Shown piece by piece: positions 1 through 64,000 of a stretch of 64,000 nt of DNA; positions within the stretch are counted from its first letter, which is position 1, and every line of letters starts with the position of its first letter. Origin of the DNA: Alphaproteobacteria bacterium (lineage in GTDB: Bacteria > Pseudomonadota > Alphaproteobacteria > Rhizobiales > GCA-2746425); the NCBI GenBank assembly GCA_024743215.1, contig JANSWZ010000003.1, positions 434,001 to 498,000 of the forward strand, given 5' to 3'. Under the pieces are notes generated by a model, which ran no database searches, was not told where the DNA came from, and was given only the letters and a program-made list of their open reading frames with translations. The position numbers were made by a program, and so were the translations under genes.

Positions 1-27
1 TTTGACTGTTGTATCAGGTTTTGAAAA

Positions 28-729
28 TCAGGCGCTTTCGCGCAATTCTTCAACATCGGGTTCGCGCAGGACATAGCCGCGGCCCCAAACAGTTTCGATG
101 TAGTTGGCGCCGCCGGTCGCTACCGACAGTTTCTTGCGCAGCTTACAGATAAAGACATCGATGATTTTCAGTTCCGGCTCGTCCATGCCACCATACAGGT
201 GATTGAGGAACATTTCCTTGGTCAGGGTTGTTCCCTTGCGCAGCGAAAGCAGCTCCAGCATCTGATATTCTTTGCCGGTGAGGTGGACGCGTTGTCCGCC
301 AGCTTCTACCGTTTTGGTGTCCAGATTAACTTTCAATTCGCCCGTCGTGATAACCGATTGTGCGTGGCCTTTGGAGCGGCGGATAATAGCGTGGATGCGT
401 GCGACCAATTCATCCTTGTGGAAAGGTTTGGTCATGTAGTCATCGGCACCAAAGCCGAGGCCACGTACCTTGTCTTCAATGCCCGCGAGGCCGGACAGGA
501 TCAGGATGGGTGTTTTGACTTTTGAGACGCGGAGTGTTCGAAGCACTTCATAGCCGCTCATATCGGGAAGGTTCAGGTCAAGCATAATCAGATCGTAATC
601 ATACAGCTTACCAAGGTCGATGCCTTCTTCCCCAAGATCGGTTGTATACACATTGAAGCTTTCCGACTTCAGCATCAACTCGATGCTTTGCGCCGTAGAG
701 CTATCGTCTTCAATTAACAGAACCCGCAT
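28..729 (-). CDS. ctrA: Cell-cycle response regulator CtrA
   Basis: OmpR-family response regulator of 233 aa, the usual CtrA length. The receiver domain (residues 1-118) has the acidic pair D8/D9, phospho-acceptor D51 in [10 protein letters not shown] and the conserved lysine K101 in MTKPF. The C-terminal winged helix (about 125-225) has the near-invariant CtrA stretch [12 protein letters not shown] and the KLRKKL recognition segment. CtrA is the master regulator of cell-cycle, flagellar and division genes in Alphaproteobacteria. It is phosphorylated through CckA-ChpT and binds TTAA-N7-TTAA. The ATG at 729 follows an AGAAGGG ribosome-binding site. It is transcribed away from fliI-fliJ, a flagellar pair of the kind CtrA commonly controls. 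The C-terminal tail ends RESA, as expected for a ClpXP-degraded CtrA with small terminal residues. No defect is seen. Confidence 0.97.
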
Positions 730-872
730 CGTTTATCCCTTCTAGGAACATTGAACCGCTGTTGCCGCTTGCCGTTCAATGTATCGTTTCTCTTCCTAAG
801 CCAAATTGCCCTTCTGGACGTATCGCTCGAACAAATGTTTCCACTTGTTCCACATCGTCAGCGCCTGACCTG

Positions 873-1093
873 TTAACGCACGGCTAAGGCCTGTTGCGTT
901 GGATCTGATCGCTGCTCGACTGTTAATCATCATACTAATTTACAATGGTTAACAGAATCTGATTCTCTGACGCAACCCCGTTCCGAAAAACTTATCAAAT
1001 AAACTCTAACTATATTGATTTTTAACGTTTTTTTGACACTAAATTAATTAATAAATTACTTTAAGAAACCCGCTTAAGAGATTCAATTGAATC
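873..1093. promoter_or_regulatory. ctrA/fliI upstream region with GANTC sites and a CtrA-like half box
   Basis: The roughly 570-bp divergent region is AT-rich. It holds four GANTC motifs, the CcrM methylation site: 955-959, 961-965, 1080-1084 and 1089-1093, arranged as two tight pairs. A TTAA-N7-CTAA sequence at 873-887 is one base short of the CtrA box. In Caulobacter, ctrA transcription is tuned by GANTC methylation and by CtrA itself, so autoregulation here is plausible but inferred. No confident -35/-10 could be fixed. Confidence 0.45.
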
Positions 1094-1260
1094 CATTTTG
1101 TCTGCGTTTCCCCAAGACTTCTGCCAAAATTGTCGTGGTGAAAAATGCTCTGGTCAATTGCCTCGGCAAATGATTTGATTGGCCCTATTGTTAAGCTTTT
1201 TCGTAAATGATTCGTTACCAACAGCGTTTTTTCGAAATTGTTTGTTAAGGCACTTTTCAT
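1048..1260 (-). CDS. Small hypothetical protein between ctrA and fliI
   Basis: Possible 70-aa protein read toward ctrA. The ATG at 1260 is preceded by AAGAAGACGA, a reasonable ribosome-binding site. The product has no signal peptide, membrane segment or motif I recognise, and is mildly basic with an aliphatic C-terminus. It lies wholly in the AT-rich ctrA-fliI regulatory gap and covers two of the GANTC sites, so it may be a chance ORF. It is kept because of the start context only. Conservation in relatives would decide it. Confidence 0.25.
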   Translation of the reverse strand: MKSALTNNFEKTLLVTNHLRKSLTIGPIKSFAEAIDQSIFHHDNFGRSLGETQTKWIQLNLLSGFLKVIY

Positions 1261-1302
1261 TTCGTCTTCTTGCAATTTGCAACAAATTGGAATTGCACGC
1301 GC

Positions 1303-2688
1303 TTGAAATCGTTAATTCAACAGACGTCCAAACTGAAAATGATCCGCGCTTATGGTCGGGTTGCCGCTATTCGCGGTCTGATTGTCGAAGTGTCCGGACC
1401 CATTGGCCATCTTGCTATTGGTGCGCAACTATCGATTGCGCTCAAAGGGCCGAAACAGCAGGCACTGATTTGCGAAGTCGTTGGCTTCCGCGACAGATTT
1501 GCTGTTTGCCTTGCGTATGGACCGTTGACAGGCATCAAACCTGGAGATGTAGCGGAGTTTCTGGAATCCGAGCCGGTTCTTCACCCATGTGATGCCTGGA
1601 TTGGCCGCGTGCTGGATGGTTTGGGAAACCCGATAGACGGCAAGGGCCCCTTGCAGACCGGCGCTGTTGCGCAAAGCCTCTCGGAGCCACCGCCGCCGCC
1701 TCATGAGCGCAATCTTGTGGAAGTGCCGCTGGATTTGGGGATACGGGCTTTCAATACCTTTCTGCCGTGTTGTGCCGGTCAACGAATGGGGATTTTCGCA
1801 GGCTCCGGCGTTGGCAAGTCCATGTTGATGTCCATGCTGGCCAGAAACGGCAGTGCAGATGTGGCTGTGATTGGCCTTATTGGTGAACGTGGTCGTGAAG
1901 TTCAGGACTTTCTGGTGAAGACGCTTGGTAGTGAAGGGCTGAAGAACTCAGTTCTGGTGGTTGCAACATCTGATGCACCTGCACTTATGCGGCGTCAGGC
2001 TGCACATACTACTCTGGCTCTGGCACAATATTTCAGTGCAAGGGGGCGTGAGGTCTTGTGTCTGATGGATAATCTGACGCGTTTTGCCCAGGCTCAGCGA
2101 GAGATCGGACTGTCAGCTGGTGAGCCTCCTACCACAAAAGGATATCCGCCCAGCGTCTTCAGTGAACTGCCGCGTCTCCTGGAACGAGCAGGCCCTGGAA
2201 AGCAGGGGCAGGGCAATATTACCGGCCTGTTCGCAGTGCTTGTCGAAGGCGATAATACCAATGAACCCGTATCTGATACGGTGCGGGGCATTCTGGACGG
2301 TCATGTCGTGCTGTCCCGCGATATCGCCGAGCGCGGGCGTTTCCCGGCTATAGATGTACTGTCCTCGGTTTCCCGTACGTTCACAGATGCGCTCAGCCCA
2401 GAAAATCAGGAACTGGTGGGGCAGGCACGGCGTCTTATGGCACGCTACCGAGATATGGAGGAACTGATCCGATTGGGGGCTTACCGGACAGGCAGTGACG
2501 CATTAACTGACGAAGCGCTCAAAATTATACCTCAAATTGAGAAATTCTTAAGTCAAAGCCAGCATGATGCCAGTTCTATTGACGAGAGTTTTGCTGTGCT
2601 GCGGGAGATTTTATCCCAAGCGCCGGTTAGTGCTGCTGAGTTGGGTGCAGTCGGGGCAGGTACGGCAGAAGAAAGCGCGACCGTGTAA
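1303..2688 (+). CDS. fliI: Flagellum-specific ATPase FliI
   Basis: Cytoplasmic ATPase of the flagellar type III export apparatus, which energises unfolding and delivery of axial proteins with FliH and FliJ. From the TTG at 1303 it is 461 aa. Walker A AGSGVGKS lies at about residues 166-173, and there is an F1-beta-like core with LIGERGREV and a Walker B region around LCLMDNLTRFAQ. I chose TTG 1303 because the N-terminus (KSLIQQ..., then YGRVAAIRGLIVEV) has the length and pattern of Caulobacter-type FliI. An upstream TTG at 1270 would add 11 unlikely residues, and neither has a strong ribosome-binding site. fliJ follows 31 bp downstream, so the two are co-transcribed. The start codon is the only real uncertainty. 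Confidence 0.93.
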   Translation: MKSLIQQTSKLKMIRAYGRVAAIRGLIVEVSGPIGHLAIGAQLSIALKGPKQQALICEVVGFRDRFAVCLAYGPLTGIKPGDVAEFLESEPVLHPCDAWIGRVLDGLGNPIDGKGPLQTGAVAQSLSEPPPPPHERNLVEVPLDLGIRAFNTFLPCCAGQRMGIFAGSGVGKSMLMSMLARNGSADVAVIGLIGERGREVQDFLVKTLGSEGLKNSVLVVATSDAPALMRRQAAHTTLALAQYFSARGREVLCLMDNLTRFAQAQREIGLSAGEPPTTKGYPPSVFSELPRLLERAGPGKQGQGNITGLFAVLVEGDNTNEPVSDTVRGILDGHVVLSRDIAERGRFPAIDVLSSVSRTFTDALSPENQELVGQARRLMARYRDMEELIRLGAYRTGSDALTDEALKIIPQIEKFLSQSQHDASSIDESFAVLREILSQAPVSAAELGAVGAGTAEESATV

Positions 2689-2719
2689 TGTGTCGTGAGA
2701 CTTTTAAGGGGTATTGAGT

Positions 2720-3130
2720 ATGAAGTCTCGGGAAAGCTTGATTAAGTTGAAGCGATTTCAGGTAGACGAGAAGCGTCGGCAACTGACTCAGATTGAGAGC
2801 ATGATTGCTGACTTTCAGGTCATGGCAGATGAGCTGGATGCGCAAATTATTTCAGAACAAAAGCGCACCGGAATCGAAGACATAGGCCATTACGCCTACT
2901 CGACATTTGCCAAAGCCGCCGCCCAGCGCCGCGAAAACCTAATGACCTCGATTGAGGATCTAGACACGCAACGCACAGTTGCTCACGATGCCCTTTCTGA
3001 AGCGGTTGAAGACCTGAAGAAGGTTGAATTGCTGGCAGAGCGGGACATGGCCAAGTCCAAACTGGAAGCCGATTGGGCTGAACAGGAAGATATGGACGAG
3101 ATTGCCAATCAACGGCACCGCAACGGCTGA
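2720..3130 (+). CDS. fliJ: Flagellar export chaperone FliJ-like
   Basis: Highly charged 136-aa protein predicted to be almost entirely coiled coil, with alternating heptads of Leu/Ile/Val and Glu/Lys through residues 5-130. It has no signal peptide or membrane segment. FliJ proteins stalk the FliI hexamer in the export apparatus and diverge strongly in sequence, so the call rests on size, coiled-coil nature and position directly after fliI. The ATG at 2720 has AAGGGG eight bases upstream. An in-frame TTG at 2714 lies too close to that site. The gene ends about 110 bp before the PqiA-like gene. Confidence 0.82.
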   Translation: MKSRESLIKLKRFQVDEKRRQLTQIESMIADFQVMADELDAQIISEQKRTGIEDIGHYAYSTFAKAAAQRRENLMTSIEDLDTQRTVAHDALSEAVEDLKKVELLAERDMAKSKLEADWAEQEDMDEIANQRHRNG

Positions 3131-3240
3131 TTATCGGCTCGCTGAAATTCTGACCCGCCAGGATAGTTGTTCCTGAAGGCGGGTTCAGGGCGCGTGCGAA
3201 AACACTTGAATCTTGCGTCGGAAAGGCGCATTTGCAACCG

Positions 3241-3711
3241 ATGTTTGTTTGGTTGCTTGCCTTTTTTCTGATGTCTGGAGCGCTGTCTTTTACAGCGGGC
3301 ATCCTGTTGCCGCTTCTGGTGCTGGAAAAACTCTATTTTTTCACCGAAACACCATCTCTTCTGCAAATCGTTGCAGGGCTTTGGCAAAATGGTGATGTGT
3401 TTCTGTCGCTTGTGGTGGGAGCCTTTTCTCTGATTTTCCCTGTCGCAAAACTGTTTGTGTTGTTTCTTGAAGCCATTGGTCGCTATTCGCAAAATGGGCA
3501 GGCATCCACGGCATTTCGGCATATTTCCATGGTTGGTCGTTGGTCGATGATGGATGTCCTGCTGGTTGCCATCGTTATCTTTGCTGCAAAGACGAGCGGG
3601 TTTGCTACGGCCACGACACAACTCGGGCTTTGGTTTTACGCTTATGCGGTGCTTGCAAGCGCCGCGTCTGCAGCGCTTATCAAACGATCGGCCAGTCCCG
3701 TTACCACTTGA
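3241..3711 (+). CDS. PqiA-like inner-membrane protein
   Basis: Integral membrane protein of about 156 aa with four hydrophobic segments (roughly residues 2-25, 50-75, 98-118 and 125-145). It carries the family pattern LWQNGDVFLSLVV...FSLIFPVAKL...VGRWSMMDVLLVA, typical of paraquat-inducible protein A domains. PqiA proteins work with PqiB (MCE) proteins in envelope lipid trafficking in E. coli. No pqiB or pqiC is beside this gene, and the single short domain lacks the zinc-ribbon cysteines of long PqiA forms, so it is a stand-alone half-length member. The start is either ATG 3241 or TTG 3232, with a GGAAAGG site at 3220-3226. The 3' end overlaps the convergent SDR gene by 11 bp. Confidence 0.75.
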   Translation: MFVWLLAFFLMSGALSFTAGILLPLLVLEKLYFFTETPSLLQIVAGLWQNGDVFLSLVVGAFSLIFPVAKLFVLFLEAIGRYSQNGQASTAFRHISMVGRWSMMDVLLVAIVIFAAKTSGFATATTQLGLWFYAYAVLASAASAALIKRSASPVTT

Positions 3712-4387
3712 TTGGCTTGCGATTGCGGAAGAATTGCCCGGTTGGTGCCGACTCTTCCAGAGTGGCCAGCCAAACCGGCGTGTTGGCACCTTCCTCGACG
3801 CTGCGATTTGCACCAGGTCCGCCCATTTGCGTGCGTACCCATCCCGGGCAGGCCGCATTGACCGCGACGTATGGCGGGAGTTCCGCTGCCGTCTTTACGG
3901 TGATTGCGTTCAAAAGCGCCTTTGAAATTCCGTATGCACCCGGTCCCAGTCCCTCGTCAAAGGATCCCCAGCCAGATGAGACATTCACAATCCGACCATA
4001 GCCACGCTTGGTCATAGAAGGCGCAAGTGCCCGGATCAGCCGCAATGGACCAAGCGCATTGATTGCTATGTGAGCAACAATGTCGGTATCCTCCATTTGC
4101 AACAATGGCTCGTCCGTCAGAATTCCAGCATTGTTGACCAGAACATCAATGGCGATTTCCTGAGTTGCCAATTCATCCAGACCGGTTTGAATGGAAGCCA
4201 TATCGCCCATGTCGACGACTGCGTAGCTGGCCGATGCGCCATTGGCCGCGAGTGTATTGCAGGCCTTCATGAGCGCGTGCTCATCGCGGCCCCACAGTAC
4301 AAGCTGCATGCCGTGGTCGTTTGCCAAAGCTTTAGCAATGGCTTCACCAATACCTTTGGCTCCTCCAGTCACGAGTGCTGTCTTCAT
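3701..4387 (-). CDS. Short-chain dehydrogenase/reductase
   Basis: Classical SDR of 228 aa, a little short for the family. The NAD(P)-binding motif TGGAKGIG is at residues 7-14 and NNAG at 86-89. Catalytic Ser (VNVSSG, about 138) and the YGISK motif with Tyr153/Lys157 are intact, so an active oxidoreductase is expected. The substrate cannot be told from sequence, and there is no pathway partner next door. The ATG at 4387 follows AAGGA. It converges on the PqiA-like gene. The roughly 270 bp upstream, up to the GNAT gene end, hold nothing I can identify. Confidence 0.88.
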   Translation of the reverse strand: MKTALVTGGAKGIGEAIAKALANDHGMQLVLWGRDEHALMKACNTLAANGASASYAVVDMGDMASIQTGLDELATQEIAIDVLVNNAGILTDEPLLQMEDTDIVAHIAINALGPLRLIRALAPSMTKRGYGRIVNVSSGWGSFDEGLGPGAYGISKALLNAITVKTAAELPPYVAVNAACPGWVRTQMGGPGANRSVEEGANTPVWLATLEESAPTGQFFRNRKPIKW

Positions 4388-4661
4388 GATATGTCCTTAG
4401 CGTGCGGGCCCTATATGGATAATGAATTAGCAGAACAAATGGCAAAGAGATGCAAGGAAATGTGCGCAGAGCGGGTTTTCTGCCCGGTCAGGCGCTTTGA
4501 CGCCGCAGGTTGCAGCCATTTTTCTGTCCATCAATGATCGGGCCTGTTTGCCCGCAACCCGCGTCGCAAAGACTTGAAAATTTCAGACTTTCTGTTTCTT
4601 TGCTCCTGATCTGCAAACAAACTAATCCCGACTATTTTAGCTCCCATACAGGGTCCGCACC

Positions 4662-5270
4662 CTAAACTCCGGATGGTTTCAGCAAGGGTACATGCGAGCC
4701 CGCTGTTTCGGGCAGGAGGCCAAGCAAACGAGGGTCGTCCATGACTTCCACAGCAAAGCCTGTCGGGGTGAAGCCGCAGCTCTGATAGAATTTGAGAGCA
4801 GCCGGGTGATCAAAAGTGCAGGTGTGGAGCCACAGCTTTTGCGCTTCAGCCGCCCACGCCTGATTTAGCGTCAATTGCATCAGATCGCGGCCGAGCCCCT
4901 GGCCGGTGAAATCGGACTTCAAGCCAAAGAATGATAACTCGATATCTTCCGGGTTATGGCGACACAACTCCACCATTCCGGCCACGCTGCCTTCAAATAT
5001 GACTTCGAATACATCAACGTTTTGGGCATGAAGGCGGCTGGCAAGTTTTGTGTCGTCATATGCAAGCCTGGAACTCCAGAGCCAGTCTTCTCCCACAGCG
5101 CGGAACAGGGCACGATATCTGGTCAGATCAAACGCACGGTCTTGCCGCAGGCTCAGACCCGGATGGTGGATATGGGTGCCGGCCCATTCGGGTTTTTCTG
5201 TCATTTCAAGATAGGTGACTACATTGGCAATTTTGCCAGGCGCAAGATGATGAACTTCAGGGTCAGCCAT
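4662..5270 (-). CDS. GNAT-family acetyltransferase
   Basis: Protein of 202 aa. The acetyl-CoA binding motif A is seen in LKSDFTGQGLGRDLMQL (about residues 117-133). It is followed by the typical HPAALKFYQSCGF segment. The N-terminal half has a YLEMTEKPEW pattern found in a GNAT subgroup of unknown acceptor. GNAT enzymes transfer an acetyl group to amines of proteins, antibiotics or small molecules, and no specific substrate is supported. It lies 90 bp after soxB on the same strand, so read-through from the sox operon is possible but not required. Confidence 0.85.
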   Translation of the reverse strand: MADPEVHHLAPGKIANVVTYLEMTEKPEWAGTHIHHPGLSLRQDRAFDLTRYRALFRAVGEDWLWSSRLAYDDTKLASRLHAQNVDVFEVIFEGSVAGMVELCRHNPEDIELSFFGLKSDFTGQGLGRDLMQLTLNQAWAAEAQKLWLHTCTFDHPAALKFYQSCGFTPTGFAVEVMDDPRLLGLLPETAGSHVPLLKPSGV

Positions 5271-5360
5271 AAGAGTCCGGTCTCCGATGAAAGCTTGAAA
5301 GACCGAACTATCTGTATTTTTTCAATCAGGTCAAACAGTGATTGCTTCTGGGTTCGAACC

Positions 5361-7055
5361 CTAACTCCGACGCAGGATGACGGAGCGGTTTTCTGCAATG
5401 TCGACTGTCTGCTCACGGGCAAGATAGTTTTCCACCACATCCCAGATAGCAGGGCCTTGTGTCGCTTCGTTGACGCTGGCCCAACCTGAGACAATATATG
5501 TTCGTGATGGGTCTACGGCTTCGCCTGTCTTCAACACGGTCATGTCTGAAATACGACTGCCAATCGGCTTGTCGATATCTATTGTGTAGCCCATGCCACC
5601 GACGCGGACCATGTCGCCGCCCTGCTGATAGTATGGGTCCGGGTTGAACAGATTATCTGCAACGTCTTCCAGAATATCCTTGATCAGCTTGCCATCCATC
5701 TCACTGCGATAGGCTGCGGGATAGCTCATGGCTGTGCCATTATGGATGTCTTCGACAGTTATGTCCTGACCCGGCAGCAGGCTTGGTCCCCAGCGAAAGC
5801 CGGGCGATAGGGCAATGTCAGCTTCGCGCTCTTCCAAAAGCGCCTGACAGATGAGATCATCAAATGTGCCGTTGAAGTTGCCCCGTCGATAGAGCAGGGA
5901 TTTGGTATTGCCAACAATTCGAGACAATTCGCCGTCGAATGGCGCGCGTGTCTCCGCAATTTTGGCAGCCATGGTTTCATCGGCATCCAGCACATCGGAA
6001 AAAATCGGGATGAGCCGGTATTTGAATCCTTTGACTGACCCATCTCGCACATCAAGATCGAGGCGGGATACGAATTTACCGTTTGAACCAGAAGCCAGGA
6101 GCAATGTCTGACCGACCAGCACGGGCTCAGGCAATGCATCGTGAGTGTGACCGGTCAGAATGACATCGATACCCGTCACACGGTCAGCAAGCTTGCGGTC
6201 GACATCAAATCCGTTGTGTGAAAGCAGCACGACCAGTTCAGCGCCTTCGGCCCGTGCGGCATCGACATTCTCCTGCAGAACTTTTTCACGAATGCCAAAG
6301 GAGAGCGATGGGAACATCCAGCCCGGATTGGCAATTGGCAGATAGGGGAAGGCCTGTCCGACAACCGCTATTTTAACGCCGCCACGGTCAAAGAATTTCG
6401 TATGTTCATAGGCTGGTTCGTCCCATTCCTTGTCGAATATGTTGGAGCCGAGCAGAGGGAAGGGAAGGCTGTCAACAATCTCCGCAACCCGATCTTCGCC
6501 ATAGGTAAATTCCCAGTGGGCCGTCATGGCGTCGGGTTTCAGGACATTCATGATGTCCACCATATCCTGACCATTGGTCTGGTTGGAGACGTAAGAGCCT
6601 TGCCAGGTATCACCGCCATCCAGCAGCAGCATGTTGGCGTCTCTTTCGGCACGGATCGAGTTTACTACTGTGGCAACGCGATCAAGACCGCCCATGCGTC
6701 CATAGGTTTTGGCAAGCGAGGTGAAATCGACGGAGGTCAGGGCATAGGAAGCCGGACTGCCAGCCTCAACACCAAAGGTTTTCAGAAAATCTTCACCGGT
6801 AATGTGTGGCGGCAGGCCTTCCACAGTGCCTACGCCGATATTAATGGATGGCTCACGGAAAAAGACCGGCATCGCCTGAGCGTGGATATCGGTAATGTGG
6901 ACCAGTGTCACATTGCCAAAATTGTCAAAATCGAGAAGCTGTTGCTGGGTCAGCGCCTGTGTGGCAGCCAGCGCAGACCATTGCCCAAAGCTTGATGGAC
7001 CCAATAGTGCGGAAGCGGCCATGCCGGCCTGAAGAAAATGACGGCGGGAAATCAT
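5361..7055 (-). CDS. soxB: Thiosulfohydrolase SoxB
   Basis: Periplasmic di-manganese hydrolase that releases sulfate from the thiosulfonate bound to SoxY. It is 564 aa, the usual length. The Tat signal has SRRHFLQ at the N-terminus. Metal-binding signatures of the 5'-nucleotidase superfamily are present: HITDIHAQ (D56, H58), DGGDTWQGS (146-154), the SoxB-typical AHWEFTYG (about 180), LSHNGFD (H280) and GHTHD (302-306). It is the last gene of the leftward sox operon, separated from soxA by 190 bp that hold a strong hairpin. No soxCD follows, unlike Paracoccus. A paralogous superfamily member, the 5'-nucleotidase at 24340, lacks the SoxB-specific motif and is a different enzyme. Confidence 0.97.
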   Translation of the reverse strand: MISRRHFLQAGMAASALLGPSSFGQWSALAATQALTQQQLLDFDNFGNVTLVHITDIHAQAMPVFFREPSINIGVGTVEGLPPHITGEDFLKTFGVEAGSPASYALTSVDFTSLAKTYGRMGGLDRVATVVNSIRAERDANMLLLDGGDTWQGSYVSNQTNGQDMVDIMNVLKPDAMTAHWEFTYGEDRVAEIVDSLPFPLLGSNIFDKEWDEPAYEHTKFFDRGGVKIAVVGQAFPYLPIANPGWMFPSLSFGIREKVLQENVDAARAEGAELVVLLSHNGFDVDRKLADRVTGIDVILTGHTHDALPEPVLVGQTLLLASGSNGKFVSRLDLDVRDGSVKGFKYRLIPIFSDVLDADETMAAKIAETRAPFDGELSRIVGNTKSLLYRRGNFNGTFDDLICQALLEEREADIALSPGFRWGPSLLPGQDITVEDIHNGTAMSYPAAYRSEMDGKLIKDILEDVADNLFNPDPYYQQGGDMVRVGGMGYTIDIDKPIGSRISDMTVLKTGEAVDPSRTYIVSGWASVNEATQGPAIWDVVENYLAREQTVDIAENRSVILRRS

Positions 7056-7190
7056 GACAATGTCACCTCAATTGGTCTTGGGTGGATATTCTAAGATCAA
7101 AAATTCACCACGGTTTGACCGTGAATATGCGGTGCCGCATGTCTGAACTGCGACACGAAACGTGATCTGTTTTCTATAGCTTGTCGGCTG

Positions 7191-7223
7191 CTGGCCGCTT
7201 TGGAATTTGTTCAAAGCGGCCAG
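7191..7223 (-). promoter_or_regulatory. Strong hairpin between soxA and soxB
   Basis: Perfect 12-bp stem (CTGGCCGCTTTG at 7191-7202, its complement at 7212-7223) with a 9-nt loop, starting 21 nt after the soxA stop. No T-tract follows on the minus strand, so it is not a classical terminator. An mRNA-stabilising or processing hairpin, or a weak attenuator setting soxA/soxB ratios, fits better. A second small stem with CACGG/CCGTG arms lies at 7109-7123, nearer soxB. Confidence 0.6.
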
Positions 7224-7244
7224 GTTTATGGTGTGGCGATTAAA

Positions 7245-8099
7245 TCAGTTGCGCACAGATGGCGCTTCAACCGACAGGCCATTGCCACGTGAACTGACGT
7301 AAAGCTCAAGTGCAATAAATTCCGGAGAACCTTCGCTGAAAGTTTCAGCGCGGGTGTCGCGGATGCAGCCTCTGAACCGATTATGTGATGTGATCAGGTT
7401 AGCCTGCTTCAGGCGGTAGACCGGAAAACCATTGATCTGACCTTGGGACAGATGGTCAGCCCGAATGTAATTGTCATAATTCTGTTCATGACAATTGGCG
7501 CAGGACAGCTCCAGCTGACCATACCGCGTGTAGTACATTTCCTTGCCTTTTTCCCATGTGGATTGGGCAGGACCGTCAATCTTGACGTCCACCGGCATTC
7601 CTCGGGACTGCAGGGAAATGAGTGCATTCATGTTCAGCATTGGCTGCGATTTCCAGCCCCATGCGTCTGCCTGCATGCGGTTTTCGCGGCAGTCATTGAT
7701 GTACATTTCCATGGTCCAGACGGCGCCAGCATCGTCATTCCACTTTGGCATGGATGCTCGCATACCGGCCATGCTTTCAGGACCTTCGTGACAGGACGCA
7801 CAGGATTTGCCGGCTGCCCCGTCGACGGTTTCCCAAGTATCCAGAGCCTGATCGACAAAGATCATTCCAGGATTGTCGAAATCATCCATCTGGAATGCCT
7901 GGGTTTCCTTAGTGCGAAACGTCCATCCGGAGCGAATCTCGTCGAGATTCTCCAGATGAGCCGGAGCCTTGGTCCGGGTTACCATTTCAATGTCTTCATT
8001 AATGACCAGTTCCGGCAGTTCCTCGGCCATTGCGCTCAGACTTCCCATTACCGCAAGCGCTGTAACAGAGGCCAAAATCCTCAGTGAGATCGATCGCAT
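7245..8099 (-). CDS. soxA: Diheme sulfur-transfer cytochrome SoxA
   Basis: Catalytic subunit of SoxAX, which oxidatively couples thiosulfate to the SoxY cysteine in the periplasm. It is 284 aa. Sec signal peptide at residues 1-25. Two haem-binding motifs, CASCH (100-104) and CANCH (200-204), make it the diheme type. C137 (NDCREN) and C245 (RGCIRD) match the positions of the axial cysteine ligand and of the active-site cysteine persulfide in characterised SoxA. The ATG at 8099 is preferred over an in-frame ATG at 8114, because GGGGAGGA lies between them as the ribosome-binding site. soxZ is 31 bp upstream in the same operon. Confidence 0.97.
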   Translation of the reverse strand: MRSISLRILASVTALAVMGSLSAMAEELPELVINEDIEMVTRTKAPAHLENLDEIRSGWTFRTKETQAFQMDDFDNPGMIFVDQALDTWETVDGAAGKSCASCHEGPESMAGMRASMPKWNDDAGAVWTMEMYINDCRENRMQADAWGWKSQPMLNMNALISLQSRGMPVDVKIDGPAQSTWEKGKEMYYTRYGQLELSCANCHEQNYDNYIRADHLSQGQINGFPVYRLKQANLITSHNRFRGCIRDTRAETFSEGSPEFIALELYVSSRGNGLSVEAPSVRN

Positions 8100-8130
8100 G
8101 TGTTTCCTCCCCATTATTCAGTCGGTCGCG

Positions 8131-8460
8131 TCAATTCACCGCGATGGATTTTGTTTCTTCGTAGACTGAACCGTCATCGTCGTACCAGGTGAATTTGAAA
8201 TCACCTGCTTCGGGAACCTTGGCTTCGAATTCAAAATACGGGTTGGTCGAAATAGCAGGTTCCAGATTGACGTCGATCACTGTCTCACCGTTAAACTCAC
8301 AGGTGAAACGGTTGATGATCGATCGCGGAATCAGGTTGCCTTCTTTGTCCTTGCGTTGGCCTGATTCCATTTTGTGGCTGATCAGGGTCTTGATTGTGAT
8401 CGTTTCACCAGCCGATACCGACTTTGGAACTTTCACACGTGGTTTTACACCTTTGGCCAT
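8131..8460 (-). CDS. soxZ: Sulfur-carrier complex subunit SoxZ
   Basis: Small 109-aa immunoglobulin-like protein with the family N-terminus (KPRVKVPKSVSAGETITIKTL) and C-terminal FTWYDDDGSVYEE. It has no signal peptide. In the Sox system SoxZ is co-exported with Tat-targeted SoxY and positions the SoxY swinging arm for its partners. The ATG at 8460 has a GGAGACGG site. Seventeen bases separate it from soxY, and the gene order YZAB matches model organisms. Confidence 0.96.
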   Translation of the reverse strand: MAKGVKPRVKVPKSVSAGETITIKTLISHKMESGQRKDKEGNLIPRSIINRFTCEFNGETVIDVNLEPAISTNPYFEFEAKVPEAGDFKFTWYDDDGSVYEETKSIAVN

Positions 8461-8477
8461 GAGCCCGTCTCCTTGTC

Positions 8478-8897
8478 TTAACCGCCGCAGCCGCCGATTG
8501 TTACTTTAACCTGATTGGCTGCACGAACGAATGATCCGTCCGACATCTTGGCAATCGCAATCACATCCTGAGTGCCAGCCAAACGCATTCTTGTGGAGGC
8601 ACTGTGAGAAGCAGCCAATGGACCAAAATTGAAGGTCACAACGTCATGGCTGGGGTTGCCAGCTGCAAAAATGGCAATTGATACTGCACCTGGTGCGTCA
8701 ACTGAAACCGGCACGGTGTTGCCATTCTCTGCAATTTCCGGTGTTGTCAGTGTAATGTCACCTTCGCCAACATCTGCGCCGCCGGTAAATTCAGCTATCG
8801 CATCTTCAACGGCGGCTGTGGCAGGCATAGATGGCATGAATGCAAGAGCGGTTGCACCGGCTCCCAGCATCAAGGCCTTGCGTCTTGTGAGTTCCAT
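8478..8897 (-). CDS. soxY: Sulfur-carrier protein SoxY
   Basis: Carrier subunit of 139 aa that holds sulfur intermediates covalently on its C-terminal cysteine. The diagnostic GGCGG tail is present at the extreme C-terminus (IGGCGG). The N-terminus has a Tat signal (LTRRKALMLGAG, cleavage near ATAA), so the folded SoxYZ dimer is exported together. The core is an Ig-like beta sandwich. It sits between soxX and soxZ. Nothing is unusual. A reductive thioredoxin route from SoxS/SoxV/SoxW encoded nearby would keep this cysteine active. Confidence 0.97.
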   Translation of the reverse strand: MELTRRKALMLGAGATALAFMPSMPATAAVEDAIAEFTGGADVGEGDITLTTPEIAENGNTVPVSVDAPGAVSIAIFAAGNPSHDVVTFNFGPLAASHSASTRMRLAGTQDVIAIAKMSDGSFVRAANQVKVTIGGCGG

Positions 8898-8936
8898 CGA
8901 TCTGTCTCCTATCTTAAAGGCAATTCTGACGCCGGA

Positions 8937-9437
8937 TTATTCTTTCAGTGTCAGAAGGTATGCCACCACGTCTTCGATCTGTTGAGCTGTCAAAAGAGGT
9001 GGTAATTCTGCTGTTTTCGCAGCTTTTCCGGTAAAGGCGTTTCCGGGTCGAATATAGCCACTGACCTTGTAGAAGGATGGCATCATTGAATCTTCGAAGG
9101 TCATCTTGGAGTTGGCGACGATGCCGCGCAATTCCGCTTCACTCCATCGTTCGCCAGCGCCATCAAGTGTTGGGCCTACTTCGCCGTGAAAGGGCACTTC
9201 CTTGAGCGCAGTGACCTCATGGCAGGCAATGCAGTTGCCCTGACCACGTGTTATCATCACTTTGCGACCAGCCTCGACATCACCGGGTACGCCGGACAGA
9301 GATTCTGACACCTTGCCCTCATCGTAAACCACTTGCTGTGGTGCTAACTCAGCGGCCAAAGCACTTCCAAAGAATGCAGCACCCAGACCGGCGGCAGCGA
9401 GTGCCGTGGCACCTGCGCGCAGTTTTCCATATCTCAT
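8937..9437 (-). CDS. soxX: Monoheme cytochrome SoxX
   Basis: Electron-accepting subunit of SoxAX, 166 aa. Sec signal at residues 1-29 (AAAGLGAAFFGSALA). Single haem motif CIACH at 69-73. The methionine axial ligand probably comes from the TFEDSMMPSFYKV segment (M118/M119). The start is followed downstream by typical class I cytochrome c features (VGPTLDGAGERW; C-terminal QQIEDVVAYLLTL). It is separated from soxW by a 148-bp gap that contains a perfect ATTC-N8-GAAT site, so soxX probably has its own SoxR-controlled promoter and heads the XYZAB unit. Confidence 0.96.
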   Translation of the reverse strand: MRYGKLRAGATALAAAGLGAAFFGSALAAELAPQQVVYDEGKVSESLSGVPGDVEAGRKVMITRGQGNCIACHEVTALKEVPFHGEVGPTLDGAGERWSEAELRGIVANSKMTFEDSMMPSFYKVSGYIRPGNAFTGKAAKTAELPPLLTAQQIEDVVAYLLTLKE

Positions 9438-9508
9438 AATTTTCTCCCCTAAGCAGCCTCAACTGCTGCCACGAGGATGCAATAATCACCTGCAAAAGGC
9501 AATCACAA

Positions 9509-9524
9509 ATTCAAACTTATGAAT
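9509..9524. promoter_or_regulatory. Putative SoxR operator upstream of soxX
   Basis: ATTC-AAACTTAT-GAAT is a perfect inverted repeat matching the ATTC-N8-GAAT operator known for the SoxR relatives SqrR/BigR. It lies 72 bp before the soxX start in the soxW-soxX gap. A second palindrome (TGCTGCA-T-TGCAGCA) is at 9534-9548. Binding by the local SoxR is inferred. Confidence 0.6.
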
Positions 9525-9585
9525 AGGTTCTTTTGCTGCATTGCAGCAGATGTGGAGCATATTATTTCGTTATCGGCCGTTTCCG

Positions 9586-10170
9586 TCATTCGACCAATGC
9601 TCCGCTGGCTCGAGCTTCTTCCAGTTTTCTGGCATGGTATTTCTGGAAGTGCTCGTCTGTCTCGTACCCTTTTTCAACAACCCATTGAAACATGTGGAGG
9701 GACGTCCATTTGCCAAAGGCACCGGGCATGGTGGCAACGGCAGCCTTATCTGTTGTCATACCGTCTGGCACAGTCTCGGGCAGGAACATGATGGTGGGTG
9801 TAAATACCACACTCCAAGCGCGTGCCGCTGTCTTTTCGGTCAGTTCGCGGCCATCAAGATCAATGACTTCTTCATCACCGAACATATTGTACTGGACGAC
9901 CATAAAGTGCTCCTGAATGTAGGCCGCGACCTCCGGGTCTGACAAAACGGTCTCATGAAGGCGTTCGCAATAAATGCAGCCGCGCTGCTCAAAGATCATG
10001 ACCAGCCGCTTTCCTTCGGCCTCCGCCGTCTCAATATCTTCGGCAATGTCTCGGAATGTGGTGCTGAACCAAGGCTGTTTGTGAAGCCCGTCATCGCCGA
10101 TCTGAGCGCTAAGGGCAGGGGTGCCCAGACCCAGAAAAGCAACCGTCAGAATTGCAATCAAAGATTTCAT
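9586..10170 (-). CDS. soxW: Periplasmic thioredoxin SoxW-like
   Basis: Secreted thioredoxin-fold protein of 194 aa. Signal peptide at 1-22. The redox motif CIYC is at residues 65-68 inside MIFEQRGCIYCERL. The TPT cis-proline segment is present (VVFTPTIMFL). SoxW proteins receive electrons from the membrane protein SoxV and are thought to keep Sox components reduced. The ATG at 10170 follows GGAGGAAAAG. An upstream ATG at 10182 would include that ribosome-binding site and is rejected. It lies 27 bp after soxV in the same transcription direction, matching the VWXYZAB order of Paracoccus. Confidence 0.88.
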   Translation of the reverse strand: MKSLIAILTVAFLGLGTPALSAQIGDDGLHKQPWFSTTFRDIAEDIETAEAEGKRLVMIFEQRGCIYCERLHETVLSDPEVAAYIQEHFMVVQYNMFGDEEVIDLDGRELTEKTAARAWSVVFTPTIMFLPETVPDGMTTDKAAVATMPGAFGKWTSLHMFQWVVEKGYETDEHFQKYHARKLEEARASGALVE

Positions 10171-10197
10171 CTTTTCCTCCAAAGGTTTGTTTCAGTT

Positions 10198-10935
10198 CTA
10201 ACCGATCTGGCCAAGGGCTGGAAACCACTCCAGCATGAGATAGGACAGAGTTTGCATGGATCCGGTCAAAAACAGAATTCCGGTCAGGACCAGCAGGCCG
10301 CCCATGATTTTTTCAACCAGGGCCATGTGTCTGCGAAAGCGGCTCATGAAGCGCATGAAAGGCCCCGCAAAGAAGGCCGCCAAAATAAATGGGATGCCAA
10401 TTCCAAGTGCATAGGCAAACAGCAGGACGGCCCCGTTCAAAGGATCGCCACTTGTGCTTGCGACCAACAATATGGTGGCCAGGACCGGGCCGACGCATGG
10501 TGTCCAGCCGAAGGCGAAAGCCAATCCGACCACATAGGCACCGAGCAGGCCTATGGGCTTGTTGCGCACCTGAAACCGGGCTTCACGGAACAACAGGCCG
10601 ATGCGCAGTACACCTAAAAAATGCAGGCCAAGAATGATTATGATTGCACCTGCGACATAGCTGAGCGTGGTCAGGTGCTGGGTCACAAATGATCCGACCA
10701 GAGAAGCACTTGCCCCCAAGGCGACGAACACTGTGGCAAAACCCAATACAAAGAACAGGGATGCAACCACAACCCGGCCCATAAGCACAGGTGGTCGCTC
10801 ATCATCTGTCAGTTCGTCCAGACTGACGCCAGCCAGAAAACACAGATAGGGAGGAACAAGTGGCAGCACGCACGGAGAGGCGAAGGACAACAGCCCGGCC
10901 GCCAGCGCGCCGCTTAGTGATACTGTAAGGTCCAT
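10198..10935 (-). CDS. soxV: CcdA-family thiol transporter SoxV
   Basis: Polytopic membrane protein of 245 aa with six predicted helices, a CcdA/DsbD-gamma homologue. The two redox cysteines sit in the conserved contexts SPCVLPLVPPYL (C22) and TPCVGPVLATIL (about 145). It passes reductant from cytoplasmic thioredoxin to periplasmic SoxW/SoxS. It is the first gene of the leftward sox unit and is divergent from soxS across a 151-bp intergenic region with an operator-like site. A general cytochrome-maturation CcdA is the alternative, but the neighbourhood favours soxV. Confidence 0.92.
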   Translation of the reverse strand: MDLTVSLSGALAAGLLSFASPCVLPLVPPYLCFLAGVSLDELTDDERPPVLMGRVVVASLFFVLGFATVFVALGASASLVGSFVTQHLTTLSYVAGAIIIILGLHFLGVLRIGLLFREARFQVRNKPIGLLGAYVVGLAFAFGWTPCVGPVLATILLVASTSGDPLNGAVLLFAYALGIGIPFILAAFFAGPFMRFMSRFRRHMALVEKIMGGLLVLTGILFLTGSMQTLSYLMLEWFPALGQIG

Positions 10936-10991
10936 GCTGCTTGTTCCACCCTGTCTGAGCCGTCTTGAATGCGTTGTGCGGCACAGTTCAT

Positions 10992-11007
10992 ATTCAGATA
11001 TTACAAT
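10992..11007. promoter_or_regulatory. Putative SoxR operator in the soxV-soxS divergent region
   Basis: ATTC-AGATATTA-CAAT matches ATTC-N8-GAAT with one mismatch. It lies between divergent soxV and soxS, the position where Paracoccus SoxR binds. The assignment is by motif and location only. Confidence 0.5.
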
Positions 11008-11086
11008 TTGTTTCTGTTTTCAGCAATCGGGAAAGCTGCTATAACGTTACGGAATGTGTAAAAGACGATTTTAGAAAGGCCTGCTG

Positions 11087-11533
11087 TTGAAACTCGGGAC
11101 CACCCAACATGTGCTGCTTGCGCTGGGCTTGATAACCTGTTTCTGGGTTGTTCCGGCGAAAGCTGCAGAGCTGATCATGATGGAGCAGAAAGCCTGCCAC
11201 TGGTGCGAACGCTGGCATGCGGAAATTGGTCCGATTTATCCCAAAACAGATGAGGGCAAGCGGGCGCCGTTGCGCAGTGTCGATATTCACCAACCTATGC
11301 CTGACGATCTGCGCGGCATCCAGATGGAACGCTTTACGCCCAGCTTTGTGCTGGTTCAGGATGGTGTTGAACTTGGCCGTATTCGTGGATATCCCGGTGA
11401 CGAGTTGTTTTGGTGGATGTTATCTGATCTCATGAACAAGCTGCCTGCTTCCTCCCCCGGGTCAGCTCCTGCGCTCGATTCTGCGGTACCGATTTCGGAC
11501 CCCACGGCGTTGGGCAACGCTACAAAAACCTGA
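11087..11533 (+). CDS. soxS: Periplasmic thioredoxin SoxS
   Basis: Exported thioredoxin-like protein of 148 aa. Hydrophobic signal at residues 8-26. Redox motif CHWC at 37-40 in MEQKACHWCERW, and a conserved FTPSFVL cis-proline strand. In Paracoccus SoxS keeps SoxYZ in its reduced, active form. The start is taken as TTG 1087 bases into the 10-kb mark (11087), with AGAAAGG eight bases before it. Starting at a later GTG would destroy the signal peptide. It is followed 14 bp later by soxR. The C-terminal 30 residues are Pro/Ala/Ser-rich and not part of the fold. Confidence 0.87.
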   Translation: MKLGTTQHVLLALGLITCFWVVPAKAAELIMMEQKACHWCERWHAEIGPIYPKTDEGKRAPLRSVDIHQPMPDDLRGIQMERFTPSFVLVQDGVELGRIRGYPGDELFWWMLSDLMNKLPASSPGSAPALDSAVPISDPTALGNATKT

Positions 11534-11547
11534 CTGGTGTTCTTGAC

Positions 11548-11910
11548 ATGTCTGTAACCGATAGCCGTTCTCAATCCTCCAATGCCCTGCCGGTTCTCGG
11601 TGATGGAAAATCCATGGATGCCATGATGGATAGCGCCAAGGAAGCAACCGATTTTCTCAAGGCGCTTGGGCATGAAGGTCGGTTGATGATCCTGTGCCGC
11701 CTTGTCGAGGGCGAATGCTCGGTGACCGAGATGGAAGAGTTGTTGTCCGCTCGTCAAGCCGCAGTTTCACAACAGCTTGCGCGCCTCAGGCTTGAAGGTC
11801 TGGTCAAGACCCGCCGCGAGGGAAAGGTGATGTATTATTCGCTGGCTGATGAGCGCGTGGAGCGCATGATCGGGTTGGTCTATGACCTGTTCTGCCAGGA
11901 TGACTGCTGA
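11548..11910 (+). CDS. soxR: ArsR-family sulfur sensor SoxR
   Basis: Repressor of 120 aa with an ArsR winged helix (residues 28-105; recognition helix around ARQAAVSQQLARLR). C50 (LMILCRLVEGE) and C116 (VYDLFC) coincide with the conserved cysteine pair that forms a di- to tetrasulfide link in the SqrR/BigR/SoxR group. C57 and C120 are extra. It is expected to repress sox genes until reactive sulfur modifies the pair. It is co-transcribed with soxS. Candidate operators (ATTC-N8-GAAT type) are found at 9509, 10992, 11958 and 16883 in this window. A start at a later ATG (11614) would also leave the domain intact. Confidence 0.92.
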   Translation: MSVTDSRSQSSNALPVLGDGKSMDAMMDSAKEATDFLKALGHEGRLMILCRLVEGECSVTEMEELLSARQAAVSQQLARLRLEGLVKTRREGKVMYYSLADERVERMIGLVYDLFCQDDC

Positions 11911-11955
11911 GCCTTTGGCTCTCCTCTGATTGCAAATCTGGTTGATATCGTATAT

Positions 11956-11977
11956 ACATTCAAAAAAACTAATATGT
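11956..11977. promoter_or_regulatory. Putative SoxR operator before the YeeE/flavocytochrome unit
   Basis: ATTC-AAAAAAAC-TAAT (11958-11973) embedded in a 22-bp element beginning ACATTC and ending ATATGT. The same 22-bp element occurs inverted at 16879-16900 with 19 identical positions. It lies just upstream of the permease gene's ribosome-binding site. Confidence 0.55.
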
Positions 11978-11992
11978 CGGGAGGTCTGCAGC

Positions 11993-13081
11993 ATGGAGGA
12001 GCTGTCGCCGGGCACGACTGCAGCTCTTTGCGGGTTGGCAGGCGGTGGGGCCCTTGGCTTTGCGGCGCGTTGGGGTCGGTTTTGCACACTTGGAGCCATT
12101 GAAGACAAAGTGCTTGCCGGAAACGGCCTGCGCTTGCGTATGTGGGGACTTGCAATCGCCATTGGCGCTCTTGCAACATACGGGCTGCATGGCAGCGGCT
12201 TGATTGATATTTCCCGGACATTTTATCTTGCTTCACCGACAACTTTGATTGCCACACTTGTGGGGAGTCTGATTTTCGGTTTTGGCATGTCACTTGTCGG
12301 GACGTGTGGATTTGGAACTCTGGCCCGCATTGGGGGCGGAGATCTGAAATCAATCGTTACTTTTCTCGTGATGGGCATTACCGCTTATGCCACATTGGGT
12401 GGTGCCGCAGCTTATCTGCGGATCGGTCTTGGTGTGCCTGCCAGAAATCTTGACCCGAGCAATGCTGGTTTTGCATTTGCAATTGAACAGTTCATAGGTG
12501 TTCCAGCCAGCATCGCAGGCATCTTTCTGGCCTTGTTGCTGGTTGGATTTTGTCTGTCTTCCAAAGCGCTGCGGCAGAATGTCAGGGTGCTTTTCACGGC
12601 TGCGCTGGTGGGACTTACCATTGCCTTTGGCTGGTTTGCCACGGGCGTTTTGGCGTATGATCCATTTGAGGCTTACCCCATTGAATCGTTTACGTTTTCA
12701 GCGCCATTGGGCGAAGCTCTGATCTATGTCATGACGATGACCGGTGCCAGTTTGAAATTTGGTATCGGCGCCGTCGCAGGTGTCGTTGTTGGGGCAGCAA
12801 TTACGACCCTGATCCAACGACATTTTCGCTGGGAAGTGTGCGATGATGCCCGTGAAATGCGCCGGCAGATGTTGGGTGGCGTGCTCATGGGATTTGGTGG
12901 TGTTACCGCGTTGGGCTGCACTGTGGGGCAAGGTCTTTCAGCAGCGTCTGCATTGGCCTATTCTGCCCCGATAGCATTGATCGGAATGTATCTGGGCGCG
13001 TGGATTGGTCTGCATGCCCTGGTTCATGGATCCGTGCTTGAGCCTTTGAAACAGGTCTGGCCGTTGGGGAGCCGTCAATGA
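11993..13081 (+). CDS. YeeE/YedE sulfur-compound permease
   Basis: Membrane protein of 362 aa with about nine or more helices. The three functional cysteines of the thiosulfate-uptake YeeE family appear in conserved contexts: GRFCTLGA (C31), VGTCGFGTLARIGGGDLKS (C105) and ALGCTVGQG (C309). In E. coli YeeE this cysteine relay passes thiosulfate across the inner membrane. Here a role in moving sulfur between periplasmic oxidation and cytoplasm is inferred. The ATG at 11993 follows CGGGAGG; an upstream start at 11930 would run through the operator. The stop overlaps the next gene by 4 bp (ATGA), so it is co-translated with the sulfide dehydrogenase subunits. Confidence 0.9.
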   Translation: MEELSPGTTAALCGLAGGGALGFAARWGRFCTLGAIEDKVLAGNGLRLRMWGLAIAIGALATYGLHGSGLIDISRTFYLASPTTLIATLVGSLIFGFGMSLVGTCGFGTLARIGGGDLKSIVTFLVMGITAYATLGGAAAYLRIGLGVPARNLDPSNAGFAFAIEQFIGVPASIAGIFLALLLVGFCLSSKALRQNVRVLFTAALVGLTIAFGWFATGVLAYDPFEAYPIESFTFSAPLGEALIYVMTMTGASLKFGIGAVAGVVVGAAITTLIQRHFRWEVCDDAREMRRQMLGGVLMGFGGVTALGCTVGQGLSAASALAYSAPIALIGMYLGAWIGLHALVHGSVLEPLKQVWPLGSRQ

Positions 13082-13395
13082 GATATCTGAATATGGTCCG
13101 GTGCATTGCAGTGGCGGGCTTTTTGTTGGGATTTGCCCATGCTGCTTCCGCCGGTGATGTGGAATATGGCGCCTATCTTGCGGCTGAATGTGCATCCTGC
13201 CATCGCGCTGGAGGTGATGATGAACGACAAATTCCAGCCATTGCAGGCCTTGAGGAAGAAACCTTCCTGACGGTGATGCAGGCCTATAAATCGAAAACTC
13301 TGGAAAACATAGCCATGCAGACAATTGCAAGCGGTCTGGATGAGGAACAACTGGCGGCGCTTGCTGCCTATTTTGCAAGTTTACCAACTGAATGA
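13078..13395 (+). CDS. Cytochrome c subunit of sulfide dehydrogenase (SoxE/FccA-like)
   Basis: Exported single-haem cytochrome of 105 aa. Signal peptide at 1-25. CASCH at residues 38-42. A C-terminal helix (DEEQLAALAAYFASLP) is typical of small class I cytochromes, and a candidate Met ligand is in ENIAMQTI. It pairs with the flavoprotein encoded next, and the two genes overlap or abut. Paracoccus SoxE is diheme, whereas this protein has one haem site, so it is closer to a monoheme FccA. It would accept electrons from the flavoprotein and pass them to the respiratory chain. Confidence 0.88.
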   Translation: MRYLNMVRCIAVAGFLLGFAHAASAGDVEYGAYLAAECASCHRAGGDDERQIPAIAGLEEETFLTVMQAYKSKTLENIAMQTIASGLDEEQLAALAAYFASLPTE

Positions 13396-13406
13396 GGAGG
13401 AAACGT

Positions 13407-14684
13407 ATGTCCATTTCATCGAAACTTTCCAGGCGGAAGTTTAATGCGCTGTTGGGAGCAGCGTCATTAACCACATTGGCCACGCCCAACATTGCTCTTG
13501 GGGCAAAGCCCAAAGTGGTGGTTGTTGGTGGCGGTGCCGGGGGCGCGACAGCCGCACGTTATATTGCCAAGGATTCAAACGGCGAGATTGATGTGACGCT
13601 GGTGGAACCCAACAAGCGTTACTACACATGCTTCTTTTCAAATCTATATCTGGGTGGCTTTCGTGATTTTGCCTCCATCGGGCATGGCTATGACAAGCTG
13701 GTGAGCGAATATGGCATCAATGTCGTGCATGACTGGGCCGTTGGCGTTGATGGAGCTGCGAAAACCGTTGCTCTGGGGTCCGGTGCGAGTCTTGGCTATG
13801 ACAGGTTGGTGCTGTCGCCCGGTATCGACATGAAATATGACAGCGTACCGGGTTATTCGGTTGAGGCCCAAAGCCGCGTACCTCATGGCTGGAAATCAGG
13901 GACCCAGGTTCAAATCATCAAGGACCAAGTTGAGGCATTGCCTGAAGGGGGAACCTTCATCATGGTGCCGCCACCAAACCCTTTCCGGTGTCCTCCTGGT
14001 CCTTATGAGCGCGTCTCGATGATCGCCCACATTCTGAAACAAACAAACCCGACTGCAAAAATCATTGTGCTGGATCCCAAAGAGAAATTCTCAAAACAGG
14101 GTCTGTTTTCCGAAGGTTGGGAAAGACACTATCCAGGCATGGTGGAGTGGATTGGCTCAGATATTCATGGCGGTATTTCAAATGTTGATACTGATAACAT
14201 GACTGTCGAGACTGATTTCGACACGTTTGAAGCTGATGCAATGAGTGTGATTCCAGGGCAAAAGGCTGGTGCTATTGCGATGCATGCTGGCGTGACGGAT
14301 GGTGACTGGGCACCGATTGTGCCGGCATCCATGCAGACAAAAGCCGATGAGGCGATTTATGTTCTTGGTGATGCGTCTGTTGCCTCTGCCATGCCGAAAT
14401 CGGGCTTCTCTGCCAACAGTCAGGCCAAGGTGGCAGCTAATCATATTCGGGCAGAACTTACGGGAAGTCGTGTGTTCGACGCCCGTTTTGCCAATACATG
14501 CTGGAGCTTGATTGCGCCAAATGATGGCGTGAAGGTTGGTGCTCGGTATCAGGCAGGAGCTGAATCAATTGAAAGTGTTGAGAGCTTTATTTCACAAACC
14601 GGTGAAAGTGATGAGCTTCGCAAGACTACCTATGAGGAGTCGGAAAGCTGGTATGCAGCCATGACCGATGATCTGTTTGGATAG
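13407..14684 (+). CDS. soxF: Flavocytochrome c sulfide dehydrogenase flavoprotein (SoxF/FccB)
   Basis: Tat-exported FAD enzyme of 425 aa that oxidises sulfide to sulfane sulfur. Tat motif SRRKFNALLG. FAD-binding GGGAGG at 41-46. C75 in RYYTCFFSN matches the cysteine that links covalently to FAD in FccB. C195 (PFRCPPGPYER) and a later Cys (FANTCWSL, about 353) match the redox disulfide. The ATG at 13407 has GAGGAGG just upstream and is preferred over the ATG at 13392 that overlaps the previous stop. It belongs to the YeeE-cytochrome-flavoprotein unit. It probably handles sulfide from thiocyanate or COS breakdown as well as from the environment. Confidence 0.94.
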   Translation: MSISSKLSRRKFNALLGAASLTTLATPNIALGAKPKVVVVGGGAGGATAARYIAKDSNGEIDVTLVEPNKRYYTCFFSNLYLGGFRDFASIGHGYDKLVSEYGINVVHDWAVGVDGAAKTVALGSGASLGYDRLVLSPGIDMKYDSVPGYSVEAQSRVPHGWKSGTQVQIIKDQVEALPEGGTFIMVPPPNPFRCPPGPYERVSMIAHILKQTNPTAKIIVLDPKEKFSKQGLFSEGWERHYPGMVEWIGSDIHGGISNVDTDNMTVETDFDTFEADAMSVIPGQKAGAIAMHAGVTDGDWAPIVPASMQTKADEAIYVLGDASVASAMPKSGFSANSQAKVAANHIRAELTGSRVFDARFANTCWSLIAPNDGVKVGARYQAGAESIESVESFISQTGESDELRKTTYEESESWYAAMTDDLFG

Positions 14685-14700
14685 ATCCTGAAGCCAAAAC

Positions 14701-15804
14701 CTATTCTGCCGGAATAAGCTTTGACGTCGCGTCGCCCTTTGGGCGGCGCGCCGTTTGCAGTTTCATCGTGACAAAGCTGCCAACCAGAATGGCAGCAAGT
14801 GAAATCAGCGATGAGGGAGCAACGGTCGAAAGGCCGGTCACGCCCTGGCCAACTGTGCAGCCCAGCGCAGTCACTCCGCCAAACCCCATCAGCACGGCAC
14901 CGCTCAGATAGCGCAACACAGAGCGCTCATTGACAAAACCGTGAAAGCGGAAGCGACCAGATATGGCCGCGCTGACAAAAGCACCCACCAAGACGCCTCC
15001 GACCAAGGCAATTGAAAAGCGTATGGTGTCGCCGGTAAAGATCATCAGATATTGTACGCTTTCCGCAATTGGCGCGACGAAGCTGAGTGACGTGAGTTGG
15101 GTCGGGTCAAAATCGTCCAGCCCCACAACACCTGTAATGAACCATCCCAGAACCACCAGCAGACCAATGGCAATGCCTGGCAGCGCGGCGCGTCCAAAGC
15201 CGCGCCCTCGGGTGGTTAGAATAACAGCAATTGCCAGCGCCACTACGAGGCCGAAAAATACACTGATGAGGCTTGCATTGTCGGCAAACAGGGACGCCGG
15301 TGTGACCTCACTTGCGATGAGGTTTTCCAGTTCAATTCTTGGCAATGCCAAAATTCCGCGCAAGGTCGCATAGGCCGTGATGCCGGTGACCAGAAGCGTT
15401 ACGACGGCGCGGGCATTTCCGGAAGCTGCCAGCACCAGAAGGCGGCTGACGCATCCGCCGGTGAGCACCATGCCAATGCCAAACAGCAGCCCACCAACGA
15501 TCAGAGGCAAAGGGCGAATGGGGACGGACCAGTAAATGCTCTGCGACAGGTCAATGAGACCCGTGTAATGTATGGCCTGTGTTCCAATAAGCGCTGCCAG
15601 AACGGCAAAGCCGATCAAGCCTGTGCGATATCTGGCTGGCGTATCATCCTGTAATGGTGTCGCCCATTCGGCCACCGCTGCACGCATGCAGTATTTGCTG
15701 ATTTCCGCAATGATACCAAATAGAATGCCAAGCCCAAAAGCGCCAAACACCACCAGTGTCGCCGTCTCATAGGTTTCACGCAGATTTTCCAGAAGCTCGA
15801 ACAT
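14701..15804 (-). CDS. Second YeeE/YedE permease
   Basis: Membrane protein of 367 aa, convergent with soxF (16 bp between stops). It keeps the three family cysteines: SKYCMRAA (C39), TGGCVSRLL (C118) and ALGCTVGQG (near the C-terminus). About ten hydrophobic segments. It is a clear paralogue of the permease at 11993 but divergent overall, so this is not a recent duplication. Substrate is presumably thiosulfate or another small sulfur species. The ATG at 15804 (MFELLENL) is preferred over an upstream TTG at 15822, with GGGGCC as a modest ribosome-binding site. Confidence 0.88.
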   Translation of the reverse strand: MFELLENLRETYETATLVVFGAFGLGILFGIIAEISKYCMRAAVAEWATPLQDDTPARYRTGLIGFAVLAALIGTQAIHYTGLIDLSQSIYWSVPIRPLPLIVGGLLFGIGMVLTGGCVSRLLVLAASGNARAVVTLLVTGITAYATLRGILALPRIELENLIASEVTPASLFADNASLISVFFGLVVALAIAVILTTRGRGFGRAALPGIAIGLLVVLGWFITGVVGLDDFDPTQLTSLSFVAPIAESVQYLMIFTGDTIRFSIALVGGVLVGAFVSAAISGRFRFHGFVNERSVLRYLSGAVLMGFGGVTALGCTVGQGVTGLSTVAPSSLISLAAILVGSFVTMKLQTARRPKGDATSKLIPAE

Positions 15805-15896
15805 AGAAGGCCCCAATTCCAAACAGGGCAGTGTGTTACACCCTGCGGTCGGTTTGGCAGAGGCAATCGTTTGCGAAAGGTCCGCTCAAAAGGAAA

Positions 15897-15921
15897 TATT
15901 TGCCTGTCACAAAGGCAAATA
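15897..15921 (-). terminator. Candidate terminator after the SoxH-like gene
   Basis: Perfect 8-bp stem (TATTTGCC at 15897-15904, GGCAAATA at 15914-15921) with a 9-nt loop, 25 nt after the metallo-beta-lactamase stop. A T-rich stretch follows on the minus strand. AT-rich stem, so moderate confidence. Confidence 0.45.
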
Positions 15922-15945
15922 GCGCAATTATGCAGGTTCAGGCGC

Positions 15946-16866
15946 TCATGGCGCGACAAAACGATAGGCAGAACTGTGTCGTTCCGCCCGACCAAAGCCC
16001 GGATAGGGCAAGTGGTAACCGATCAATTCCATCTGCCGTGTCGCAAGGAAATCCAGCAGGCGCTTTCTTGTGATGATGCTGCGCTCGGAGCTGATATCCT
16101 GCCCAAATGGCCATTCTGGATGCTCAAAGGTTATGATTGGATGGGCCAACGCATCGCCCAGCACCAGCAATTGCTCTGATCCTTCCCTGATTTCAAAGGA
16201 ACAATGGCCTGGCGTGTGACCGGATGTGTCATGTGCGTAGATGCCACTGAGCAACTCGCTTTCCGGCTTGAACAGCGTGATTTGGTCAGACAGGATCTCC
16301 AATCGGCGCTTGGAGCCGACAGCCAATCCCTGTTGATCCTCGCGCACCTTGCTGACGGTGTCCGGATCAGTCCAGAAAGCCCATTCCGGCTCCGATATGT
16401 AGTAGTTGGCATCCGGGAAAAGCAGATCGTCAAAATCATCGAGCAATCCCCAAAGGTGATCAGGGTGGGCATGGGTGAAAATGACATCGGTTATGTCTTC
16501 GGGCGTGAGGCCAATGGCATCCAAAGCATCTGGCAATTTGCCTGTGGTCGGGAGAAACTGACTGCCGCCGCCAACATCAAACAAAATGATGCGGTCACCG
16601 GTTTGATAGAGCGTCAGATTACAGGGTGGTTCCAACTGGTCTGTGGGCAAATTGTGACTGGTCAGAAGCGCGGTCATGGCGTCATCGGCAACGTCCGGGT
16701 ACATGAAGCTGGTTGGGAAACTCATATGGCCATCGCTGAGAATGGTAACTTTGCCATTGCCCAGGGTTTTTTCGCTGGCGGCGAAGGCGGGACGGTTAAG
16801 ACCCAATGCGGCGGCTGCACCAATCAGGCCGGCTCCAGCCAGTAATTCGCGGCGATCCAAGGTCAT
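15946..16866 (-). CDS. Tat-exported metallo-beta-lactamase-fold hydrolase, SoxH-like
   Basis: Protein of 306 aa. Tat signal LDRRELLAGAG. The zinc-binding HxHxDH motif is intact (FTHAHPDHLWG, H132/H134/D136/H137), followed by later ligand His/Asp in GHTPGHCSF and LVLGDALAHP. SoxH of Paracoccus is a periplasmic MBL protein encoded at the end of its sox locus, dispensable for thiosulfate oxidation and of unknown reaction. This gene matches in fold, export and context. A 22-bp operator-like element directly upstream resembles that before the YeeE unit, supporting co-regulation with sox genes. Confidence 0.82.
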   Translation of the reverse strand: MTLDRRELLAGAGLIGAAAALGLNRPAFAASEKTLGNGKVTILSDGHMSFPTSFMYPDVADDAMTALLTSHNLPTDQLEPPCNLTLYQTGDRIILFDVGGGSQFLPTTGKLPDALDAIGLTPEDITDVIFTHAHPDHLWGLLDDFDDLLFPDANYYISEPEWAFWTDPDTVSKVREDQQGLAVGSKRRLEILSDQITLFKPESELLSGIYAHDTSGHTPGHCSFEIREGSEQLLVLGDALAHPIITFEHPEWPFGQDISSERSIITRKRLLDFLATRQMELIGYHLPYPGFGRAERHSSAYRFVAP

Positions 16867-16878
16867 GACATGCTCCCA

Positions 16879-16900
16879 ACATATATGTTTTTATGAATGT
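16879..16900. promoter_or_regulatory. Putative SoxR operator before the SoxH-like gene
   Basis: On the minus strand it reads ATTC-ATAAAAAC-ATAT inside a 22-bp element that is 19/22 identical to the one at 11956-11977. It fills the 47-bp gap between the racemase stop and the MBL start, so the MBL gene probably has its own regulated promoter. Confidence 0.5.
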
Positions 16901-16913
16901 AACATGTTGGTTG

Positions 16914-17633
16914 CTACATCGCCAGCGCTTTGCGCGTTGCTGCCTTGAAGCTCAACCCTGTCTGGCAAAGCGGTAGGAGGCCGGGCAGGGACAGAATGGG
17001 TATTTCGAACAGCCGGGCCAGATCAGACGCATAGGGTGGCATATTGGTGCATTCGAGCACCAGGGCCCCAATGTCTGTGTGCTTCTTCATGAGATCTGCC
17101 GCAGCGGTGATGACATCCTGTCTGGCAGCATCTTGATCCATGGTTTCATGATTGCCGAGAATCTGTGTGCAGAAATGCCCCTTCGGATCAGGAGCTCCAA
17201 TGGGCGTTTCCAATGGACAGTCAGCCGCCTGCAGATGGGCGGCGGTCAGGTTTTCAGACGAAATTGTCAAAATTGCTGGTCGCAAACCATCTGGGCGTAA
17301 TTGCTCAGCGGCAATGGGAACGGCCAGCAATGCGGAACTGACAACCGGCACGGTGACGGCGGTTTCCAGTGTTTTCTGGTGGAGCACAAGAAAGCCGCAA
17401 CTGGTTGTGATGAGGCTGGCCCCGGCCTGTTCCAGTTTCTTTGCGGCATCGGAAAAGCTATTGACCAGGCCCGTTGCCTGATCTTCAACCACGCGCTTCG
17501 GTGTCGCGTTGCGGATGGTTGCAACCAATGCGGGCGGATTGAACGTTTCTGGATGGCCGATATCTCCCTTGAACCGGGGGAAGCGGCTTTCCAGCATAAG
17601 CAGGCCGATTTGTGCCCCTGTGTTCTGTGTCAT
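16914..17633 (-). CDS. Aspartate/glutamate racemase-family protein
   Basis: Protein of 239 aa with the two catalytic cysteines of PLP-independent Asp/Glu/hydantoin racemases in typical contexts: TTSCGFL (C79) and LECTNMPPY (C195). It is cytoplasmic. The exact substrate is unknown. Together with the nearby TRAP binding protein and ornithine-cyclodeaminase-like gene it may belong to amino-acid use rather than sulfur oxidation. It starts at ATG 17633 and runs toward the SoxH-like gene. Confidence 0.83.
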   Translation of the reverse strand: MTQNTGAQIGLLMLESRFPRFKGDIGHPETFNPPALVATIRNATPKRVVEDQATGLVNSFSDAAKKLEQAGASLITTSCGFLVLHQKTLETAVTVPVVSSALLAVPIAAEQLRPDGLRPAILTISSENLTAAHLQAADCPLETPIGAPDPKGHFCTQILGNHETMDQDAARQDVITAAADLMKKHTDIGALVLECTNMPPYASDLARLFEIPILSLPGLLPLCQTGLSFKAATRKALAM

Positions 17634-17849
17634 GCTTGCATATCCAACGGCTGAGATTGACCGTCAGTCTGACATGAAATGCAGCAGGATGCGATGTTGA
17701 ATGGTTGGTGAAAGCCGATTGTGAAGGGGCAAAAATGCGGTGATTCCGAGTGTGCCCAATGTCGGATTGACAGCCAGAGCAAAAACTGGTCGCATCGCCT
17801 CAGATTGCTTGTCGGGCGTACCGACACAGGTCGATCTCGTCGTCGATTT

Positions 17850-17867
17850 CCTGAATACCTATTCAGG
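17850..17867. promoter_or_regulatory. Perfect 18-bp palindrome upstream of dctP
   Basis: CCTGAATA-CC-TATTCAGG, perfect arms of 8 bp with a 2-bp centre, ends 30 bp before the dctP ATG. The size and symmetry suit an operator for a dimeric regulator. No regulator gene is adjacent, so the protein is unknown. It partly resembles the ATTC/GAAT arms of the sox sites but the spacing differs. Confidence 0.5.
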
Positions 17868-17897
17868 AATCATGAATCAAAACAGGGGACAAAAGCT

Positions 17898-18881
17898 ATG
17901 AGCTTGAAAAGAACTTTAACCCTCAGTGCGGCTGCAGTCGCGCTTGTTGGTGCCTCCACAGCTGGGGCCTATGCAGAGAAGTGGGATATGCCAATGGCCT
18001 ATGCTGCATCCAATTATCACTCGGAAAACGGTGCGGTATTTGCCGCCTGCGTGACCGAAGCAACAGGTGGTGATCTTGAAATTGTCACCCATCCCGGTGG
18101 CTCGCTCTACAAGGGTGGCGAAATCAAACGTGCGGTACAGACCGGCCAGGCCCCGATTGGCGAGCGGCTGCTGTCAGCGCATGCCAATGAGGATCCGCTG
18201 TTCGGCGTTGATTCCATTCCATTCCTGGCAACGTCGTTTGACGATTCCGTTGCGCTTTGGAAAGCCGCTTCCGGAGCTGTGAAAGAGGCGCTTGCAAAGC
18301 AGAACCTTGAGTATGTTTACGCAGTGCCGTGGCCACCTCAGGGCCTTTACTTCAAGAAAGAAGTAGCTGGTGTCAGCGACATGTCCGGCATCAAATTCCG
18401 CGCCTATAATGCTGCGACAGCGCGTATTGCCGAACTGGCAGGCATGGTGCCGGTCCAGATTGAAGCGGCGGAATTGTCTCAGGCACTGGCCACCGGCGTT
18501 GCCGAAGCGTTCATTTCTTCCGGTTCAACCGGTTATGACCGCAAAGTGTGGGAGCAGCTGACTCATTTTTATGATGTGCAGGCCTGGCTTCCCCGCAACA
18601 CCGTGTTCGTCAACAAGGATGCATGGGATGCTCTGAGCGATGCCAATAAGGCAGCCGTTACCGAGTGCGGCGCCCAGGCAGAAGCTGCTGGCCTGGCAAA
18701 AGCGAAAGAACTTACGCAGTTCTATCTGGACGGTCTGGCTGAAAACGGCATGGAAGTTGCTGCCCCTGGTGACGCGCTGAAGGCGGAATTGCAGGGCTTT
18801 GGTGAAACCATGACGCAGGAATGGCTGGATTCAGCCGGTGATGCCGGTAAGGCTGCCGTCGACGCTTACAAAGCCATGTAG
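17898..18881 (+). CDS. dctP: TRAP transporter substrate-binding protein DctP
   Basis: Periplasmic DctP-type binding protein of 327 aa. Sec signal at 1-26 (ending AYAEKW). Family features include GGSLYKGGEIKRAVQTGQ, IPFLATSF, the conserved GIKFRAYNAATARIAELAGMVPV segment with an Arg for carboxylate binding, and FVNKDAWDAL. The ATG at 17898 follows CAGGGGAC; longer in-frame reading upstream lacks a signal peptide. The membrane subunits (dctQM at 22238-24068) are 3.4 kb away on the opposite strand, which is unusual. The ligand is a carboxylate-type solute. Neighbouring racemase and ornithine-cyclodeaminase genes hint at an amino-acid derivative. Confidence 0.92.
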   Translation: MSLKRTLTLSAAAVALVGASTAGAYAEKWDMPMAYAASNYHSENGAVFAACVTEATGGDLEIVTHPGGSLYKGGEIKRAVQTGQAPIGERLLSAHANEDPLFGVDSIPFLATSFDDSVALWKAASGAVKEALAKQNLEYVYAVPWPPQGLYFKKEVAGVSDMSGIKFRAYNAATARIAELAGMVPVQIEAAELSQALATGVAEAFISSGSTGYDRKVWEQLTHFYDVQAWLPRNTVFVNKDAWDALSDANKAAVTECGAQAEAAGLAKAKELTQFYLDGLAENGMEVAAPGDALKAELQGFGETMTQEWLDSAGDAGKAAVDAYKAM

Positions 18882-18902
18882 TAAACAGGCTGATTGTGCT
18901 GA

Positions 18903-18933
18903 GAGCTTCCGGCGATGCCGGGGGCTCGATTTT
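18903..18933 (+). terminator. Rho-independent terminator after dctP
   Basis: Stem of GAGC, two U-G pairs and CCGGC closing a GAT loop (18903-18927), followed by GATTTT. It lies 21 nt after the dctP stop and just before the hugZ-like start, so it separates the two units. Confidence 0.6.
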
Positions 18934-18953
18934 CCAAGAGTGTGGATCTGACA

Positions 18954-19475
18954 ATGGCTGAACCGAAAAGTCCCATCCGGGAAACCGATGATGAGGCGCG
19001 CGCGTTGGGCAGGCGCTTGTTGGCAGAGGCCCGCTTTGCTGCGCTGGCGACATTGGAGCCTGGCACAGGTTGCCCCTTGGCCAGTCGCATTGCGTTTGCT
19101 CTGGACGGTGAGGGGCAGCCAATTTCTTTGATGTCGACGCTGGCTTATCACACGAAAGCATTGATCGAGAATGCATCCTGTTCTGTGCTGGTGGGTGAGC
19201 CGGGTAAGGGTGACCCGCTTGCGCATCCGCGCATCACCTTGCAGGCGCAAACCATACGGTTGGACAAGAGTTCTGAGGATCATGCGCAGACACGGGCGCA
19301 TTATCTGAAACAGCATCCCAAAGCGGCACTTTATGTGGACTTCGGAGATTTTTTTCTGTTCAGGTTCGCAGTGGAAAATGCCTATCTTAATGGTGGATTC
19401 GGCAAGGCCTTTGTTTTGAATGCTGATGATCTCGGGTTGGATGCTGGTGGATTCTCGGAACAAGTCCGAGAATGA
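18954..19475 (+). CDS. HugZ-like FMN/haem-binding split-barrel protein
   Basis: Protein of 173 aa of the pyridoxamine-phosphate-oxidase-like split barrel. The N-terminal ARFAALATLEPGTGCPLASRIAFALD strand pair and LSTLAYHTKALIENASCSVLVGEP segment are typical, and the C-terminal YLNGGFGKAFVL is the HugZ-type signature. HugZ proteins bind or degrade haem, while others bind FMN. The ATG at 18954 is chosen because a start at 18915 would run through the dctP terminator. The last seven codons (FSEQVRE) are encoded by the left arm of an inverted-repeat element, so the native C-terminus has been altered by or adapted to that repeat. Confidence 0.8.
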   Translation: MAEPKSPIRETDDEARALGRRLLAEARFAALATLEPGTGCPLASRIAFALDGEGQPISLMSTLAYHTKALIENASCSVLVGEPGKGDPLAHPRITLQAQTIRLDKSSEDHAQTRAHYLKQHPKAALYVDFGDFFLFRFAVENAYLNGGFGKAFVLNADDLGLDAGGFSEQVRE

Positions 19476-19588
19476 CGCGGAGGGACTTTGATACAGCGCA
19501 TGAGCAGGATGGTGTTTGGAAGATTGTAGGGGTAGAGAATATGCGCGACATTCTATCCCCGTCATTCTCGGACTTGTTCCGAGGATCC
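19449..19588. repeat. Palindromic intergenic repeat element with inverted arms
   Basis: Two near-identical inverted arms of about 27 bp (19449-19480 and 19560-19588) enclose about 80 bp. Each arm is itself a hairpin: the left has perfect 9-bp arms ATTCTCGGA and TCCGAGAAT around a 5-nt loop, and the right has one mismatch. The arm core TCATTCTCGGACTTGTTCC resembles a palindromic sequence dispersed between genes in many Alphaproteobacteria. No ORF of note lies inside. The left arm overlaps the hugZ-like 3' end. It could work as a bidirectional terminator or be a small non-autonomous element. Confidence 0.75.
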
Positions 19589-19633
19589 ATGATACCTCAC
19601 TGAATTCAACCCAGAAGAATCTCGGACCCTGTC

Positions 19634-20560
19634 ATGCAAATTCTCACCGAAGATATGCTGGAAGCCTCCATCGACTGGCCATCATTGATCGCAGCTTTGC
19701 GTCATGGGCATACACTGCCAAAAGCGCTGGTCAACGATACGCTGTTGGCACAGGCTGGCCGGAAATACCTGGTGCGTTCTGCGTGGATTGAGGGCCTGGG
19801 AGCTTGTACCAAAGCGGTTACGATCTATCCCGATAATCCATCGCAAAGCCCCGCTCTGCCATCGGTGCAGGGACAGGTTATCATGTTTGATGAGGCAAGC
19901 GGCACGCCGATAGGGCTGATTGATGGCCCGGCAGAGACACGCCTGAAAACTGCCGCTGACAGCGCCCTTGGCAGCGCATTGTTGTCGCGTGAGGACTCCA
20001 AAACCCTGCTGATGGTTGGCGCTGGCAATATGGCAGGCCCGTTGATCGAAGCGCATTTAGCGGCGCGGCCTGCGCTGGAAAAAGTGCTGATCTGGAACCG
20101 AACAATGCAGCGGGCAGCATCGCTTGCAACAGAATTGCAAAGCCGGACCGGAACTGCCGTGGACGCTGTCTCCGATCTGGATGCAGCTCTTCCTGAAGCG
20201 GATATTATTTGCAGCGCGACGATGAGTGAAGAGCCGGTGATCAAAGGTGCCTTGCTGTCGGAAGGAACGCATCTGGACCTTGTGGGCGCCTTTGCGCCTG
20301 CCATGCGCGAGGCGGATGATGTGGCACTGACACGTGCGCGTTTGTTTGCTGACAGTTTTGACACGACACTGGATCACATTGGCGAATACAAGATTCCGCT
20401 TAAAAACAATATTATTCAACGCGCAGATGTGCTGGCGGATTTATATGCACTGGTGGGCGGTGCTGAGGGGCGCATTTCCGATGCTGACATTACCCTGTTC
20501 AAGAATGGTGGTGGCGCACATCTTGATCTCATGATCTCGCACCATCTTGCCAACCGTTAG
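19634..20560 (+). CDS. Ornithine cyclodeaminase/mu-crystallin family protein
   Basis: Protein of 308 aa. N-terminal dimerisation/substrate region with RKYLVRSAWIEGLGACTKAV (substrate lysine context) and GQVIMFDEASGTPIGLIDG. The NAD-binding Rossmann motif VGAGNMAG starts near residue 127. DLVGAFAPAMREAD carries the usual catalytic aspartate region. Family members are ornithine cyclodeaminases, ketimine or delta1-pyrroline-carboxylate reductases, or opine-like dehydrogenases, and sequence alone does not choose. A pyrroline/ketimine role next to a TRAP binding protein and racemase would suit proline- or lysine-derivative catabolism (inference). Confidence 0.88.
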   Translation: MQILTEDMLEASIDWPSLIAALRHGHTLPKALVNDTLLAQAGRKYLVRSAWIEGLGACTKAVTIYPDNPSQSPALPSVQGQVIMFDEASGTPIGLIDGPAETRLKTAADSALGSALLSREDSKTLLMVGAGNMAGPLIEAHLAARPALEKVLIWNRTMQRAASLATELQSRTGTAVDAVSDLDAALPEADIICSATMSEEPVIKGALLSEGTHLDLVGAFAPAMREADDVALTRARLFADSFDTTLDHIGEYKIPLKNNIIQRADVLADLYALVGGAEGRISDADITLFKNGGGAHLDLMISHHLANR

Positions 20561-20568
20561 CTTCTGGA

Positions 20569-21069
20569 TCAGAGATCCCGAGTCATGACGACCATCGGAA
20601 ATGGCAGATCGGGCGCGAAGGATACTGTCTTCTGTTCCCCCGCTCTAAAACCCACACTTTCGTAAAAGGCAACGGCGGCAAGGCTGGAAAAACAGCTGAA
20701 TTGTGTCACGCCAATTGCCTGCGCTGCATCAAAACAATGCGTCATAATGGCTTTGGCCAATCCCTTTCTCAAATGATCGGGGTGTGTTGCAACATGGCGG
20801 ATATGAGCAATGCTGGCATCCTGCACTTTTTTTGTTCCTGGAACTGCAAGGGTCCAACCGCCACAGGCGACGATTTTCTCATCAATGGTCGCTGCATAAT
20901 AAGTGCCGCTGGTGAGGAGGTCTGGTTGAGCTTTTGACATAATCGGCACGGCGCGTGCGAGCGTGTCAGCATCATAAAAGCCCTGCAGCAAAGTGCTGTA
21001 GGAAGCTTTGAGAATGGGCTCAATGGCGTCGTTGTCGGCGAGTGTTGTGGGGCGGATCGAAAAGTTCAT
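20569..21069 (-). CDS. GNAT-family acetyltransferase
   Basis: Protein of 166 aa. Motif A is HVATHPDHLRKGLAKAIMTHC (about residues 91-111), followed by the motif B segment SSLAAVAFYESVGF. The N-terminus IRPTTLADNDAIEPILKASY is a standard GNAT opening. The acceptor is unknown. It ends 8 bp from the convergent ornithine-cyclodeaminase-like stop and lies 16 bp after the sulfotransferase-like gene on the same strand, so the two are probably co-transcribed. Confidence 0.88.
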   Translation of the reverse strand: MNFSIRPTTLADNDAIEPILKASYSTLLQGFYDADTLARAVPIMSKAQPDLLTSGTYYAATIDEKIVACGGWTLAVPGTKKVQDASIAHIRHVATHPDHLRKGLAKAIMTHCFDAAQAIGVTQFSCFSSLAAVAFYESVGFRAGEQKTVSFAPDLPFPMVVMTRDL

Positions 21070-21085
21070 TCAGACACTCCCGCTA

Positions 21086-21817
21086 TCAGAACGACAATGC
21101 ATGCCGCTTCATATGTTCGTAAATCGGCATCGCTTCCTCAACTATGCTCTTGTGCTGGTCCGGCACAAGTGGCTGCGTTCGTTCAGGCGGAGCAAAGCCG
21201 GTGGATTTGACCACACTGTCATACCAATGTGTCGCCCACACGCCATCGCTTCCGCGTTGTCCTGTTGGCCAGGATAGCATCTGCTCTGAGAATTGAATGC
21301 CAAGGGCCGGGCAGAGCGCATTGAGCGCGGCCTCCGGGTTGCTGCGTATGTCGGTGGCGTCGATCACCGGTGGTGCCTTACCGGTCAGGTCACAGACCAG
21401 ATCGAATAGGGCGGCCTGTTCTGTAAAGCCGATATCAGCCAGCGAAACAGCGTCGTGCTTCTGGCCGTAGCTTGCAACCACACGGGCCGGATCGCGAATG
21501 AGGAACGCATTGGACAGACCTGCAATCCATGTGCGGTCATAGGCTGGCAGCATGTGGTGCGTCATCTGCTTTTGATAGAATATCTGTTCCTGTGGCGCGG
21601 GCTGGCGACATGCTTCCACGACCGAGCGCCAATCCGGGTCGCCATGGGCAACAATGTCGTTTGCCATGGGATGGGGCAGTTTGGTGTCTTGCAGATAGGC
21701 CGCATAGAATGGCTCGTCCCAGACAATTGTATCGGGGCGGTTTTCAAAGCTGCGCATCATGGCCGTTGACAGATTGCGCGGGCCGGACCACATGGCAATA
21801 ATATGTTTTTCTGGCAT
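21086..21817 (-). CDS. Sulfotransferase-like P-loop protein
   Basis: Protein of 243 aa. The N-terminal IIAMWSGPRNLSTAMMRSF is the PAPS-binding-loop-like motif of a bacterial sulfotransferase-fold family. It continues DTIVWDEPFYAAYL and later FLIRDPARVVASY, the 3'-phosphate-binding Arg/Ser segment. A true sulfotransferase would use PAPS; many family members are uncharacterised and some are annotated with aminotransferases. The ATG at 21817 gives the canonical N-terminus. Longer in-frame reading adds 70 residues overlapping the divergent HlyU-like gene and is rejected. Located with a GNAT and near TRAP genes. Confidence 0.75.
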   Translation of the reverse strand: MPEKHIIAMWSGPRNLSTAMMRSFENRPDTIVWDEPFYAAYLQDTKLPHPMANDIVAHGDPDWRSVVEACRQPAPQEQIFYQKQMTHHMLPAYDRTWIAGLSNAFLIRDPARVVASYGQKHDAVSLADIGFTEQAALFDLVCDLTGKAPPVIDATDIRSNPEAALNALCPALGIQFSEQMLSWPTGQRGSDGVWATHWYDSVVKSTGFAPPERTQPLVPDQHKSIVEEAMPIYEHMKRHALSF

Positions 21818-21913
21818 AGTAGGATTCACAAGCGGTTTGATATGCCTTTCTATCATGGCAATGGCGATTGAACAGTGCTGATTGAACTTAAGCAGATAAG
21901 GGATGAAACGGGC

Positions 21914-22228
21914 ATGGCAGGATTTTTGAAGAAATTGTTTGGCGGCGGCGATGGCGGCGGGTCTGGTGGCGGCAGCAAGCACGAGGCCGAACCGTTTGAG
22001 GACTGCCTGATTGTCCCGGCGCCGCAAAGTTCTGGCGGTACATGGCGGGTTGCCGGCACCATTACCAAAGAGATTGACGGCGAGACCCTGGAGCGCCCCT
22101 TTGTGCGGGCCGACACATTCAATAGTGAAGATGATGCAGTGAAATTTACCCTGCAGAAGGGTCGCCAGATCATAGAACAGAACGGCAAGAGCCTGTTTTC
22201 GGACGGGGCAAAATCACGCCCCGCCTAA
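21914..22228 (+). CDS. HlyU-family protein
   Basis: Small 104-aa protein. The amphipathic N-terminus AGFLKKLFGG is followed by a glycine-rich linker (residues 11-24) and a compact domain with FEDCLIVPAPQSSGGTWRVAGTI, RPFVRADTF and a C-terminal helix KGRQIIEQNGKSLF, which is the HlyU pattern of Alphaproteobacteria. Vibrio HlyU (a different, ArsR-type fold) gave the name, and the function of this family is not established. The ATG at 21914 sits at the domain's usual start. Convergent with dctM, 9 bp between ends. Confidence 0.75.
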   Translation: MAGFLKKLFGGGDGGGSGGGSKHEAEPFEDCLIVPAPQSSGGTWRVAGTITKEIDGETLERPFVRADTFNSEDDAVKFTLQKGRQIIEQNGKSLFSDGAKSRPA

Positions 22229-22237
22229 GGTGATTTA

Positions 22238-23539
22238 CTAACGCTGACGCATGTTTTCCGGCAGCCAGGTGGCAATGTCGGGAAACAGGATCAGTATGAA
22301 CACCATCACCACCATAATGCCGAACATGGGCAGAGCCGCCTTGGCTATGTAGTTCATCTCGTGGTTGGTCATGCCTTGCAGCACGAACAGATTGAAGCCA
22401 ATTGGCGGCGTGATCTGTGCCATTTCCACGACCACCACAATGAAGATGCCGAACCAGATGACATCAATCCCGGCCTGACGGATCATAGGTTCCACCACGG
22501 CAATGGTCAGCACCACGCTGGAAATGCCATCCAGAAAACAGCCAATGACAATGTAGAACAGCAACAATGCCATCAGCAATTCAAAGCGCGATAGCTCCAG
22601 CGATGCAATGAAAGTGGCCAGCGCACGCGGCAAGCCGGTAAAGCCCATCGACAATGACAGGAAGGCGGCACCTGCCAGAATAAGCGCGATCATGGCCGAT
22701 GTGCGGGTGGCGCCCAAAAGGCTTTGGCTGAAGCTGGTCCAGTTGAGCGAGCCTTGCATTGTTGCCAGTGCCATGGAGCCAAGCACGCCGAAGGCTGCGG
22801 CCTCGGTGGCGGTGGCATAGCCCAGATACATGGAACCGATCACCAGCAGAATGAGCAGGATGACCGGGATCAGAAATCGTGAGTTCTTGACCCGCTCCAT
22901 AAAGGTCATGGCCGGTTCGGGCGTTGGATCATAATCACTGGAAAAGACGCCATAGAGGCTGGCATAAGCCATGAACATCAGCGCCAGAATGAGGCCCGGA
23001 ACAATGCCGGCAATGAACAGTTTGGTGATGGATTCATTGATCGTCACCCCATAGACAATGAGGGTCAGCGAGGGCGGGATCATAAGCCCCAATGTGGCGG
23101 CCCCGGCCAAAGTGCCGATAATCATTTTTTCGGGGTATTTGCGCGCCCGCAGTTCCGGGATCGACATTTTGCCAACCGTGGTCAGCGTTGCCGCCGAAGA
23201 GCCGGAGACGGCGGCAAAGACCGTGCAGCCAACAATATTGGTGTGCAGCAAGCCGCCGGGCAGTTTGGCCATCCAGGGTGAAAGGCCCTTGAACATGTCT
23301 TCCGACAGGCGTGTTCGAAACAGGATTTCGCCCATCCATATGAACATCGGCAGGGCCGTTAGCGTCCACGATGAGGAGGCTGACCAGATGGTGGTCATCA
23401 TCGCATCGCCTGCCGGGCGAGTGGTGAACAGTTCCATGCCAACAAAGGCAACGCCCAGAAGGGCCAGGCCCACCCAGACGCCGGAGCCTAAAAGCAAAAA
23501 CAGAACGAACAGAAAAACGCCAGTGGCTGCAAACTCCAT
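22238..23539 (-). CDS. dctM: TRAP transporter large permease DctM
   Basis: Polytopic membrane protein of 433 aa, full length for DctM, with about twelve hydrophobic segments. Hallmarks include FAAVSGSSAATLTTVGKMSIPELRARKY in the first half, IPPSLTLIVYG, and QITPPIGFNLFVLQGMTNHEMNYIAKAALP in the second, the two inverted substrate/sodium-binding repeats. It is co-transcribed with dctQ 4 bp upstream. The binding protein gene is most likely the dctP at 17898 on the other strand, as no other orphan DctP-type gene is present. Confidence 0.94.
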   Translation of the reverse strand: MEFAATGVFLFVLFLLLGSGVWVGLALLGVAFVGMELFTTRPAGDAMMTTIWSASSSWTLTALPMFIWMGEILFRTRLSEDMFKGLSPWMAKLPGGLLHTNIVGCTVFAAVSGSSAATLTTVGKMSIPELRARKYPEKMIIGTLAGAATLGLMIPPSLTLIVYGVTINESITKLFIAGIVPGLILALMFMAYASLYGVFSSDYDPTPEPAMTFMERVKNSRFLIPVILLILLVIGSMYLGYATATEAAAFGVLGSMALATMQGSLNWTSFSQSLLGATRTSAMIALILAGAAFLSLSMGFTGLPRALATFIASLELSRFELLMALLLFYIVIGCFLDGISSVVLTIAVVEPMIRQAGIDVIWFGIFIVVVVEMAQITPPIGFNLFVLQGMTNHEMNYIAKAALPMFGIMVVMVFILILFPDIATWLPENMRQR

Positions 23540-23543
23540 TTTT

Positions 23544-24068
23544 CTAGTCTCCTGCCAATGCGTCAGCGCGGATATTGTCGCGGCGGCTGATCAGCAGGGT
23601 GATCAGATTATCAATGAAGCAGATTGCCAGCAGTACGGCGCCAAAGGCCACAACGCTTTGCGGGATCCACAGCGGTGTTGCGTCCTGTCCCTGACTGATG
23701 TCGTTGAATTTGATCGACAGGCTGACGCCGCGAATGGCGTACCAGGCCAGATAGCAGGTGGCTGCAGTGGCAATGGCCATGCACCACACTTCGCCCCAAT
23801 GGCGGTGACGCCCCAGCGCGTTGAGAAACAGGCTGACGCGAATATGCGCGCCCTTGTTGAGCGCATAGGCGAAGGCCAGAAAGGAAGAGGCCGCCATGAA
23901 GTAACCGGCATATTCCGCCGAGCCGGGGAAGGGGGTGCCCATCCAGCGCGCTATCATCTGCGCCACGATGATAACCAGAATCATCAACAGGCATATAGCG
24001 GCCAACATTCCGGCCCCGGTATAAAGGCCATCCAGCAGACGCCTTATTGGGTGTTTCGTCTCAGCCAT
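23544..24068 (-). CDS. dctQ: TRAP transporter small permease DctQ
   Basis: Four-helix membrane protein of 174 aa (segments near 17-37, 50-70, 92-112 and 133-155). The family motif RWMGTPFPGSAEYAGYFMAASSFLAFAYALNKGAHIRVSLF is present in parts along helices 2 and 3. It stabilises DctM in the TRAP membrane complex. The ATG at 24068 (MAETKHPIRRLLDG) follows a GGGGGCC sequence. An upstream start at 24098 would add ten unlikely residues. It leads the dctQM pair and is divergent from the 5'-nucleotidase gene. Confidence 0.9.
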   Translation of the reverse strand: MAETKHPIRRLLDGLYTGAGMLAAICLLMILVIIVAQMIARWMGTPFPGSAEYAGYFMAASSFLAFAYALNKGAHIRVSLFLNALGRHRHWGEVWCMAIATAATCYLAWYAIRGVSLSIKFNDISQGQDATPLWIPQSVVAFGAVLLAICFIDNLITLLISRRDNIRADALAGD

Positions 24069-24339
24069 AGGCCCCCGCATGAGCTTGCAATGGCTCATAT
24101 TGACGTTGTTTGCCCTTCATTCGCAAGGGCCGCGACGCGCTCACCCACATGATTGTTGGTGAATGCGGCGGGTCAGCTGAAGAAGCCTCTTCACAGGCTT
24201 TGGATTTGTGGACTATGCTTTTGTCATAAAGCCTTGCAGATGCTGTGGCACAAAGGCTGCCGAACCTATTTGAGAAACTATGAAGATCGCTGCGCATCTT
24301 GCCGCGATTGCCGTTCAGTTAAATTGAAGGAGCATTTTC

Positions 24340-25941
24340 ATGAAAACCCTACTCAGTCTCACAGCCGCCAGCGTTGTGGCGCTTTGCGGCGCGGCACAGG
24401 CGGATTATTCGCTGACTGTGCTGCACACCAATGATTTTCACTCCCGTGTGGAGCCCATCAGCAAATATGATTCCCCTTGTGGCGAAGAAGACAATGCAGA
24501 AGGCAAATGCTTTGGCGGTTATGCCCGTCTTGTCACCGGCGTCGAGAAAGCCCGCGGCATGAGCAACAACAGCATTCTGGTGGATGGCGGCGACCAGTTC
24601 CAGGGTTCGCTGTTTTACACTTATTACAAAGGCAAAGTTGCCGCCGAGATGATGAACAAGCTTGCCTATGACGGTATGACTGTTGGCAATCATGAATTTG
24701 ATGATGGGCCGGAAGTGCTGGCCGGTTTCATGGATGCCGTGGATTTTCCGGTGCTGATGTCCAATGCCGATGTGTCTGCCGAACCTGCTTTGGCCGGCAA
24801 GCTGATGCCATCGACCATTATTGAACGTGGCGGCGAGAAAATCGGCATGATCGGCCTGACACCGCAAGACACTGGCGAATTGTCCTCATCGGGCAAGAAT
24901 GTTGTGTTCTCCGATCCATCCGAAGCTGTGGCCCGCGAAGTGGCGGCCATGGAAGCGGCTGGCGTCAACAAGATCATCGTCCTGTCTCACTCAGGCTATT
25001 TCGTGGATCAGAAAGTCGCTCGTGAAGTGGGCGGCATTGATGTGATTGTGGGCGGTCATTCCAACACATTCCTGTCCAATATTTCCGACAGGGCTGCCGG
25101 CCCGTACCCCACCATGGTGGACGGACCAGACGGCACACCAACCGCCATCGTACAGGCCTATGCTTACGGCAAATTCCTGGGCGCATTGGATGTGACGTTT
25201 GATGATAATGGCATTGTGACCGAAGCCAAGGGCGAGCCAATCATCATGGATGGTGAAGTGGTTGAAGATGGCGGCACCAAGGAGCGTATCTCTGAACTGG
25301 CTGGCCCGTTGGATGAAATCCGCAACAAGGTTGTGTCTGAATCCGCAGCCCTCATTCAGGGCGACCGCGCCGTGTGCCGTGTGGAAGAATGTGAAATGGG
25401 CAATCTGGTAGCCGATGCCATGCTCACCCGCGTCGCTGATCAGGGCATCCAGATCGCAATCACCAACTCTGGCGGACTGCGCTCCTCCATTGATGCAGGC
25501 CCTGTGACCATGGGCGAAGTGCTAACCGTGCTTCCGTTCCAGAACACACTCTCTACTTTCCAGTTGAAAGGCTCAGATGTGATTGCAGCGCTGGAAAACG
25601 GCGTTAGCCAGGTGGAAGAAGTGAAAGGCCGCTTCCCACAAGTGTCGGGCGTGAAGTTCAGCTGGGACCCAAGCGTGGCTCCAAATGAAGGGCGCATCAA
25701 ATCGGTGGAAGTCATGGAAGGTGGTTCATGGACTGCCATCGACCCAGCTAAAACCTATGGCGTTGTATCCAACAACTTCATGCGCAGCGGCGGTGATGGC
25801 TACAAAATATTCGAAACAGCCGGCATGAACGCCTATGATTTTGGCCCCGGCCTGGATCAGGTTCTTGCCGATTATCTGGTCGAAAACCTGCCATACGCTC
25901 CGTTCAAGGACGGCCGCATCAGCCAGGTTGCTACAAACTGA
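24340..25941 (+). CDS. Periplasmic 5'-nucleotidase (UshA/NtE family)
   Basis: Exported metallophosphoesterase of 533 aa. Sec signal at 1-21. N-terminal dimetal domain motifs: HTNDFHSRVEP, DGGDQFQGS, VGNHEFD, LSHSGYFVDQ and GGHSNTFL. C-terminal substrate-binding domain: NSGGLRSSID, LPFQNTLSTFQLKGSDV and NNFMRSGGDGY. It hydrolyses nucleotides and related phosphate esters in the periplasm. The AAGGAG site gives a clear start. It shares the superfamily with SoxB but has GNHE instead of the SoxB motif HWEFTYG, so it is not a second SoxB. A repeat-type terminator follows. Confidence 0.93.
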   Translation: MKTLLSLTAASVVALCGAAQADYSLTVLHTNDFHSRVEPISKYDSPCGEEDNAEGKCFGGYARLVTGVEKARGMSNNSILVDGGDQFQGSLFYTYYKGKVAAEMMNKLAYDGMTVGNHEFDDGPEVLAGFMDAVDFPVLMSNADVSAEPALAGKLMPSTIIERGGEKIGMIGLTPQDTGELSSSGKNVVFSDPSEAVAREVAAMEAAGVNKIIVLSHSGYFVDQKVAREVGGIDVIVGGHSNTFLSNISDRAAGPYPTMVDGPDGTPTAIVQAYAYGKFLGALDVTFDDNGIVTEAKGEPIIMDGEVVEDGGTKERISELAGPLDEIRNKVVSESAALIQGDRAVCRVEECEMGNLVADAMLTRVADQGIQIAITNSGGLRSSIDAGPVTMGEVLTVLPFQNTLSTFQLKGSDVIAALENGVSQVEEVKGRFPQVSGVKFSWDPSVAPNEGRIKSVEVMEGGSWTAIDPAKTYGVVSNNFMRSGGDGYKIFETAGMNAYDFGPGLDQVLADYLVENLPYAPFKDGRISQVATN

Positions 25942-25956
25942 GTGCTTTGCCGATTG

Positions 25957-26004
25957 GGTAAGTGATTAAGCCGGCGATTGGGGTGACCTGATCGCCGGTT
26001 TTTT
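25957..26004 (+). terminator. Terminator within direct repeat, copy 1
   Basis: 8-bp stem (CCGGCGAT at 25971-25978, ATCGCCGG at 25991-25998) followed by six T. The 48-bp segment recurs at 31849-31896 in the same orientation with 40/48 identity and no gaps. The rest of the 372-bp interval to the next gene holds only the promoter noted at 26242. Confidence 0.85.
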
Positions 26005-26241
26005 ATTGGTGGTGCATCAAGTGCCAGAGTGACCTTAATGAGCGTGACCTCGTACGCAGAAGAGCATGGCCTTTGGGTTGCGATCTGCAATCTTTCCAGT
26101 GTCACGCAATGATTGCGGGTTCAAGCGCTGACAGACGGAATTCAGAGGCTTTTGCTATGTGATGGCACTCAGTGCGCGATGATTGCCTGAGGTTGCGACG
26201 TTCAATTCAAACGGCAGAATACATACCTTATTCCGTGTGTT

Positions 26242-26270
26242 GACAGCGGCTTATGTGAATTGTCTAATTC
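26242..26270 (+). promoter_or_regulatory. Sigma70-type promoter of the discoidin/VWA module
   Basis: TTGACA (26242-26247), a 17-bp spacer and TCTAAT (26265-26270), 45 bp before the ATG at 26315. The -35 is a perfect consensus, the -10 has two mismatches, and the spacing is ideal. It is placed as expected to drive the three-gene module. Confidence 0.6.
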
Positions 26271-26314
26271 ATGCCTTCGGGGCGCTTGCTGATACTTACG
26301 GGTTGGGATGATAA

Positions 26315-27964
26315 ATGAGAATTCGATTGTTGCGCCGGATTGCGCCATTGGCGTTGATTGCAAATGTCTTTCTGGTACCAGCAGCGGGTTCGGCACAAGA
26401 GTTACCCAGCCTCACGGGAATGAAGCCAGCGGAAACTATCTGTAAGGACGCCGAGGGGTTCCCTGCAACTTCCCTGACTGACGGCAATCTGGAAACTTAC
26501 TGGCAGACAGGTCGCGAAATTGCCCCTTGTCATTTTGTATTCCGCTTTGACCAGCCGGTTGCAGTAGCTTCGGTGATTTTGCACAATGATCTAACAGAAG
26601 GGGCCAGGCCACCAGCCGTTCGGGCAAGTATCTGGGCCAGCCATCAAGAATTCGGACGCGGTTATTTCCGTGTTGCACATGATGCGCTCAACAATTCTGG
26701 TCCCACGCGCATTGCGTTCGATGAACCAATATTGATGCAGACTCTGAAGGTTGCGTTGGAAAATTCCGCTCCCTTCTCAAGTAACTGGTTCAATGCCTCG
26801 CTTGCTGAGATAGAAATAGAGGCCGTACCGACGGGCTCCGCCATGCGTTGGCCTATGCCTCGGCCTGAACCCTTGGTGGGGGGGGACCCGATTTTACAAG
26901 GATCAGCAACTCAATGTGATAAGGTTGCAGCCTTTCCTTACAATCCAGACAGCTACGGGTATGGGCGCGAGGATATTGATCTCGATGTGGATGAGGCTCT
27001 GGCTGCTTGCCAGTCTGCCGTTGCAGATGAACCGGAGAGCAAGCGTCTGGCCTTTCAGCTTGCACGTGTTCAGGCACACGCTGAGCAGTCTGTTCAATCT
27101 GTTGCTCGTCTGGGCAGTGAGCTTTTGCGCACCTATCCACCAGCGCAATATTTACTGGCAGAAGCGCTGCGCAACGGCAGTGGTATTGCGCAAGACCACG
27201 AACGTCATCTTGCCCTGCATCTCTCCGCCGCAAATGCGGGATTCTTGCCGGCGCGCATGCGTTTGGCACTCGAGGCTGATGAGGCATTTGTCGAAACCCT
27301 GATATCTGGTGAACAACAGCCTTTGGGCGCGAAAGAGCCACTAGAGCCGCACTTGGCAACCCTCATGGATGCCGGATATCTGCCAGCCTATGAATTGTAC
27401 AACCGATACATTCTGCGGACAGCCCCTTCCACTTTGTTAGCCTTCATGCCTCGTTTGGAAGAGCTGTCCGAGTATAATTTGGACGGAAGCCTAACCACGC
27501 ATCTGTATAACGCAGCATACGGCATTCCAACCGCCAGGCGGCGTGCGATTCGCTGGATTTCTGAAAGCGCGGAACGAATTCCTTCAGCAGAGGTGCTGGG
27601 AAATCTGTCGATTGGTTCGCACTTCGTGTATTCCAACCACAAAGCATCCGTCATACATGCCCGAAGAGGCGCGTATTCTGGCGGTGGTTGGCCGGTGCAG
27701 CAACTGGCAGAGCGACTGGGTGGCGACGCCACAAAACGCCTGTTCGCGTTTGCTTTTCAAAGAACCCTGGCAGGAGCAGAAGGCGGTAACCATGGCAGTA
27801 TGTTTGATTTGGGAAAGGCGTTCATTGAAGGAAGAGGTGTAGAAAAGAACCGTGAGGAAGGTGCGCGCTGGATGCGTCTTGCTGCCGCTGCCGGAGAGTC
27901 GCGTTCGATAACATACTTGAGACAAAATCCCTGGGCGCAAGATACCGGAGCAAATAATCAATGA
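26315..27964 (+). CDS. Exported protein with discoidin-like and Sel1-repeat regions
   Basis: Protein of 549 aa that I cannot assign to a named family. Signal peptide at about 1-28 (ending GSAQE). Residues about 35-170 look like a coagulation-factor/discoidin beta-sandwich: FPATSLTDGNLETYWQTG, FRFDQPVAVASVILHND, ASLAEIEIE. The rest is alpha-helical with Sel1/TPR-like repeats, best seen at HGSMFDLGKAFIEGRGVEKNREEGARWMRLAAAAGE near the C-terminus and at ALRNGSGIAQDHERHLALHLSAANAG around 290. Such proteins often bind glycans or envelope partners. The stop overlaps the VWA gene by 4 bp (ATGA), so the two are translationally coupled. Function unknown; probably an envelope assembly partner of the VWA protein (inference). 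Confidence 0.75.
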   Translation: MRIRLLRRIAPLALIANVFLVPAAGSAQELPSLTGMKPAETICKDAEGFPATSLTDGNLETYWQTGREIAPCHFVFRFDQPVAVASVILHNDLTEGARPPAVRASIWASHQEFGRGYFRVAHDALNNSGPTRIAFDEPILMQTLKVALENSAPFSSNWFNASLAEIEIEAVPTGSAMRWPMPRPEPLVGGDPILQGSATQCDKVAAFPYNPDSYGYGREDIDLDVDEALAACQSAVADEPESKRLAFQLARVQAHAEQSVQSVARLGSELLRTYPPAQYLLAEALRNGSGIAQDHERHLALHLSAANAGFLPARMRLALEADEAFVETLISGEQQPLGAKEPLEPHLATLMDAGYLPAYELYNRYILRTAPSTLLAFMPRLEELSEYNLDGSLTTHLYNAAYGIPTARRRAIRWISESAERIPSAEVLGNLSIGSHFVYSNHKASVIHARRGAYSGGGWPVQQLAERLGGDATKRLFAFAFQRTLAGAEGGNHGSMFDLGKAFIEGRGVEKNREEGARWMRLAAAAGESRSITYLRQNPWAQDTGANNQ

Positions 27965-30900
27965 GTATCGATGCTGCACAGGACACGCAGATTGTTGAAC
28001 CCGGCAAGCGCGGACGGCTTGTGAAAACCGCATTGCTGGCACTTGTCCTTATAGCAACTTTGCTGGGTTTGCTGGCTTATTGCCAGTCTACCGCGGATCC
28101 GCGAACGCTGCGCGAACTGATTTTGCAATCTCGCGATGCTTATCATGAGCCCTGGAATACTGTTGAAGAGGCCGCAATAGCCTTGGCCGATGCAGATACA
28201 GCACTGACGTTTGTCAGCGAGCGCATTGCAACGAGCGTGTATGAAGGACGCCTGCAAACGCCCGAGGCGGTGTTGGAAACACGCACGGCAAATCCGGCTG
28301 ATAAAGCAATGCTGCTCCAAGCATTGCTGGAGGCTATGGACATTCCGACGACGGCCATAGCGGCGCCTTTGCAGGGAGAATTGCGAAGCCGCGTTCTGGA
28401 GGAGGCGATAGCCTCAGCTATTGCCATGCCAGAACCAATGGTCGCACTGATGAAGCGGGTGGGCTATGACGAAGAGGATCTTGGCCCGGATCAAATGGGT
28501 GATGCGATAGAGGTTGCATTGTTGTTTGACGATGTTGAAGCCAATGTTGATGCTGCACTTGATCATGCCCACACTGTTCTGGACCTTGATGGCGCTTCAT
28601 CGGCGCAGGCTGTATATCTGGATTGGGTTTGGCTCAGCGGAGCTGATGGTGTTGTCTATGACCCCGTTCTACCAGATGCAACACGCTCCGATCTTGCACG
28701 AGACTACACAGAAGCCCTGAGACCAACCCAAATTGCACTCACCGCGCGCGACCGCTTTGGCCGCACACAAGAGGTGGTGCGGTGGAGTGGTGACTCCTAT
28801 GGCAAGGATGTCAATTTGGCATTTTATCCGACCATCAACACATTGGAGCGGTTGATTGGTGATCCGGACCTATCAGATGTCAGTGTCTGGACACCCGGCA
28901 TTGTTGTTGGCAATGATCTGACAACCTTGGCCGCTGTTACAAATGACGGTGATGTGGTGCCGCAAAGCATTGTGAGCACGCTTTCGACCGACGACAGCAA
29001 CACCGTTGATGTGTCCGGGTTCACCGCACCTGAAATTGCAAGTCTTTCGATTGCCGGTGTAGACTCCTCAACGTTTCCCCGCGTTTTGGTGGGTCTTAGT
29101 GCAGCAGTCCAGAACCTTCCAAACTGGCACGCTGCGCATTTTCGCGTGCTGGTAGAAGGACAAGCCGTTCCAGTGCGTATTGAGGCGCCCTATACAAACT
29201 CTTCAGATGTGATTGTTGTGCATGACCAATCGGGGTCAATGCGTGAAGAAGACCGTTTTGCCATGGCGCGCAGCTTCAACCGGTCTATGGTCGGTGGCTT
29301 ATCTGCCAAGCAAAAGCTGGCGGTCATTGCCCATGCTGAGCATATTCGCGTGCAACGCTTGTTCGAGCCGCTGGTTGATGTGGCTGCCGAAAACCAGCCA
29401 GAGCTATGGGATCTTTCGGTTGGTGGGGAAACCAGCTTTCTGGATGCACTGGATTTTGCACTCAATGCCGTTGAAATTGAATTGGGGCCGGAACCAGAAA
29501 CGCGCACATCTATTGTTCTGGTCAGTGACGGCGCCAGCTCTCTGGCTGATCTGGATGTTCTGAAAGAACAGATGGCCGAGCAAATGGCACGTGCACAGGC
29601 TCTCAACATTGCCGTCTATCCGGTCATTCTATCATCCGCTCAAACGGTCGATTTTGCCACATTGGCACAAGAGACCGGTGGCCAACTTATCCGCATTCAG
29701 GACCCGGCACGGATTGTGTCCGCAGCACAGACACTGGCAAGACGTCTTTCCGGTAATATGGCTATCAGCTTTACGGCACCGCATGATCCGGTGCCTGATG
29801 CCGGTTCCGAATACAACTTCACGCTGGAAGTTGTGGGCTATGACGGGATTGAACCCAGCCGTTACACCGTACCTGATGATATTGTTGCAAGTGATCCGGC
29901 CCTCTTTGTTGAGATCAGTGCAGGCGCTCATCGCACAGTGCGCCCTGTTATGGCTTTGGGGGACGGATATGATGTGAATGCCATGACCGGTGGGCACGCG
30001 CTTTATGTGACGCCCGGGACCTACCCGTCAGATCGTATGACAGCGCAATGGCTGAACCGGTGGTTGTTTGCCCATGATGCTGCTGTGGAAGATGAGGAAG
30101 CAATGCTTGCACATTTGCAGGACCCGGCCTTTTCAACTGACCATGCAACCACCATGAACGGTCTGGCCAATCTTATGCAAGTCAGTCTGACAGAGCGACA
30201 GGCCCTGCAGTTTCCCATGGCAGCATTGGTGCATACTGTGTCCAAGAACCCGGATGGTGCTGCGCCCGGTGCTGCAGGCGAACCATTCAGTTTGGCAACA
30301 ATTCTTGATGTACCGGCGTGGTCAAGTTTTCTGTCTGAAGCGGCCACCCGAGAGGAGGCTACTCGGGTCGGTTTTGCACTCAACGATGCCGAGGCGCGGT
30401 TGCTGGGCGATGGCACTAATCTGACACAGTTGTTTGCTCAGGATACCCCGTCTGTCCAAACAGATGGTGAAACACTGCTTTTGGCCAGCTCCGAAAACAG
30501 TTCCGGGACAAGCGGCCATTATTGGGTGCATGAACCTGAAACCGGCAGCTTGTTTGGATATCTGGAAAATGGCATTATGGCGGTCAAGGGCAGCCAGGAC
30601 GTGGCCATTGCGGCCTATTTCAAAAGCATCAACTCTGCCATTGATCAATATATGTCAGTCGCTCAGCCCGGTGTTGATGCCTTGCCAACAGGGGCGGTGC
30701 TTTCCGGTTTTATCGGCTTCAAAAAGGAAGAGATGAAACTGTGGTGTTATTCCACCATCATGCTCAATTATGTGAATGAGAGTATTGAAGGTCAGGAAGA
30801 TGCGATCCTCGATAAAAGCGCTCAGGCTGCGGAAGCGCGCGCCGCCAAACTCTGTGAAATTGATGGGGACCCAAGAGATGTGGGAAAGCGCATGTTCCGC

Positions 30901-31260
30901 GAAGCTCTCAAGGAAATGGGCAAAGCTGTCATCGAAAAGGTAAAGGGGAAACTGCCTGATGGGGTGAAAACCGCTATTGCACCACCCGATTTGCCGGGCT
31001 GGTTGGCCGACAAGGTGGGCACGGACCGATTGACCAAATGGATCGATGATCCAACGGTGCAGAAATATGCTGAAGATGTGGTTGGACGCGGAAAGAGCTA
31101 TCTGACTGAGCGCGCAAGAGAGGCTGGCAAAGCAGGCTATTCTGGCATTGCTGATGCCCTGCAGCGTCATGGTGTGGGCGGCGGTACGGGTGTTTCCGGC
31201 GGTGTTCCAACAACAACCGGCTTTAACGTTGCCATTCACAAAGCCATTAGTGATTTATGA
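27961..31260 (+). CDS. Large membrane-anchored von Willebrand A protein
   Basis: Protein of 1099 aa anchored by one N-terminal helix (about residues 20-40), with the remainder predicted periplasmic. Residues about 70-260 resemble a transglutaminase-like fold (NPADKAMLLQALLEAMDIPTTA) in which the usual catalytic Cys is missing. A VWA domain starts near 415 with an intact MIDAS: DQSGS (about 422), the GGETSFLDAL threonine and the VLVSDGASS aspartate (about 523). A beta-rich region, a long helical region and a Gly/Ser-rich tail (GVGGGTGVSGG) follow. VWA-MIDAS domains bind protein ligands through a divalent cation. It sits in a three-gene unit with the Sel1-like protein and a small exported protein. 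No known system was recognised. Confidence 0.8.
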   Translation: MSIDAAQDTQIVEPGKRGRLVKTALLALVLIATLLGLLAYCQSTADPRTLRELILQSRDAYHEPWNTVEEAAIALADADTALTFVSERIATSVYEGRLQTPEAVLETRTANPADKAMLLQALLEAMDIPTTAIAAPLQGELRSRVLEEAIASAIAMPEPMVALMKRVGYDEEDLGPDQMGDAIEVALLFDDVEANVDAALDHAHTVLDLDGASSAQAVYLDWVWLSGADGVVYDPVLPDATRSDLARDYTEALRPTQIALTARDRFGRTQEVVRWSGDSYGKDVNLAFYPTINTLERLIGDPDLSDVSVWTPGIVVGNDLTTLAAVTNDGDVVPQSIVSTLSTDDSNTVDVSGFTAPEIASLSIAGVDSSTFPRVLVGLSAAVQNLPNWHAAHFRVLVEGQAVPVRIEAPYTNSSDVIVVHDQSGSMREEDRFAMARSFNRSMVGGLSAKQKLAVIAHAEHIRVQRLFEPLVDVAAENQPELWDLSVGGETSFLDALDFALNAVEIELGPEPETRTSIVLVSDGASSLADLDVLKEQMAEQMARAQALNIAVYPVILSSAQTVDFATLAQETGGQLIRIQDPARIVSAAQTLARRLSGNMAISFTAPHDPVPDAGSEYNFTLEVVGYDGIEPSRYTVPDDIVASDPALFVEISAGAHRTVRPVMALGDGYDVNAMTGGHALYVTPGTYPSDRMTAQWLNRWLFAHDAAVEDEEAMLAHLQDPAFSTDHATTMNGLANLMQVSLTERQALQFPMAALVHTVSKNPDGAAPGAAGEPFSLATILDVPAWSSFLSEAATREEATRVGFALNDAEARLLGDGTNLTQLFAQDTPSVQTDGETLLLASSENSSGTSGHYWVHEPETGSLFGYLENGIMAVKGSQDVAIAAYFKSINSAIDQYMSVAQPGVDALPTGAVLSGFIGFKKEEMKLWCYSTIMLNYVNESIEGQEDAILDKSAQAAEARAAKLCEIDGDPRDVGKRMFREALKEMGKAVIEKVKGKLPDGVKTAIAPPDLPGWLADKVGTDRLTKWIDDPTVQKYAEDVVGRGKSYLTERAREAGKAGYSGIADALQRHGVGGGTGVSGGVPTTTGFNVAIHKAISDL

Positions 31261-31323
31261 TCGCCGGCTCAGCCAGCCGATAAAAAGCTGAAACCTTTAC
31301 TCAAAGTCCAATAGGAAAACTCT

Positions 31324-31755
31324 ATGCATGCACTCTTCAAAGCCATTCCCGTTTTGGCACTGGCTCTGTGCGTCCCGGCCACCAGTTACGCGGATGAAAT
31401 TCCGGCTGCACAGGTTCTGGAAGCGCTCATATTGGCCGGGCCGGAACAACCTGTAACCATTGAGGTTCAGGATTATCTTGGCGTTCTGGAAGCACAGGGG
31501 CTTTCCGCAACCATGCCGGGTGTGCTTGCAAACCTGTTTGGCTCATTGCCGGTTGCAAATGCCGAAGACGACAATACAAGTCATGCCACACTCACGCATT
31601 CCTGCAAGAGCATGTCAGAGCAGTGCAGCTTAACCGTCCTTTATGTGGACGAGTCTGATGGCGAAAAGTGGGAATCAGCTGTCATTTTGTCATTCACGCT
31701 CGTAGATGGAAAAATTGACCCGACGGTTCCGGTAAGCGTTGGGTTGGCTGGATAA
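31324..31755 (+). CDS. Small exported protein of unknown function
   Basis: Protein of 143 aa with a clear Sec signal (residues 1-23, ending SYADEI). The mature part is acidic and contains one cysteine pair (HSCKSMSEQCSLTV) that could form a disulfide, and ends with two short beta-rich stretches. No family recognised. It follows the VWA gene by 63 bp and shares its promoter in all likelihood. A repeat-type terminator (31849-31896) closes the unit. Its place suggests a periplasmic partner or ligand of the VWA protein, but that is inference. Confidence 0.65.
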   Translation: MHALFKAIPVLALALCVPATSYADEIPAAQVLEALILAGPEQPVTIEVQDYLGVLEAQGLSATMPGVLANLFGSLPVANAEDDNTSHATLTHSCKSMSEQCSLTVLYVDESDGEKWESAVILSFTLVDGKIDPTVPVSVGLAG

Positions 31756-31848
31756 AAATTGGTTAAGATGACCAACCGGAAGCTGGTTAGCGTAGTGCTG
31801 TCCATGCTGCCTGGCCCGGTTGCTATCAACCAAGGGGCTTGCCGCTTA

Positions 31849-31896
31849 GGTGAGGGATTAAGCCGGCTGTTGGGGGAACCTGATTGCCGGTTTTGT
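31849..31896 (+). terminator. Terminator-like direct repeat, copy 2
   Basis: Copy of the 48-bp element at 25957-26004 (40/48 identity, same strand). The stem is shorter (CCGGC/GCCGG) and the T-run is TTTTGTTT. It lies about 95 nt after the small exported protein, so it probably ends the module transcript. Confidence 0.65.
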
Positions 31897-31978
31897 TTGA
31901 ACGGCGAACTGAGTGGCAACAAAGGCGAGCCAAGTGGCAACAGGCGCTGCTGTTGAGCGAAAGAATGGGAATATCGTT

Positions 31979-32452
31979 ATGACTATCTGGGTGGGATCAC
32001 CAGCCAAGTGCGCTGCTAATGATGTTACGGCAGCTGCCACCTTGATTAAAACAGGCGGTGCCATTGATGCAAAACTGGCGGTTTTGGAAGGCAGGCTCCG
32101 CCGGTCCCGGACATTGGCGTTCTGTCAAAAAGAGGGGCAAGTGGTGGGTGTGGGGTGTCTCAAAAACCCTGTCCCCAATTACCGTGAGCGTGTTTTCACA
32201 AAGGCTGGTGTCAGCATGGACAGGTTTCAGAATGCGCCCGAACTTGGTTACGTCACCGTGGACGAAACCATGCGGGGACAGGGTCTTGCCCATCAGTTGG
32301 TCGAAGCCCTGGTGAAGATCCTGGAGGAACCCTGCTATGCCACAACAGATGACGACACCATGAAACGAATGCTCGGTAGGTCAGGCTTTTTGAAACTGGG
32401 GACTGAGTGGACAGGGCAACGCGGCACTCTGTCACTTTGGACGACCCACTAA
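31979..32452 (+). CDS. GNAT-like acetyltransferase
   Basis: Protein of 157 aa. The acetyl-CoA motif is degenerate but visible in YVTVDETMRGQGLAHQLVEALVKIL (about residues 84-108). C-terminal MKRMLGRSGFLKLG is the usual GNAT ending. The N-terminal half (TAAATLIKTGGAIDAKLAVLEGRLRRSRTLAFCQKEGQVVGVGCLKNP) fits the substrate side. The ATG at 31979 is preferred; a start at 31913 would extend into the region after the terminator repeat. Substrate unknown. Confidence 0.7.
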   Translation: MTIWVGSPAKCAANDVTAAATLIKTGGAIDAKLAVLEGRLRRSRTLAFCQKEGQVVGVGCLKNPVPNYRERVFTKAGVSMDRFQNAPELGYVTVDETMRGQGLAHQLVEALVKILEEPCYATTDDDTMKRMLGRSGFLKLGTEWTGQRGTLSLWTTH

Positions 32453-32590
32453 CCGGACAGATACAATACTGCGCATCAGTTGTTTCGTGTTGTTCTCTCG
32501 TGCCGTATCGAATAAACAGGTCATTGAGCTTCGAAAGAGGCTCCGTAGGCGTTAACGTCAACCAACGCATGTTCAGATTTGAGATGAAAC

Positions 32591-33205
32591 ATGCAAGACA
32601 AACAAGCTTCCACAGTACATCCCACCACACCACACACCGACAAAAATGCTGATCGTCCTCATGTGGTCAGCGTGCAGCTCAGCCATAAACATGAGTTTAG
32701 CAAGCCTGCGAAAGATGCCATCAATCTGATTGAGAATTTCGGCGTCGAGGGTGACGCCCATGCAGGTATGACGGACCAGCATCTTTTTCACATCAAACGG
32801 TTTGGAGAACATCCCAATCTCAGGCAGGTTCATCTGATCCAAACCGAACTTTTTGATGCGGTTTGTGAGCTTGGACACGTGGTGCGTCCAGGTGACCTGG
32901 GTGAGAACATTGCCACACGGCATCTTGATCTCCTCAGCCTGCCAACGGGCACCGTTCTAAGGCTTGGGTCTGAGGCCGTGATCGAACTGACAGGTCTGCG
33001 TAATCCATGCCATCAAATCGAGAATTTCCAATCTGGCCTTCTGAAACACTGCAAGGAAGTGACGCCCAATGGGGTGGTGCGCAAGACCGGGGTCATGAGT
33101 ATTGTTGTGCATGGCGGCATTGTTCGGCCAGGTGATGCGATCGACATTGAGCTTCCACCAGAGCCACATGTGCCGCTTGTCTATCGTGTGCCGGATACTG
33201 GTTGA
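32591..33205 (+). CDS. MOSC-domain protein
   Basis: Protein of 204 aa with a single MOSC domain (about residues 24-192). Family features are FGVEGDAHAG, RQVHLIQTELFD, RPGDLGENIAT and the conserved cysteine segment LTGLRNPCHQIENFQSGLL. MOSC domains bind molybdenum cofactor sulfide or carry sulfur for metal clusters. Stand-alone forms of this kind include YiiM-like proteins that reduce N-hydroxylated compounds. No Moco biosynthesis gene is adjacent. The first 20 residues are His/Thr-rich and unconserved. Role in cofactor sulfuration or detoxification is possible. Confidence 0.85.
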   Translation: MQDKQASTVHPTTPHTDKNADRPHVVSVQLSHKHEFSKPAKDAINLIENFGVEGDAHAGMTDQHLFHIKRFGEHPNLRQVHLIQTELFDAVCELGHVVRPGDLGENIATRHLDLLSLPTGTVLRLGSEAVIELTGLRNPCHQIENFQSGLLKHCKEVTPNGVVRKTGVMSIVVHGGIVRPGDAIDIELPPEPHVPLVYRVPDTG

Positions 33206-33239
33206 TGCCGATGTATGCCAGGCCAAATCAGTGGAAGCC

Positions 33240-33510
33240 ATGGAAAACGGACCGTCGAGCGCGCTTAAAGGCAGACGAACCAAAGCCGTCTGTAAATTGA
33301 CTCCGATTTTTTCGTAGAGCGCTGCCAAATGGGCGCGCACCGCCATTCATTGGCGAAGTCTGTTGTGACTACGCCGTTTTAGAAGGTCGATAAGGCGTTG
33401 CTGGTCAGGGCCAACCCGCGCCCGGGTGTCGCAGAAATTGATTCAATGCGCTTGTGTAAACTGTTGATGTTATTGGTATTCACCATGAGGTCGAGCTGCC
33501 GGGTGCAGAG
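33240..33510 (-). pseudogene. LysR-type regulator remnant (PcaQ-like C-terminal fragment)
   Basis: Minus-strand translation at about 33379-33500 gives NTNNINSLHKRIES and PGRGLALTSNAL, nearly identical to residues around 215-245 of the intact LysR protein at 37673-38590 (NNINSLHNRIES, FGRGLALTSDAL). A stop follows at 33379. A further degraded stretch in another frame (33346 to about 33260, LVRLPLSALDGPF) aligns with the next LysR segment (LVALPIDMGLTNGP). No start, no DNA-binding domain and a frameshift mark it as a decayed duplicate. It lies just downstream of the ABC exporter pair, in what is otherwise a 366-bp gene-free gap. Confidence 0.75.
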
Positions 33511-33571
33511 CCGGTTGCGTCTGTTTCTCTGGATCATAAGGACAAGACCTGACGGTGAAATGTGCTTTGAT

Positions 33572-35482
33572 TCAAGTGGCCAGTGTGCGGTCTTCGTCGG
33601 ACAACTCATCGGGGAGATCATCGAAGCTGGCATAGTTGAGTTGATAGAGTTGCGCGTAGAGGCCACCATGTTCGATGAGTGTATCGTGGTCGCCTTGCTC
33701 GACCAGCCGTCCCTGCTGCAGCACAAGGATGCGGTCAGCGTTGCGGATCGTGGCAAGACGATGTGCGATGACCAATCCGGTACGCCCTTCCAGCAGCCGC
33801 TGCAGTGCTTTTTGAATCTGCATCTCGGTGTAGCTGTCAATGTTGGCGGTCGCCTCGTCCATTATCAGAATTTTCGCATCCGTCACCAGCGCACGGGCAA
33901 AACTGAGAAGCTGACGTTGCCCAAGGCTTAGGTTGCTGCCGCGCTCTGCCAGCATCGTGTCATAACCCTGAGGCAGTGCCTCGATAAAATCATGGGCGCC
34001 GACGGCTATTGCAGCTTCAACCACGGCTTCGTCATCTGCCCAATCGGTGGCATAGCGGATGTTGTCCCGCACGGTGCCGGTGAACAAATAGGGCTCTTGC
34101 AGCACCATCGCGATATGGCGCCCAAGGCTCTTCTGCGTGACATCGCGCACATCGCGTCCACCAACCAGAACCGTGCCGTTCTGCACGTCGTAGAACCGGT
34201 GTATCAGCGCCATCGAGCTTGATTTCCCGGAGCCGGTCGGGCCGACCAATGCCACCGTCTCACCAGAATTCACACGAAAACTGACGTCTTTGAGCACGGG
34301 GTGCTCCGGATTGTAGCCGAAGGTCACATTGCGGAACTCGACCGAACCATCGTCACTGTCCCCAAGCGGGGACGCATCTACGGCGTCTTCGACATCAACA
34401 TCGACGTCCAGAACCTCTGTCAGCCGGTGACCAGAGGCCATGGCGCGTTGCATTACCGAATATTGCATGGTCAGCGACCGGATTGGGTCAAAGAAGCGCT
34501 GGATGTAGAACAGGAACGCCACCATGACGCCGACCTCGATCCGACCGGACACCACCATCAGGCCACCGGCCACGGCCACGACAGCCATGGCGCTGCCTGT
34601 CAGCGTGTCGACAATCGGGATCATGATCTGCGACAGTTTTGAAGCCCGTAACTGGGCCTTGTAAGTGTTGTCGACGAGTTCCTCATAGAGTTCGGCATTC
34701 AAATTGGCGCGGTCCATGGCCTGAACGGCACGCACGCCGTGAATAGCTTCCGCCAAAGCACCATTGGTGATTGAGTTCGCTTCATGGGCAGCCATGAAAG
34801 CGGCACGGGCGCGGGTCAGCCACAATATGCGAACACCGAACAGGACCGGAATGACCGTCAGGACCATCAACGCCAATTGCCAGTCAAGCCACAGCATCAC
34901 AGCTACGATGCCGAACAAGAGCAGCAGATCGCCTATGGCCAGCACCGAGGTTTCAAGAAATTCCTGCATGGAGTTCACATCGCCCTGCAAGCGCGACATC
35001 AGTCGGCCTACCTCGGTCTTGTCCATGAAGGAGAGGGACACACGTTGCAGATGGCTGAACATGGCGCGCCGAATATCGAACAGAACATCCTCGGCCATTC
35101 TGCCGGTCACGAGTTCCTGCACACGCGAGGCGAAAAAATTGATGGCGATGACGATGGCAAACAATGCAACGATCCCAAGCAATATTGTTGATGGGGCATC
35201 AGGTGCCATCCCATTGTCGATGGCATAGCGGATCAAGAGCGGGATTGTGAGCTGAGAAAGCGTGAAAGTTACCACGGCGGCAACAGAAATCACCACATTG
35301 CGCTTATAGGGGCGGACAAACTGCCAGACCCGTTGCGTGACCTTGCCGTCGAACACCCGTCCAAAAATCTCTTCCTCTATGCGGTCCGATCCGACAACTG
35401 CGCGCATACGCGGGCTTTCATCGTCTTGGGGAGCTTGCGGGTCGTGTGGATCGTGCGGTTGACCGGGTTTTGTCTGGCTCAT
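33572..35482 (-). CDS. Heterodimeric ABC exporter subunit (consensus Walker B, degenerate signature)
   Basis: Type IV ABC exporter half of 636 aa: six transmembrane helices (about residues 60-345) then the ATPase. Walker A is GPTGSGKSS, the signature is LSLGQRQ instead of LSGGQ, and Walker B is ILIMDEATANID with the catalytic Glu present. These features match the BmrD/TM288-like partner of a heterodimer, where the altered signature forms the non-hydrolysing site with the other subunit. It overlaps the upstream partner by 4 bp (ATGA), giving strict coupling. Likely exports a hydrophobic drug, lipid or peptide; no specific substrate is indicated. Confidence 0.9.
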   Translation of the reverse strand: MSQTKPGQPHDPHDPQAPQDDESPRMRAVVGSDRIEEEIFGRVFDGKVTQRVWQFVRPYKRNVVISVAAVVTFTLSQLTIPLLIRYAIDNGMAPDAPSTILLGIVALFAIVIAINFFASRVQELVTGRMAEDVLFDIRRAMFSHLQRVSLSFMDKTEVGRLMSRLQGDVNSMQEFLETSVLAIGDLLLLFGIVAVMLWLDWQLALMVLTVIPVLFGVRILWLTRARAAFMAAHEANSITNGALAEAIHGVRAVQAMDRANLNAELYEELVDNTYKAQLRASKLSQIMIPIVDTLTGSAMAVVAVAGGLMVVSGRIEVGVMVAFLFYIQRFFDPIRSLTMQYSVMQRAMASGHRLTEVLDVDVDVEDAVDASPLGDSDDGSVEFRNVTFGYNPEHPVLKDVSFRVNSGETVALVGPTGSGKSSSMALIHRFYDVQNGTVLVGGRDVRDVTQKSLGRHIAMVLQEPYLFTGTVRDNIRYATDWADDEAVVEAAIAVGAHDFIEALPQGYDTMLAERGSNLSLGQRQLLSFARALVTDAKILIMDEATANIDSYTEMQIQKALQRLLEGRTGLVIAHRLATIRNADRILVLQQGRLVEQGDHDTLIEHGGLYAQLYQLNYASFDDLPDELSDEDRTLAT

Positions 35483-37338
35483 TGTGTATCCACCTTATTG
35501 GCCAGAATCTCGGCATTGGGGCGCATCTGCAATTCGTGCAGGTCGCTGTAGCGGCCTTCCAGCTTCAGCAATTCTTCATGACTGCCCTGTTCAATGATCC
35601 TGCCCTCTTCCAGAAACAGGATTCTGTCGGCGTGCATCAGGCTGGCCAACCGATGGGCCACGATCAGGGTCACGCAATCCTTGGCGTAATCCTTAAGGGC
35701 TGTGCGGATACGGTTTTCTGTCCCGGCATCAATGGCAGCCGTCGAATCGTCAAAGATCAACACTGTCGGTTTCATCATGAGTGTGCGCGCGATCGATAGG
35801 CGCTGGCGCTGGCCACCAGACAAGGACACACCGCGTTCGCCGACAATCGTGCCGTATTTGCCGGGCAGGCCAAGGATATAGTCATGAAGCTGTGCGGACT
35901 CAGCAACGCCGCGGATTTCGCGCGTTTCCGTGAAAGGATCGGCATAGGCAATGTTGTTCTCGATGGATGTGGTGAACAAGAAACTATCCTGCTGGACCAC
36001 AGCTACAGCTTGACGAACGGACGACAGAGTTGCGTCGCGAATGTCCTGTCCGTCGATGCTGATGGAACCCTGTGTGGGATCGTAGAAACGCGGGATCAGG
36101 TGCATCAAAGTTGTTTTCCCGGAGCCCGGCGGGCCGACGATGCCGACAGTCTCGCCCTTATGTGCCTCGAAGCTGATGCCAGACACAGCCGGTCGGTCTG
36201 TGTTTCCTTCATATGCAAAGCTGACATTTTCAAGCTTCAGCGTGCCATTGGTGATTTTCAGATCCTGCGCGTCTGGCGCATTTTCGATTTCGGCCTCATG
36301 ATCAATCAGGGCGAAGAGGCGGGCGCCACAGGTTGATGCGCGCGCGTATCCATTCACCATCATGCCCAACTGGCGTACCGGCATCTGCAGGATGGTCATG
36401 AAGGTCAGAAAAGTGGCCAGAGTGCCCAGCGTGATGTCTCCCGATGCCACTTGGCGCCCGCCCACATACAGCACCAACCCCATAGAAATAAAGAATGCCA
36501 GCGTCATCGCAGATGTGTTCTTGACCCGCGTTTCGATTCGTTCATGGCTGAGTTCAAGCGCTGATTTGGACGCGACTTCAAACTTTTTCATTTCGTATTC
36601 TGACGAGGCAAAGGCCCGAACCACGCGAATACCGGCAAGGTTTTCCTCCATCACTTGACTGAGGACGCCGAGCCGTTCCTGCAGGATAAGCCAAGTCCGG
36701 CGCAGAGCTAGGCGCATGACCGTGCTGCGCCATCCCGCGAAAGGCACGAATGACAGTGCCAGCAGACCGAGAGCCAGATTGGTTGATAGCAGCAGCGTCG
36801 CCCCAAGCCCGATCAAAAGGCCAAGAAGAACAGTGCGCACCAGCGCAGTCGAAAAAAACATCCGCACGCCTTCCAGATCCAGCATGCCGACCGTGATCAG
36901 GTCGCCCGAATGGGTGCGGTCGTGAAACGAAAAGGGGAGGCTTTGGATTTTTCCATAAACGGCATTTCTGATGTCCTGCGCCAGCGCATGTCCGACGGAT
37001 TCCGCGGTGTAGTTCTGGACAAGTGTGAATATCCCCCGTGCAATGCTGGCAATGAACAAAAGCAATGCAATCGGGTAAAGCGTTTCGGGTTCGGCCATTG
37101 ACGCAGCCACTGCCTGGGTCTGATCCACCGCACGCCCAAGGATGACAGGAATCGACAACTGCATCAGAACGGCCGCCACTGTTGCAATCAATGCCAACCA
37201 TGCGCGGATGGGGTAGCGAAACGCCATCCGCGTGATGCGGGCAATCGCACCAAGACCTGCCTGGCGATCAACAGTGGCTGTCCGGCGAAAAACCCGGTCG
37301 GAACTGGCCTCGCGACCAGCATGAATATTTTTTGTCAT
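35479..37338 (-). CDS. Heterodimeric ABC exporter subunit (degenerate Walker B)
   Basis: Partner half-transporter of 619 aa: six membrane helices (about 45-330), then an ATPase with Walker A GPPGSGKTT, a canonical LSGGQRQ signature and Walker B VLIFDDSTAAID, in which Asp replaces the catalytic Glu. With the downstream subunit this gives one consensus and one degenerate ATP site, the arrangement known from TM287/288 and BmrCD. ATG 37338 is used; a GTG at 37350 is also possible. The 334 bp upstream, to the pcaQ-like gene end, show no gene, repeat or convincing promoter. Confidence 0.9.
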   Translation of the reverse strand: MTKNIHAGREASSDRVFRRTATVDRQAGLGAIARITRMAFRYPIRAWLALIATVAAVLMQLSIPVILGRAVDQTQAVAASMAEPETLYPIALLLFIASIARGIFTLVQNYTAESVGHALAQDIRNAVYGKIQSLPFSFHDRTHSGDLITVGMLDLEGVRMFFSTALVRTVLLGLLIGLGATLLLSTNLALGLLALSFVPFAGWRSTVMRLALRRTWLILQERLGVLSQVMEENLAGIRVVRAFASSEYEMKKFEVASKSALELSHERIETRVKNTSAMTLAFFISMGLVLYVGGRQVASGDITLGTLATFLTFMTILQMPVRQLGMMVNGYARASTCGARLFALIDHEAEIENAPDAQDLKITNGTLKLENVSFAYEGNTDRPAVSGISFEAHKGETVGIVGPPGSGKTTLMHLIPRFYDPTQGSISIDGQDIRDATLSSVRQAVAVVQQDSFLFTTSIENNIAYADPFTETREIRGVAESAQLHDYILGLPGKYGTIVGERGVSLSGGQRQRLSIARTLMMKPTVLIFDDSTAAIDAGTENRIRTALKDYAKDCVTLIVAHRLASLMHADRILFLEEGRIIEQGSHEELLKLEGRYSDLHELQMRPNAEILANKVDTQ

Positions 37339-37672
37339 TTTTGTTGCCACGGAATCAACATCGTGGCCTCCATATGCCTCGACTTAATAGTCCATTGTCT
37401 GAGAGACTGGCAATGTTTGTTTCTACCGGGGCCAAACCCTGGTCTGGAGAAAGGGAATGTGGCCTTGTTCGAGAAGACATTCAGATGACAACATGCTGAA
37501 GCTGCTGCGCGAAATTGAAACAAAGCTGAGGCAGGGCTGCGGGGTTAACCCAGCCTGTCATAGCGTCGCTATCGGTAGCGCCTGGCGTGATTTCCGATTT
37601 CACACTTCGTTATCTGTCCGTATTTCGCCGATACTGCTGCACGCCAGTCTTCGGCCATCAATTCAGCTGCCC
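37339..37672. other. Intergenic stretch without recognisable features
   Basis: The 334 bp between the ABC exporter start and the PcaQ-like gene end. It should carry the exporter promoter, but no clear -35/-10, operator, hairpin or small gene could be supported here. Confidence 0.4.
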
Positions 37673-38590
37673 TCAAGGTAACTGCAATTCCTTCACTGCC
37701 TTTATAGCGGCCTGGCGAAACACTTGCGCAAACGGTGACAAATCTTCTTCGGCGCGGGTCATGATGCCGATAGGGCCGTTGGTGAGGCCCATATCAATTG
37801 GCAATGCGACCAGTCTTCCATTGGCGATGTCTGTGGCAACGACGCCGCTTGAGATAATCCACAAGGCGTCGCTTGTCAGTGCCAGACCGCGCCCGAATGT
37901 TGCAGAAACTGATTCAATTCGGTTGTGTAGACTGTTGATATTATTGGCAATCATAACGAGATCCACCAGTGGGCGGATAGCTGAATCCAGTGTTGGGTAG
38001 ATGATTTGATAGGCTGAGATATCGGCGAGTCGACTGGTTTTGGCCAGTGGATGGTCTGGTGAGCAAACCACGACGACATCTTCCATATAGAGCTGGGTGA
38101 AGGATATGCCTTTCATTTGGTCGGGCTTCCCAAGCCGACCAATGAGCAAATCAATCGATCCAGTACGCAGACGATCCACCAAAAAACTGTGTTGCCCCCC
38201 TTCAAGCTGAAGAGTGATGTGGGGAAAGTCCTGTTTGAAAATTTGTGTGGCTGATGGCATCAGCCGTGCTGCAACGCTTGGCAGGGCGCCGATTGCAAGG
38301 GAACCCTGTTCTCCTTTTTGCAATGCAGAAACGCTGTTCAATGCCTGATCGAGTGCATTGAGGCTGGTGGAAGCATGTCTTAGGAAAACTTCGCCTTCGG
38401 CGGTTATCAGAACGCCACCCCGACCCCGTTCAAGCAGGGTCACACCTGTTATGCTCTCTAGCTCTTTAAGAGTTTTTGAAATTGCGGGCTGAGTGAGGTG
38501 GAGAAATTCGGCTGCGCGTTTCAGGCTCTTCTGGTTCGCTATTTCGACAAAGGCCTGCAGGTGCCGGACTTTCAATCGTCGATCAATCAT
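37673..38590 (-). CDS. pcaQ: LysR-family regulator, PcaQ-like
   Basis: LysR regulator of 305 aa. The N-terminal helix-turn-helix (KVRHLQAFVEIANQKSLKRAAEFLHLTQPAISKTLKELE) opens with the MIDRRLKVRHLQ typical of PcaQ. The effector domain has GALPSVAARLMP and LYMEDVVVVCSPDHPLA. PcaQ activates protocatechuate genes in response to beta-carboxymuconate/muconolactone-type intermediates. It is divergent from pobA across 136 bp, in keeping with control of pobA-pcaC. A partial copy of its C-terminus lies at 33240-33510. Other LysR regulators of 4-hydroxybenzoate use are possible. Confidence 0.85.
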   Translation of the reverse strand: MIDRRLKVRHLQAFVEIANQKSLKRAAEFLHLTQPAISKTLKELESITGVTLLERGRGGVLITAEGEVFLRHASTSLNALDQALNSVSALQKGEQGSLAIGALPSVAARLMPSATQIFKQDFPHITLQLEGGQHSFLVDRLRTGSIDLLIGRLGKPDQMKGISFTQLYMEDVVVVCSPDHPLAKTSRLADISAYQIIYPTLDSAIRPLVDLVMIANNINSLHNRIESVSATFGRGLALTSDALWIISSGVVATDIANGRLVALPIDMGLTNGPIGIMTRAEEDLSPFAQVFRQAAIKAVKELQLP

Positions 38591-38726
38591 CCTTTCAACC
38601 TCCCAACGGTGTTCGGAGTTTGGTTTCTTTTTTGGTTATGTATTATGCTCATTTCTTCATTTTACTTAACCGTAATTATAATCAATTCTGTTTGCAAGAA
38701 TTGCTGGGGATGACCGGGGGGATCAA

Positions 38727-39896
38727 ATGCGCACGCAGGTGGTAATAATTGGCGGCGGACCATCAGGTTTGCTGCTGTCTCAGCTTCTGCATGTGCACGG
38801 CATCGACAGTGTGGTGCTTGAGCGTAAGACCAAAGACTACGTGCTTGGCCGAATTCGGGCCGGTGTGCTGGAACAGGGATTTGTGCAGCTTATGGAAGAA
38901 GCCGGTGTTGCGGGTCGGCTTCATGCAGAAGGGCATTGCCATGATGGTACTCTGGTGTCCTATGGCGAAGAAATTTTCCGTATTGATTTTGCTGCGCTGA
39001 CTGGCAAACCAGTGGTCGTTTATGGTCAGACCGAAGTGACCAGAGATTTGTATGCGGCGCGGGAAGCTGCCGATGGTGAAGTCGTCTTCAATGTCGACGA
39101 TGTTTCGATCCATGACGCAGATACCAATGCGCCCCATGTTACTTACTCGGTTGATGGGCAATCGCAGCGGATTGACGCGGATTTCGTGGCTGGTTGTGAC
39201 GGCTTTCATGGCGTCAGCCGAAAGACCATACCGCTGGATGTGCGGACCGAATATGAAAAAATCTATCCGTTTGGATGGCTTGGCATCTTGTCGGAAACGC
39301 CGCCGGTGAATGATGAGTTGATTTATGCCACCTCGGAACGTGGCTTTGCACTGTGTTCCATGCGCAATGAAAATCTCAGCCGGTATTACATTCAGTGCTC
39401 CATGTCCGACAATCCCCATGACTGGACCGATGAAGCGTTCTGGGATGAGCTCCGGCGTCGGATTCCAAGGGAGTTCGTCGAGAAGCTGGTGACCGGCCCG
39501 TCGATTGAAAAGTCCATTGCGCCGCTGCGTTCATTCGTGACGGAGCCCATGCGCTGGGGGCGGCTGTTCCTGTGCGGTGATGCGGCCCACATTGTGCCAC
39601 CAACTGGCGCAAAAGGATTGAATACCGCCGCATCCGATGTTCATTATCTCTTGCATGGGCTGCGTGATTTTTATGAAAATGACAGCGAAGCGGGCATTGA
39701 TGGTTATTCTGAGCGGGCCTTGGACCGCGTGTGGAGAGCCCAGCGGTTCAGTTGGTGGTTTTCATCGCTTATGCATCGGTATCCAGAGCAATCCGAATTC
39801 GATTTGAAAATACAGCAAACCGAGTTTAACTTTTTGCGGAATAATCAGTCTGCGCAAAAGGCTATGGCCGAGAACTATGTGGGTTTACCCTACTGA
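38727..39896 (+). CDS. pobA: 4-hydroxybenzoate 3-monooxygenase PobA
   Basis: FAD-dependent hydroxylase of 389 aa, full length, converting 4-hydroxybenzoate plus NADPH and O2 to protocatechuate. Family motifs: FAD-binding GGGPSGLLLSQLL (9-21), RIRAGVLEQGFVQLM, the second FAD motif DADFVAGCDGFHGVSR and the C-terminal GRLFLCGDAAHIVPPTGAKGLNTAASDV. The start has GGGGGGATC just upstream. pcaC follows 35 bp downstream. The other protocatechuate-pathway genes (pcaD, pcaHG, pcaB) are not in the window. Confidence 0.96.
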   Translation: MRTQVVIIGGGPSGLLLSQLLHVHGIDSVVLERKTKDYVLGRIRAGVLEQGFVQLMEEAGVAGRLHAEGHCHDGTLVSYGEEIFRIDFAALTGKPVVVYGQTEVTRDLYAAREAADGEVVFNVDDVSIHDADTNAPHVTYSVDGQSQRIDADFVAGCDGFHGVSRKTIPLDVRTEYEKIYPFGWLGILSETPPVNDELIYATSERGFALCSMRNENLSRYYIQCSMSDNPHDWTDEAFWDELRRRIPREFVEKLVTGPSIEKSIAPLRSFVTEPMRWGRLFLCGDAAHIVPPTGAKGLNTAASDVHYLLHGLRDFYENDSEAGIDGYSERALDRVWRAQRFSWWFSSLMHRYPEQSEFDLKIQQTEFNFLRNNQSAQKAMAENYVGLPY

Positions 39897-39931
39897 TCGA
39901 GTTCAGTCTCAAGAGCAAGCAGGACGTATTT

Positions 39932-40315
39932 ATGAGCAGTCGATATGCAAAGGGATTGGCGGTTCGGCGCGCAGTGCTGGGCGATGCGCATGTGGATGCC
40001 GCGGAATCCATAAAGTCGGACTTTGATGAGCCTTTCCAGACCCTGATTACTGAAAATGCCTGGGGCACGGTCTGGGCAGATGACACGATCCCGCAGCGTG
40101 AGCGCTCTATGATTACCCTGGCATTGTTGGCCGCCACCGGGAATTTCGATGAAATTCCAATGCACATTCGTGCTTGCGCCAATACCGGTGCCTCCAAAGA
40201 CGATATCATGCAGGCCTTCCTGCATGTCGCCATTTACGCAGGCGTTCCGCGCGCAAACCATGCCATTAAGCTTGCCAAGCTAACCTTTGCCGAAATTGAG
40301 GTGGGTGAGGCGTAA
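39932..40315 (+). CDS. pcaC: 4-carboxymuconolactone decarboxylase PcaC
   Basis: Decarboxylase of 127 aa, AhpD-like all-helical fold, converting 4-carboxymuconolactone to 3-oxoadipate enol-lactone. Family motifs RSMITLALLAATGNFDEIPMHIRACANTGASKDDI and AFLHVAIYAGVPRANHAIKLAK are complete. It is co-transcribed with pobA. It is the only ring-cleavage-pathway gene here, so the remainder of the beta-ketoadipate pathway must be elsewhere. The 386 bp downstream hold a palindromic operator-like region but no gene. Confidence 0.94.
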   Translation: MSSRYAKGLAVRRAVLGDAHVDAAESIKSDFDEPFQTLITENAWGTVWADDTIPQRERSMITLALLAATGNFDEIPMHIRACANTGASKDDIMQAFLHVAIYAGVPRANHAIKLAKLTFAEIEVGEA

Positions 40316-40476
40316 GGCTGCGCCAAAAACCTGCCATTCTCATCAGTTGCATCACGACGGATGAAAATGCATTGGCGGTTCATCTTGTTTTTCAGCCTCA
40401 GGCAGGCATCTGACTGCTGCCTGATAGTGGTTTCGCCTGAAACAACATCACCCGTACAGCACCTCAACCTGACCGT

Positions 40477-40504
40477 TGCAAATTTTGCACCGACTCGGCG
40501 CAAA
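40477..40504. promoter_or_regulatory. Overlapping palindromes upstream of the ABC/thiocyanate-hydrolase operon
   Basis: TGCAAA-T-TTTGCA (40477-40489) overlaps a 21-bp inverted repeat (40484-40504; arms TTTGCACCGA and TCGGCGCAAA around a central C, one mismatch). It is about 200 bp before the permease gene and has the look of a LacI- or GntR-type operator. No cognate regulator is adjacent. The rest of the 386-bp gap shows nothing clear. Confidence 0.5.
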
Positions 40505-40701
40505 TGGAGCACTGGTCATCATCGCTGCACTGCACCTAACGTTAACAAACGGTTTGGGATCTGCTCTTCTGTTCCGCTTTGAGTATCGCGAAAACAGGCT
40601 GCAGAACCAAGGAAAATAGACAATTAGGGGCAGATTTGTGCGTCAGTTTCTTCCATGCCTGACAGGGTCATTCATTGGTCTCAATCGCGGGTGGGCTTGA
40701 G

Positions 40702-41484
40702 GTGAATTTGTCGTCTTTTTCGACCTGGTACCACAGGCAAAACTGGATTGTGTATGCAACCGGACCGGTCATTTTGATCTTTGTCTGGTGGGTGGCGTAT
40801 TACTTCACGCTGGTTGACAAAAACCTGCTGCCCTCGCCCTTTGCAACCCTGTTCGACACCAGTGTGAATATCATCACGGGTGATGTGATGACCGATTTCT
40901 GGTTTACACTGGTTCGCGTGTTTTATGCGTTCGCCATTGCGGCCATTGTCGGCGTTCCGCTTGGTATCGTATTGGGCGCAAGCGATCGGGTGTATCGCTC
41001 GGTTGAGTTTCTTATTGACTTTTTCCGCTCCACGCCCGCCACGGCCATGTTTCCATTGTTTTTGCTGCTGTTTGGCCTTGGCGACTTCTCCAAGATTGCA
41101 GTGGCCGCTTTTGCAGCGTTGCTGGTTGTCGTGTTCAACGTGGCTTACGGCGTTATGAATGCGCGGCAGACACGCATTTTAGCTGCGCAATCCATGGGCG
41201 CATCGCGCATGCGCATTTTCGTCGATGTGATTTTCTTTGAGACGTTGCCACAGACCTTCATTGGCCTGCGCACCGCTGTTTCCATGGCACTGGTCGTGAT
41301 CATTGTTGCGGAAATGTTTATTGGCGCAACCGATGGCCTGGGCCACCGGATTATCGATGCGCAGATCTCATACAATCTCACAGACATGTACGGTTCTATC
41401 CTTGTCACAGGGGGCATGGGTTACGGCCTGAATGTCTGTTTCCTCGTTCTCGAAAAATATCTGATTCACTGGTCCGGAAAATGA
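40702..41484 (+). CDS. NitT/TauT-type ABC transporter permease
   Basis: Membrane protein of about 260 aa with six helices. The BPD permease signature is seen in NARQTRILAAQSMGASRMRIFVDVIFFETLPQTFIGLRTAVSMALVVIIVAEMF (EAA loop near residues 155-175). This family (SsuC/TauC/NrtB) imports small anions such as sulfonates, nitrate, cyanate and taurine. The GTG at 40702 is my choice, with a weak GGTGGG site; a TTG at 40675 is the alternative. The stop overlaps an ATG in the next gene. Its place at the head of the thiocyanate-hydrolase-like cluster suggests thiocyanate or another pseudohalide/nitrile as cargo (inference). Confidence 0.88.
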   Translation: MNLSSFSTWYHRQNWIVYATGPVILIFVWWVAYYFTLVDKNLLPSPFATLFDTSVNIITGDVMTDFWFTLVRVFYAFAIAAIVGVPLGIVLGASDRVYRSVEFLIDFFRSTPATAMFPLFLLLFGLGDFSKIAVAAFAALLVVVFNVAYGVMNARQTRILAAQSMGASRMRIFVDVIFFETLPQTFIGLRTAVSMALVVIIVAEMFIGATDGLGHRIIDAQISYNLTDMYGSILVTGGMGYGLNVCFLVLEKYLIHWSGK

Positions 41485-41531
41485 AACTCACTCCCGATCT
41501 CTCTCTCCGGCCTCTTACAAAAGGAAAGACT

Positions 41532-42524
41532 ATGTTGAAGAAGTATCTTGCACTGACCGGCCTCATGACTGCGGTCAGCACTGGCTCTGCCATCGCTGCC
41601 TGTGACAGTTATGAAGAGGTTACCTCTGCCTGGCTGCCAATCATGCAGACCACTGCCTATTATGTGGCACATGAAGAAGGCCTGTTCGAAAAAGCCTGCA
41701 TCAAGGTGAATTCAAACAAGATGCAGTCTCCCAATCACATCATTGATGCACTGGTTGGCGGTCGTGCCGATTTTGGCCCTCCAGGTGCTGCAGCTGGTAT
41801 TGCGATGATTGCGGAAGCGAAATTTCCCGGCACATTCAAAGTATTTGGTCTTCAGGGCGGTGGCATTGAAATCGACCTGATCAATGATGGCCTCATTGTC
41901 AAAGAAGGCAGTGATATCAAATCATTTGCTGATCTCTCCGGCAAAACCATCGGCCATGTACCGGGCATTCAGTGGCGCACCATCACCAAACATCTGGTGC
42001 GTGCGGCCGGTCTTGATCCAGACAAGGATGTAACATTGGTTGATCTGGCCGTTCCCCAGCAGGTGCCTGCTGTTTTGGGTGGAAGCGTGGATGCAACCTT
42101 GTCGCTTGAGCCGGTCGGTTCCATCGCTGCTTCCACTGATGGCGTGACCCGTGCGGTCATCAATCCGGTGGCGCAGGTGATCTCTGATCCGTTTTATTCC
42201 GGTGCTGCCGTATTGACCGTGAAGTTTATTACGGAACGCCCGGAAACTGCCAAGAAAATTGTCGAAATCATTGATGAAGCAACAGCATTGGCGATGGCTG
42301 ATTTCGACAAATACAAAAGCATCATTCCAAAATACACTGCCATTCGTGATACGCAGTTGGACCTGTTGGCCAAGCCTTATCTGCGCAGCTTTACAGATCT
42401 CAACGAGACGGATTTGAATTCCTATCAGGCCTTTGTCGACGTGTTCGTATCTGAAGGCGTCATGAGTGAGCCAATGGATGTCCGGACCAAAATGCTGAGC
42501 CTCAGCGATTTTGACGGAAGCTGA
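41532..42524 (+). CDS. NMT1/SsuA-like ABC substrate-binding protein
   Basis: Periplasmic binding protein of 330 aa with a Sec signal at 1-23. Mature N-terminus SYEEVTSAWLPIMQTTAYYVAHEEGLFEKACIKV follows the NMT1/SsuA/TauA pattern, with GGRADFGPPGAAAG and LSGKTIGHVPGIQWRTITKHLV as conserved ligand-domain segments. The ATG at 41532 follows AAGGAAAG and gives a proper signal peptide. An ATG at 41481 overlaps the permease stop but adds a hydrophilic leader, so it is rejected. It supplies the permease/ATPase encoded on each side. The ligand is unknown and is proposed to be thiocyanate from context only. Confidence 0.87.
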   Translation: MLKKYLALTGLMTAVSTGSAIAACDSYEEVTSAWLPIMQTTAYYVAHEEGLFEKACIKVNSNKMQSPNHIIDALVGGRADFGPPGAAAGIAMIAEAKFPGTFKVFGLQGGGIEIDLINDGLIVKEGSDIKSFADLSGKTIGHVPGIQWRTITKHLVRAAGLDPDKDVTLVDLAVPQQVPAVLGGSVDATLSLEPVGSIAASTDGVTRAVINPVAQVISDPFYSGAAVLTVKFITERPETAKKIVEIIDEATALAMADFDKYKSIIPKYTAIRDTQLDLLAKPYLRSFTDLNETDLNSYQAFVDVFVSEGVMSEPMDVRTKMLSLSDFDGS

Positions 42525-42538
42525 GATCATTGGCAGAC

Positions 42539-43390
42539 ATGATGAATGAGGGTCTTTCAGAGACCATCCCTGACCACTCAGCTGAGGCCGCAACAAGCGG
42601 CCTCAGCTCCGGGTCCAAATCTGCGGCGCGAAAACGGGTGCGTTATCTGACCATAAAAGGTTTGGCGAAATCCTTTGATGATACAATTGTCTATGACGAT
42701 TTTGACCTGACCCTTCCGCTCGGGTCCTTCACCAGTATTTTCGGCCCCAATGGCTGTGGTAAAAGCACGTTGATCAATATGATTTCCGGGCTGATGCCGA
42801 TGAATGCAGGCGAGGTGCTGTATGACGGGCAGACCATTCGCCAGACCAGAATTTCCTATGTGTTCCAGAATTATCGCGAAGCGCTTTTTCCGTGGTTGCG
42901 GGCAATTGACAATCTTCATTATCCGCTGCGTTTGATGGGCGTTGCCAAGAAGGATCGGATTGCGCGGATTGATCAGCTGATCGAGGATTTTGGCATCAAG
43001 ATCGATCTCAATGCCTATCCCTATAATCTGTCGGGTGGTCAGCAACAGGCGATTTCCATAATCAGAGCGCTGGTGCGTGATCCGGAAGTTCTGTTTCTGG
43101 ATGAGCCGTTTTCTGCCCTTGATTATGAGATGACGCTTCTGATGCGGGAAAAACTTCAGGCCATTTTCACTAAAACCGGAACCACGATGGTTCTTGTTTC
43201 CCATGATCTGGAAGAAGCCGTTCAGATGGCTGACAATGTGGTTCTGTTAACACGCAGGCCAACGCGGGTTGCCGAGATTGTGGACAATCCACTGATCAGG
43301 CCACGTGACGCGGCTTCGTTGGTAAGCCCGGAATTTGTGGCTTTGCGCAGCCAATGTCTGGAGATTTTCCAGCGCGAAGCGAAAATTTGA
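42539..43390 (+). CDS. NitT/TauT-type ABC transporter ATPase
   Basis: Single-domain ATPase of about 283 aa. Walker A FGPNGCGKST, Q-loop VFQNYREALFPWLRAIDN (the FPW pattern is typical of SsuB/TauB/NrtD), signature LSGGQQQ, Walker B VLFLDEPFSALD and switch His in VSHDLEEAV. An extra 30-residue Ser/Ala-rich N-terminal extension is unusual but harmless. Start could be TTG 42530 or ATG 42539/42542. It lies 14 bp after the binding protein and 38 bp before the hydrolase-like genes, so the whole set is one operon. Confidence 0.92.
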   Translation: MMNEGLSETIPDHSAEAATSGLSSGSKSAARKRVRYLTIKGLAKSFDDTIVYDDFDLTLPLGSFTSIFGPNGCGKSTLINMISGLMPMNAGEVLYDGQTIRQTRISYVFQNYREALFPWLRAIDNLHYPLRLMGVAKKDRIARIDQLIEDFGIKIDLNAYPYNLSGGQQQAISIIRALVRDPEVLFLDEPFSALDYEMTLLMREKLQAIFTKTGTTMVLVSHDLEEAVQMADNVVLLTRRPTRVAEIVDNPLIRPRDAASLVSPEFVALRSQCLEIFQREAKI

Positions 43391-43428
43391 TGTCTTACCA
43401 CACAGCAACAAATACAGGATGAAACGAC

Positions 43429-43773
43429 ATGCGCGGTTATCATGATATTGGCGGCGACAAGGCAGGTGCCATTCCCAAGGAAGAGCTGCCCTGGCTGCAT
43501 TGGGAAAAGCAGGTAGAAGCCATCCGCAATCTATTGGGTGATGGCACGCGGCGCATTGTCTCTCTGGATGAGATGCGGCGCGGTTTTGAGAGCTTTGGTG
43601 AAGACAAGTACAAAGCGCTTTCATTCTACCGCCGCCGCCTTGAAGCGATGACTGATATTCTGATCGAAAAAGACATCATCAGTCAGGATGAGCTGGATCA
43701 GGCAATCGTCCGAAAAAAGGCCGTCTGGTCTGTAGCGGATATTGGAAAAGATGCTGAGAACAGCCAGCTGTGA
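43429..43773 (+). CDS. scnB: Thiocyanate hydrolase beta subunit-like (nitrile hydratase beta N-terminal half)
   Basis: Protein of 114 aa equal to the N-terminal half of nitrile hydratase beta. It opens with GYHDIGGD (the HD[VI]GG signature), has SLDEMRRGFE, then the helical YKALSFYRRRLEAMTDILIEKDIISQDEL. In thiocyanate hydrolase the beta chain of nitrile hydratase is split into two polypeptides, as here. R50/R51 lie where SCNase beta has an Arg pair that helps bind the anion (recalled, not checked). The start has AGGA upstream. It overlaps the next gene by 4 bp. The HDIGG N-terminus separates it from the activator/P15K proteins of this superfamily. No separate cobalt-insertion activator gene is visible. 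Confidence 0.8.
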   Translation: MRGYHDIGGDKAGAIPKEELPWLHWEKQVEAIRNLLGDGTRRIVSLDEMRRGFESFGEDKYKALSFYRRRLEAMTDILIEKDIISQDELDQAIVRKKAVWSVADIGKDAENSQL

Positions 43774-44069
43774 GTGAGACGAAATTTCGCCGTTTCGATA
43801 TTGGGGATCTGGTTGAGGTGCTTGACCTTGGCAAGAGCGGCCATGTTCGCATTCCGGTCTATGTGCGGGGCAAGCGGGGCCATGTCATCCAGTATTGCGG
43901 CAAATATCTCAATCCAGAAGATCTGGCTGTTGGCAAGACAGCGGGACCGGCGATTGATCTTTACCGGGTCGAATTCACCCAGACATCCCTGTGGGACGAA
44001 CCTGACCATCCGGCGCAGGACCGGTTGATCATTGAAATATACGATCACTGGCTGACAGCCGCAAAATAG
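43770..44069 (+). CDS. scnA: Thiocyanate hydrolase alpha subunit-like (nitrile hydratase beta C-terminal half)
   Basis: Protein of 99 aa equal to the C-terminal SH3-like half of nitrile hydratase beta: FDIGDLVEVL, GHVRIPVYVRGKRGHVIQYCG, LYRVEFTQTSLW and the ending IIEIYDHWL. The GTG start overlaps the previous TGA (GTGA), so the two half-subunits are made in tight coupling. In nitrile hydratase these two halves are one polypeptide; the separation is the hallmark of thiocyanate hydrolase and of the three-subunit toyocamycin nitrile hydratase. T. thioparus has the same B-A-C gene order as far as I recall. SCNase alpha is about 126 aa, so this is a short version. Confidence 0.78.
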   Translation: MSETKFRRFDIGDLVEVLDLGKSGHVRIPVYVRGKRGHVIQYCGKYLNPEDLAVGKTAGPAIDLYRVEFTQTSLWDEPDHPAQDRLIIEIYDHWLTAAK

Positions 44070-44113
44070 GGATCGTCATAGTTCCCATAGGGCAAAACGA
44101 TTTAGAGGCGGAT

Positions 44114-44761
44114 ATGCACGAAGATCACGACGACCATACCCACGATCACAGTCACGACCATACGCATGATGAGTATGAAGCGCTTGTGATTGAAGATGAT
44201 GCGGGAAACATTGAAGCCCAGATCATCATCGATGCCTTGCAGGACGTGCTGATCAGCAAAGGGCTGCTGACAGCACCGGAAGTGACCAAGGAAATCGAAA
44301 AGCTTGAATCACCCGGTATTCATCTTGGTGCCAAAGTGGTTGCGAAAGCATGGACTGATCCTGACTACAAACAACGCCTGCTCAGCAATGGAAAAAGTGC
44401 TGTACAGGAGATTGGCATAGCGGTGGGTGAGGCGCAGATCGTTGTGGTGGAAAACACCGACGAGGTCCACAATCTGATCACCTGCACCCTGTGCTCCTGT
44501 TATCCGCGGTCGATCCTGGGTCAGCCACCATCGTGGTATATTTCCAAGGCCTATCGGGCTCGCACGGTTCGGGAACCGCGGTCAGTATTATCTGAGTTTG
44601 GGTTGGATCTTGAAGATGATGTTCAGCTCATCGTCCATGACAGCAACGCGGATATGCGGTATCTGGTGCTTCCACAGGCGCCTGCTGGTGTGGAGCAGAT
44701 GGAAGCTGATGGTCTTGAGGCGATGGTGACCCGTGATCACCTCATTGGCGTGAGCCGCTAG
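44114..44761 (+). CDS. scnC: Thiocyanate hydrolase gamma subunit-like, cobalt-binding (nitrile hydratase alpha fold)
   Basis: Catalytic metal-binding chain of 215 aa. The cobalt-type motif CTLCSCY is at 124-130, with C127 and C129 expected to be oxidised to Cys-sulfinic/sulfenic acids. It is followed by P-R-S-I-L-G-Q. In nitrile hydratases the residue after CYP is Trp, while thiocyanate hydrolase has Arg (gamma R136), so R132 favours SCNase: SCN- + 2 H2O to COS + NH3 + OH-. The first 19 residues are a His/Asp-rich metal-binding tail, also known in SCNase gamma. Other segments (VVENTDEVHN, RYLVLPQAPAG) are nearer to nitrile hydratase alpha, so a nitrile substrate stays possible. A cobalt permease under a B12 riboswitch follows directly. 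Confidence 0.8.
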   Translation: MHEDHDDHTHDHSHDHTHDEYEALVIEDDAGNIEAQIIIDALQDVLISKGLLTAPEVTKEIEKLESPGIHLGAKVVAKAWTDPDYKQRLLSNGKSAVQEIGIAVGEAQIVVVENTDEVHNLITCTLCSCYPRSILGQPPSWYISKAYRARTVREPRSVLSEFGLDLEDDVQLIVHDSNADMRYLVLPQAPAGVEQMEADGLEAMVTRDHLIGVSR

Positions 44762-44865
44762 GTAGCAACGCGCATGGGAGTCGCCTTGGTCACCGAAATT
44801 ACCAACCTGTTTTTCCGGCACTTCCCGCTTTACTCGCACTGCATCTTGCGCCAAGACTGTTTGCG

Positions 44866-45045
44866 ATGGTTCCCGAACGCCACAGGCGCGCGGGATGAGA
44901 CAAGGGAACACGGTTCGAGCTACCCAAATCGGGATCAAATCCGTGGCTGCCCCCGCAACTGTATGTGACTGCCAAACTCGATATGCCACTGGTTAACGCC
45001 GGGAAGGTGAGTGAGGCGCAAGGCACAAGCCAGGAAACCTGCCAT
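44866..45045 (+). promoter_or_regulatory. Cobalamin riboswitch
   Basis: The conserved core blocks appear in order: a GGTTCCC/GGGAAC closing pair around 44868-44915, AAATC followed by GGCTGCCCCCGCAACTGTA (about 44943-44963), the B12 box GCCACTG (44985-44991), CCGGGAAGG (about 44999-45007) and AGCCAGGAAACCTGCC (45028-45043). It lies 62 bp before the CbiM-like gene, whose expression it should switch off when adenosylcobalamin is plentiful. The match to the class consensus is strong over all blocks. Confidence 0.93.
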
Positions 45046-45106
45046 CCAAACCGGTCGCAAGACCAATTCACACAGGGCGCACGGCGGGTGCGCAAAGGAG
45101 ACTAAA

Positions 45107-45790
45107 ATGCATATTGAACCTGGCGTCGTTGACGGCGCTAAAATTGCCTTGAGCTATGCCACATCAGCCGGTGCTGCCGTGCTGGTCGGAAAAATGGCTT
45201 GGGATACGATTCGCAATGATGGCGGCGTGTCCGCTTTGGCGATGCGCAGTGTCGCTGCGACTTTGATGGTTTTCGTGTTCTTTCAGGTGTTGCCGCATTA
45301 TCCAGTTGGCGTATCGGAAGTTCACTTCATTCTGGGGTCCACGCTTTATCTGCTGTTTGGCGGCGGCGCGGCGGCCATTGGTCTGGCGCTTGGTCTGCTG
45401 GCACAGGGGGTGTTCTTTGCGCCGATTGATCTGCCGCAATATGGTATGAATGTTACAACGCTGCTGTTGCCATTGTGGGCTATCAGCGCGCTGGCAAAAC
45501 GCATCATTGCGCCAAAGACCGCCTATGTGGATTTGTCCTACAAACAGGCGCTGACGCTCTCAACTGCCTATCAGGGTGGTGTGGTTGTCTGGGTCGCTTT
45601 CTGGGCGTTTTATGGTCAGGGATTTGGCGCAGAAAGCCTGAGTTCCGTTGCCTCTTTCGGAGCGGCCTACATGCTGGTTGTTCTTGTTGAGCCACTGGTT
45701 GATCTGGCTGTTCTATACGGCGCAAAAACATTGCGGTCGGTTTCGTCCACCCCGTTGTTTTATGGACGTTTGCACACATCCGCAGCCTGA
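45107..45790 (+). CDS. CbiM-like cobalt transport permease
   Basis: Membrane protein of 227 aa with about six helices. It begins MHIEPG, matching the N-terminal MHI(x)(D/E)G of CbiM/NikM S-components, where the N-terminal amine and His2 bind the metal. The ATG at 45107 has AAAGGAG seven bases upstream; a longer in-frame reading would bury this essential N-terminus. No cbiN, cbiQ or cbiO genes follow, so it is either a stand-alone carrier or uses an ECF module encoded elsewhere. B12-riboswitch control and the position behind a cobalt enzyme support cobalt as substrate. Confidence 0.85.
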   Translation: MHIEPGVVDGAKIALSYATSAGAAVLVGKMAWDTIRNDGGVSALAMRSVAATLMVFVFFQVLPHYPVGVSEVHFILGSTLYLLFGGGAAAIGLALGLLAQGVFFAPIDLPQYGMNVTTLLLPLWAISALAKRIIAPKTAYVDLSYKQALTLSTAYQGGVVVWVAFWAFYGQGFGAESLSSVASFGAAYMLVVLVEPLVDLAVLYGAKTLRSVSSTPLFYGRLHTSAA

Positions 45791-45835
45791 TGATCTGATT
45801 CAATAGATGGGCCTAACAGCCTGATACAAGATTCA

Positions 45836-45867
45836 AAATCCCGGTTCCTCAGGAGCCGGGATTTTTG
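45836..45867 (+). terminator. Rho-independent terminator after the cobalt permease
   Basis: 9-bp stem (AAATCCCGG at 45836-45844, CCGGGATTT at 45856-45864) with a short inner TCC/GGA pairing, followed by a T-run. It closes the cobalt permease transcript and can also serve the convergent ABC-2 genes. Confidence 0.88.
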
Positions 45868-45877
45868 TTTGTGAAGC

Positions 45878-46639
45878 TTATTGCTTAACCTGATAACCCG
45901 TCTTGAAAATCCACCAGACGATGGAAATGCAGCTCACCAGAAACAGGGTGATGACAGCGAGGCTGATGCTGACATCGACGTCGGCAACCTCGTAAAAACT
46001 CCAGCGGAAGCCGCTGACGAGGTAGAGCACCGGATTGAAGAACGTCACTGTCTGCCAGATGGGGGGCAGCATGTTGACCGAATAGAAACTGCCGCCCAGA
46101 AACACCAATGGGGTGATGACCAGCAGCGGCACGATCTGCAGTTTTTCAAAACTGTCGGCCCAGATGCCAATGATAAAGCCGAGCAGGCTGAAGGTCAGTG
46201 CGGTCAGCACCAGAAACAGCAGCATGATGAACGGGTGCGCGATCTGCAGTTCCACGAACAGGCTGGCTGTCGCCAGAATGATTGCGCCCAGAATGAGCGA
46301 TTTGGTGGCAGCGGCTCCCACATAGCCCAGCACAATTTCAAATGAGGAAATGGGCGCAGACAGCAATTCGTAAATCGTGCCTGTGAATTTGGGGAAGTAG
46401 ATACCAAAGGCGGCATTGGACAGCGACTGAGTGAGCAAGGACAACATGATGAGGCCAGGCACGATGAAGGAGCCGTAGCTCACGCCCTCAATTTCCGGAA
46501 TGCGCGATCCGATGGCCGATCCGAACACCACGAAATAGAGAGAGGTCGATAAAATCGGCGAAATGAGGCTTTGGAACAGGGTGCGCCACATGCGGTTCAT
46601 TTCGAACGCATAGATGGCTCTGACAGCAGTGAGATTCAT
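45878..46639 (-). CDS. ABC-2 type transporter permease
   Basis: Membrane protein of 253 aa with six helices. Family features include [69 protein letters not shown] and [20 protein letters not shown], typical of YadH/NodJ-like exporters. The ATPase gene ends 3 bp upstream of its start, so they form a unit. Such pairs export polyketides, polysaccharides or drugs; the cargo is not evident. Confidence 0.92.
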
Positions 46640-46642
46640 GAT

Positions 46643-47635
46643 TTACGTGGCCTCCGCCGGGTCTTTGGCTTTTGTTTCGTCATTTAATTTTGATTGCGCT
46701 GAATCCTCGTGGACCAGCGTGACAAAGATTTCCTCAAGTGAGCTTTGCTTGGTGTTGAGATCTCTGAAGCGAATACCCGCATCGGAGAGGTCCTGTAGCA
46801 GGGAGGTTATGCCTGTGCGCTCGCCCTGAGTGTTGTAGGTGTAGATGATTTGCTCGCCAGTCTCTGATAGCTCCAGACCGTCGCGGTTCAAAGCATCCGG
46901 CAGCGCTTTGAGCGGCTCATGCAGGTCCAGCATCAGCATTTTCTTGCCAAGCTTTGCCATTAATTCTGCCTTGTCTTCGACCAGAATGATTTCGCCATGG
47001 GCTATCACGCCAACGCGGTCGGCGATTTCCTCGGCTTCTTCAATATAGTGGGTGGTGAGGATGATGGTGACGCCGCTTTCGCGCAATTCGCGCACCACCT
47101 GCCACATGTCTTTGCGCAGCTCTACATCCACCCCGGCGGTTGGTTCATCAAGGAAGAGAATGTCAGGCTCATGAGATAGCGCCTTGGCAATCAGCACACG
47201 GCGTTTCATGCCACCGGACAATTGGATGATCTTGTTGTCCTTCTTGTCCCAGAGCGACAGGCTTTTCAGGGTTTTTTCAACAAATGCATCATCACGCTTT
47301 TTGCCGAACAGGCCGCGTGAAAAACTGACAGTGGCAAACACGGTTTCGAATGCGTCGGTGGTCAGTTCCTGAGGCACAAGGCCGATCATGGATCGGGTCT
47401 TGCGATAGTCCTTGATGATATCATGGCCTGCGACGGTGACTGTGCCACCGGTTGGCGTCACAATGCCGCAGATGGCGGAAATCAACGTGGTTTTGCCAGC
47501 GCCATTGGGGCCGAGCAGCGCCAGAATTTCCCCTCGTTTGATGTCCAGAGAGACGTCTTTCAAGGCTTGAAACCCACCATCATAGGTCTTTTCAAGGTTC
47601 TTGACTGAAATGAGTGGAAGTGCGGAATCGAGCAT
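46643..47635 (-). CDS. ABC-2 type transporter ATPase
   Basis: ATPase of 330 aa. Walker [11 protein letters not shown], signature LSGGMKRRV, Walker [13 protein letters not shown] and switch His in [10 protein letters not shown] are intact. The LSGGMKRR signature and C-terminal accessory domain (about 225-330) are typical of YadG/CcmA-like subunits of ABC-2 exporters. The ATG at 47635 is accepted by match to family length. It pairs with the permease just downstream and is divergent from the TAXI gene across 137 bp. Confidence 0.93.
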
Positions 47636-47772
47636 GGAGTTGAACCCAGACTTTGGTCTTGGCGCAATGCGCCTGAGAGAATGTGAGGAGACTTGTTTTG
47701 ACGCGGATATATGTCATAGGCTGTCAGCATACAATGACCACAAATCGACAAAACACTTCTGGAGGAAAATTT

Positions 47773-48729
47773 ATGAAACTTTTCAAGAGCTTGGCTCTGG
47801 CATCAGGATTGCTTGCTGCAACGGCCTTTGCAAGCCACGCTGAGACCCGTGTCACTTACAAGTCGGCATCATCCAGTTCGTCCTATTATCAGATGGCGGT
47901 GCAGATTGCCGAAGCCATGAAAGCGGGAACGAATGGCGATGTGATTGTCACCGTTGAAGAGAGCCAGGGTTCCGTTCAGAACGTCATGGAATCGGCTGCC
48001 CGGCCGGGCAATTACGTGTTCACCACGCCGCCAGCACTGATTGGTTTGGCACAGGGTGGCAAGGCCATGTTTGACGGCAAGAGTAATCCGAAATTTGATG
48101 AAATCAGAGCGCTGTTCCCGATTCCTTCGCTGACCATGCATTTTGTCGTGCGCGAAGATGCGGGCATCAATTCTTTCGCCGACATGGAAGGCAAGACCAT
48201 ATTGATTGGCAAAGGCTCATTCGGCGCGCGTGAGGGTGCGAAATATCTGGGTCTGTTCGGGCTGGAAACAAAGGTTAATCTGCCGGATGTGGAATTGTCC
48301 AACGCTGTACCGGCGCTGAAGAACGGTCAGATCGACGGATTTGTCACCGCTGGTTCCTGGCCTGCGCCAAATGTCATTGAAGCTGCGGCCAGTGTAGGTG
48401 TCAAAGTTCTGTCTTTGGATGATGAGCAGATTGCCGCCACCAAACGCACGCGGCTTGTCATTCCCGCTGGCACTTATGCCGGGCAGGATACTGACATTGT
48501 AACCACATCACTGCCGGTCGTGGCTTATACCACCACCAATATGGATGATGATACGGCCTACCAACTGACCAAGACCTATTGGGATCAAAAGGCCAAAATG
48601 GGTGAAGATGCTGCTTGGTGGAATGGCGTGGATCAGGGCTTGATGGGCACCATCACAAGTGCCATTCATCCCGGCGCATTGCGCTATTACACGGAAATGG
48701 GTTTTCCACTGTCCGACGCGCAGAAGTAA
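47773..48729 (+). CDS. TAXI-family TRAP substrate-binding protein
   Basis: Periplasmic protein of 318 aa with a Sec signal (1-23). TAXI features: TYKSASSSSSYYQMAVQIAEAMKAG at the mature N-terminus, EESQGSVQNVMESAARPGNYVFTTPPALIGLA, LIGKGSFGAREGAK and the C-terminal IHPGALRYYTEMGF. TAXI proteins serve TRAP systems with fused QM permeases, as encoded next. The GGAGGAAAATTT site fixes ATG 47773. Ligands of the group include glutamate and other carboxylates. Confidence 0.93.
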   Translation: MKLFKSLALASGLLAATAFASHAETRVTYKSASSSSSYYQMAVQIAEAMKAGTNGDVIVTVEESQGSVQNVMESAARPGNYVFTTPPALIGLAQGGKAMFDGKSNPKFDEIRALFPIPSLTMHFVVREDAGINSFADMEGKTILIGKGSFGAREGAKYLGLFGLETKVNLPDVELSNAVPALKNGQIDGFVTAGSWPAPNVIEAAASVGVKVLSLDDEQIAATKRTRLVIPAGTYAGQDTDIVTTSLPVVAYTTTNMDDDTAYQLTKTYWDQKAKMGEDAAWWNGVDQGLMGTITSAIHPGALRYYTEMGFPLSDAQK

Positions 48730-48751
48730 AACAGAGAAATAACGTTCAAGC

Positions 48752-50551
48752 GTGACAACAGGTTCACTTTTTAATGCTTCTGATGAAGGCGCGCTGTCTG
48801 GTACAGCGCGCCTCTTTTGGTGCACGCTTGGAGCCGTATCCATCAGCTTTCACATCTGGCTGATTTTCTCCGGGCTTGTGCCCAACCTCCTCAGTCGTCC
48901 CCTGCATATGGCGCTGGCTTTGCCATGGGTTCTGATTTTTATGGCAAAGACACAGCGTCAACGCATCAGTGGCACTGTGTTGTGTGTGCTGGGTGTGGCT
49001 GCCTGCATCTGGATTGCGCTCAATGAGGATATGTTGGGCGATCAATACGGTACCCTGTCGGGTGATCTTCAACTGGCTGTGGCTGTTGTTCTTTTGGTGG
49101 TCACGCTGGAAATGGCACGCCGTGCCATAAGTTGGCCGCTGCCGACGGTTGCTGCGCTGGCGCTGGCCTATGGCCTGTTTGGCCAGCACATTCCCGGCGA
49201 GTTTGGCTATGCCGGTATACCGCTGCAAAGCTTTCTGGGAACACTGACAATTGCCGAGGGTGGAATCTGGGGCAAGTTGACGGGTGTCTCGGTCAGCATT
49301 GTTGCAATTTTCGTGATTTTCGGAGCCATCTTGAATGCCGGTGAAGCGGGACAGGGCTTCATGAATGTCGCCTCGGCAGCCGCAGGACGGTTGCGCGGAG
49401 GAGCTGCCAAAGTGTCCGTTTTGTCTTCTGCTCTGTTCGGCTCAATATCTGGTTCGGCCTCTGCCAATGTGGCGTCCACGGGTGCCATCACATTGCCTGC
49501 CATGACGCGACTGGGCTATCCCAAACGCTTGGCGGCAGCCGTTGAAGCCGTTGCTTCTTCTGGCGGGCAGATCATGCCGCCGCTGATGGGAGCGGGGGCG
49601 TTTGTCATGGTGGAGTTGACCGGCACGCCTTACGAGCAAATCATTCTGGCGGCGCTGTTGCCGGCCTTGCTGTATTTTGCCGCTGTCTGGGTCGGCATAG
49701 ACATGTTTTCTCTGCGCTTTCCGTTGCGCGGTGTGCCCAAAGAAGATCAGCCCTCATTGCGGCAGGTGGCCATTACATCGGCGTTCTTCCTGGTGCCGTT
49801 TGGTGTGCTGCTTTGGGGGATGTTTGGTGCTAATGTGACACCACAATATGCGGCCTGTCTGGCGATGATGGCCGGTGCCGTTTTGCTGCTTGTGGACGGC
49901 AGTTTGTCGTTTGATCTGCAGCGCACATTGGTGCGCGTGGAAGCCGTGTTCATGAATGCCGGACGGCAAGTGGCGCTGATTGCGTCCATTATTCTGTGTG
50001 CCTCCATCATTATCGGCGTTCTGGGGATGACCGGCCTTGGCGTCAAGATCACATCGCTGATTCTGTCTGGCTCCGGCGGCATGTTGTGGCCAGCCTTGCT
50101 GCTGACGGCCTTTGCCTGTCTGATTCTCGGCATGGAGGTGCCGACAACCGCGGCCTATGTGATCTGCATTTCCGTGGCTGGCCCTGCCTTGATCGATTTG
50201 GGTCTTGAGCCATTGCAGGCGCATTTGTTCGTGTTCTGGTTCGCTCTGCTCTCAACCATCACGCCGCCGGTCTGTGGTGCGGTATTTATCGCTGCGGGGA
50301 TGGTTGAAGAGAACTGGCTGAAAGTCGCGTTGACCGCCATGGCGCTGGGGTTGGGCCTCTACTTCATTCCCCTTGGCATGATTGCCAATCCCGGGTTGAT
50401 CGGGCTTGGGTCTGAGCCGCTGGTTGCTTTGTTTGCGGCCGCCAAGGTTTTGGTGGCTCTTGTTGCTCTATCGTTTGCCGCGATTGCGCCGAGCTTTTTT
50501 CTGTGGCGTCTTGTCGCTTTAGTGTTGGGTCTGGTTGTGCTTTTCGTCTAA
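48752..50551 (+). CDS. TRAP transporter fused 4TM/12TM permease
   Basis: Fused DctQ-DctM protein of 599 aa. Roughly 4 N-terminal helices are followed by the M domain with GSISGSASANVASTGAITLPAMTRLGYPKRLAAAVEAVASSGGQIMPPLMGAGAFVMVE and MEVPTTAAYVICISVAGPAL repeats. The GTG at 48752 is the likely start. It lies 22 bp after the TAXI protein and 27 bp before the Gate-domain gene, so the three may be one transport operon. Confidence 0.92.
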   Translation: MTTGSLFNASDEGALSGTARLFWCTLGAVSISFHIWLIFSGLVPNLLSRPLHMALALPWVLIFMAKTQRQRISGTVLCVLGVAACIWIALNEDMLGDQYGTLSGDLQLAVAVVLLVVTLEMARRAISWPLPTVAALALAYGLFGQHIPGEFGYAGIPLQSFLGTLTIAEGGIWGKLTGVSVSIVAIFVIFGAILNAGEAGQGFMNVASAAAGRLRGGAAKVSVLSSALFGSISGSASANVASTGAITLPAMTRLGYPKRLAAAVEAVASSGGQIMPPLMGAGAFVMVELTGTPYEQIILAALLPALLYFAAVWVGIDMFSLRFPLRGVPKEDQPSLRQVAITSAFFLVPFGVLLWGMFGANVTPQYAACLAMMAGAVLLLVDGSLSFDLQRTLVRVEAVFMNAGRQVALIASIILCASIIIGVLGMTGLGVKITSLILSGSGGMLWPALLLTAFACLILGMEVPTTAAYVICISVAGPALIDLGLEPLQAHLFVFWFALLSTITPPVCGAVFIAAGMVEENWLKVALTAMALGLGLYFIPLGMIANPGLIGLGSEPLVALFAAAKVLVALVALSFAAIAPSFFLWRLVALVLGLVVLFV

Positions 50552-50578
50552 AAGCGTGTGTTCACAACAGGCGCATTT

Positions 50579-51532
50579 ATGTCCAATTATTTCAAAAGAC
50601 TGTTCGATAAGAGCTGGGCTACCTTCGTTGATCTTTGCAAGGTCATGATTCCGGTTCTTATTCTGGTTCGCATTGCCGAGGGCTATGGATTGATCGATGC
50701 CATGGGACCTGCACTTGAGCCAGTGATGGGGCTGATGGGCCTGCCTGCCGAAACGGGTATTGTCTGGGGCAGTGCCTTGCTGGTTGGCATTTACGCAGGC
50801 TTTGGTGCGTTACCGGTGCTTGCCGGTGTTGAAATGAACATGGCGCAGATCAGTATTCTGGCGTCCATCATGCTGATTGCCCATGCGCTGCCTATTGAAC
50901 AGGCCATCGTCAAACGGACAGGCGTGACCTTTATTGGTACCGTTTTGCTGCGGTTTTTTGGGGCCATTGTCTACGGTGTCATCGTGTTCTGGGTTTGCGA
51001 GTGGTTCTCCATTCTTCAGGACCCGGTTGATCTGTCGCTGTTTACGGCCGGGGGCAGTGAGGATATCAGCCATTGGCAATATGCGGTCGCATCCGTAAAA
51101 ACCATGCTGGTGGTTCTCGTGATTATCGTCGTGCTGTTCGTAGCACTTGATATCAGCGAGAAGACCGGATTTACCGACCTCTTTACCAGAGCTTCCATTC
51201 CGCTGATCCGCTTGTCGGGCCTTAACCGCGAGATTGCGCCTTTGACCACCATCGGTGTTCTGCTTGGGCTGATGTATGGCGGTGGGCTGATTATCGGCGA
51301 ATCCCGTGAGAAGAATTTTTCGTTGCGTGCGAAGACATTGGCACTGTGCTGGCTGTCCCTGTCTCACGGATTGATTGAGGATACCGGCATCATGCTGGCA
51401 TTGGGTGCCAATATCTGGATCATTCTGGTGGGGCGTGTTGTGTTTACCCTGATCGTGGTCAGGATTCTGGCGTCGCTTTGGCCGCGCTCCCCTGAAGCCA
51501 TCGCAAAAGAGGCCGCATCACAAGCGGGGTGA
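50579..51532 (+). CDS. Nucleoside-recognition (Gate) domain membrane protein
   Basis: Membrane protein of 317 aa with about eight helices and a duplicated Gate-like organisation: IVWGSALLVGIYAGFGALPVLAG in the first half and IGVLLGLMYGGGLIIGES...LSHGLIEDTGIMLALGAN in the second. The domain occurs in CNT nucleoside transporters and in SpmA/SpmB and YjiH-like proteins of uncertain cargo. The ATG at 50579 has AGGCG upstream; the GTG at 50558 would add seven residues. The last 74 bp overlap the convergent BASS-like gene. Functional link with the preceding TRAP system is plausible from spacing. Confidence 0.85.
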   Translation: MSNYFKRLFDKSWATFVDLCKVMIPVLILVRIAEGYGLIDAMGPALEPVMGLMGLPAETGIVWGSALLVGIYAGFGALPVLAGVEMNMAQISILASIMLIAHALPIEQAIVKRTGVTFIGTVLLRFFGAIVYGVIVFWVCEWFSILQDPVDLSLFTAGGSEDISHWQYAVASVKTMLVVLVIIVVLFVALDISEKTGFTDLFTRASIPLIRLSGLNREIAPLTTIGVLLGLMYGGGLIIGESREKNFSLRAKTLALCWLSLSHGLIEDTGIMLALGANIWIILVGRVVFTLIVVRILASLWPRSPEAIAKEAASQAG

Positions 51533-52442
51533 GATACATCGGCACTTGAAAACAGCCGATAAAGAGCAGCCATGGGGCCGTCACACCCACTGGAAGCGCC
51601 GCCAGAAACAAGGCCAGATTGCGGTTCCCGGACGGGATGGCCGGTGTTAGCTCGGAAGCTGTTGGTGATCTGCCTTGGGCGCGTGCCCGCATTGTGATGA
51701 TGGTCGCGTGTATGATTTGTGCGCCAAGATTGGCGAAACACGAAATCACCAGGACCCACAAGACGCGCAGCGGATCGGTCAGCAAAACCGGTTGAATAGC
51801 ATCCATCAGCGCTAACACGAAGATTGCCAGTGCAAGCGTGTTCATGCCGTTCAGGATTTGCGGTGCCTGCTTCCCAAGCGCATTGGTGACGGGACGTCTG
51901 AGCAGCAGAGCGGCAATGCCGGCAATCCCGATCAGGCCAAGTAATTTAAGCGAGACCAGCCAAAGCGATGTTTCCGTTGCCACATTCGGCAACAGGGAAA
52001 AAATTGGAAAGGATGTCAAAGGCAATAATGTCGTGCCTATGATCAAAAGGCGCATGGCTCTTGCACCATCGAGCCCCATGAGCATAGCAAACGCTGGCGC
52101 GCCGGAAATTGAGGCACCTGCATAAACAACTGTCAGAATATCCCGCCATAGTTCCGGCACGGGCAGGGCTGTGAGGATTGCATAGACAATGAGCGGTGTA
52201 ATCAGTTGCAGCGTCAGGACGACGGCAACATCTTTCAGCGCCTGCCGCCTGGTTACATGCAACGCGCTGACTTCTATGCGCAATGCGGAAACAAACAGGA
52301 TGATTGCTACCATTTCCGGAATATGGGGACGCAGAATGCCTGCAGCTGCCGGAAATGCGATTCCGCCAACAAGGCCGGCCACCAGAACCCATTGGGCGTT
52401 ACGGGCAATTATCAAAAATGGTGTGGCTAAGGAAACAGGCAC
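51459..52442 (-). CDS. BASS-like (bile acid:sodium symporter fold) membrane protein
   Basis: Membrane protein of 327 aa with about ten helices. The two unwound-helix motifs of BASS/SBF proteins are partly visible: GASISGAPAFAMLMG in the first half and SGNRNLALFLAALP in the second. Start is GTG at 52442, 6 bp after the histidine kinase stop, so it is the third gene of a regulator-kinase-transporter unit. The 3' end overlaps the convergent Gate gene by 74 bp, both C-termini being coding. Substrate unknown. Confidence 0.75.
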   Translation of the reverse strand: MPVSLATPFLIIARNAQWVLVAGLVGGIAFPAAAGILRPHIPEMVAIILFVSALRIEVSALHVTRRQALKDVAVVLTLQLITPLIVYAILTALPVPELWRDILTVVYAGASISGAPAFAMLMGLDGARAMRLLIIGTTLLPLTSFPIFSLLPNVATETSLWLVSLKLLGLIGIAGIAALLLRRPVTNALGKQAPQILNGMNTLALAIFVLALMDAIQPVLLTDPLRVLWVLVISCFANLGAQIIHATIITMRARAQGRSPTASELTPAIPSGNRNLALFLAALPVGVTAPWLLFIGCFQVPMYLTPLVMRPLLRWLQGSAAKATPES

Positions 52443-52448
52443 GAAACT

Positions 52449-53918
52449 CTACTGTGCTGATGGCAGGTCAATCGTGACGATGAGACCGCCTTCGTCGGCG
52501 TTTTGCAAGCTGATTTCGCCGCCATGTCCGTGAATGATTGAGCGAGCTATGGAAAGGCCCAACCCCGTGCCGCCGGTTTCCCGGCTGCGGGAACTCTCCA
52601 ACCGCGCGAAAGGTTTGAACATCTCTTCCATACGGTCCGGTGGAATTCCCGGGCCAAAATCACGAATCTTTATAATCACCGACTTTTGGTTGCAGTCGAT
52701 ACCGATTTCAGCGCGTTTACCGTAGACAATCGCGTTTTCCAAAAGGTTGTTGACGGCCCGTTTCAATGACATGGGGCGACCGCGCAACAGTGGTATTGCT
52801 GCTGTATTGACCGTCAAGTCAATCTGCCCGTCCTGCGCTCTGAAAACAGACGCGCATTCCTCAAGAAGCGCAAGAATATCAACATCTGAAATAGGTTCGC
52901 TAGCAGCATCGTCGCGGGCAAAGGCCTGCACACTCTCTGTCATGGTCTGCATTTCATCCAAGGTGCGGATCATGTTGTCTCTGGCAGTCTCGTCGTCCAG
53001 CAATTCTGCACGCAGTCGAAGACTTGTGATCGGCGTGCGCAGATCATGAGAGATTGCCGCCAACATCTGTGTGCGGTCCTTGACGAAGCGGGTCAGGCGA
53101 TCCTGCATGGCGTTGAAGGCCGATGTTGCGCGGCGGATTTCCAGCGGTCCGGTTTCAGCCAGCAAAGGAACATCTTCACCGCGCCCCAAGGCATCAGCGG
53201 CGATGGTCAGATCTTTCATGGGCCGCGTGACACGGCGCAGGAACCAAATAGCGATGCCGCACAGGATCAATGCCAAAGCAATGTTGTAAAACAGGCTGGT
53301 GCGCAGCCACTCCAGATCGCGCCCGGGAAGGCGCAAAACCGTATTCAGCCAGCGGCCCTTGGACAGTTCAAGCGATACGATGAACCTATCAACCTGCAAT
53401 GGTCGTAAACGGTTTTGGTTGTCAGGGCGTGCTCTTTCGTTTCTTTGCTGCCGTCTGGCTTCGCGCCTTTGCTCACGTGTAAGCTCATTTCTGGACTCAT
53501 TCTCTTCGCTGTCGCGCTGAAACCGTTTTTCGATGAAACGTGCCTCGATACGGGCCGTCAGGCCAGATTCTCGTTGCAGTCTTGTTTCGAGCCGCTTTGT
53601 AAATGTGGAGCCATTGGTTACGCGTGCCAGGGGGGTAGCATCAATGGTAAGGCGTCTTTCGGAACTGCTAAGGGCTGCCAGTAAGCGCTGTTCGGTGGCC
53701 TCATCAGTGTTCTGTAAAAGCTCTGCAGCAATGATGATCTGGCCGATCAGTGGGCCTGCAGCGCCCCGCCGGAATGCGTCTGCACGTTCTCCTGCAACCA
53801 GAATGATGTTGATGATTTGAGAAATCAGAATTGTGAGTATGATCAAAATGATGATCTGTCCGGTCAATCCGCGGGGCCAGATAAAGCGCCGCCAGGATTT
53901 GGGGGGTGGTGCATTCAT
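52449..53918 (-). CDS. Sensor histidine kinase
   Basis: EnvZ-like kinase of 489 aa. TM1 at about 20-42, a periplasmic region of about 165 aa, TM2 at about 207-228, HAMP, then HisKA with phospho-acceptor H291 (AAISHDLRTP) and HATPase motifs NLLENA, DFGPGIP and GGTGLGLSIA. The periplasmic loop has a remarkable run of Arg/Glu/Gln/Asn (around 130-170), which could bind polyanions or metals. The ATG at 53918 overlaps the response-regulator stop by 4 bp. Pairs with the regulator upstream and with the BASS-like gene downstream. A divergent EF-hand gene may be a target. Confidence 0.93.
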   Translation of the reverse strand: MNAPPPKSWRRFIWPRGLTGQIIILIILTILISQIINIILVAGERADAFRRGAAGPLIGQIIIAAELLQNTDEATEQRLLAALSSSERRLTIDATPLARVTNGSTFTKRLETRLQRESGLTARIEARFIEKRFQRDSEENESRNELTREQRREARRQQRNERARPDNQNRLRPLQVDRFIVSLELSKGRWLNTVLRLPGRDLEWLRTSLFYNIALALILCGIAIWFLRRVTRPMKDLTIAADALGRGEDVPLLAETGPLEIRRATSAFNAMQDRLTRFVKDRTQMLAAISHDLRTPITSLRLRAELLDDETARDNMIRTLDEMQTMTESVQAFARDDAASEPISDVDILALLEECASVFRAQDGQIDLTVNTAAIPLLRGRPMSLKRAVNNLLENAIVYGKRAEIGIDCNQKSVIIKIRDFGPGIPPDRMEEMFKPFARLESSRSRETGGTGLGLSIARSIIHGHGGEISLQNADEGGLIVTIDLPSAQ

Positions 53919-54637
53919 GTTTGTTCCACGGTGCCGGCGAACTTGTAGCCGCCGCCCCAAACGGTTTGTATCAGTATTGGATTTTTGGGATCCTCTTCAA
54001 TTTTCTTGCGCAGACGACTGACCTGATTGTCGACGGCACGATCAAATGGACCAGCGTTACGACCGCGTGTCAGATCAATAAGCTGATCACGGGTCAGCAC
54101 CATGTTCGGGCGATCAACAAAAATGGAGAGCAGGGAAAACTCACCTGTGCTCAATCCAACATCAGGGCCGCCATCCTTGCACAATTGCCGTGTTGTCGTG
54201 TCAAAGGTCCAGCCATTGAAATGATAGTGTTTGCCATCGCGTGGCTCTCTTTGAGGCGGCAGGCTTTGTGAGCGGCGTAATACGGCCTTGATGCGGGCCA
54301 GCAATTCGCGCGGGTTGAATGGTTTGGTGACATAATCATCGGCGCCCATTTCCAGACCGATGATCTTGTCTGTTTCCTCGATGACTGCTGTGAGCAAAAT
54401 AATGGGCGTGTTTGTGGTCTCGCGTAGGAAACGGCAAAGGGTCAACCCGTCTTCTCCGGGCATCATGATATCCAGTATGATGAGATCAAAGGCTTGGGAC
54501 TTGACCGTTTGACGCAAGGCTGCGCCACCATCGGCCGTCATTGCCCGAAAGCCGTTTTTCTTCAGATATTGTGCCAGTGGATCGCGAATGTCGCGATGGT
54601 CATCAACAACAAGAATATGTGGTGCCTGTTCTTCCAT
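53915..54637 (-). CDS. OmpR-family response regulator
   Basis: Protein of 240 aa. Receiver with D12/D13, phospho-acceptor D56 (DLIILDIMMPGEDG) and the MGADDYVTKPFNPREL lysine; C-terminal winged helix of OmpR type with VSRLRKKIEEDP and VWGGGYKF. It is the first gene of the kinase operon and is divergent from the EF-hand gene. The 190-bp region between them carries inverted TTGTCGCA/TGCGACAA sequences that may be binding sites for this regulator. Confidence 0.94.
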   Translation of the reverse strand: MEEQAPHILVVDDHRDIRDPLAQYLKKNGFRAMTADGGAALRQTVKSQAFDLIILDIMMPGEDGLTLCRFLRETTNTPIILLTAVIEETDKIIGLEMGADDYVTKPFNPRELLARIKAVLRRSQSLPPQREPRDGKHYHFNGWTFDTTTRQLCKDGGPDVGLSTGEFSLLSIFVDRPNMVLTRDQLIDLTRGRNAGPFDRAVDNQVSRLRKKIEEDPKNPILIQTVWGGGYKFAGTVEQT

Positions 54638-54679
54638 ACTGCCGTTTTAGACCGGTTTTGCGTAATGCGGAATCTTTAG

Positions 54680-54759
54680 TTGTCGCAAATTGTATCACTG
54701 TGCAGAACACACACATTTTGATGCAAACCCAGGTGTTTTGAAGGATAGTTCTGCGACAA
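54680..54759. promoter_or_regulatory. Inverted TTGTCGCA sites between the two-component genes and the EF-hand gene
   Basis: TTGTCGCA at 54680-54687 and TGCGACAA at 54752-54759 are perfect reverse complements 64 bp apart in the divergent promoter region. They may be response-regulator sites, but OmpR regulators usually bind direct repeats, so this is tentative. Confidence 0.35.
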
Positions 54760-54827
54760 ATGCTCCCCATGTTGAGGCAGTCACAACGAGACGTGATGAA
54801 TACACCCCAACTTAATCGGAGTACAAA

Positions 54828-55487
54828 ATGACCAAGATATCAAATAAAAAAATCCTGAAAACAGGCATTGCAGCAACCACTATTGCGTTGATCGGCGCTA
54901 TTGGCCTGACCGCAGGCGCAGAAGCCTTTGGCGGCAAGGGCGGCGGAGACCGTGGCGGACATGGCCGCATGGGCGGATTTGCCCATGAAATGATGCAGGG
55001 TATTGATCAGGACAGCAACGGCACTGTGACCGAAGCGGAAGTTGAAACCCATCTGCTGGCGATGTTTGCAACAGTGGATGCAAATGACGACGGTGCCGTT
55101 ACGCTGGAAGAATTGAAAGCTGCCCGCGAATCCATGCGCGAAGCTCGTGCAGCAGACCGTCCGGAAAGCCGGAAAGAAGCCGGTGACCGGTCAGAGAAGC
55201 GCGGAAAGCGTCATGCAGACCGACAAGAGCGTCGTGGTGGTGAACGTGGTGAACGGGGTATGGAACGTATGTTCCAGCGCGCAGATGCCGACGACAATGG
55301 CAATGTGTCGGAAGAAGAGTTCAAGACCGCTATTTCAATCTTCACTGACAATATAGCAGCACGTGCCAACCGTGCCCTTGAACGCCAGGAAGCCCGGTTT
55401 GCTGAACTTGATGCCAATGGAGATGGCCAGATTTCACCTGAAGAATATCAGGCTGGTCGTGGTGGCAAACGCGGTGGTAACCGCTAA
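54828..55487 (+). CDS. Exported four-EF-hand protein
   Basis: Protein of 219 aa with an N-terminal signal (about 1-33, ending AEAF). Four canonical calcium-binding loops are present: DQDSNGTVTEAE, DANDDGAVTLEE, DADDNGNVSEEE and DANGDGQISPEE. Between loops 2 and 3 is a charged Arg/Glu/Lys segment of about 45 residues, and there are Gly-rich ends. Bacterial EF-hand proteins of this sort bind periplasmic calcium. It is divergent from a two-component system, so calcium-linked regulation is an attractive inference. The GGAG site gives the ATG at 54828. Confidence 0.88.
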   Translation: MTKISNKKILKTGIAATTIALIGAIGLTAGAEAFGGKGGGDRGGHGRMGGFAHEMMQGIDQDSNGTVTEAEVETHLLAMFATVDANDDGAVTLEELKAARESMREARAADRPESRKEAGDRSEKRGKRHADRQERRGGERGERGMERMFQRADADDNGNVSEEEFKTAISIFTDNIAARANRALERQEARFAELDANGDGQISPEEYQAGRGGKRGGNR

Positions 55488-55514
55488 GCCAGACTAAAAG
55501 CGGGGTGCAAACTT

Positions 55515-55547
55515 CCGGGCAAAGTTTCTCCCTTTGCCCGGCTTTTC
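55515..55547 (+). terminator. Rho-independent terminator after the EF-hand gene
   Basis: Perfect 10-bp stem (CCGGGCAAAG at 55515-55524, CTTTGCCCGG at 55532-55541), 7-nt loop, then CTTTTCT. It lies 28 nt after the stop. Confidence 0.85.
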
Positions 55548-55718
55548 TGGCAGCTTGCCCCGATGTCTATGAAAGACTGCCGATCTTTGTGTTTAATTGA
55601 ACAGGTTCCTGATTTAGCCGTTATTCGTGCTAGAATTGTATTGCGCCTGCATCAATTGGCGACACGTGACTGCACCTCATGGCGTTGGGTGCATCTTTGA
55701 AGAATGAGAGCCGTGACC

Positions 55719-56726
55719 ATGAAAATTGCGAATGCCCTGTTTGTGTCGCCGTTGCTGTTGGCAGCCAGTCTTACATCTGGTTTTGCACATGAAGACAGCG
55801 CCGCTGTGGACAGCATGATCGCCATGTTTGATGACGGTGTAATTGTTGGTGATCCGAAAATCGTCGATTGCACCTTGTCCGGCGGCACCAAAACAAGCTG
55901 TCTCAGCATTACGGTGAAGTCCAATCTGACAGAGAATGACATGGGCCCGTGGTGTCCACGTAACATCTCTGATGGTCCTGACGAAGCAGGGATATGGCTC
56001 CACGAAGGCAAACGCTATGATGCAGATGGCGAATTCGTTGAAAATCTCGCGACCTTTTACGGAGACCCTGATTGGCAAATGTTTGATCCTGCCAATGGTA
56101 ATATCCGTGTAACCGACAGTAAAGCAGCTTGTGAGGCGGCTGCAAGACCTGATGTCGATGCTGCTTACAATAATTACTGCGTTGAATGTCTGACGTCCTA
56201 TATGGATGAGGACGTGTTGACTACTTATGTGCTGCCGCTTCATCCGGTGGATCAGAAAACGCCAAGTCGCGTGAATGGCTTGGGTGGAATTGGGCTTGCC
56301 TTTAACGGAATCAAGTTTGACGCGCCAGCTCCTGTGGATGCAATTCTTGCGGCACACACGCTTGCGCCCTTCGATGATTGCGGAGGACACGTGAACCTGC
56401 ATGCAGGTTATCACTATCATGCAGCAGGGGGCTGCAGCCCTGAAGTAACCAGTACAAACGGACACGCCGCTATTATTGGTATTGCGCTGGATGGTTACCC
56501 AATGACATCGCGGGTCGATGCCAATGGTTCTGAACCCTCTGATCTGGATGCTTGCCGAGGCCACTTTACGGACGGGCTTGGCTATCACTATCATGTCAAT
56601 GAAATTGGATCGAACCAGACGATCGGCTGCTTTATTGCCGAGACTGGCTGCAGCCTTGATGATCCGGATCAGATTTGTGACGCGTCAATCATTAGCAACA
56701 GGCGTGGACCGCCTCCCGGCGAGTAA
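55719..56726 (+). CDS. Exported YHYH-domain protein
   Basis: Protein of 335 aa with a Sec signal (1-24). The YHYH motif appears twice: AGYHYHAAGGC (about residue 230) and LGYHYHVNEIG (about 290), which is the pattern of the YHYH family. It also has eight or more cysteines that could form disulfides. The family is widespread, secreted and without a known activity; the paired histidines suggest metal binding. The ATG at 55719 begins the signal peptide; ATG 55704 is also possible. A bidirectional-looking terminator follows. Confidence 0.85.
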   Translation: MKIANALFVSPLLLAASLTSGFAHEDSAAVDSMIAMFDDGVIVGDPKIVDCTLSGGTKTSCLSITVKSNLTENDMGPWCPRNISDGPDEAGIWLHEGKRYDADGEFVENLATFYGDPDWQMFDPANGNIRVTDSKAACEAAARPDVDAAYNNYCVECLTSYMDEDVLTTYVLPLHPVDQKTPSRVNGLGGIGLAFNGIKFDAPAPVDAILAAHTLAPFDDCGGHVNLHAGYHYHAAGGCSPEVTSTNGHAAIIGIALDGYPMTSRVDANGSEPSDLDACRGHFTDGLGYHYHVNEIGSNQTIGCFIAETGCSLDDPDQICDASIISNRRGPPPGE

Positions 56727-56754
56727 AATTCGGTTTTCTGAAAATTTATTGATG

Positions 56755-56784
56755 GCCGGGCAGTGGTTTTCTGCCCGGCTTTGT
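56755..56784. terminator. Terminator between the YHYH gene and the sugar ABC operon
   Basis: Perfect 9-bp stem (GCCGGGCAG at 56755-56763, CTGCCCGGC at 56771-56779), then TTTGT. It lies between convergent genes and can act for both. Confidence 0.75.
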
Positions 56785-56792
56785 CGTGACTA

Positions 56793-57605
56793 TCAGTCGG
56801 TGGAAGCACCTGGACCGGGTGTCGCACCCGGGGGGCATTTGCCGAGAATGATCATGCCAAGCACTTCATCCTTGGTGACATCCTTCGTGGACGCGGAACC
56901 AACAACCTGACCGTTTTTCATGACCGATACCCGGTCTGCCAGATCAAATACATCGTGGATATCATGGCTGATTAGAAAGATGCCAATGCCATCTTTCTTG
57001 AGCTGTTTGATGAGTTGGCCAACCTGTTCGGTTTCTTGCGGACCAAGAGCAGCTGTTGGCTCATCCATGATGAGAATGCGCGCATTGAAGTGAATGGCAC
57101 GGGCAATGGCCACCGACTGGCGTTGACCACCGGAGAGCAGTTTTACCGGCTCCTTGAACTTTTTGAAGTTCGGGTTGAGCCGACCCATCACTCTGCGGGT
57201 CTCATCTTCCATTGCGGCATCATCGAGCGTTCCCCAGCGGGTTAGCAATTCCCGACCCAAAAAGAGGTTTGCCGCCGCATCCACATTATCTGCCAGTGCA
57301 AGTGTCTGATAGATGGTTTCAATGCCATAATCCTTGGCATGGCGTGGGTTGGTGATTGTGGCTTCTTCTCCCCGCACAAATATCTGACCGGTATCACGCC
57401 CATAGGCACCGGAAAGAATTTTGATCAGAGTGGATTTTCCAGCGCCATTGTGGCCGAGCAGCCCGACAACTTCTCCCGGATACAGGTCGACGGATGCATG
57501 ATCCACGGCCTTGATGCCGCCAAAGGCAATGGAGATGTCTTTCATTTCGATCAATGGTGTACCGGAGCGATCGATTGCATCAACTTGTGTAGCTGTATCT
57601 GTCAT
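56793..57605 (-). CDS. Sugar ABC transporter ATPase (single domain, xylose/ribose class)
   Basis: ATPase of 270 aa. Walker [12 protein letters not shown], signature LSGGQRQ, Walker [14 protein letters not shown] and switch His in [10 protein letters not shown]. Only one nucleotide-binding domain is present, whereas XylG/RbsA have two in tandem; the single-domain form matches FrcA-like and many alphaproteobacterial carbohydrate systems. It is the last gene of the binding protein-permease-ATPase operon, 13 bp after the permease. The C-terminal [12 protein letters not shown] tail is unstructured. Confidence 0.93.
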
Positions 57606-57618
57606 GTCGTCTCCTCCC

Positions 57619-58941
57619 TTAAACCGAATTTCTGCGATAGATGGTATCGAGCCAGACGGCGAAAATCAGAACGCCCCCGACAACCATTTGCTGGACAGCA
57701 GAGTCGAAGCCAACCAGAACCATACCCGATTGCAGGGATTGCATGACCAAGGCACCCAGCATCGCACCGTAGATCGTTCCGATGCCACCTGCGAAGGAGG
57801 TGCCACCGATAACGGCCGCCGCGATCACATACAACTCGTCCAGTTGTCCCAGAGAGTTTGTCGCAGCATTCAAACGCGCGCTGGCGATGACCGCGGAAAT
57901 GCCGACAAGACCGCCCATCAGAGAGAAGATCATCAAAGTCATGCGTTTTGTATTGATCCCTGCCAGCTCTGCAGCTTCAGGGTTGCCACCAATCGCAAAC
58001 ACATAGCGGCCGAAGCGTGTGCGCGTGACCAGAAATGTCATGAAGATGCCGACTGTAATGGCAATCAGAACCGGAATGGCAAAACCGTGAGAGATTTCAA
58101 GACCGCCCTCTGGGACCGTGATGTTGTTGGCTTCTGCGTAGCGCCTGACGACGCCTTTTGGCCAAAGGTAGGAATTCATGACCAGAACCGAGGCCACAAT
58201 CAGGCCGGAGCCGACAAGTCCAAGTGTCCATTCTGCCCAGACCGGACGCAGTGGAAAGCCAAAACGGACGCGTTGTCTGCGCCCCATGAGCAGCAGAGCA
58301 GCAATGCCAACAATGGCAAGCGCGCCCACAATCCAGCTTCCCGTAGCACCAATCGTTCCGAAAGGGCCGCCTCCAAGAAGAGCGAATGTGCTGTCTACAG
58401 GCGCAATTGTTTCACCGCGTGCTACCCACCAGGCAGACCCGCGCCAGATCAAAAGACCGCCTAGGGTAACGATGAAGGCCGGTATGCCCATATAGGCGAT
58501 GAGGAAGCCATGCAGCGCGCCAATGGCGGCGCCGAAGGAGATGCCGACAAGAACGGTGATGATCCAGATCATGGGATTGTTGAGGCCCAACATTTCGGGC
58601 AATACCCAGACCTGCACCACACCCATGACCATAGCTGTCACACCCAGGAGCGAACCTGCGGAAAGATCGATATGTCGCGTGACGATGATCAGCACCATGC
58701 CGGTTGCCATCACGGCAATGGATGATGTCTGAACCGAGAGGTTCCAGAGATTTCGTGACGTCAGAAATGCGCCGAAACCGTTGAATATCTGGCCATACAG
58801 ATGAAAGCCAATCCAGATCAGCAAAAGTGCGCCGACCATTCCAAGCATTCTTGTATCAACCTCGGTGGCGCGCAAGAAACGCACGATCGGGCCTTCCTTC
58901 TGGTCGGCTCCGCTCTGGGTCGTAAGTGTGTTATCGGACAT
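57619..58941 (-). CDS. Sugar ABC transporter permease (XylH-like)
   Basis: Membrane protein of 440 aa with about ten or more helices. Family motifs [48 protein letters not shown] and [34 protein letters not shown] identify the ribose/xylose permease group. The length and internal arrangement match XylH. The ATG at 58941 has GGGGGGAACC upstream, and a longer in-frame reading to 59055 is rejected. Downstream of the binding protein gene by an intervening terminator-like hairpin. Confidence 0.93.
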
Positions 58942-59039
58942 GGTTCCCCCCAAGTCAGCGTTGAACAGGCCCGCAATGGCTGATGTCAGCCAAGCCGGTA
59001 GTAAAGGGCTTATAAAATAGCAGAATTCTGTGTGTTTTG

Positions 59040-59073
59040 AAAAAGGCCGCACCATCCAGGTGGAAGTGCGGCC
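59040..59073 (-). terminator. Intercistronic attenuator after the sugar-binding protein gene
   Basis: 8-bp stem (GGCCGCAC at 59045-59052, GTGCGGCC at 59066-59073) followed on the minus strand by TTTTTC. Lying between the binding protein and permease genes, it would allow more binding protein than membrane subunits to be made. Confidence 0.75.
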
Positions 59074-59109
59074 CGTTTTCAGTCAGATCAAACGAGATCT
59101 GTGTGCTGA

Positions 59110-60147
59110 TTAACAGCCGTCAACGGAACCCATTGTGACGCCGTTACAAGCAGTTTCTTTGTCGATCCAACCAGCATCAATCACGACGCTGAGGTTGTCT
59201 TTGGTGATTGCTGTTGGTGCAAGCAAGATGGAATTGACTTCCACGCCGCGTTTGCCGCCGGAGAACGGGGCAACATTCGGAATGTCTGTCATGGCTTTTC
59301 CTTCGGCCAGCATCAGAGCAGCTTCTGCAGCTACCTTGCCAAGCGCACGGGAATCTTTCCAAACGGATACAAGCTGAGTGCCAAGAGCAACGCGGTTGAT
59401 GGCAGCAAGATCGCCATCCTGGCCTGTTACAGGTACGGAACCGGCAAGACCCTGTGCAGCGAGAGCTGCGACAACGCCGCCAGCCATGCCGTCATTTTCA
59501 GAAACAACTGCATCGATGTTGTTGTCATTTGCAGTCAGCATCTGTTCCATGTTGCGCTGAGCATTTTCAGGCTTCCAGCCATCAGTGAAAGCTTCACCAA
59601 CATTCTTGATTTTGCCTGCATCGATGTTTGGCTTCAGCACTTCCATAATGCCTTCAAACAGGAAGGTCGCATTTGGATCGCCCTGGTCACCCTTGATGAA
59701 TGCAAAGTTGCCTTCATCTTTTACTTTCAGCATTTCCTGAGCCATCAGGCGGCCGACGCCGACATTGTCAAAGGTAATGTAAAGTGAATCAGGATGCTCG
59801 ATCTGAACGTCATAGGCAATCAGCGGAATGCCTTCATCTGCAGCATTTTGAACAGCTGGCAGAATAGCTTCACTGTCAAATGGTACGATCAGCAATACGT
59901 CGGCACCCTGAGAAATGAGCGACTCAACGTCGGTCAATTGTTTGCCTGCTGAACCCTGCGCATCCGCAGAGATATATGTATCGCCATTTGCTTCGACGAT
60001 GCCTTTGATCACGGCTTCATCGCGCTTCCAACGTTCTTCCTGGAAAATTTTCCAGGACACGCCGATTGTTTTGCCTTCTGCCATTGCGCTGCCGGCAAAG
60101 CCAGCAACAAAGACAGCGCCCATAAGGGCGGCTGTAAGTTTCTTCAT
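59110..60147 (-). CDS. Sugar ABC substrate-binding protein (XylF-like)
   Basis: Periplasmic binding protein of 345 aa. Signal peptide at 1-23. Mature start KTIGVSWKIFQEERWKRDEAVIKGIVEANG follows the XylF pattern, with DVLLIVPFDSEAILPAVQNAADEGIPLIAYD and VVSENDGMAGGVVAALAAQGL as type-I binding-fold hallmarks. D-xylose is the likely ligand, but close pentoses cannot be excluded. The ATG at 60147 follows GGAGGAGAATATC. It heads the operon and is divergent from the ROK regulator. Confidence 0.9.
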   Translation of the reverse strand: MKKLTAALMGAVFVAGFAGSAMAEGKTIGVSWKIFQEERWKRDEAVIKGIVEANGDTYISADAQGSAGKQLTDVESLISQGADVLLIVPFDSEAILPAVQNAADEGIPLIAYDVQIEHPDSLYITFDNVGVGRLMAQEMLKVKDEGNFAFIKGDQGDPNATFLFEGIMEVLKPNIDAGKIKNVGEAFTDGWKPENAQRNMEQMLTANDNNIDAVVSENDGMAGGVVAALAAQGLAGSVPVTGQDGDLAAINRVALGTQLVSVWKDSRALGKVAAEAALMLAEGKAMTDIPNVAPFSGGKRGVEVNSILLAPTAITKDNLSVVIDAGWIDKETACNGVTMGSVDGC

Positions 60148-60281
60148 GATATTCTCCTCCACGTGCCGCCCTGATTGCAGGGTGGGGCACAAATTTAACC
60201 GGAACGCTTCCCATAGCGAGCCTAACCCTATTTAATTCGAGGGTCGAAAAAAATAGTGACTTAAACACCAAGCTGTGTCAA

Positions 60282-60295
60282 CTTGAAAATTCAAG
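60282..60295. promoter_or_regulatory. Inverted repeat in the binding protein-ROK divergent region
   Basis: CTTGAA-AA-TTCAAG, perfect 6-bp arms. It is a candidate operator for the ROK repressor. Position between the divergent genes is the main support. Confidence 0.4.
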
Positions 60296-60401
60296 CGGTG
60301 CAAATTTCAAAGAAAAGTCAAAATGCGCCGCAGTATCAATTGGGTTGCTGCAATTCGGGAGGCTGCAATTCCAAGTTTAGATCAGGGATGGAATAGGGAT
60401 A

Positions 60402-61619
60402 GTGACTGTTGTCATACGCTCCAATGAGGTGCGGCGCGGGAATAGGGGGCTGGTTCTTTCAGCTGTGCGAATGGGGGGCCTTGTGTCGCGCACGGATATC
60501 GGCCGGAAAACCGGTTTAAGTGCAGCAACTGTATCGGCCATCACGTCTGATCTGATTGCCGATGGGTTTCTGATACAGCCTGCTGATGCAAATCAGGTGC
60601 CCGCCAGTTCGGGTCGTGGAAGACCCAAGGTTGCTCTTTCGGTCAACCCCATGGCTGCGCTGATTGGTGTGGTCATTTTTCAGTTAAACCGCGTGTCTGC
60701 TGCTGTTGTTGATTATTCGGGTGCCACCATCTCGGAAAGTGCGCATGAATTGTCCAGTGCTGATTTGTCGCGGGAATCGATTCGTGATGCGCTTGTGGGC
60801 TGTTTGCGTGAAGCACTGAATTCATCGGGTCAGAACGAAAGACTGTTGATGCGCATTGCGGTGAGCATACAAGGCGTCACGGATGTGTCCGGTAAATATT
60901 TGCTGTGGTCTCCTATTACGGATCATCGTGATTTGCCGCTGGCTGGCTGGATGCGTCAGGCATTCAGTGTGCCGGCCTCTGTTTCCAATGATTGCGATTT
61001 GATGGCACGCGCGCTTAACCGCCGCGAACCTGAACTCTATGGCACCAGTTTTGCCAGCATCATGCTGTCTTATGGCGTAGGCATGGGGCTGTTTCTGCGG
61101 GGCAATATCATCAATGGGCTGAACACTTCCGGCACCGAATTCGGACATATGGTGTTTCAACCGGGAGGTGCCCTGTGCCGCTGCGGTCGACGCGGGTGTA
61201 TTGAAGCCTATGCCGGCGATTACGCAATTCAGCGGGCAGCGCTTGGACGTTCCGAGGACGCGCCACCGCCTGCGCCCTCCGCACATATAGACTTCAAACA
61301 AATTGCGGATCTGGCGCATGCTGGTGATCCGCAGGCCATTCACGCCATTGAAGAGGCCGGGCGCGCAATTGGCACCGGCCTGGTCAGTTTGTTTGCGTTG
61401 GTTGATGCGTTCCCAATAGCCTTGATCGGTCAGGGAACAATTGTATTTGACTACATGGAACCCTCTATTCGAAAGGCGTTGCAGGGAGCGGTTGCCGGAG
61501 AGGGAACCAACATTGACATACATTGTTTCGTTGATGAAAAACCTCTTGTGGCGGAAGGGTGTGCCCTGACGGCGCTGGTGGTTCTGGATGAGGAGATTGC
61601 TGATGCGGCAGTCATTTAG
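60402..61619 (+). CDS. ROK-family transcriptional repressor (XylR/NagC-like)
   Basis: Protein of 405 aa. N-terminal winged helix with SRTDIGRKTGLSAATVSAITSDLIADGFL (about residues 29-57), then a ROK sugar-kinase-like fold. The ROK zinc motif CRCGRRGCIEAY is present (about 262-273), and GTEFGHMVFQPGG precedes it. It should repress the adjacent sugar ABC operon until a sugar binds. GTG 60402 is the start with AATAGGG upstream. The 3' end overlaps the di-haem oxidoreductase gene by 17 bp, so the two may be co-transcribed. Confidence 0.92.
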   Translation: MTVVIRSNEVRRGNRGLVLSAVRMGGLVSRTDIGRKTGLSAATVSAITSDLIADGFLIQPADANQVPASSGRGRPKVALSVNPMAALIGVVIFQLNRVSAAVVDYSGATISESAHELSSADLSRESIRDALVGCLREALNSSGQNERLLMRIAVSIQGVTDVSGKYLLWSPITDHRDLPLAGWMRQAFSVPASVSNDCDLMARALNRREPELYGTSFASIMLSYGVGMGLFLRGNIINGLNTSGTEFGHMVFQPGGALCRCGRRGCIEAYAGDYAIQRAALGRSEDAPPPAPSAHIDFKQIADLAHAGDPQAIHAIEEAGRAIGTGLVSLFALVDAFPIALIGQGTIVFDYMEPSIRKALQGAVAGEGTNIDIHCFVDEKPLVAEGCALTALVVLDEEIADAAVI

Positions 61620-63036
61620 TCGACTTGTAATCTTGGCAACTGCTTCTTTGTCGATCACTTTACCGCATTTGGCTTATGGCGAAACGCCCGCGCCATGGTC
61701 GGAGCGTGCGGTTTTTGAGCATGTAGACCAAGCCGGGTTTGCTGGTGTTCTCAGCAAGCCAGAGCTGGATGCGCTGATTGCCTTTGGAGAAACTCTTTTC
61801 GCTGCCCGGTTTACCACGCTTGATGGTGCCGGCCGACCCATGGCGACGCAGGCCATTATTCCAACGAAACGCAAACGGGCAGCACCTGCCACATTTCAGC
61901 GGATGGCCGGTTTGGATGGTAATTCCTGTGCCAGTTGTCACAATGACCCGGTGATGGGTGGTGCAGGAGACTTCACTGTCAATGTGTTTGTATCCGAAGG
62001 GTTTAATAACGCTGATTTTGACACAACCGATCCACAATTTTCCAATGAGCGCAACACCAATCACTTATTTGGCGCCGGTCTGGTCGAACTTTTGGCACGC
62101 GAGATGTCGGTTGACCTCCAGCTTATTCGTCGCAATGCGCTGGCGCTGGCCCGTGAGACAGGTGAGGCGCAGCGTGCCACCCTTGTTTCGAAGGGCGTGC
62201 GTTTTGGCCGGATTACGGCAAAACCCGATGGCTTGCTTGAATTGAAGGAAATTGATGGGGTGGATACGGATCTGGTGATCCGGCCCTTCAGCCAAAAGGG
62301 TGTCATGACCTCCCTGCGGCAATTTACGGTCAATGCTTTGAACCATCACCATGGCATGCAGCCGGTGGAGCGTTTTGGTGCGCGTTGGACTGGTGAAACG
62401 GATTTTGACGAGGACAATAAGAGTGACGAACTGACCCTGGGCGATGTCTCTTCATTGGTGGCCTGGCAGGCGACCCTGCCACCGCCAGGCCAGATGGTGC
62501 CGACAAATGTTGACTGGCAGAATGCTGCAAAGCAGGGGGCGGAGGTGTTTCAAACCATCGGATGTGCGTCTTGTCACGTGCCAGCGCTTCCGTTGAACAG
62601 TCTTGAGTTTCATGATCCGGGCCCATTGGATGCCGCCGGTACTTTGCGCATTGATGAAACGCAAAGCGGCGCGGTTTACGATCTGAGTCTCCTGGACTGG
62701 GCGCAGAACTTACCCCGGAATGAGCAGGGTCAGGTAATGGTGCCGTTGTTTGGAGATTTGAAGCGCCACAAAATGACGGATCGGCAGATTTCGGCCTTTG
62801 GCAATGAGTTGCTGTCACAGCGTTTTGTGGAGCGGGATGTGTTTCAGACAACCGAATTGTGGGGTGTCGGGTCGACCGCGCCTTACGGTCATCGCGGTGA
62901 TATGACTACTTTTGATGAAGTGATCCAGGCGCATGGCGGGGCAGGGCGCGATGCGCGTGAGGCATATCTCGATCTTGAGGATGTGGACCAATCAGCCCTC
63001 ATTGCCTATCTCAAAACATTGGTGATTGAACAATGA
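61603..63036 (+). CDS. Di-haem oxidoreductase (DHOR/thiol-oxidoreductase family)
   Basis: Exported protein of 477 aa. Signal peptide at 1-26. Two CxxCH haem sites: CASCH at 109-113 and CASCH at 321-325. C-terminal ELWGVGSTAPYGHRGDMTTFDEVIQAHGG is the conserved family ending. These proteins are distantly related to MauG/cytochrome c peroxidases and are of unknown reaction. ATG 61603 is chosen for its GAGGAG site and signal peptide; ATG 61588 adds five residues. It overlaps the ROK gene and, by 4 bp, the CRTAC1-like gene. Confidence 0.88.
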   Translation: MRQSFSRLVILATASLSITLPHLAYGETPAPWSERAVFEHVDQAGFAGVLSKPELDALIAFGETLFAARFTTLDGAGRPMATQAIIPTKRKRAAPATFQRMAGLDGNSCASCHNDPVMGGAGDFTVNVFVSEGFNNADFDTTDPQFSNERNTNHLFGAGLVELLAREMSVDLQLIRRNALALARETGEAQRATLVSKGVRFGRITAKPDGLLELKEIDGVDTDLVIRPFSQKGVMTSLRQFTVNALNHHHGMQPVERFGARWTGETDFDEDNKSDELTLGDVSSLVAWQATLPPPGQMVPTNVDWQNAAKQGAEVFQTIGCASCHVPALPLNSLEFHDPGPLDAAGTLRIDETQSGAVYDLSLLDWAQNLPRNEQGQVMVPLFGDLKRHKMTDRQISAFGNELLSQRFVERDVFQTTELWGVGSTAPYGHRGDMTTFDEVIQAHGGAGRDAREAYLDLEDVDQSALIAYLKTLVIEQ

Positions 63037-64000
63037 TAAGGACGCGCAAAACAGGGGTGGTGTTGGCAATATCCGCAGCATGCCTCACGCATTCATTTGC
63101 TCAGGAAGCCGCTGTTGCTGAAACGGAAGCGCTGGCGATGGATGTGCCGGTTTTGGAAGAGATCGCGGCCAAGGCGGGCATCGAGCACCGGTATACCGGC
63201 CCTTGGGAGCATTTTGTTGGTGGCGGCGTTGCCACATTTGACTGCAATGGCGACCGTCTGCCTGATATGGCAATTGCAGGCGGCGCCGGCGAAGCACAAT
63301 TGTTTGCCAATAAAAGCAGGGCAGGCGGGCCCCTGGCCTTTGAAGCCGTTGAAGGTGGATTGCCCGAAGGCAGCCTGAAGGGCGTAACTGGTTTCTACCC
63401 GCTGAATCTCGACAATGATGATCATACAGATCTGATCGTATTGCGGGTCGGCGAGAATGTGATTTTGAAGGGTGGACCGGATTGCCGTTTTACCCGCGCA
63501 AACCGCGCACTGGCCTTTGATGGCGGGCGAGCCTGGTCGACGGCTTTTGCCGCGACTTTTGAGCCGGAACAGGAGTTTCCAACTCTGGCTTTTGGCAATT
63601 ATGTGGATCGTTCGGCTGCCGGTTCCCCCTGGGGTACCTGCCATGACAATGTTCTGATCAGGCCTGGAACCGGGGATGTTCCAACTTACGCCGAGCCACA
63701 AATGCTGACACCAGGCTTTTGTGCATTGTCGATGATCTTCACGGATTGGAACCGGTCCGGTGAACCGGCCTTGCGCATGACAAATGACCGGCAATATTAC
63801 CGCGACGGGGAAGAGCAGCTTTGGCGGGTCAGCCCTGGACGTCCGGCCCGTGCCTATCGCCGGGCGGACGGCTGGAAGACGGTTCGCATCTGGGGAATGG
63901 GCATTGCGGAAGCGGATCTGGATGCGGATGGCCTGCCTGAATATGCACTGACATCGATGGGTGACACCAAGCTGCAAACTCTGGACGATGAAGCCGATGA
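63033..64000 (+). CDS. FG-GAP/CRTAC1-like exported protein (3' end outside window)
   Basis: Open frame running to the window edge without a stop, at least 322 aa. Signal peptide at 1-23 (ending SFAQEA). Residues 44-80 have AGIEHRYTGPWEHFVGGGVATFDCNGDRLPDMAIAGG, the start of a CRTAC1-type VCBS/FG-GAP beta propeller, and Ca-binding-like DxDxDGxxE motifs recur (LNLDNDDHTDLIV, DLDADGLPEYAL). ATG 63033 overlaps the preceding stop by 4 bp (ATGA). Such proteins are often encoded with c-type cytochromes, as here. Function unknown. Confidence 0.85.
   Translation, partial: MIRTRKTGVVLAISAACLTHSFAQEAAVAETEALAMDVPVLEEIAAKAGIEHRYTGPWEHFVGGGVATFDCNGDRLPDMAIAGGAGEAQLFANKSRAGGPLAFEAVEGGLPEGSLKGVTGFYPLNLDNDDHTDLIVLRVGENVILKGGPDCRFTRANRALAFDGGRAWSTAFAATFEPEQEFPTLAFGNYVDRSAAGSPWGTCHDNVLIRPGTGDVPTYAEPQMLTPGFCALSMIFTDWNRSGEPALRMTNDRQYYRDGEEQLWRVSPGRPARAYRRADGWKTVRIWGMGIAEADLDADGLPEYALTSMGDTKLQTLDDEAD

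Follow-up and report, generated by a model that had tools for sequence, protein, structure and literature searches.

The genomes sampled here often encode split-subunit relatives of nitrile hydratase, which by default are called nitrile hydratase, thiocyanate hydrolase or the like. One such enzyme, encoded directly behind an ABC importer in a 64,000-nucleotide stretch of alphaproteobacterial DNA (hereafter the window), raises the question of what is taken up and what the enzyme makes of it. The first-pass annotation had answered with thiocyanate and had added a built-in supply of cobalt. Here, we consider it moderately probable that six genes form an operon by which a small nitrile is imported, hydrated to the amide and used for nitrogen, with the substrate named as a candidate only.

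Gene content and edges of the cassette

The importer trio and the three enzyme genes lie head to tail on the forward strand. The trio consists of an ABC permease of the NitT/TauT type (40675..41484, starting at TTG 40675 or GTG 40702; PF00528, 67.6 bits), an NMT1/SsuA-like periplasmic binding protein (41481..42524, with ATG 41532 a likelier start than 41481; PF09084, 75.7 bits) and an ABC ATPase (42530..43390, with an in-frame ATG at 42539; PF00005, 105.3 bits). This combination of a BPD_transp_1 permease, an NMT1-type binding protein and an ABC ATPase in one operon, each over its Pfam gathering score, bears out the assignment to a NitT/TauT-type importer. Next come the two halves of a nitrile-hydratase beta chain, N-terminal bN (43429..43773; NHase_beta_N, PF21006, 46.6 bits) and C-terminal bC (43770..44069; NHase_beta_C, PF02211, 67.5 bits), and then the catalytic chain, a homologue of nitrile hydratase alpha and thiocyanate hydrolase (SCNase) gamma (44114..44761; NHase_alpha, PF02979, 241.8 bits, E 4.4e-72). 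The two beta genes overlap by 4 nt, in agreement with the earlier description of a split beta chain. bN corresponds to SCNase beta (PDB matches 2dd4_B, E 0.09, and 3qxe_B, E 5.8e-4) and bC to SCNase alpha (2dd4_A, E 2.1e-5, and 3qyh_B, E 1.5e-12). The catalytic chain has a His-rich N-terminus and reads CTLCSCYPR at residues 124-132 (Cys124-Arg132), so that the Arg reported after CYP is indeed there.

A cobalamin riboswitch (44850..45060, forward strand; RF00174, 98.4 bits against a gathering score of 31.5) and a CbiM-like permease ORF (45107..45790, same strand; PF01891, 54.7 bits) complete the gene content that had been claimed. The order had been called unbroken, which holds for the six contiguous import and enzyme genes; the cobalt part is set off by 88 nt from the enzyme stop to the riboswitch. 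Collinearity with two congeners, G001 and G002, starts at 44816..44821, and genus sequence lies downstream. Both congeners have the riboswitch and CbiM (93% identity in G001, 97% in G002), and neither gave a match to the catalytic chain; in other genomes, the CbiM gene is not carried along with the six genes. Because G001 and G002 keep the riboswitch and CbiM without the enzyme, we rejected cobalt supply as a part of the unit. Judged by sequence comparison, the two are genes of the genus and are best taken as neighbours of the unit. The LysR gene next to the riboswitch in G002 lacks its start; gain in the window and loss in G002 are therefore indistinguishable, and we claim no clean empty site. 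The other edge of the cassette may be marked by a probable remnant of the 3' end of a cobalamin riboswitch (40299..40337, forward strand), with a local alignment score of 39, against 27 for the next best place in the window and at most 25 in 500 shuffles. A second riboswitch ahead of the permease gave no Rfam cobalamin match in 39900-40900, where the short remnant is seen by alignment only.

A split-subunit enzyme outside the sampled SCNase branch

The enzyme had been read as a thiocyanate hydrolase rather than a nitrile hydratase. With the thiocyanate hydrolase model TIGR03887, the catalytic chain reaches 170.6 bits (cut-off 291.45), and with the nitrile hydratase model TIGR01323, 225.7 bits (cut-off 249.85). 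Classical nitrile hydratase is further set aside by the split beta chain and by the lack of a second beta-N gene, as only one gene of this type is present at the locus, to which the search for activator genes was confined. Nor was a P15K-type activator gene of thiocyanate hydrolase found there. P15K is named as the activator of that enzyme in reference titles (PMC5458468, PMC3511329).

On trees, the enzyme and thiocyanate hydrolase both fall on the split-subunit side, away from the classical nitrile hydratases (support 100/100). This part of the expected placement stood; within the split side, the window enzyme and the SCNases form separate clades, with two SCNase rows only. A grouping of the clade of the window with these two rows was rejected by the AU test when the three chains were joined (p 0.011), but not when the catalytic chain was used by itself (p 0.10). 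The two references came from an Azospirillum plasmid (its scnC scores 356.8 bits against TIGR03887, above the cut-off) and from PDB text; in overlapping genome samples from the phylum and the class, 0/398 and 0/385 genomes, respectively, had a sequence over the TIGR03887 cut-off. True thiocyanate hydrolase appears, on these sequences, as one distant branch inside a large split-subunit clan.

The features that had been taken as marks of SCNase are shared more widely. R or K follows CYP in 82/87 split-beta rows (W, F or H in 22/22 non-SCNase fused-beta rows), and the split beta chain is equally a property of the clan. Among fused-beta enzymes, a His-rich tail is seen in 14/23 rows (one of the 23 a thiocyanate hydrolase), a share close to the 63/93 of the others. 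None of the three features, a split beta, a His-rich tail or an Arg behind CTLCSCYP, is diagnostic of thiocyanate hydrolase, which calls for caution in naming such enzymes. The active site agrees with SCNase in part. Of SCNase beta R90, beta R91 and gamma R136, the active-site residues to which the first-pass annotation had pointed, gamma R136 is matched by Arg132 of the catalytic chain and beta R91 by Arg50, an Arg in nearly all sequences of every group; beta R90 is replaced by Met49. On the family score, the Met and the joined-chain test, we rejected membership in the thiocyanate hydrolase family.

Comparison with known systems places the enzyme further. The SCNase of Thiobacillus thioparus (PDB 2dd4; TIGR03887) shares three polypeptides, the Arg at gamma R136, a His-rich tail and a place in the split clan, and differs in the family score, the beta-Arg90 position and the clade on the joined tree. 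Classical cobalt nitrile hydratases (TIGR01323/TIGR03888; PDB 2dpp, 3qxe, 4ob1) have the fold family and metal motif of the catalytic chain in common with the window and include its nearest solved chains by score, but have a fused beta, an activator gene and W, F or H after CYP. The closest layout is that of AnhD-AnhE-AnhA from Streptomyces canus CGMCC 13662, a three-subunit nitrile hydratase for which cobalt and nitrile hydration are reported (PMC7329996). As in the window, the order is N-half, C-half, catalytic chain, the motif is CTLCSC and an activator gene is absent at the locus; the available text describes no importer alongside it. The primer-encoded ends, which are all the sequence that the paper gives, yielded no match that places the S. 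canus enzyme on the tree.

Importer linkage and neighbouring hydrolases

The window was compared with its relatives in a set of 15 loci from two divergent clades (10 in clade A and 5 in clade B, window included); cultivable relatives are Beijerinckia sp. L45 for clade A and Xanthobacter sp. YC-JY1 for clade B. The importer trio precedes the enzyme in 8/15: directly in the window, in G102 and in 5/5 clade-B loci, and with one binding-protein gene in between in L112. In five loci (G038, G325, L108, L109, L110), the stretches fetched contain the enzyme and no trio, and an NrtA-like binding-protein gene lies immediately before bN in five clade-A loci. Permease orthologues, too, adjoin enzyme genes in relatives. 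The linkage goes beyond chance because the six genes recur together in other genomes; the link between importer and enzyme is real, and the earlier proposal that they form one unit holds. The binding protein is 54-82% identical to eight orthologues, and the nine have long invariant motifs in common. A profile search of solved structures with this protein gave two weak matches (best 3qsl, E 3.3e-9), and a structure model built from three sequences had a mean pLDDT of 39.3. Known NitT/TauT-type importers (nitrate, taurine, sulfonate, cyanate) have the same three components, although the window importer falls under the equivalog cut-offs checked.

Amide hydrolases stand beside the enzyme in these relatives. 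A biuret hydrolase gene is divergent from the importer in 5/5 clade-B loci (424-427 bits in two of them; cut-off 370). A formamidase or amidase adjoins the enzyme in 6/10 clade-A loci: a formamidase in G038, G325, G192 and L111, and an amidase in L108 and L109, where its gene overlaps that of the catalytic chain. In the window's genome, formamidase and biuret hydrolase are found on another contig (C12). Formamidase is over its cut-off in 9/10 clade-A genomes and 29/245 others of the order sample, base rates that come from related, non-independent genomes, and in 0/5 clade-B genomes, with none in G1097; biuret hydrolase is not over its cut-off in four clade-A genomes.

Candidate substrates

In the reading we prefer, the importer would take up a small, probably anionic nitrile, and the three-subunit hydratase (bN, bC and the catalytic chain), presumably with cobalt, would add water across the C-N triple bond to give the amide. 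Ammonia would then be freed by biuret hydrolase, formamidase, amidase or allophanate hydrolase, enzymes of the kind that lie adjacent in relatives and elsewhere in the window's genome. A clade with a retained importer and neighbouring biuret, formamide or amide hydrolases offers a testable role and narrows the candidate substrates to a short list.

The enzyme might still hydrolyze thiocyanate, having arisen outside the known SCNase branch, with SCN- imported and COS and ammonia released. The split subunits, Arg132, the position on the SCNase side of the deep split and the grouping not rejected on the catalytic chain alone all lean this way; beta Arg68 of clade A may contribute positive charge, and small anions suit the importer class. 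We nevertheless regard this function as unlikely, given the 170.6 bits, the Met at beta-Arg90, the joined-chain result, the clan-wide R/K and the amide hydrolases adjoining the enzyme in relatives. Equally doubtful is an island for nitrogen scavenging that joins a general nitrile hydratase to an importer for another nutrient. Nitriles are often neutral and membrane-permeable, and five loci have the enzyme without the trio, but the trio holds its position in two divergent clades and an NrtA-like binding protein directly precedes bN in clade A.

A cobalt cyanide hydratase, by which clade A would detoxify cyanide to formamide and gain nitrogen through formamidase, accounts for the four loci with adjoining formamidase and for its frequency in clade A. 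In the order sample, however, 30/33 genomes with formamidase have biuret hydrolase no more than 10 kb away from it; since formamidase is a usual neighbour of biuret hydrolase, its presence alone cannot name formamide as the product, and it is weakened as proof of cyanide. Clade B has the same importer and enzyme without formamidase over the cut-off, and HCN is not known to need an importer. We hold this route to be slightly less likely than the two before it.

Returning to the nitrile operon, its boldest substrate candidate is cyanourea (carbamoylcyanamide), which is an anion at neutral pH. A dedicated system would import it, hydrate it to biuret and gain nitrogen through biuret hydrolase and allophanate hydrolase; we rate so specific an assignment as rather improbable. 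If true, N-cyano compounds would have a way into biuret metabolism, through a nitrile hydratase that comes with an importer of its own.

Gene content and affiliation of the enzyme

The operon combines an importer with a three-subunit enzyme of the nitrile hydratase type, and it is connected with the hydrolysis of biuret, formamide or amides; a literature search, mostly short of full texts, found no description of such an importer or amide-hydrolysis link. On the forward strand, genes for an ABC permease (40675-41484), a periplasmic binding protein (41481-42524) and an ABC ATPase (42530-43390) are followed by those for bN (43429-43773; PF21006) and bC (43770-44069; PF02211), which correspond to the N- and C-terminal halves of a nitrile-hydratase beta chain and overlap by 4 nt. 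Next is a catalytic chain with a His-rich N-terminus (44114-44761; CTLCSCYPR at residues 124-132); beyond it lies a cobalamin riboswitch (44850-45060; 98.4 bits), followed by a CbiM-like permease (45107-45790). This is the gene set and order described in the first-pass annotation, which had read it as a unit for thiocyanate import and hydrolysis.

The catalytic chain missed the cut-offs of both candidate families, nitrile hydratase alpha (225.7 bits; cut-off 249.85) being closer than thiocyanate hydrolase (SCNase) gamma (170.6 bits; cut-off 291.45). The annotated Azospirillum scnC scored 356.8 bits on the gamma model and 351 bits against 2dd4_C of T. thioparus, and the SCNase cut-off was passed by none of 398 phylum and 385 class genomes (overlapping samples). 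Three features had been taken as signs of SCNase, namely the split beta chain, the Arg after CYP and the His-rich tail. They were counted in 118 dissimilar rows retained from 216 loci with a catalytic chain, a set biased to the window's relatives and in large part retrieved with the window's chain. The residue after CTLCSCYP was R or K in 82 of 87 split-beta rows (W in 3, motif unreadable in 2) and W, F or H in 22 of 23 fused-beta rows, the sole fused row with R being the Azospirillum SCNase; eight more rows, with one beta half not found in the fetched stretch, had R (7) or K (1). A second beta-N-type gene, a feature of classical nitrile hydratases with activator, accompanied 21/22 fused W/F/H rows and 3/3 split W rows but only 1/82 split R/K rows. 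At least five His in the tail region were seen in 63 of the 93 rows with a split or incomplete beta chain vs 14 of 23 fused rows, SCNase among the 14 (two rows without a readable motif omitted). Each of the three features is therefore either a mark of the split clan or uninformative.

The trees speak to the same choice. On the tree of the catalytic chain (64 rows), a 100/100 branch parts the split enzymes and SCNase from classical nitrile hydratases, and the window groups with clades A (10 rows) and B (4 rows) at 91/82. SCNase (two rows) forms a long branch near L093/L133 (Streptomyces), L094 and L005 (93/87), a placement recovered with joined bN, bC and catalytic chains (57 rows; 94/90), where clade A receives 100/99 and A+B a weak 90/47. 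Forcing clade A together with SCNase was not rejected on the catalytic chain (AU p 0.10) and was rejected on joined chains (AU p 0.011); forcing A+B with SCNase was rejected already on the former (AU p 0.03). On both trees the enzyme lies on the SCNase side of the family, away from classical nitrile hydratases; the proposed grouping with SCNase itself is not supported.

In the pocket, in 2dd4 numbering (EERRR of SCNase beta, residues 88-92; Arg after CYP of gamma, 136), beta R90, R91 and R92 correspond to Met49, Arg50 and Arg51 of the window, and gamma R136 to Arg132. The gamma arginine is thus retained and R90 is replaced, by Leu, Met or Val across the ten clade-A rows; Arg at the R91 position occurs in all groups except one gapped row and says nothing about family. 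A further arginine, Arg68, is specific to clade A (10/10 rows) at a position, which we take to be that of Trp72 of the Pseudonocardia enzyme, occupied by Glu in 102/112 and Arg in 1/112 other split R rows, by Glu in 3/3 distinct clade-B rows and by Gly in SCNase. To judge from the residues, Arg68 and Arg132 may raise the positive charge of the pocket, which would suit an anion, thiocyanate among them, without naming it.

Among relatives, bN is fused in frame ahead of the catalytic chain in L018, L022, L041, L047 and others, several of these fusions coming from genomes of ~1 to 1.6 Mb. In one split-type chain (L030:1372-2088) SSLGASYPR replaces the CTLCSCYP motif, with loss of the metal Cys residues.

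Importer linkage and cassette edges

Clade A comprises the window, G102, G038, G192, G325, L108 (Rhodobacteraceae), L109 (Tateyamaria), L110 (Filomicrobium MAG), L111 (Ectothiorhodospiraceae MAG) and L112 (Beijerinckia L45); clade B comprises G023, G160, G245, G278 and L116 (Xanthobacter YC-JY1). The importer trio lies immediately 5' of bN in the window, G102 and all five clade-B loci. A second binding-protein gene intervenes in L112, and in G192 the trio is ~6 kb off on the opposite strand. At 50% identity or above, the trio was found at 0/74 other loci of the named scan, in which some contigs are short. An NrtA-like binding protein (PF13379) directly precedes bN in G038, G325, G192, L111 and L112, with another permease and ATPase upstream of it in L111; no such importer adjoins the enzyme within the fetched stretches of L108, L109 and L110. 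Because the trio binding protein shares 54-82% identity and long invariant motifs with eight orthologues from both clades, these proteins probably bind one common ligand.

The cobalt supply proposed as a built-in part of the unit is not supported as such, since CbiM (97% and 93% identity to the window copy, respectively) and the riboswitch are also present in G002 and G001, congeners whose genomes lack a catalytic-chain match. Collinearity with both begins at 44816-44821, between enzyme stop and riboswitch. The window-type CbiM was matched in 3/15 clade A/B genomes and adjoins the enzyme in the window only, and the stretches of fourteen related loci held no cobalamin riboswitch at gathering score. 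The CbiM-like permease is a resident gene, which may still assist cobalt loading of the enzyme. Elsewhere, Acuticoccus yangtzensis has a CbiM homologue (62%; L139:16362), with no riboswitch match, at a distance of ~6 kb from an enzyme that is of the split type but belongs to another subgroup.

Just 5' of the importer, 40299-40337 is probably what is left of the 3' end of a cobalamin riboswitch; it overlaps the end of a pcaC-like gene and is the best second match to the riboswitch within the window (score 39, next 27). Because of this remnant at the other edge, recombination at the riboswitch may have brought the cassette in or rearranged it. Directly upstream (37673-40315) are a LysR gene, 4-hydroxybenzoate 3-monooxygenase (672 bits; cut-off 538.7) and 4-carboxymuconolactone decarboxylase (182.8; cut-off 155.7). 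G002 has a LysR gene without its start ~130 bp from its riboswitch.

Proposed function and neighbouring amide-releasing enzymes

From its class and linkage, the importer would take up a small nitrile; the cobalt centre would hydrate this to the amide, as suggested by the CTLCSC motif and by AnhD-AnhE-AnhA of S. canus, and the amide would be hydrolysed to supply nitrogen, as the neighbouring genes suggest. S. canus AnhDEA is an activator-free cobalt enzyme of three subunits in the same order as the cassette, acting on acetamiprid, thiacloprid and BN (PMC7329996); its cobalt and activity are experimental, those of the window enzyme predicted. Hydration would convert cyanourea to biuret, cyanide to formamide and cyanamide to urea, and the neighbouring genes suggest cyanourea and cyanide as candidate substrates. 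N-cyano groups are present in acetamiprid and thiacloprid, with which cyano-amide substrates would fit.

Biuret hydrolase is divergent from and adjoins the importer in 5/5 clade-B loci (the G245 copy cut by the contig end). It exceeds the cut-off in 6/10 clade-A and 4/5 clade-B genomes (G245 truncated), 0/4 congeners without the enzyme and 53/249 genomes of the order sample. Formamidase does so in 9/10 clade-A, 0/5 clade-B and 0/4 congener genomes, against 29/245 order-sample genomes with clade A removed (Fisher p 1.3e-7 for clade A, including clade-A genomes from outside the order and non-independent relatives). Its gene is divergent from and adjoins the NrtA-like gene in G038, G325 and G192. 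In L111 it comes after the catalytic gene, both on one strand; in L108 and L109 it is 13 kb away, and there an amidase gene begins within the 3' end of the catalytic gene.

The two hydrolases also travel together. In the order sample, 32/33 formamidase genomes have biuret hydrolase, the distance being at most 10 kb in 30/33 and within 400 bp in 23; the remaining three are G053 and two clade-A members, G038 and G192, whose formamidase gene lies beside the hydratase. In the window genome they are 39 bp apart on contig C12, with the enzyme on C3 and not nearby, and allophanate hydrolase is on C14. The latter exceeds its cut-off in 14/15 clade A/B genomes (the G1099 copy cut by the contig end) and 1/4 congeners, figures confined to these genomes; matches in four clade-B genomes and G1097 cover ~3/4 of the model, one with an internal stop. 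In five clade-A genomes inspected, the formamidase/biuret hydrolase stretch also contains a BMP-type binding protein.
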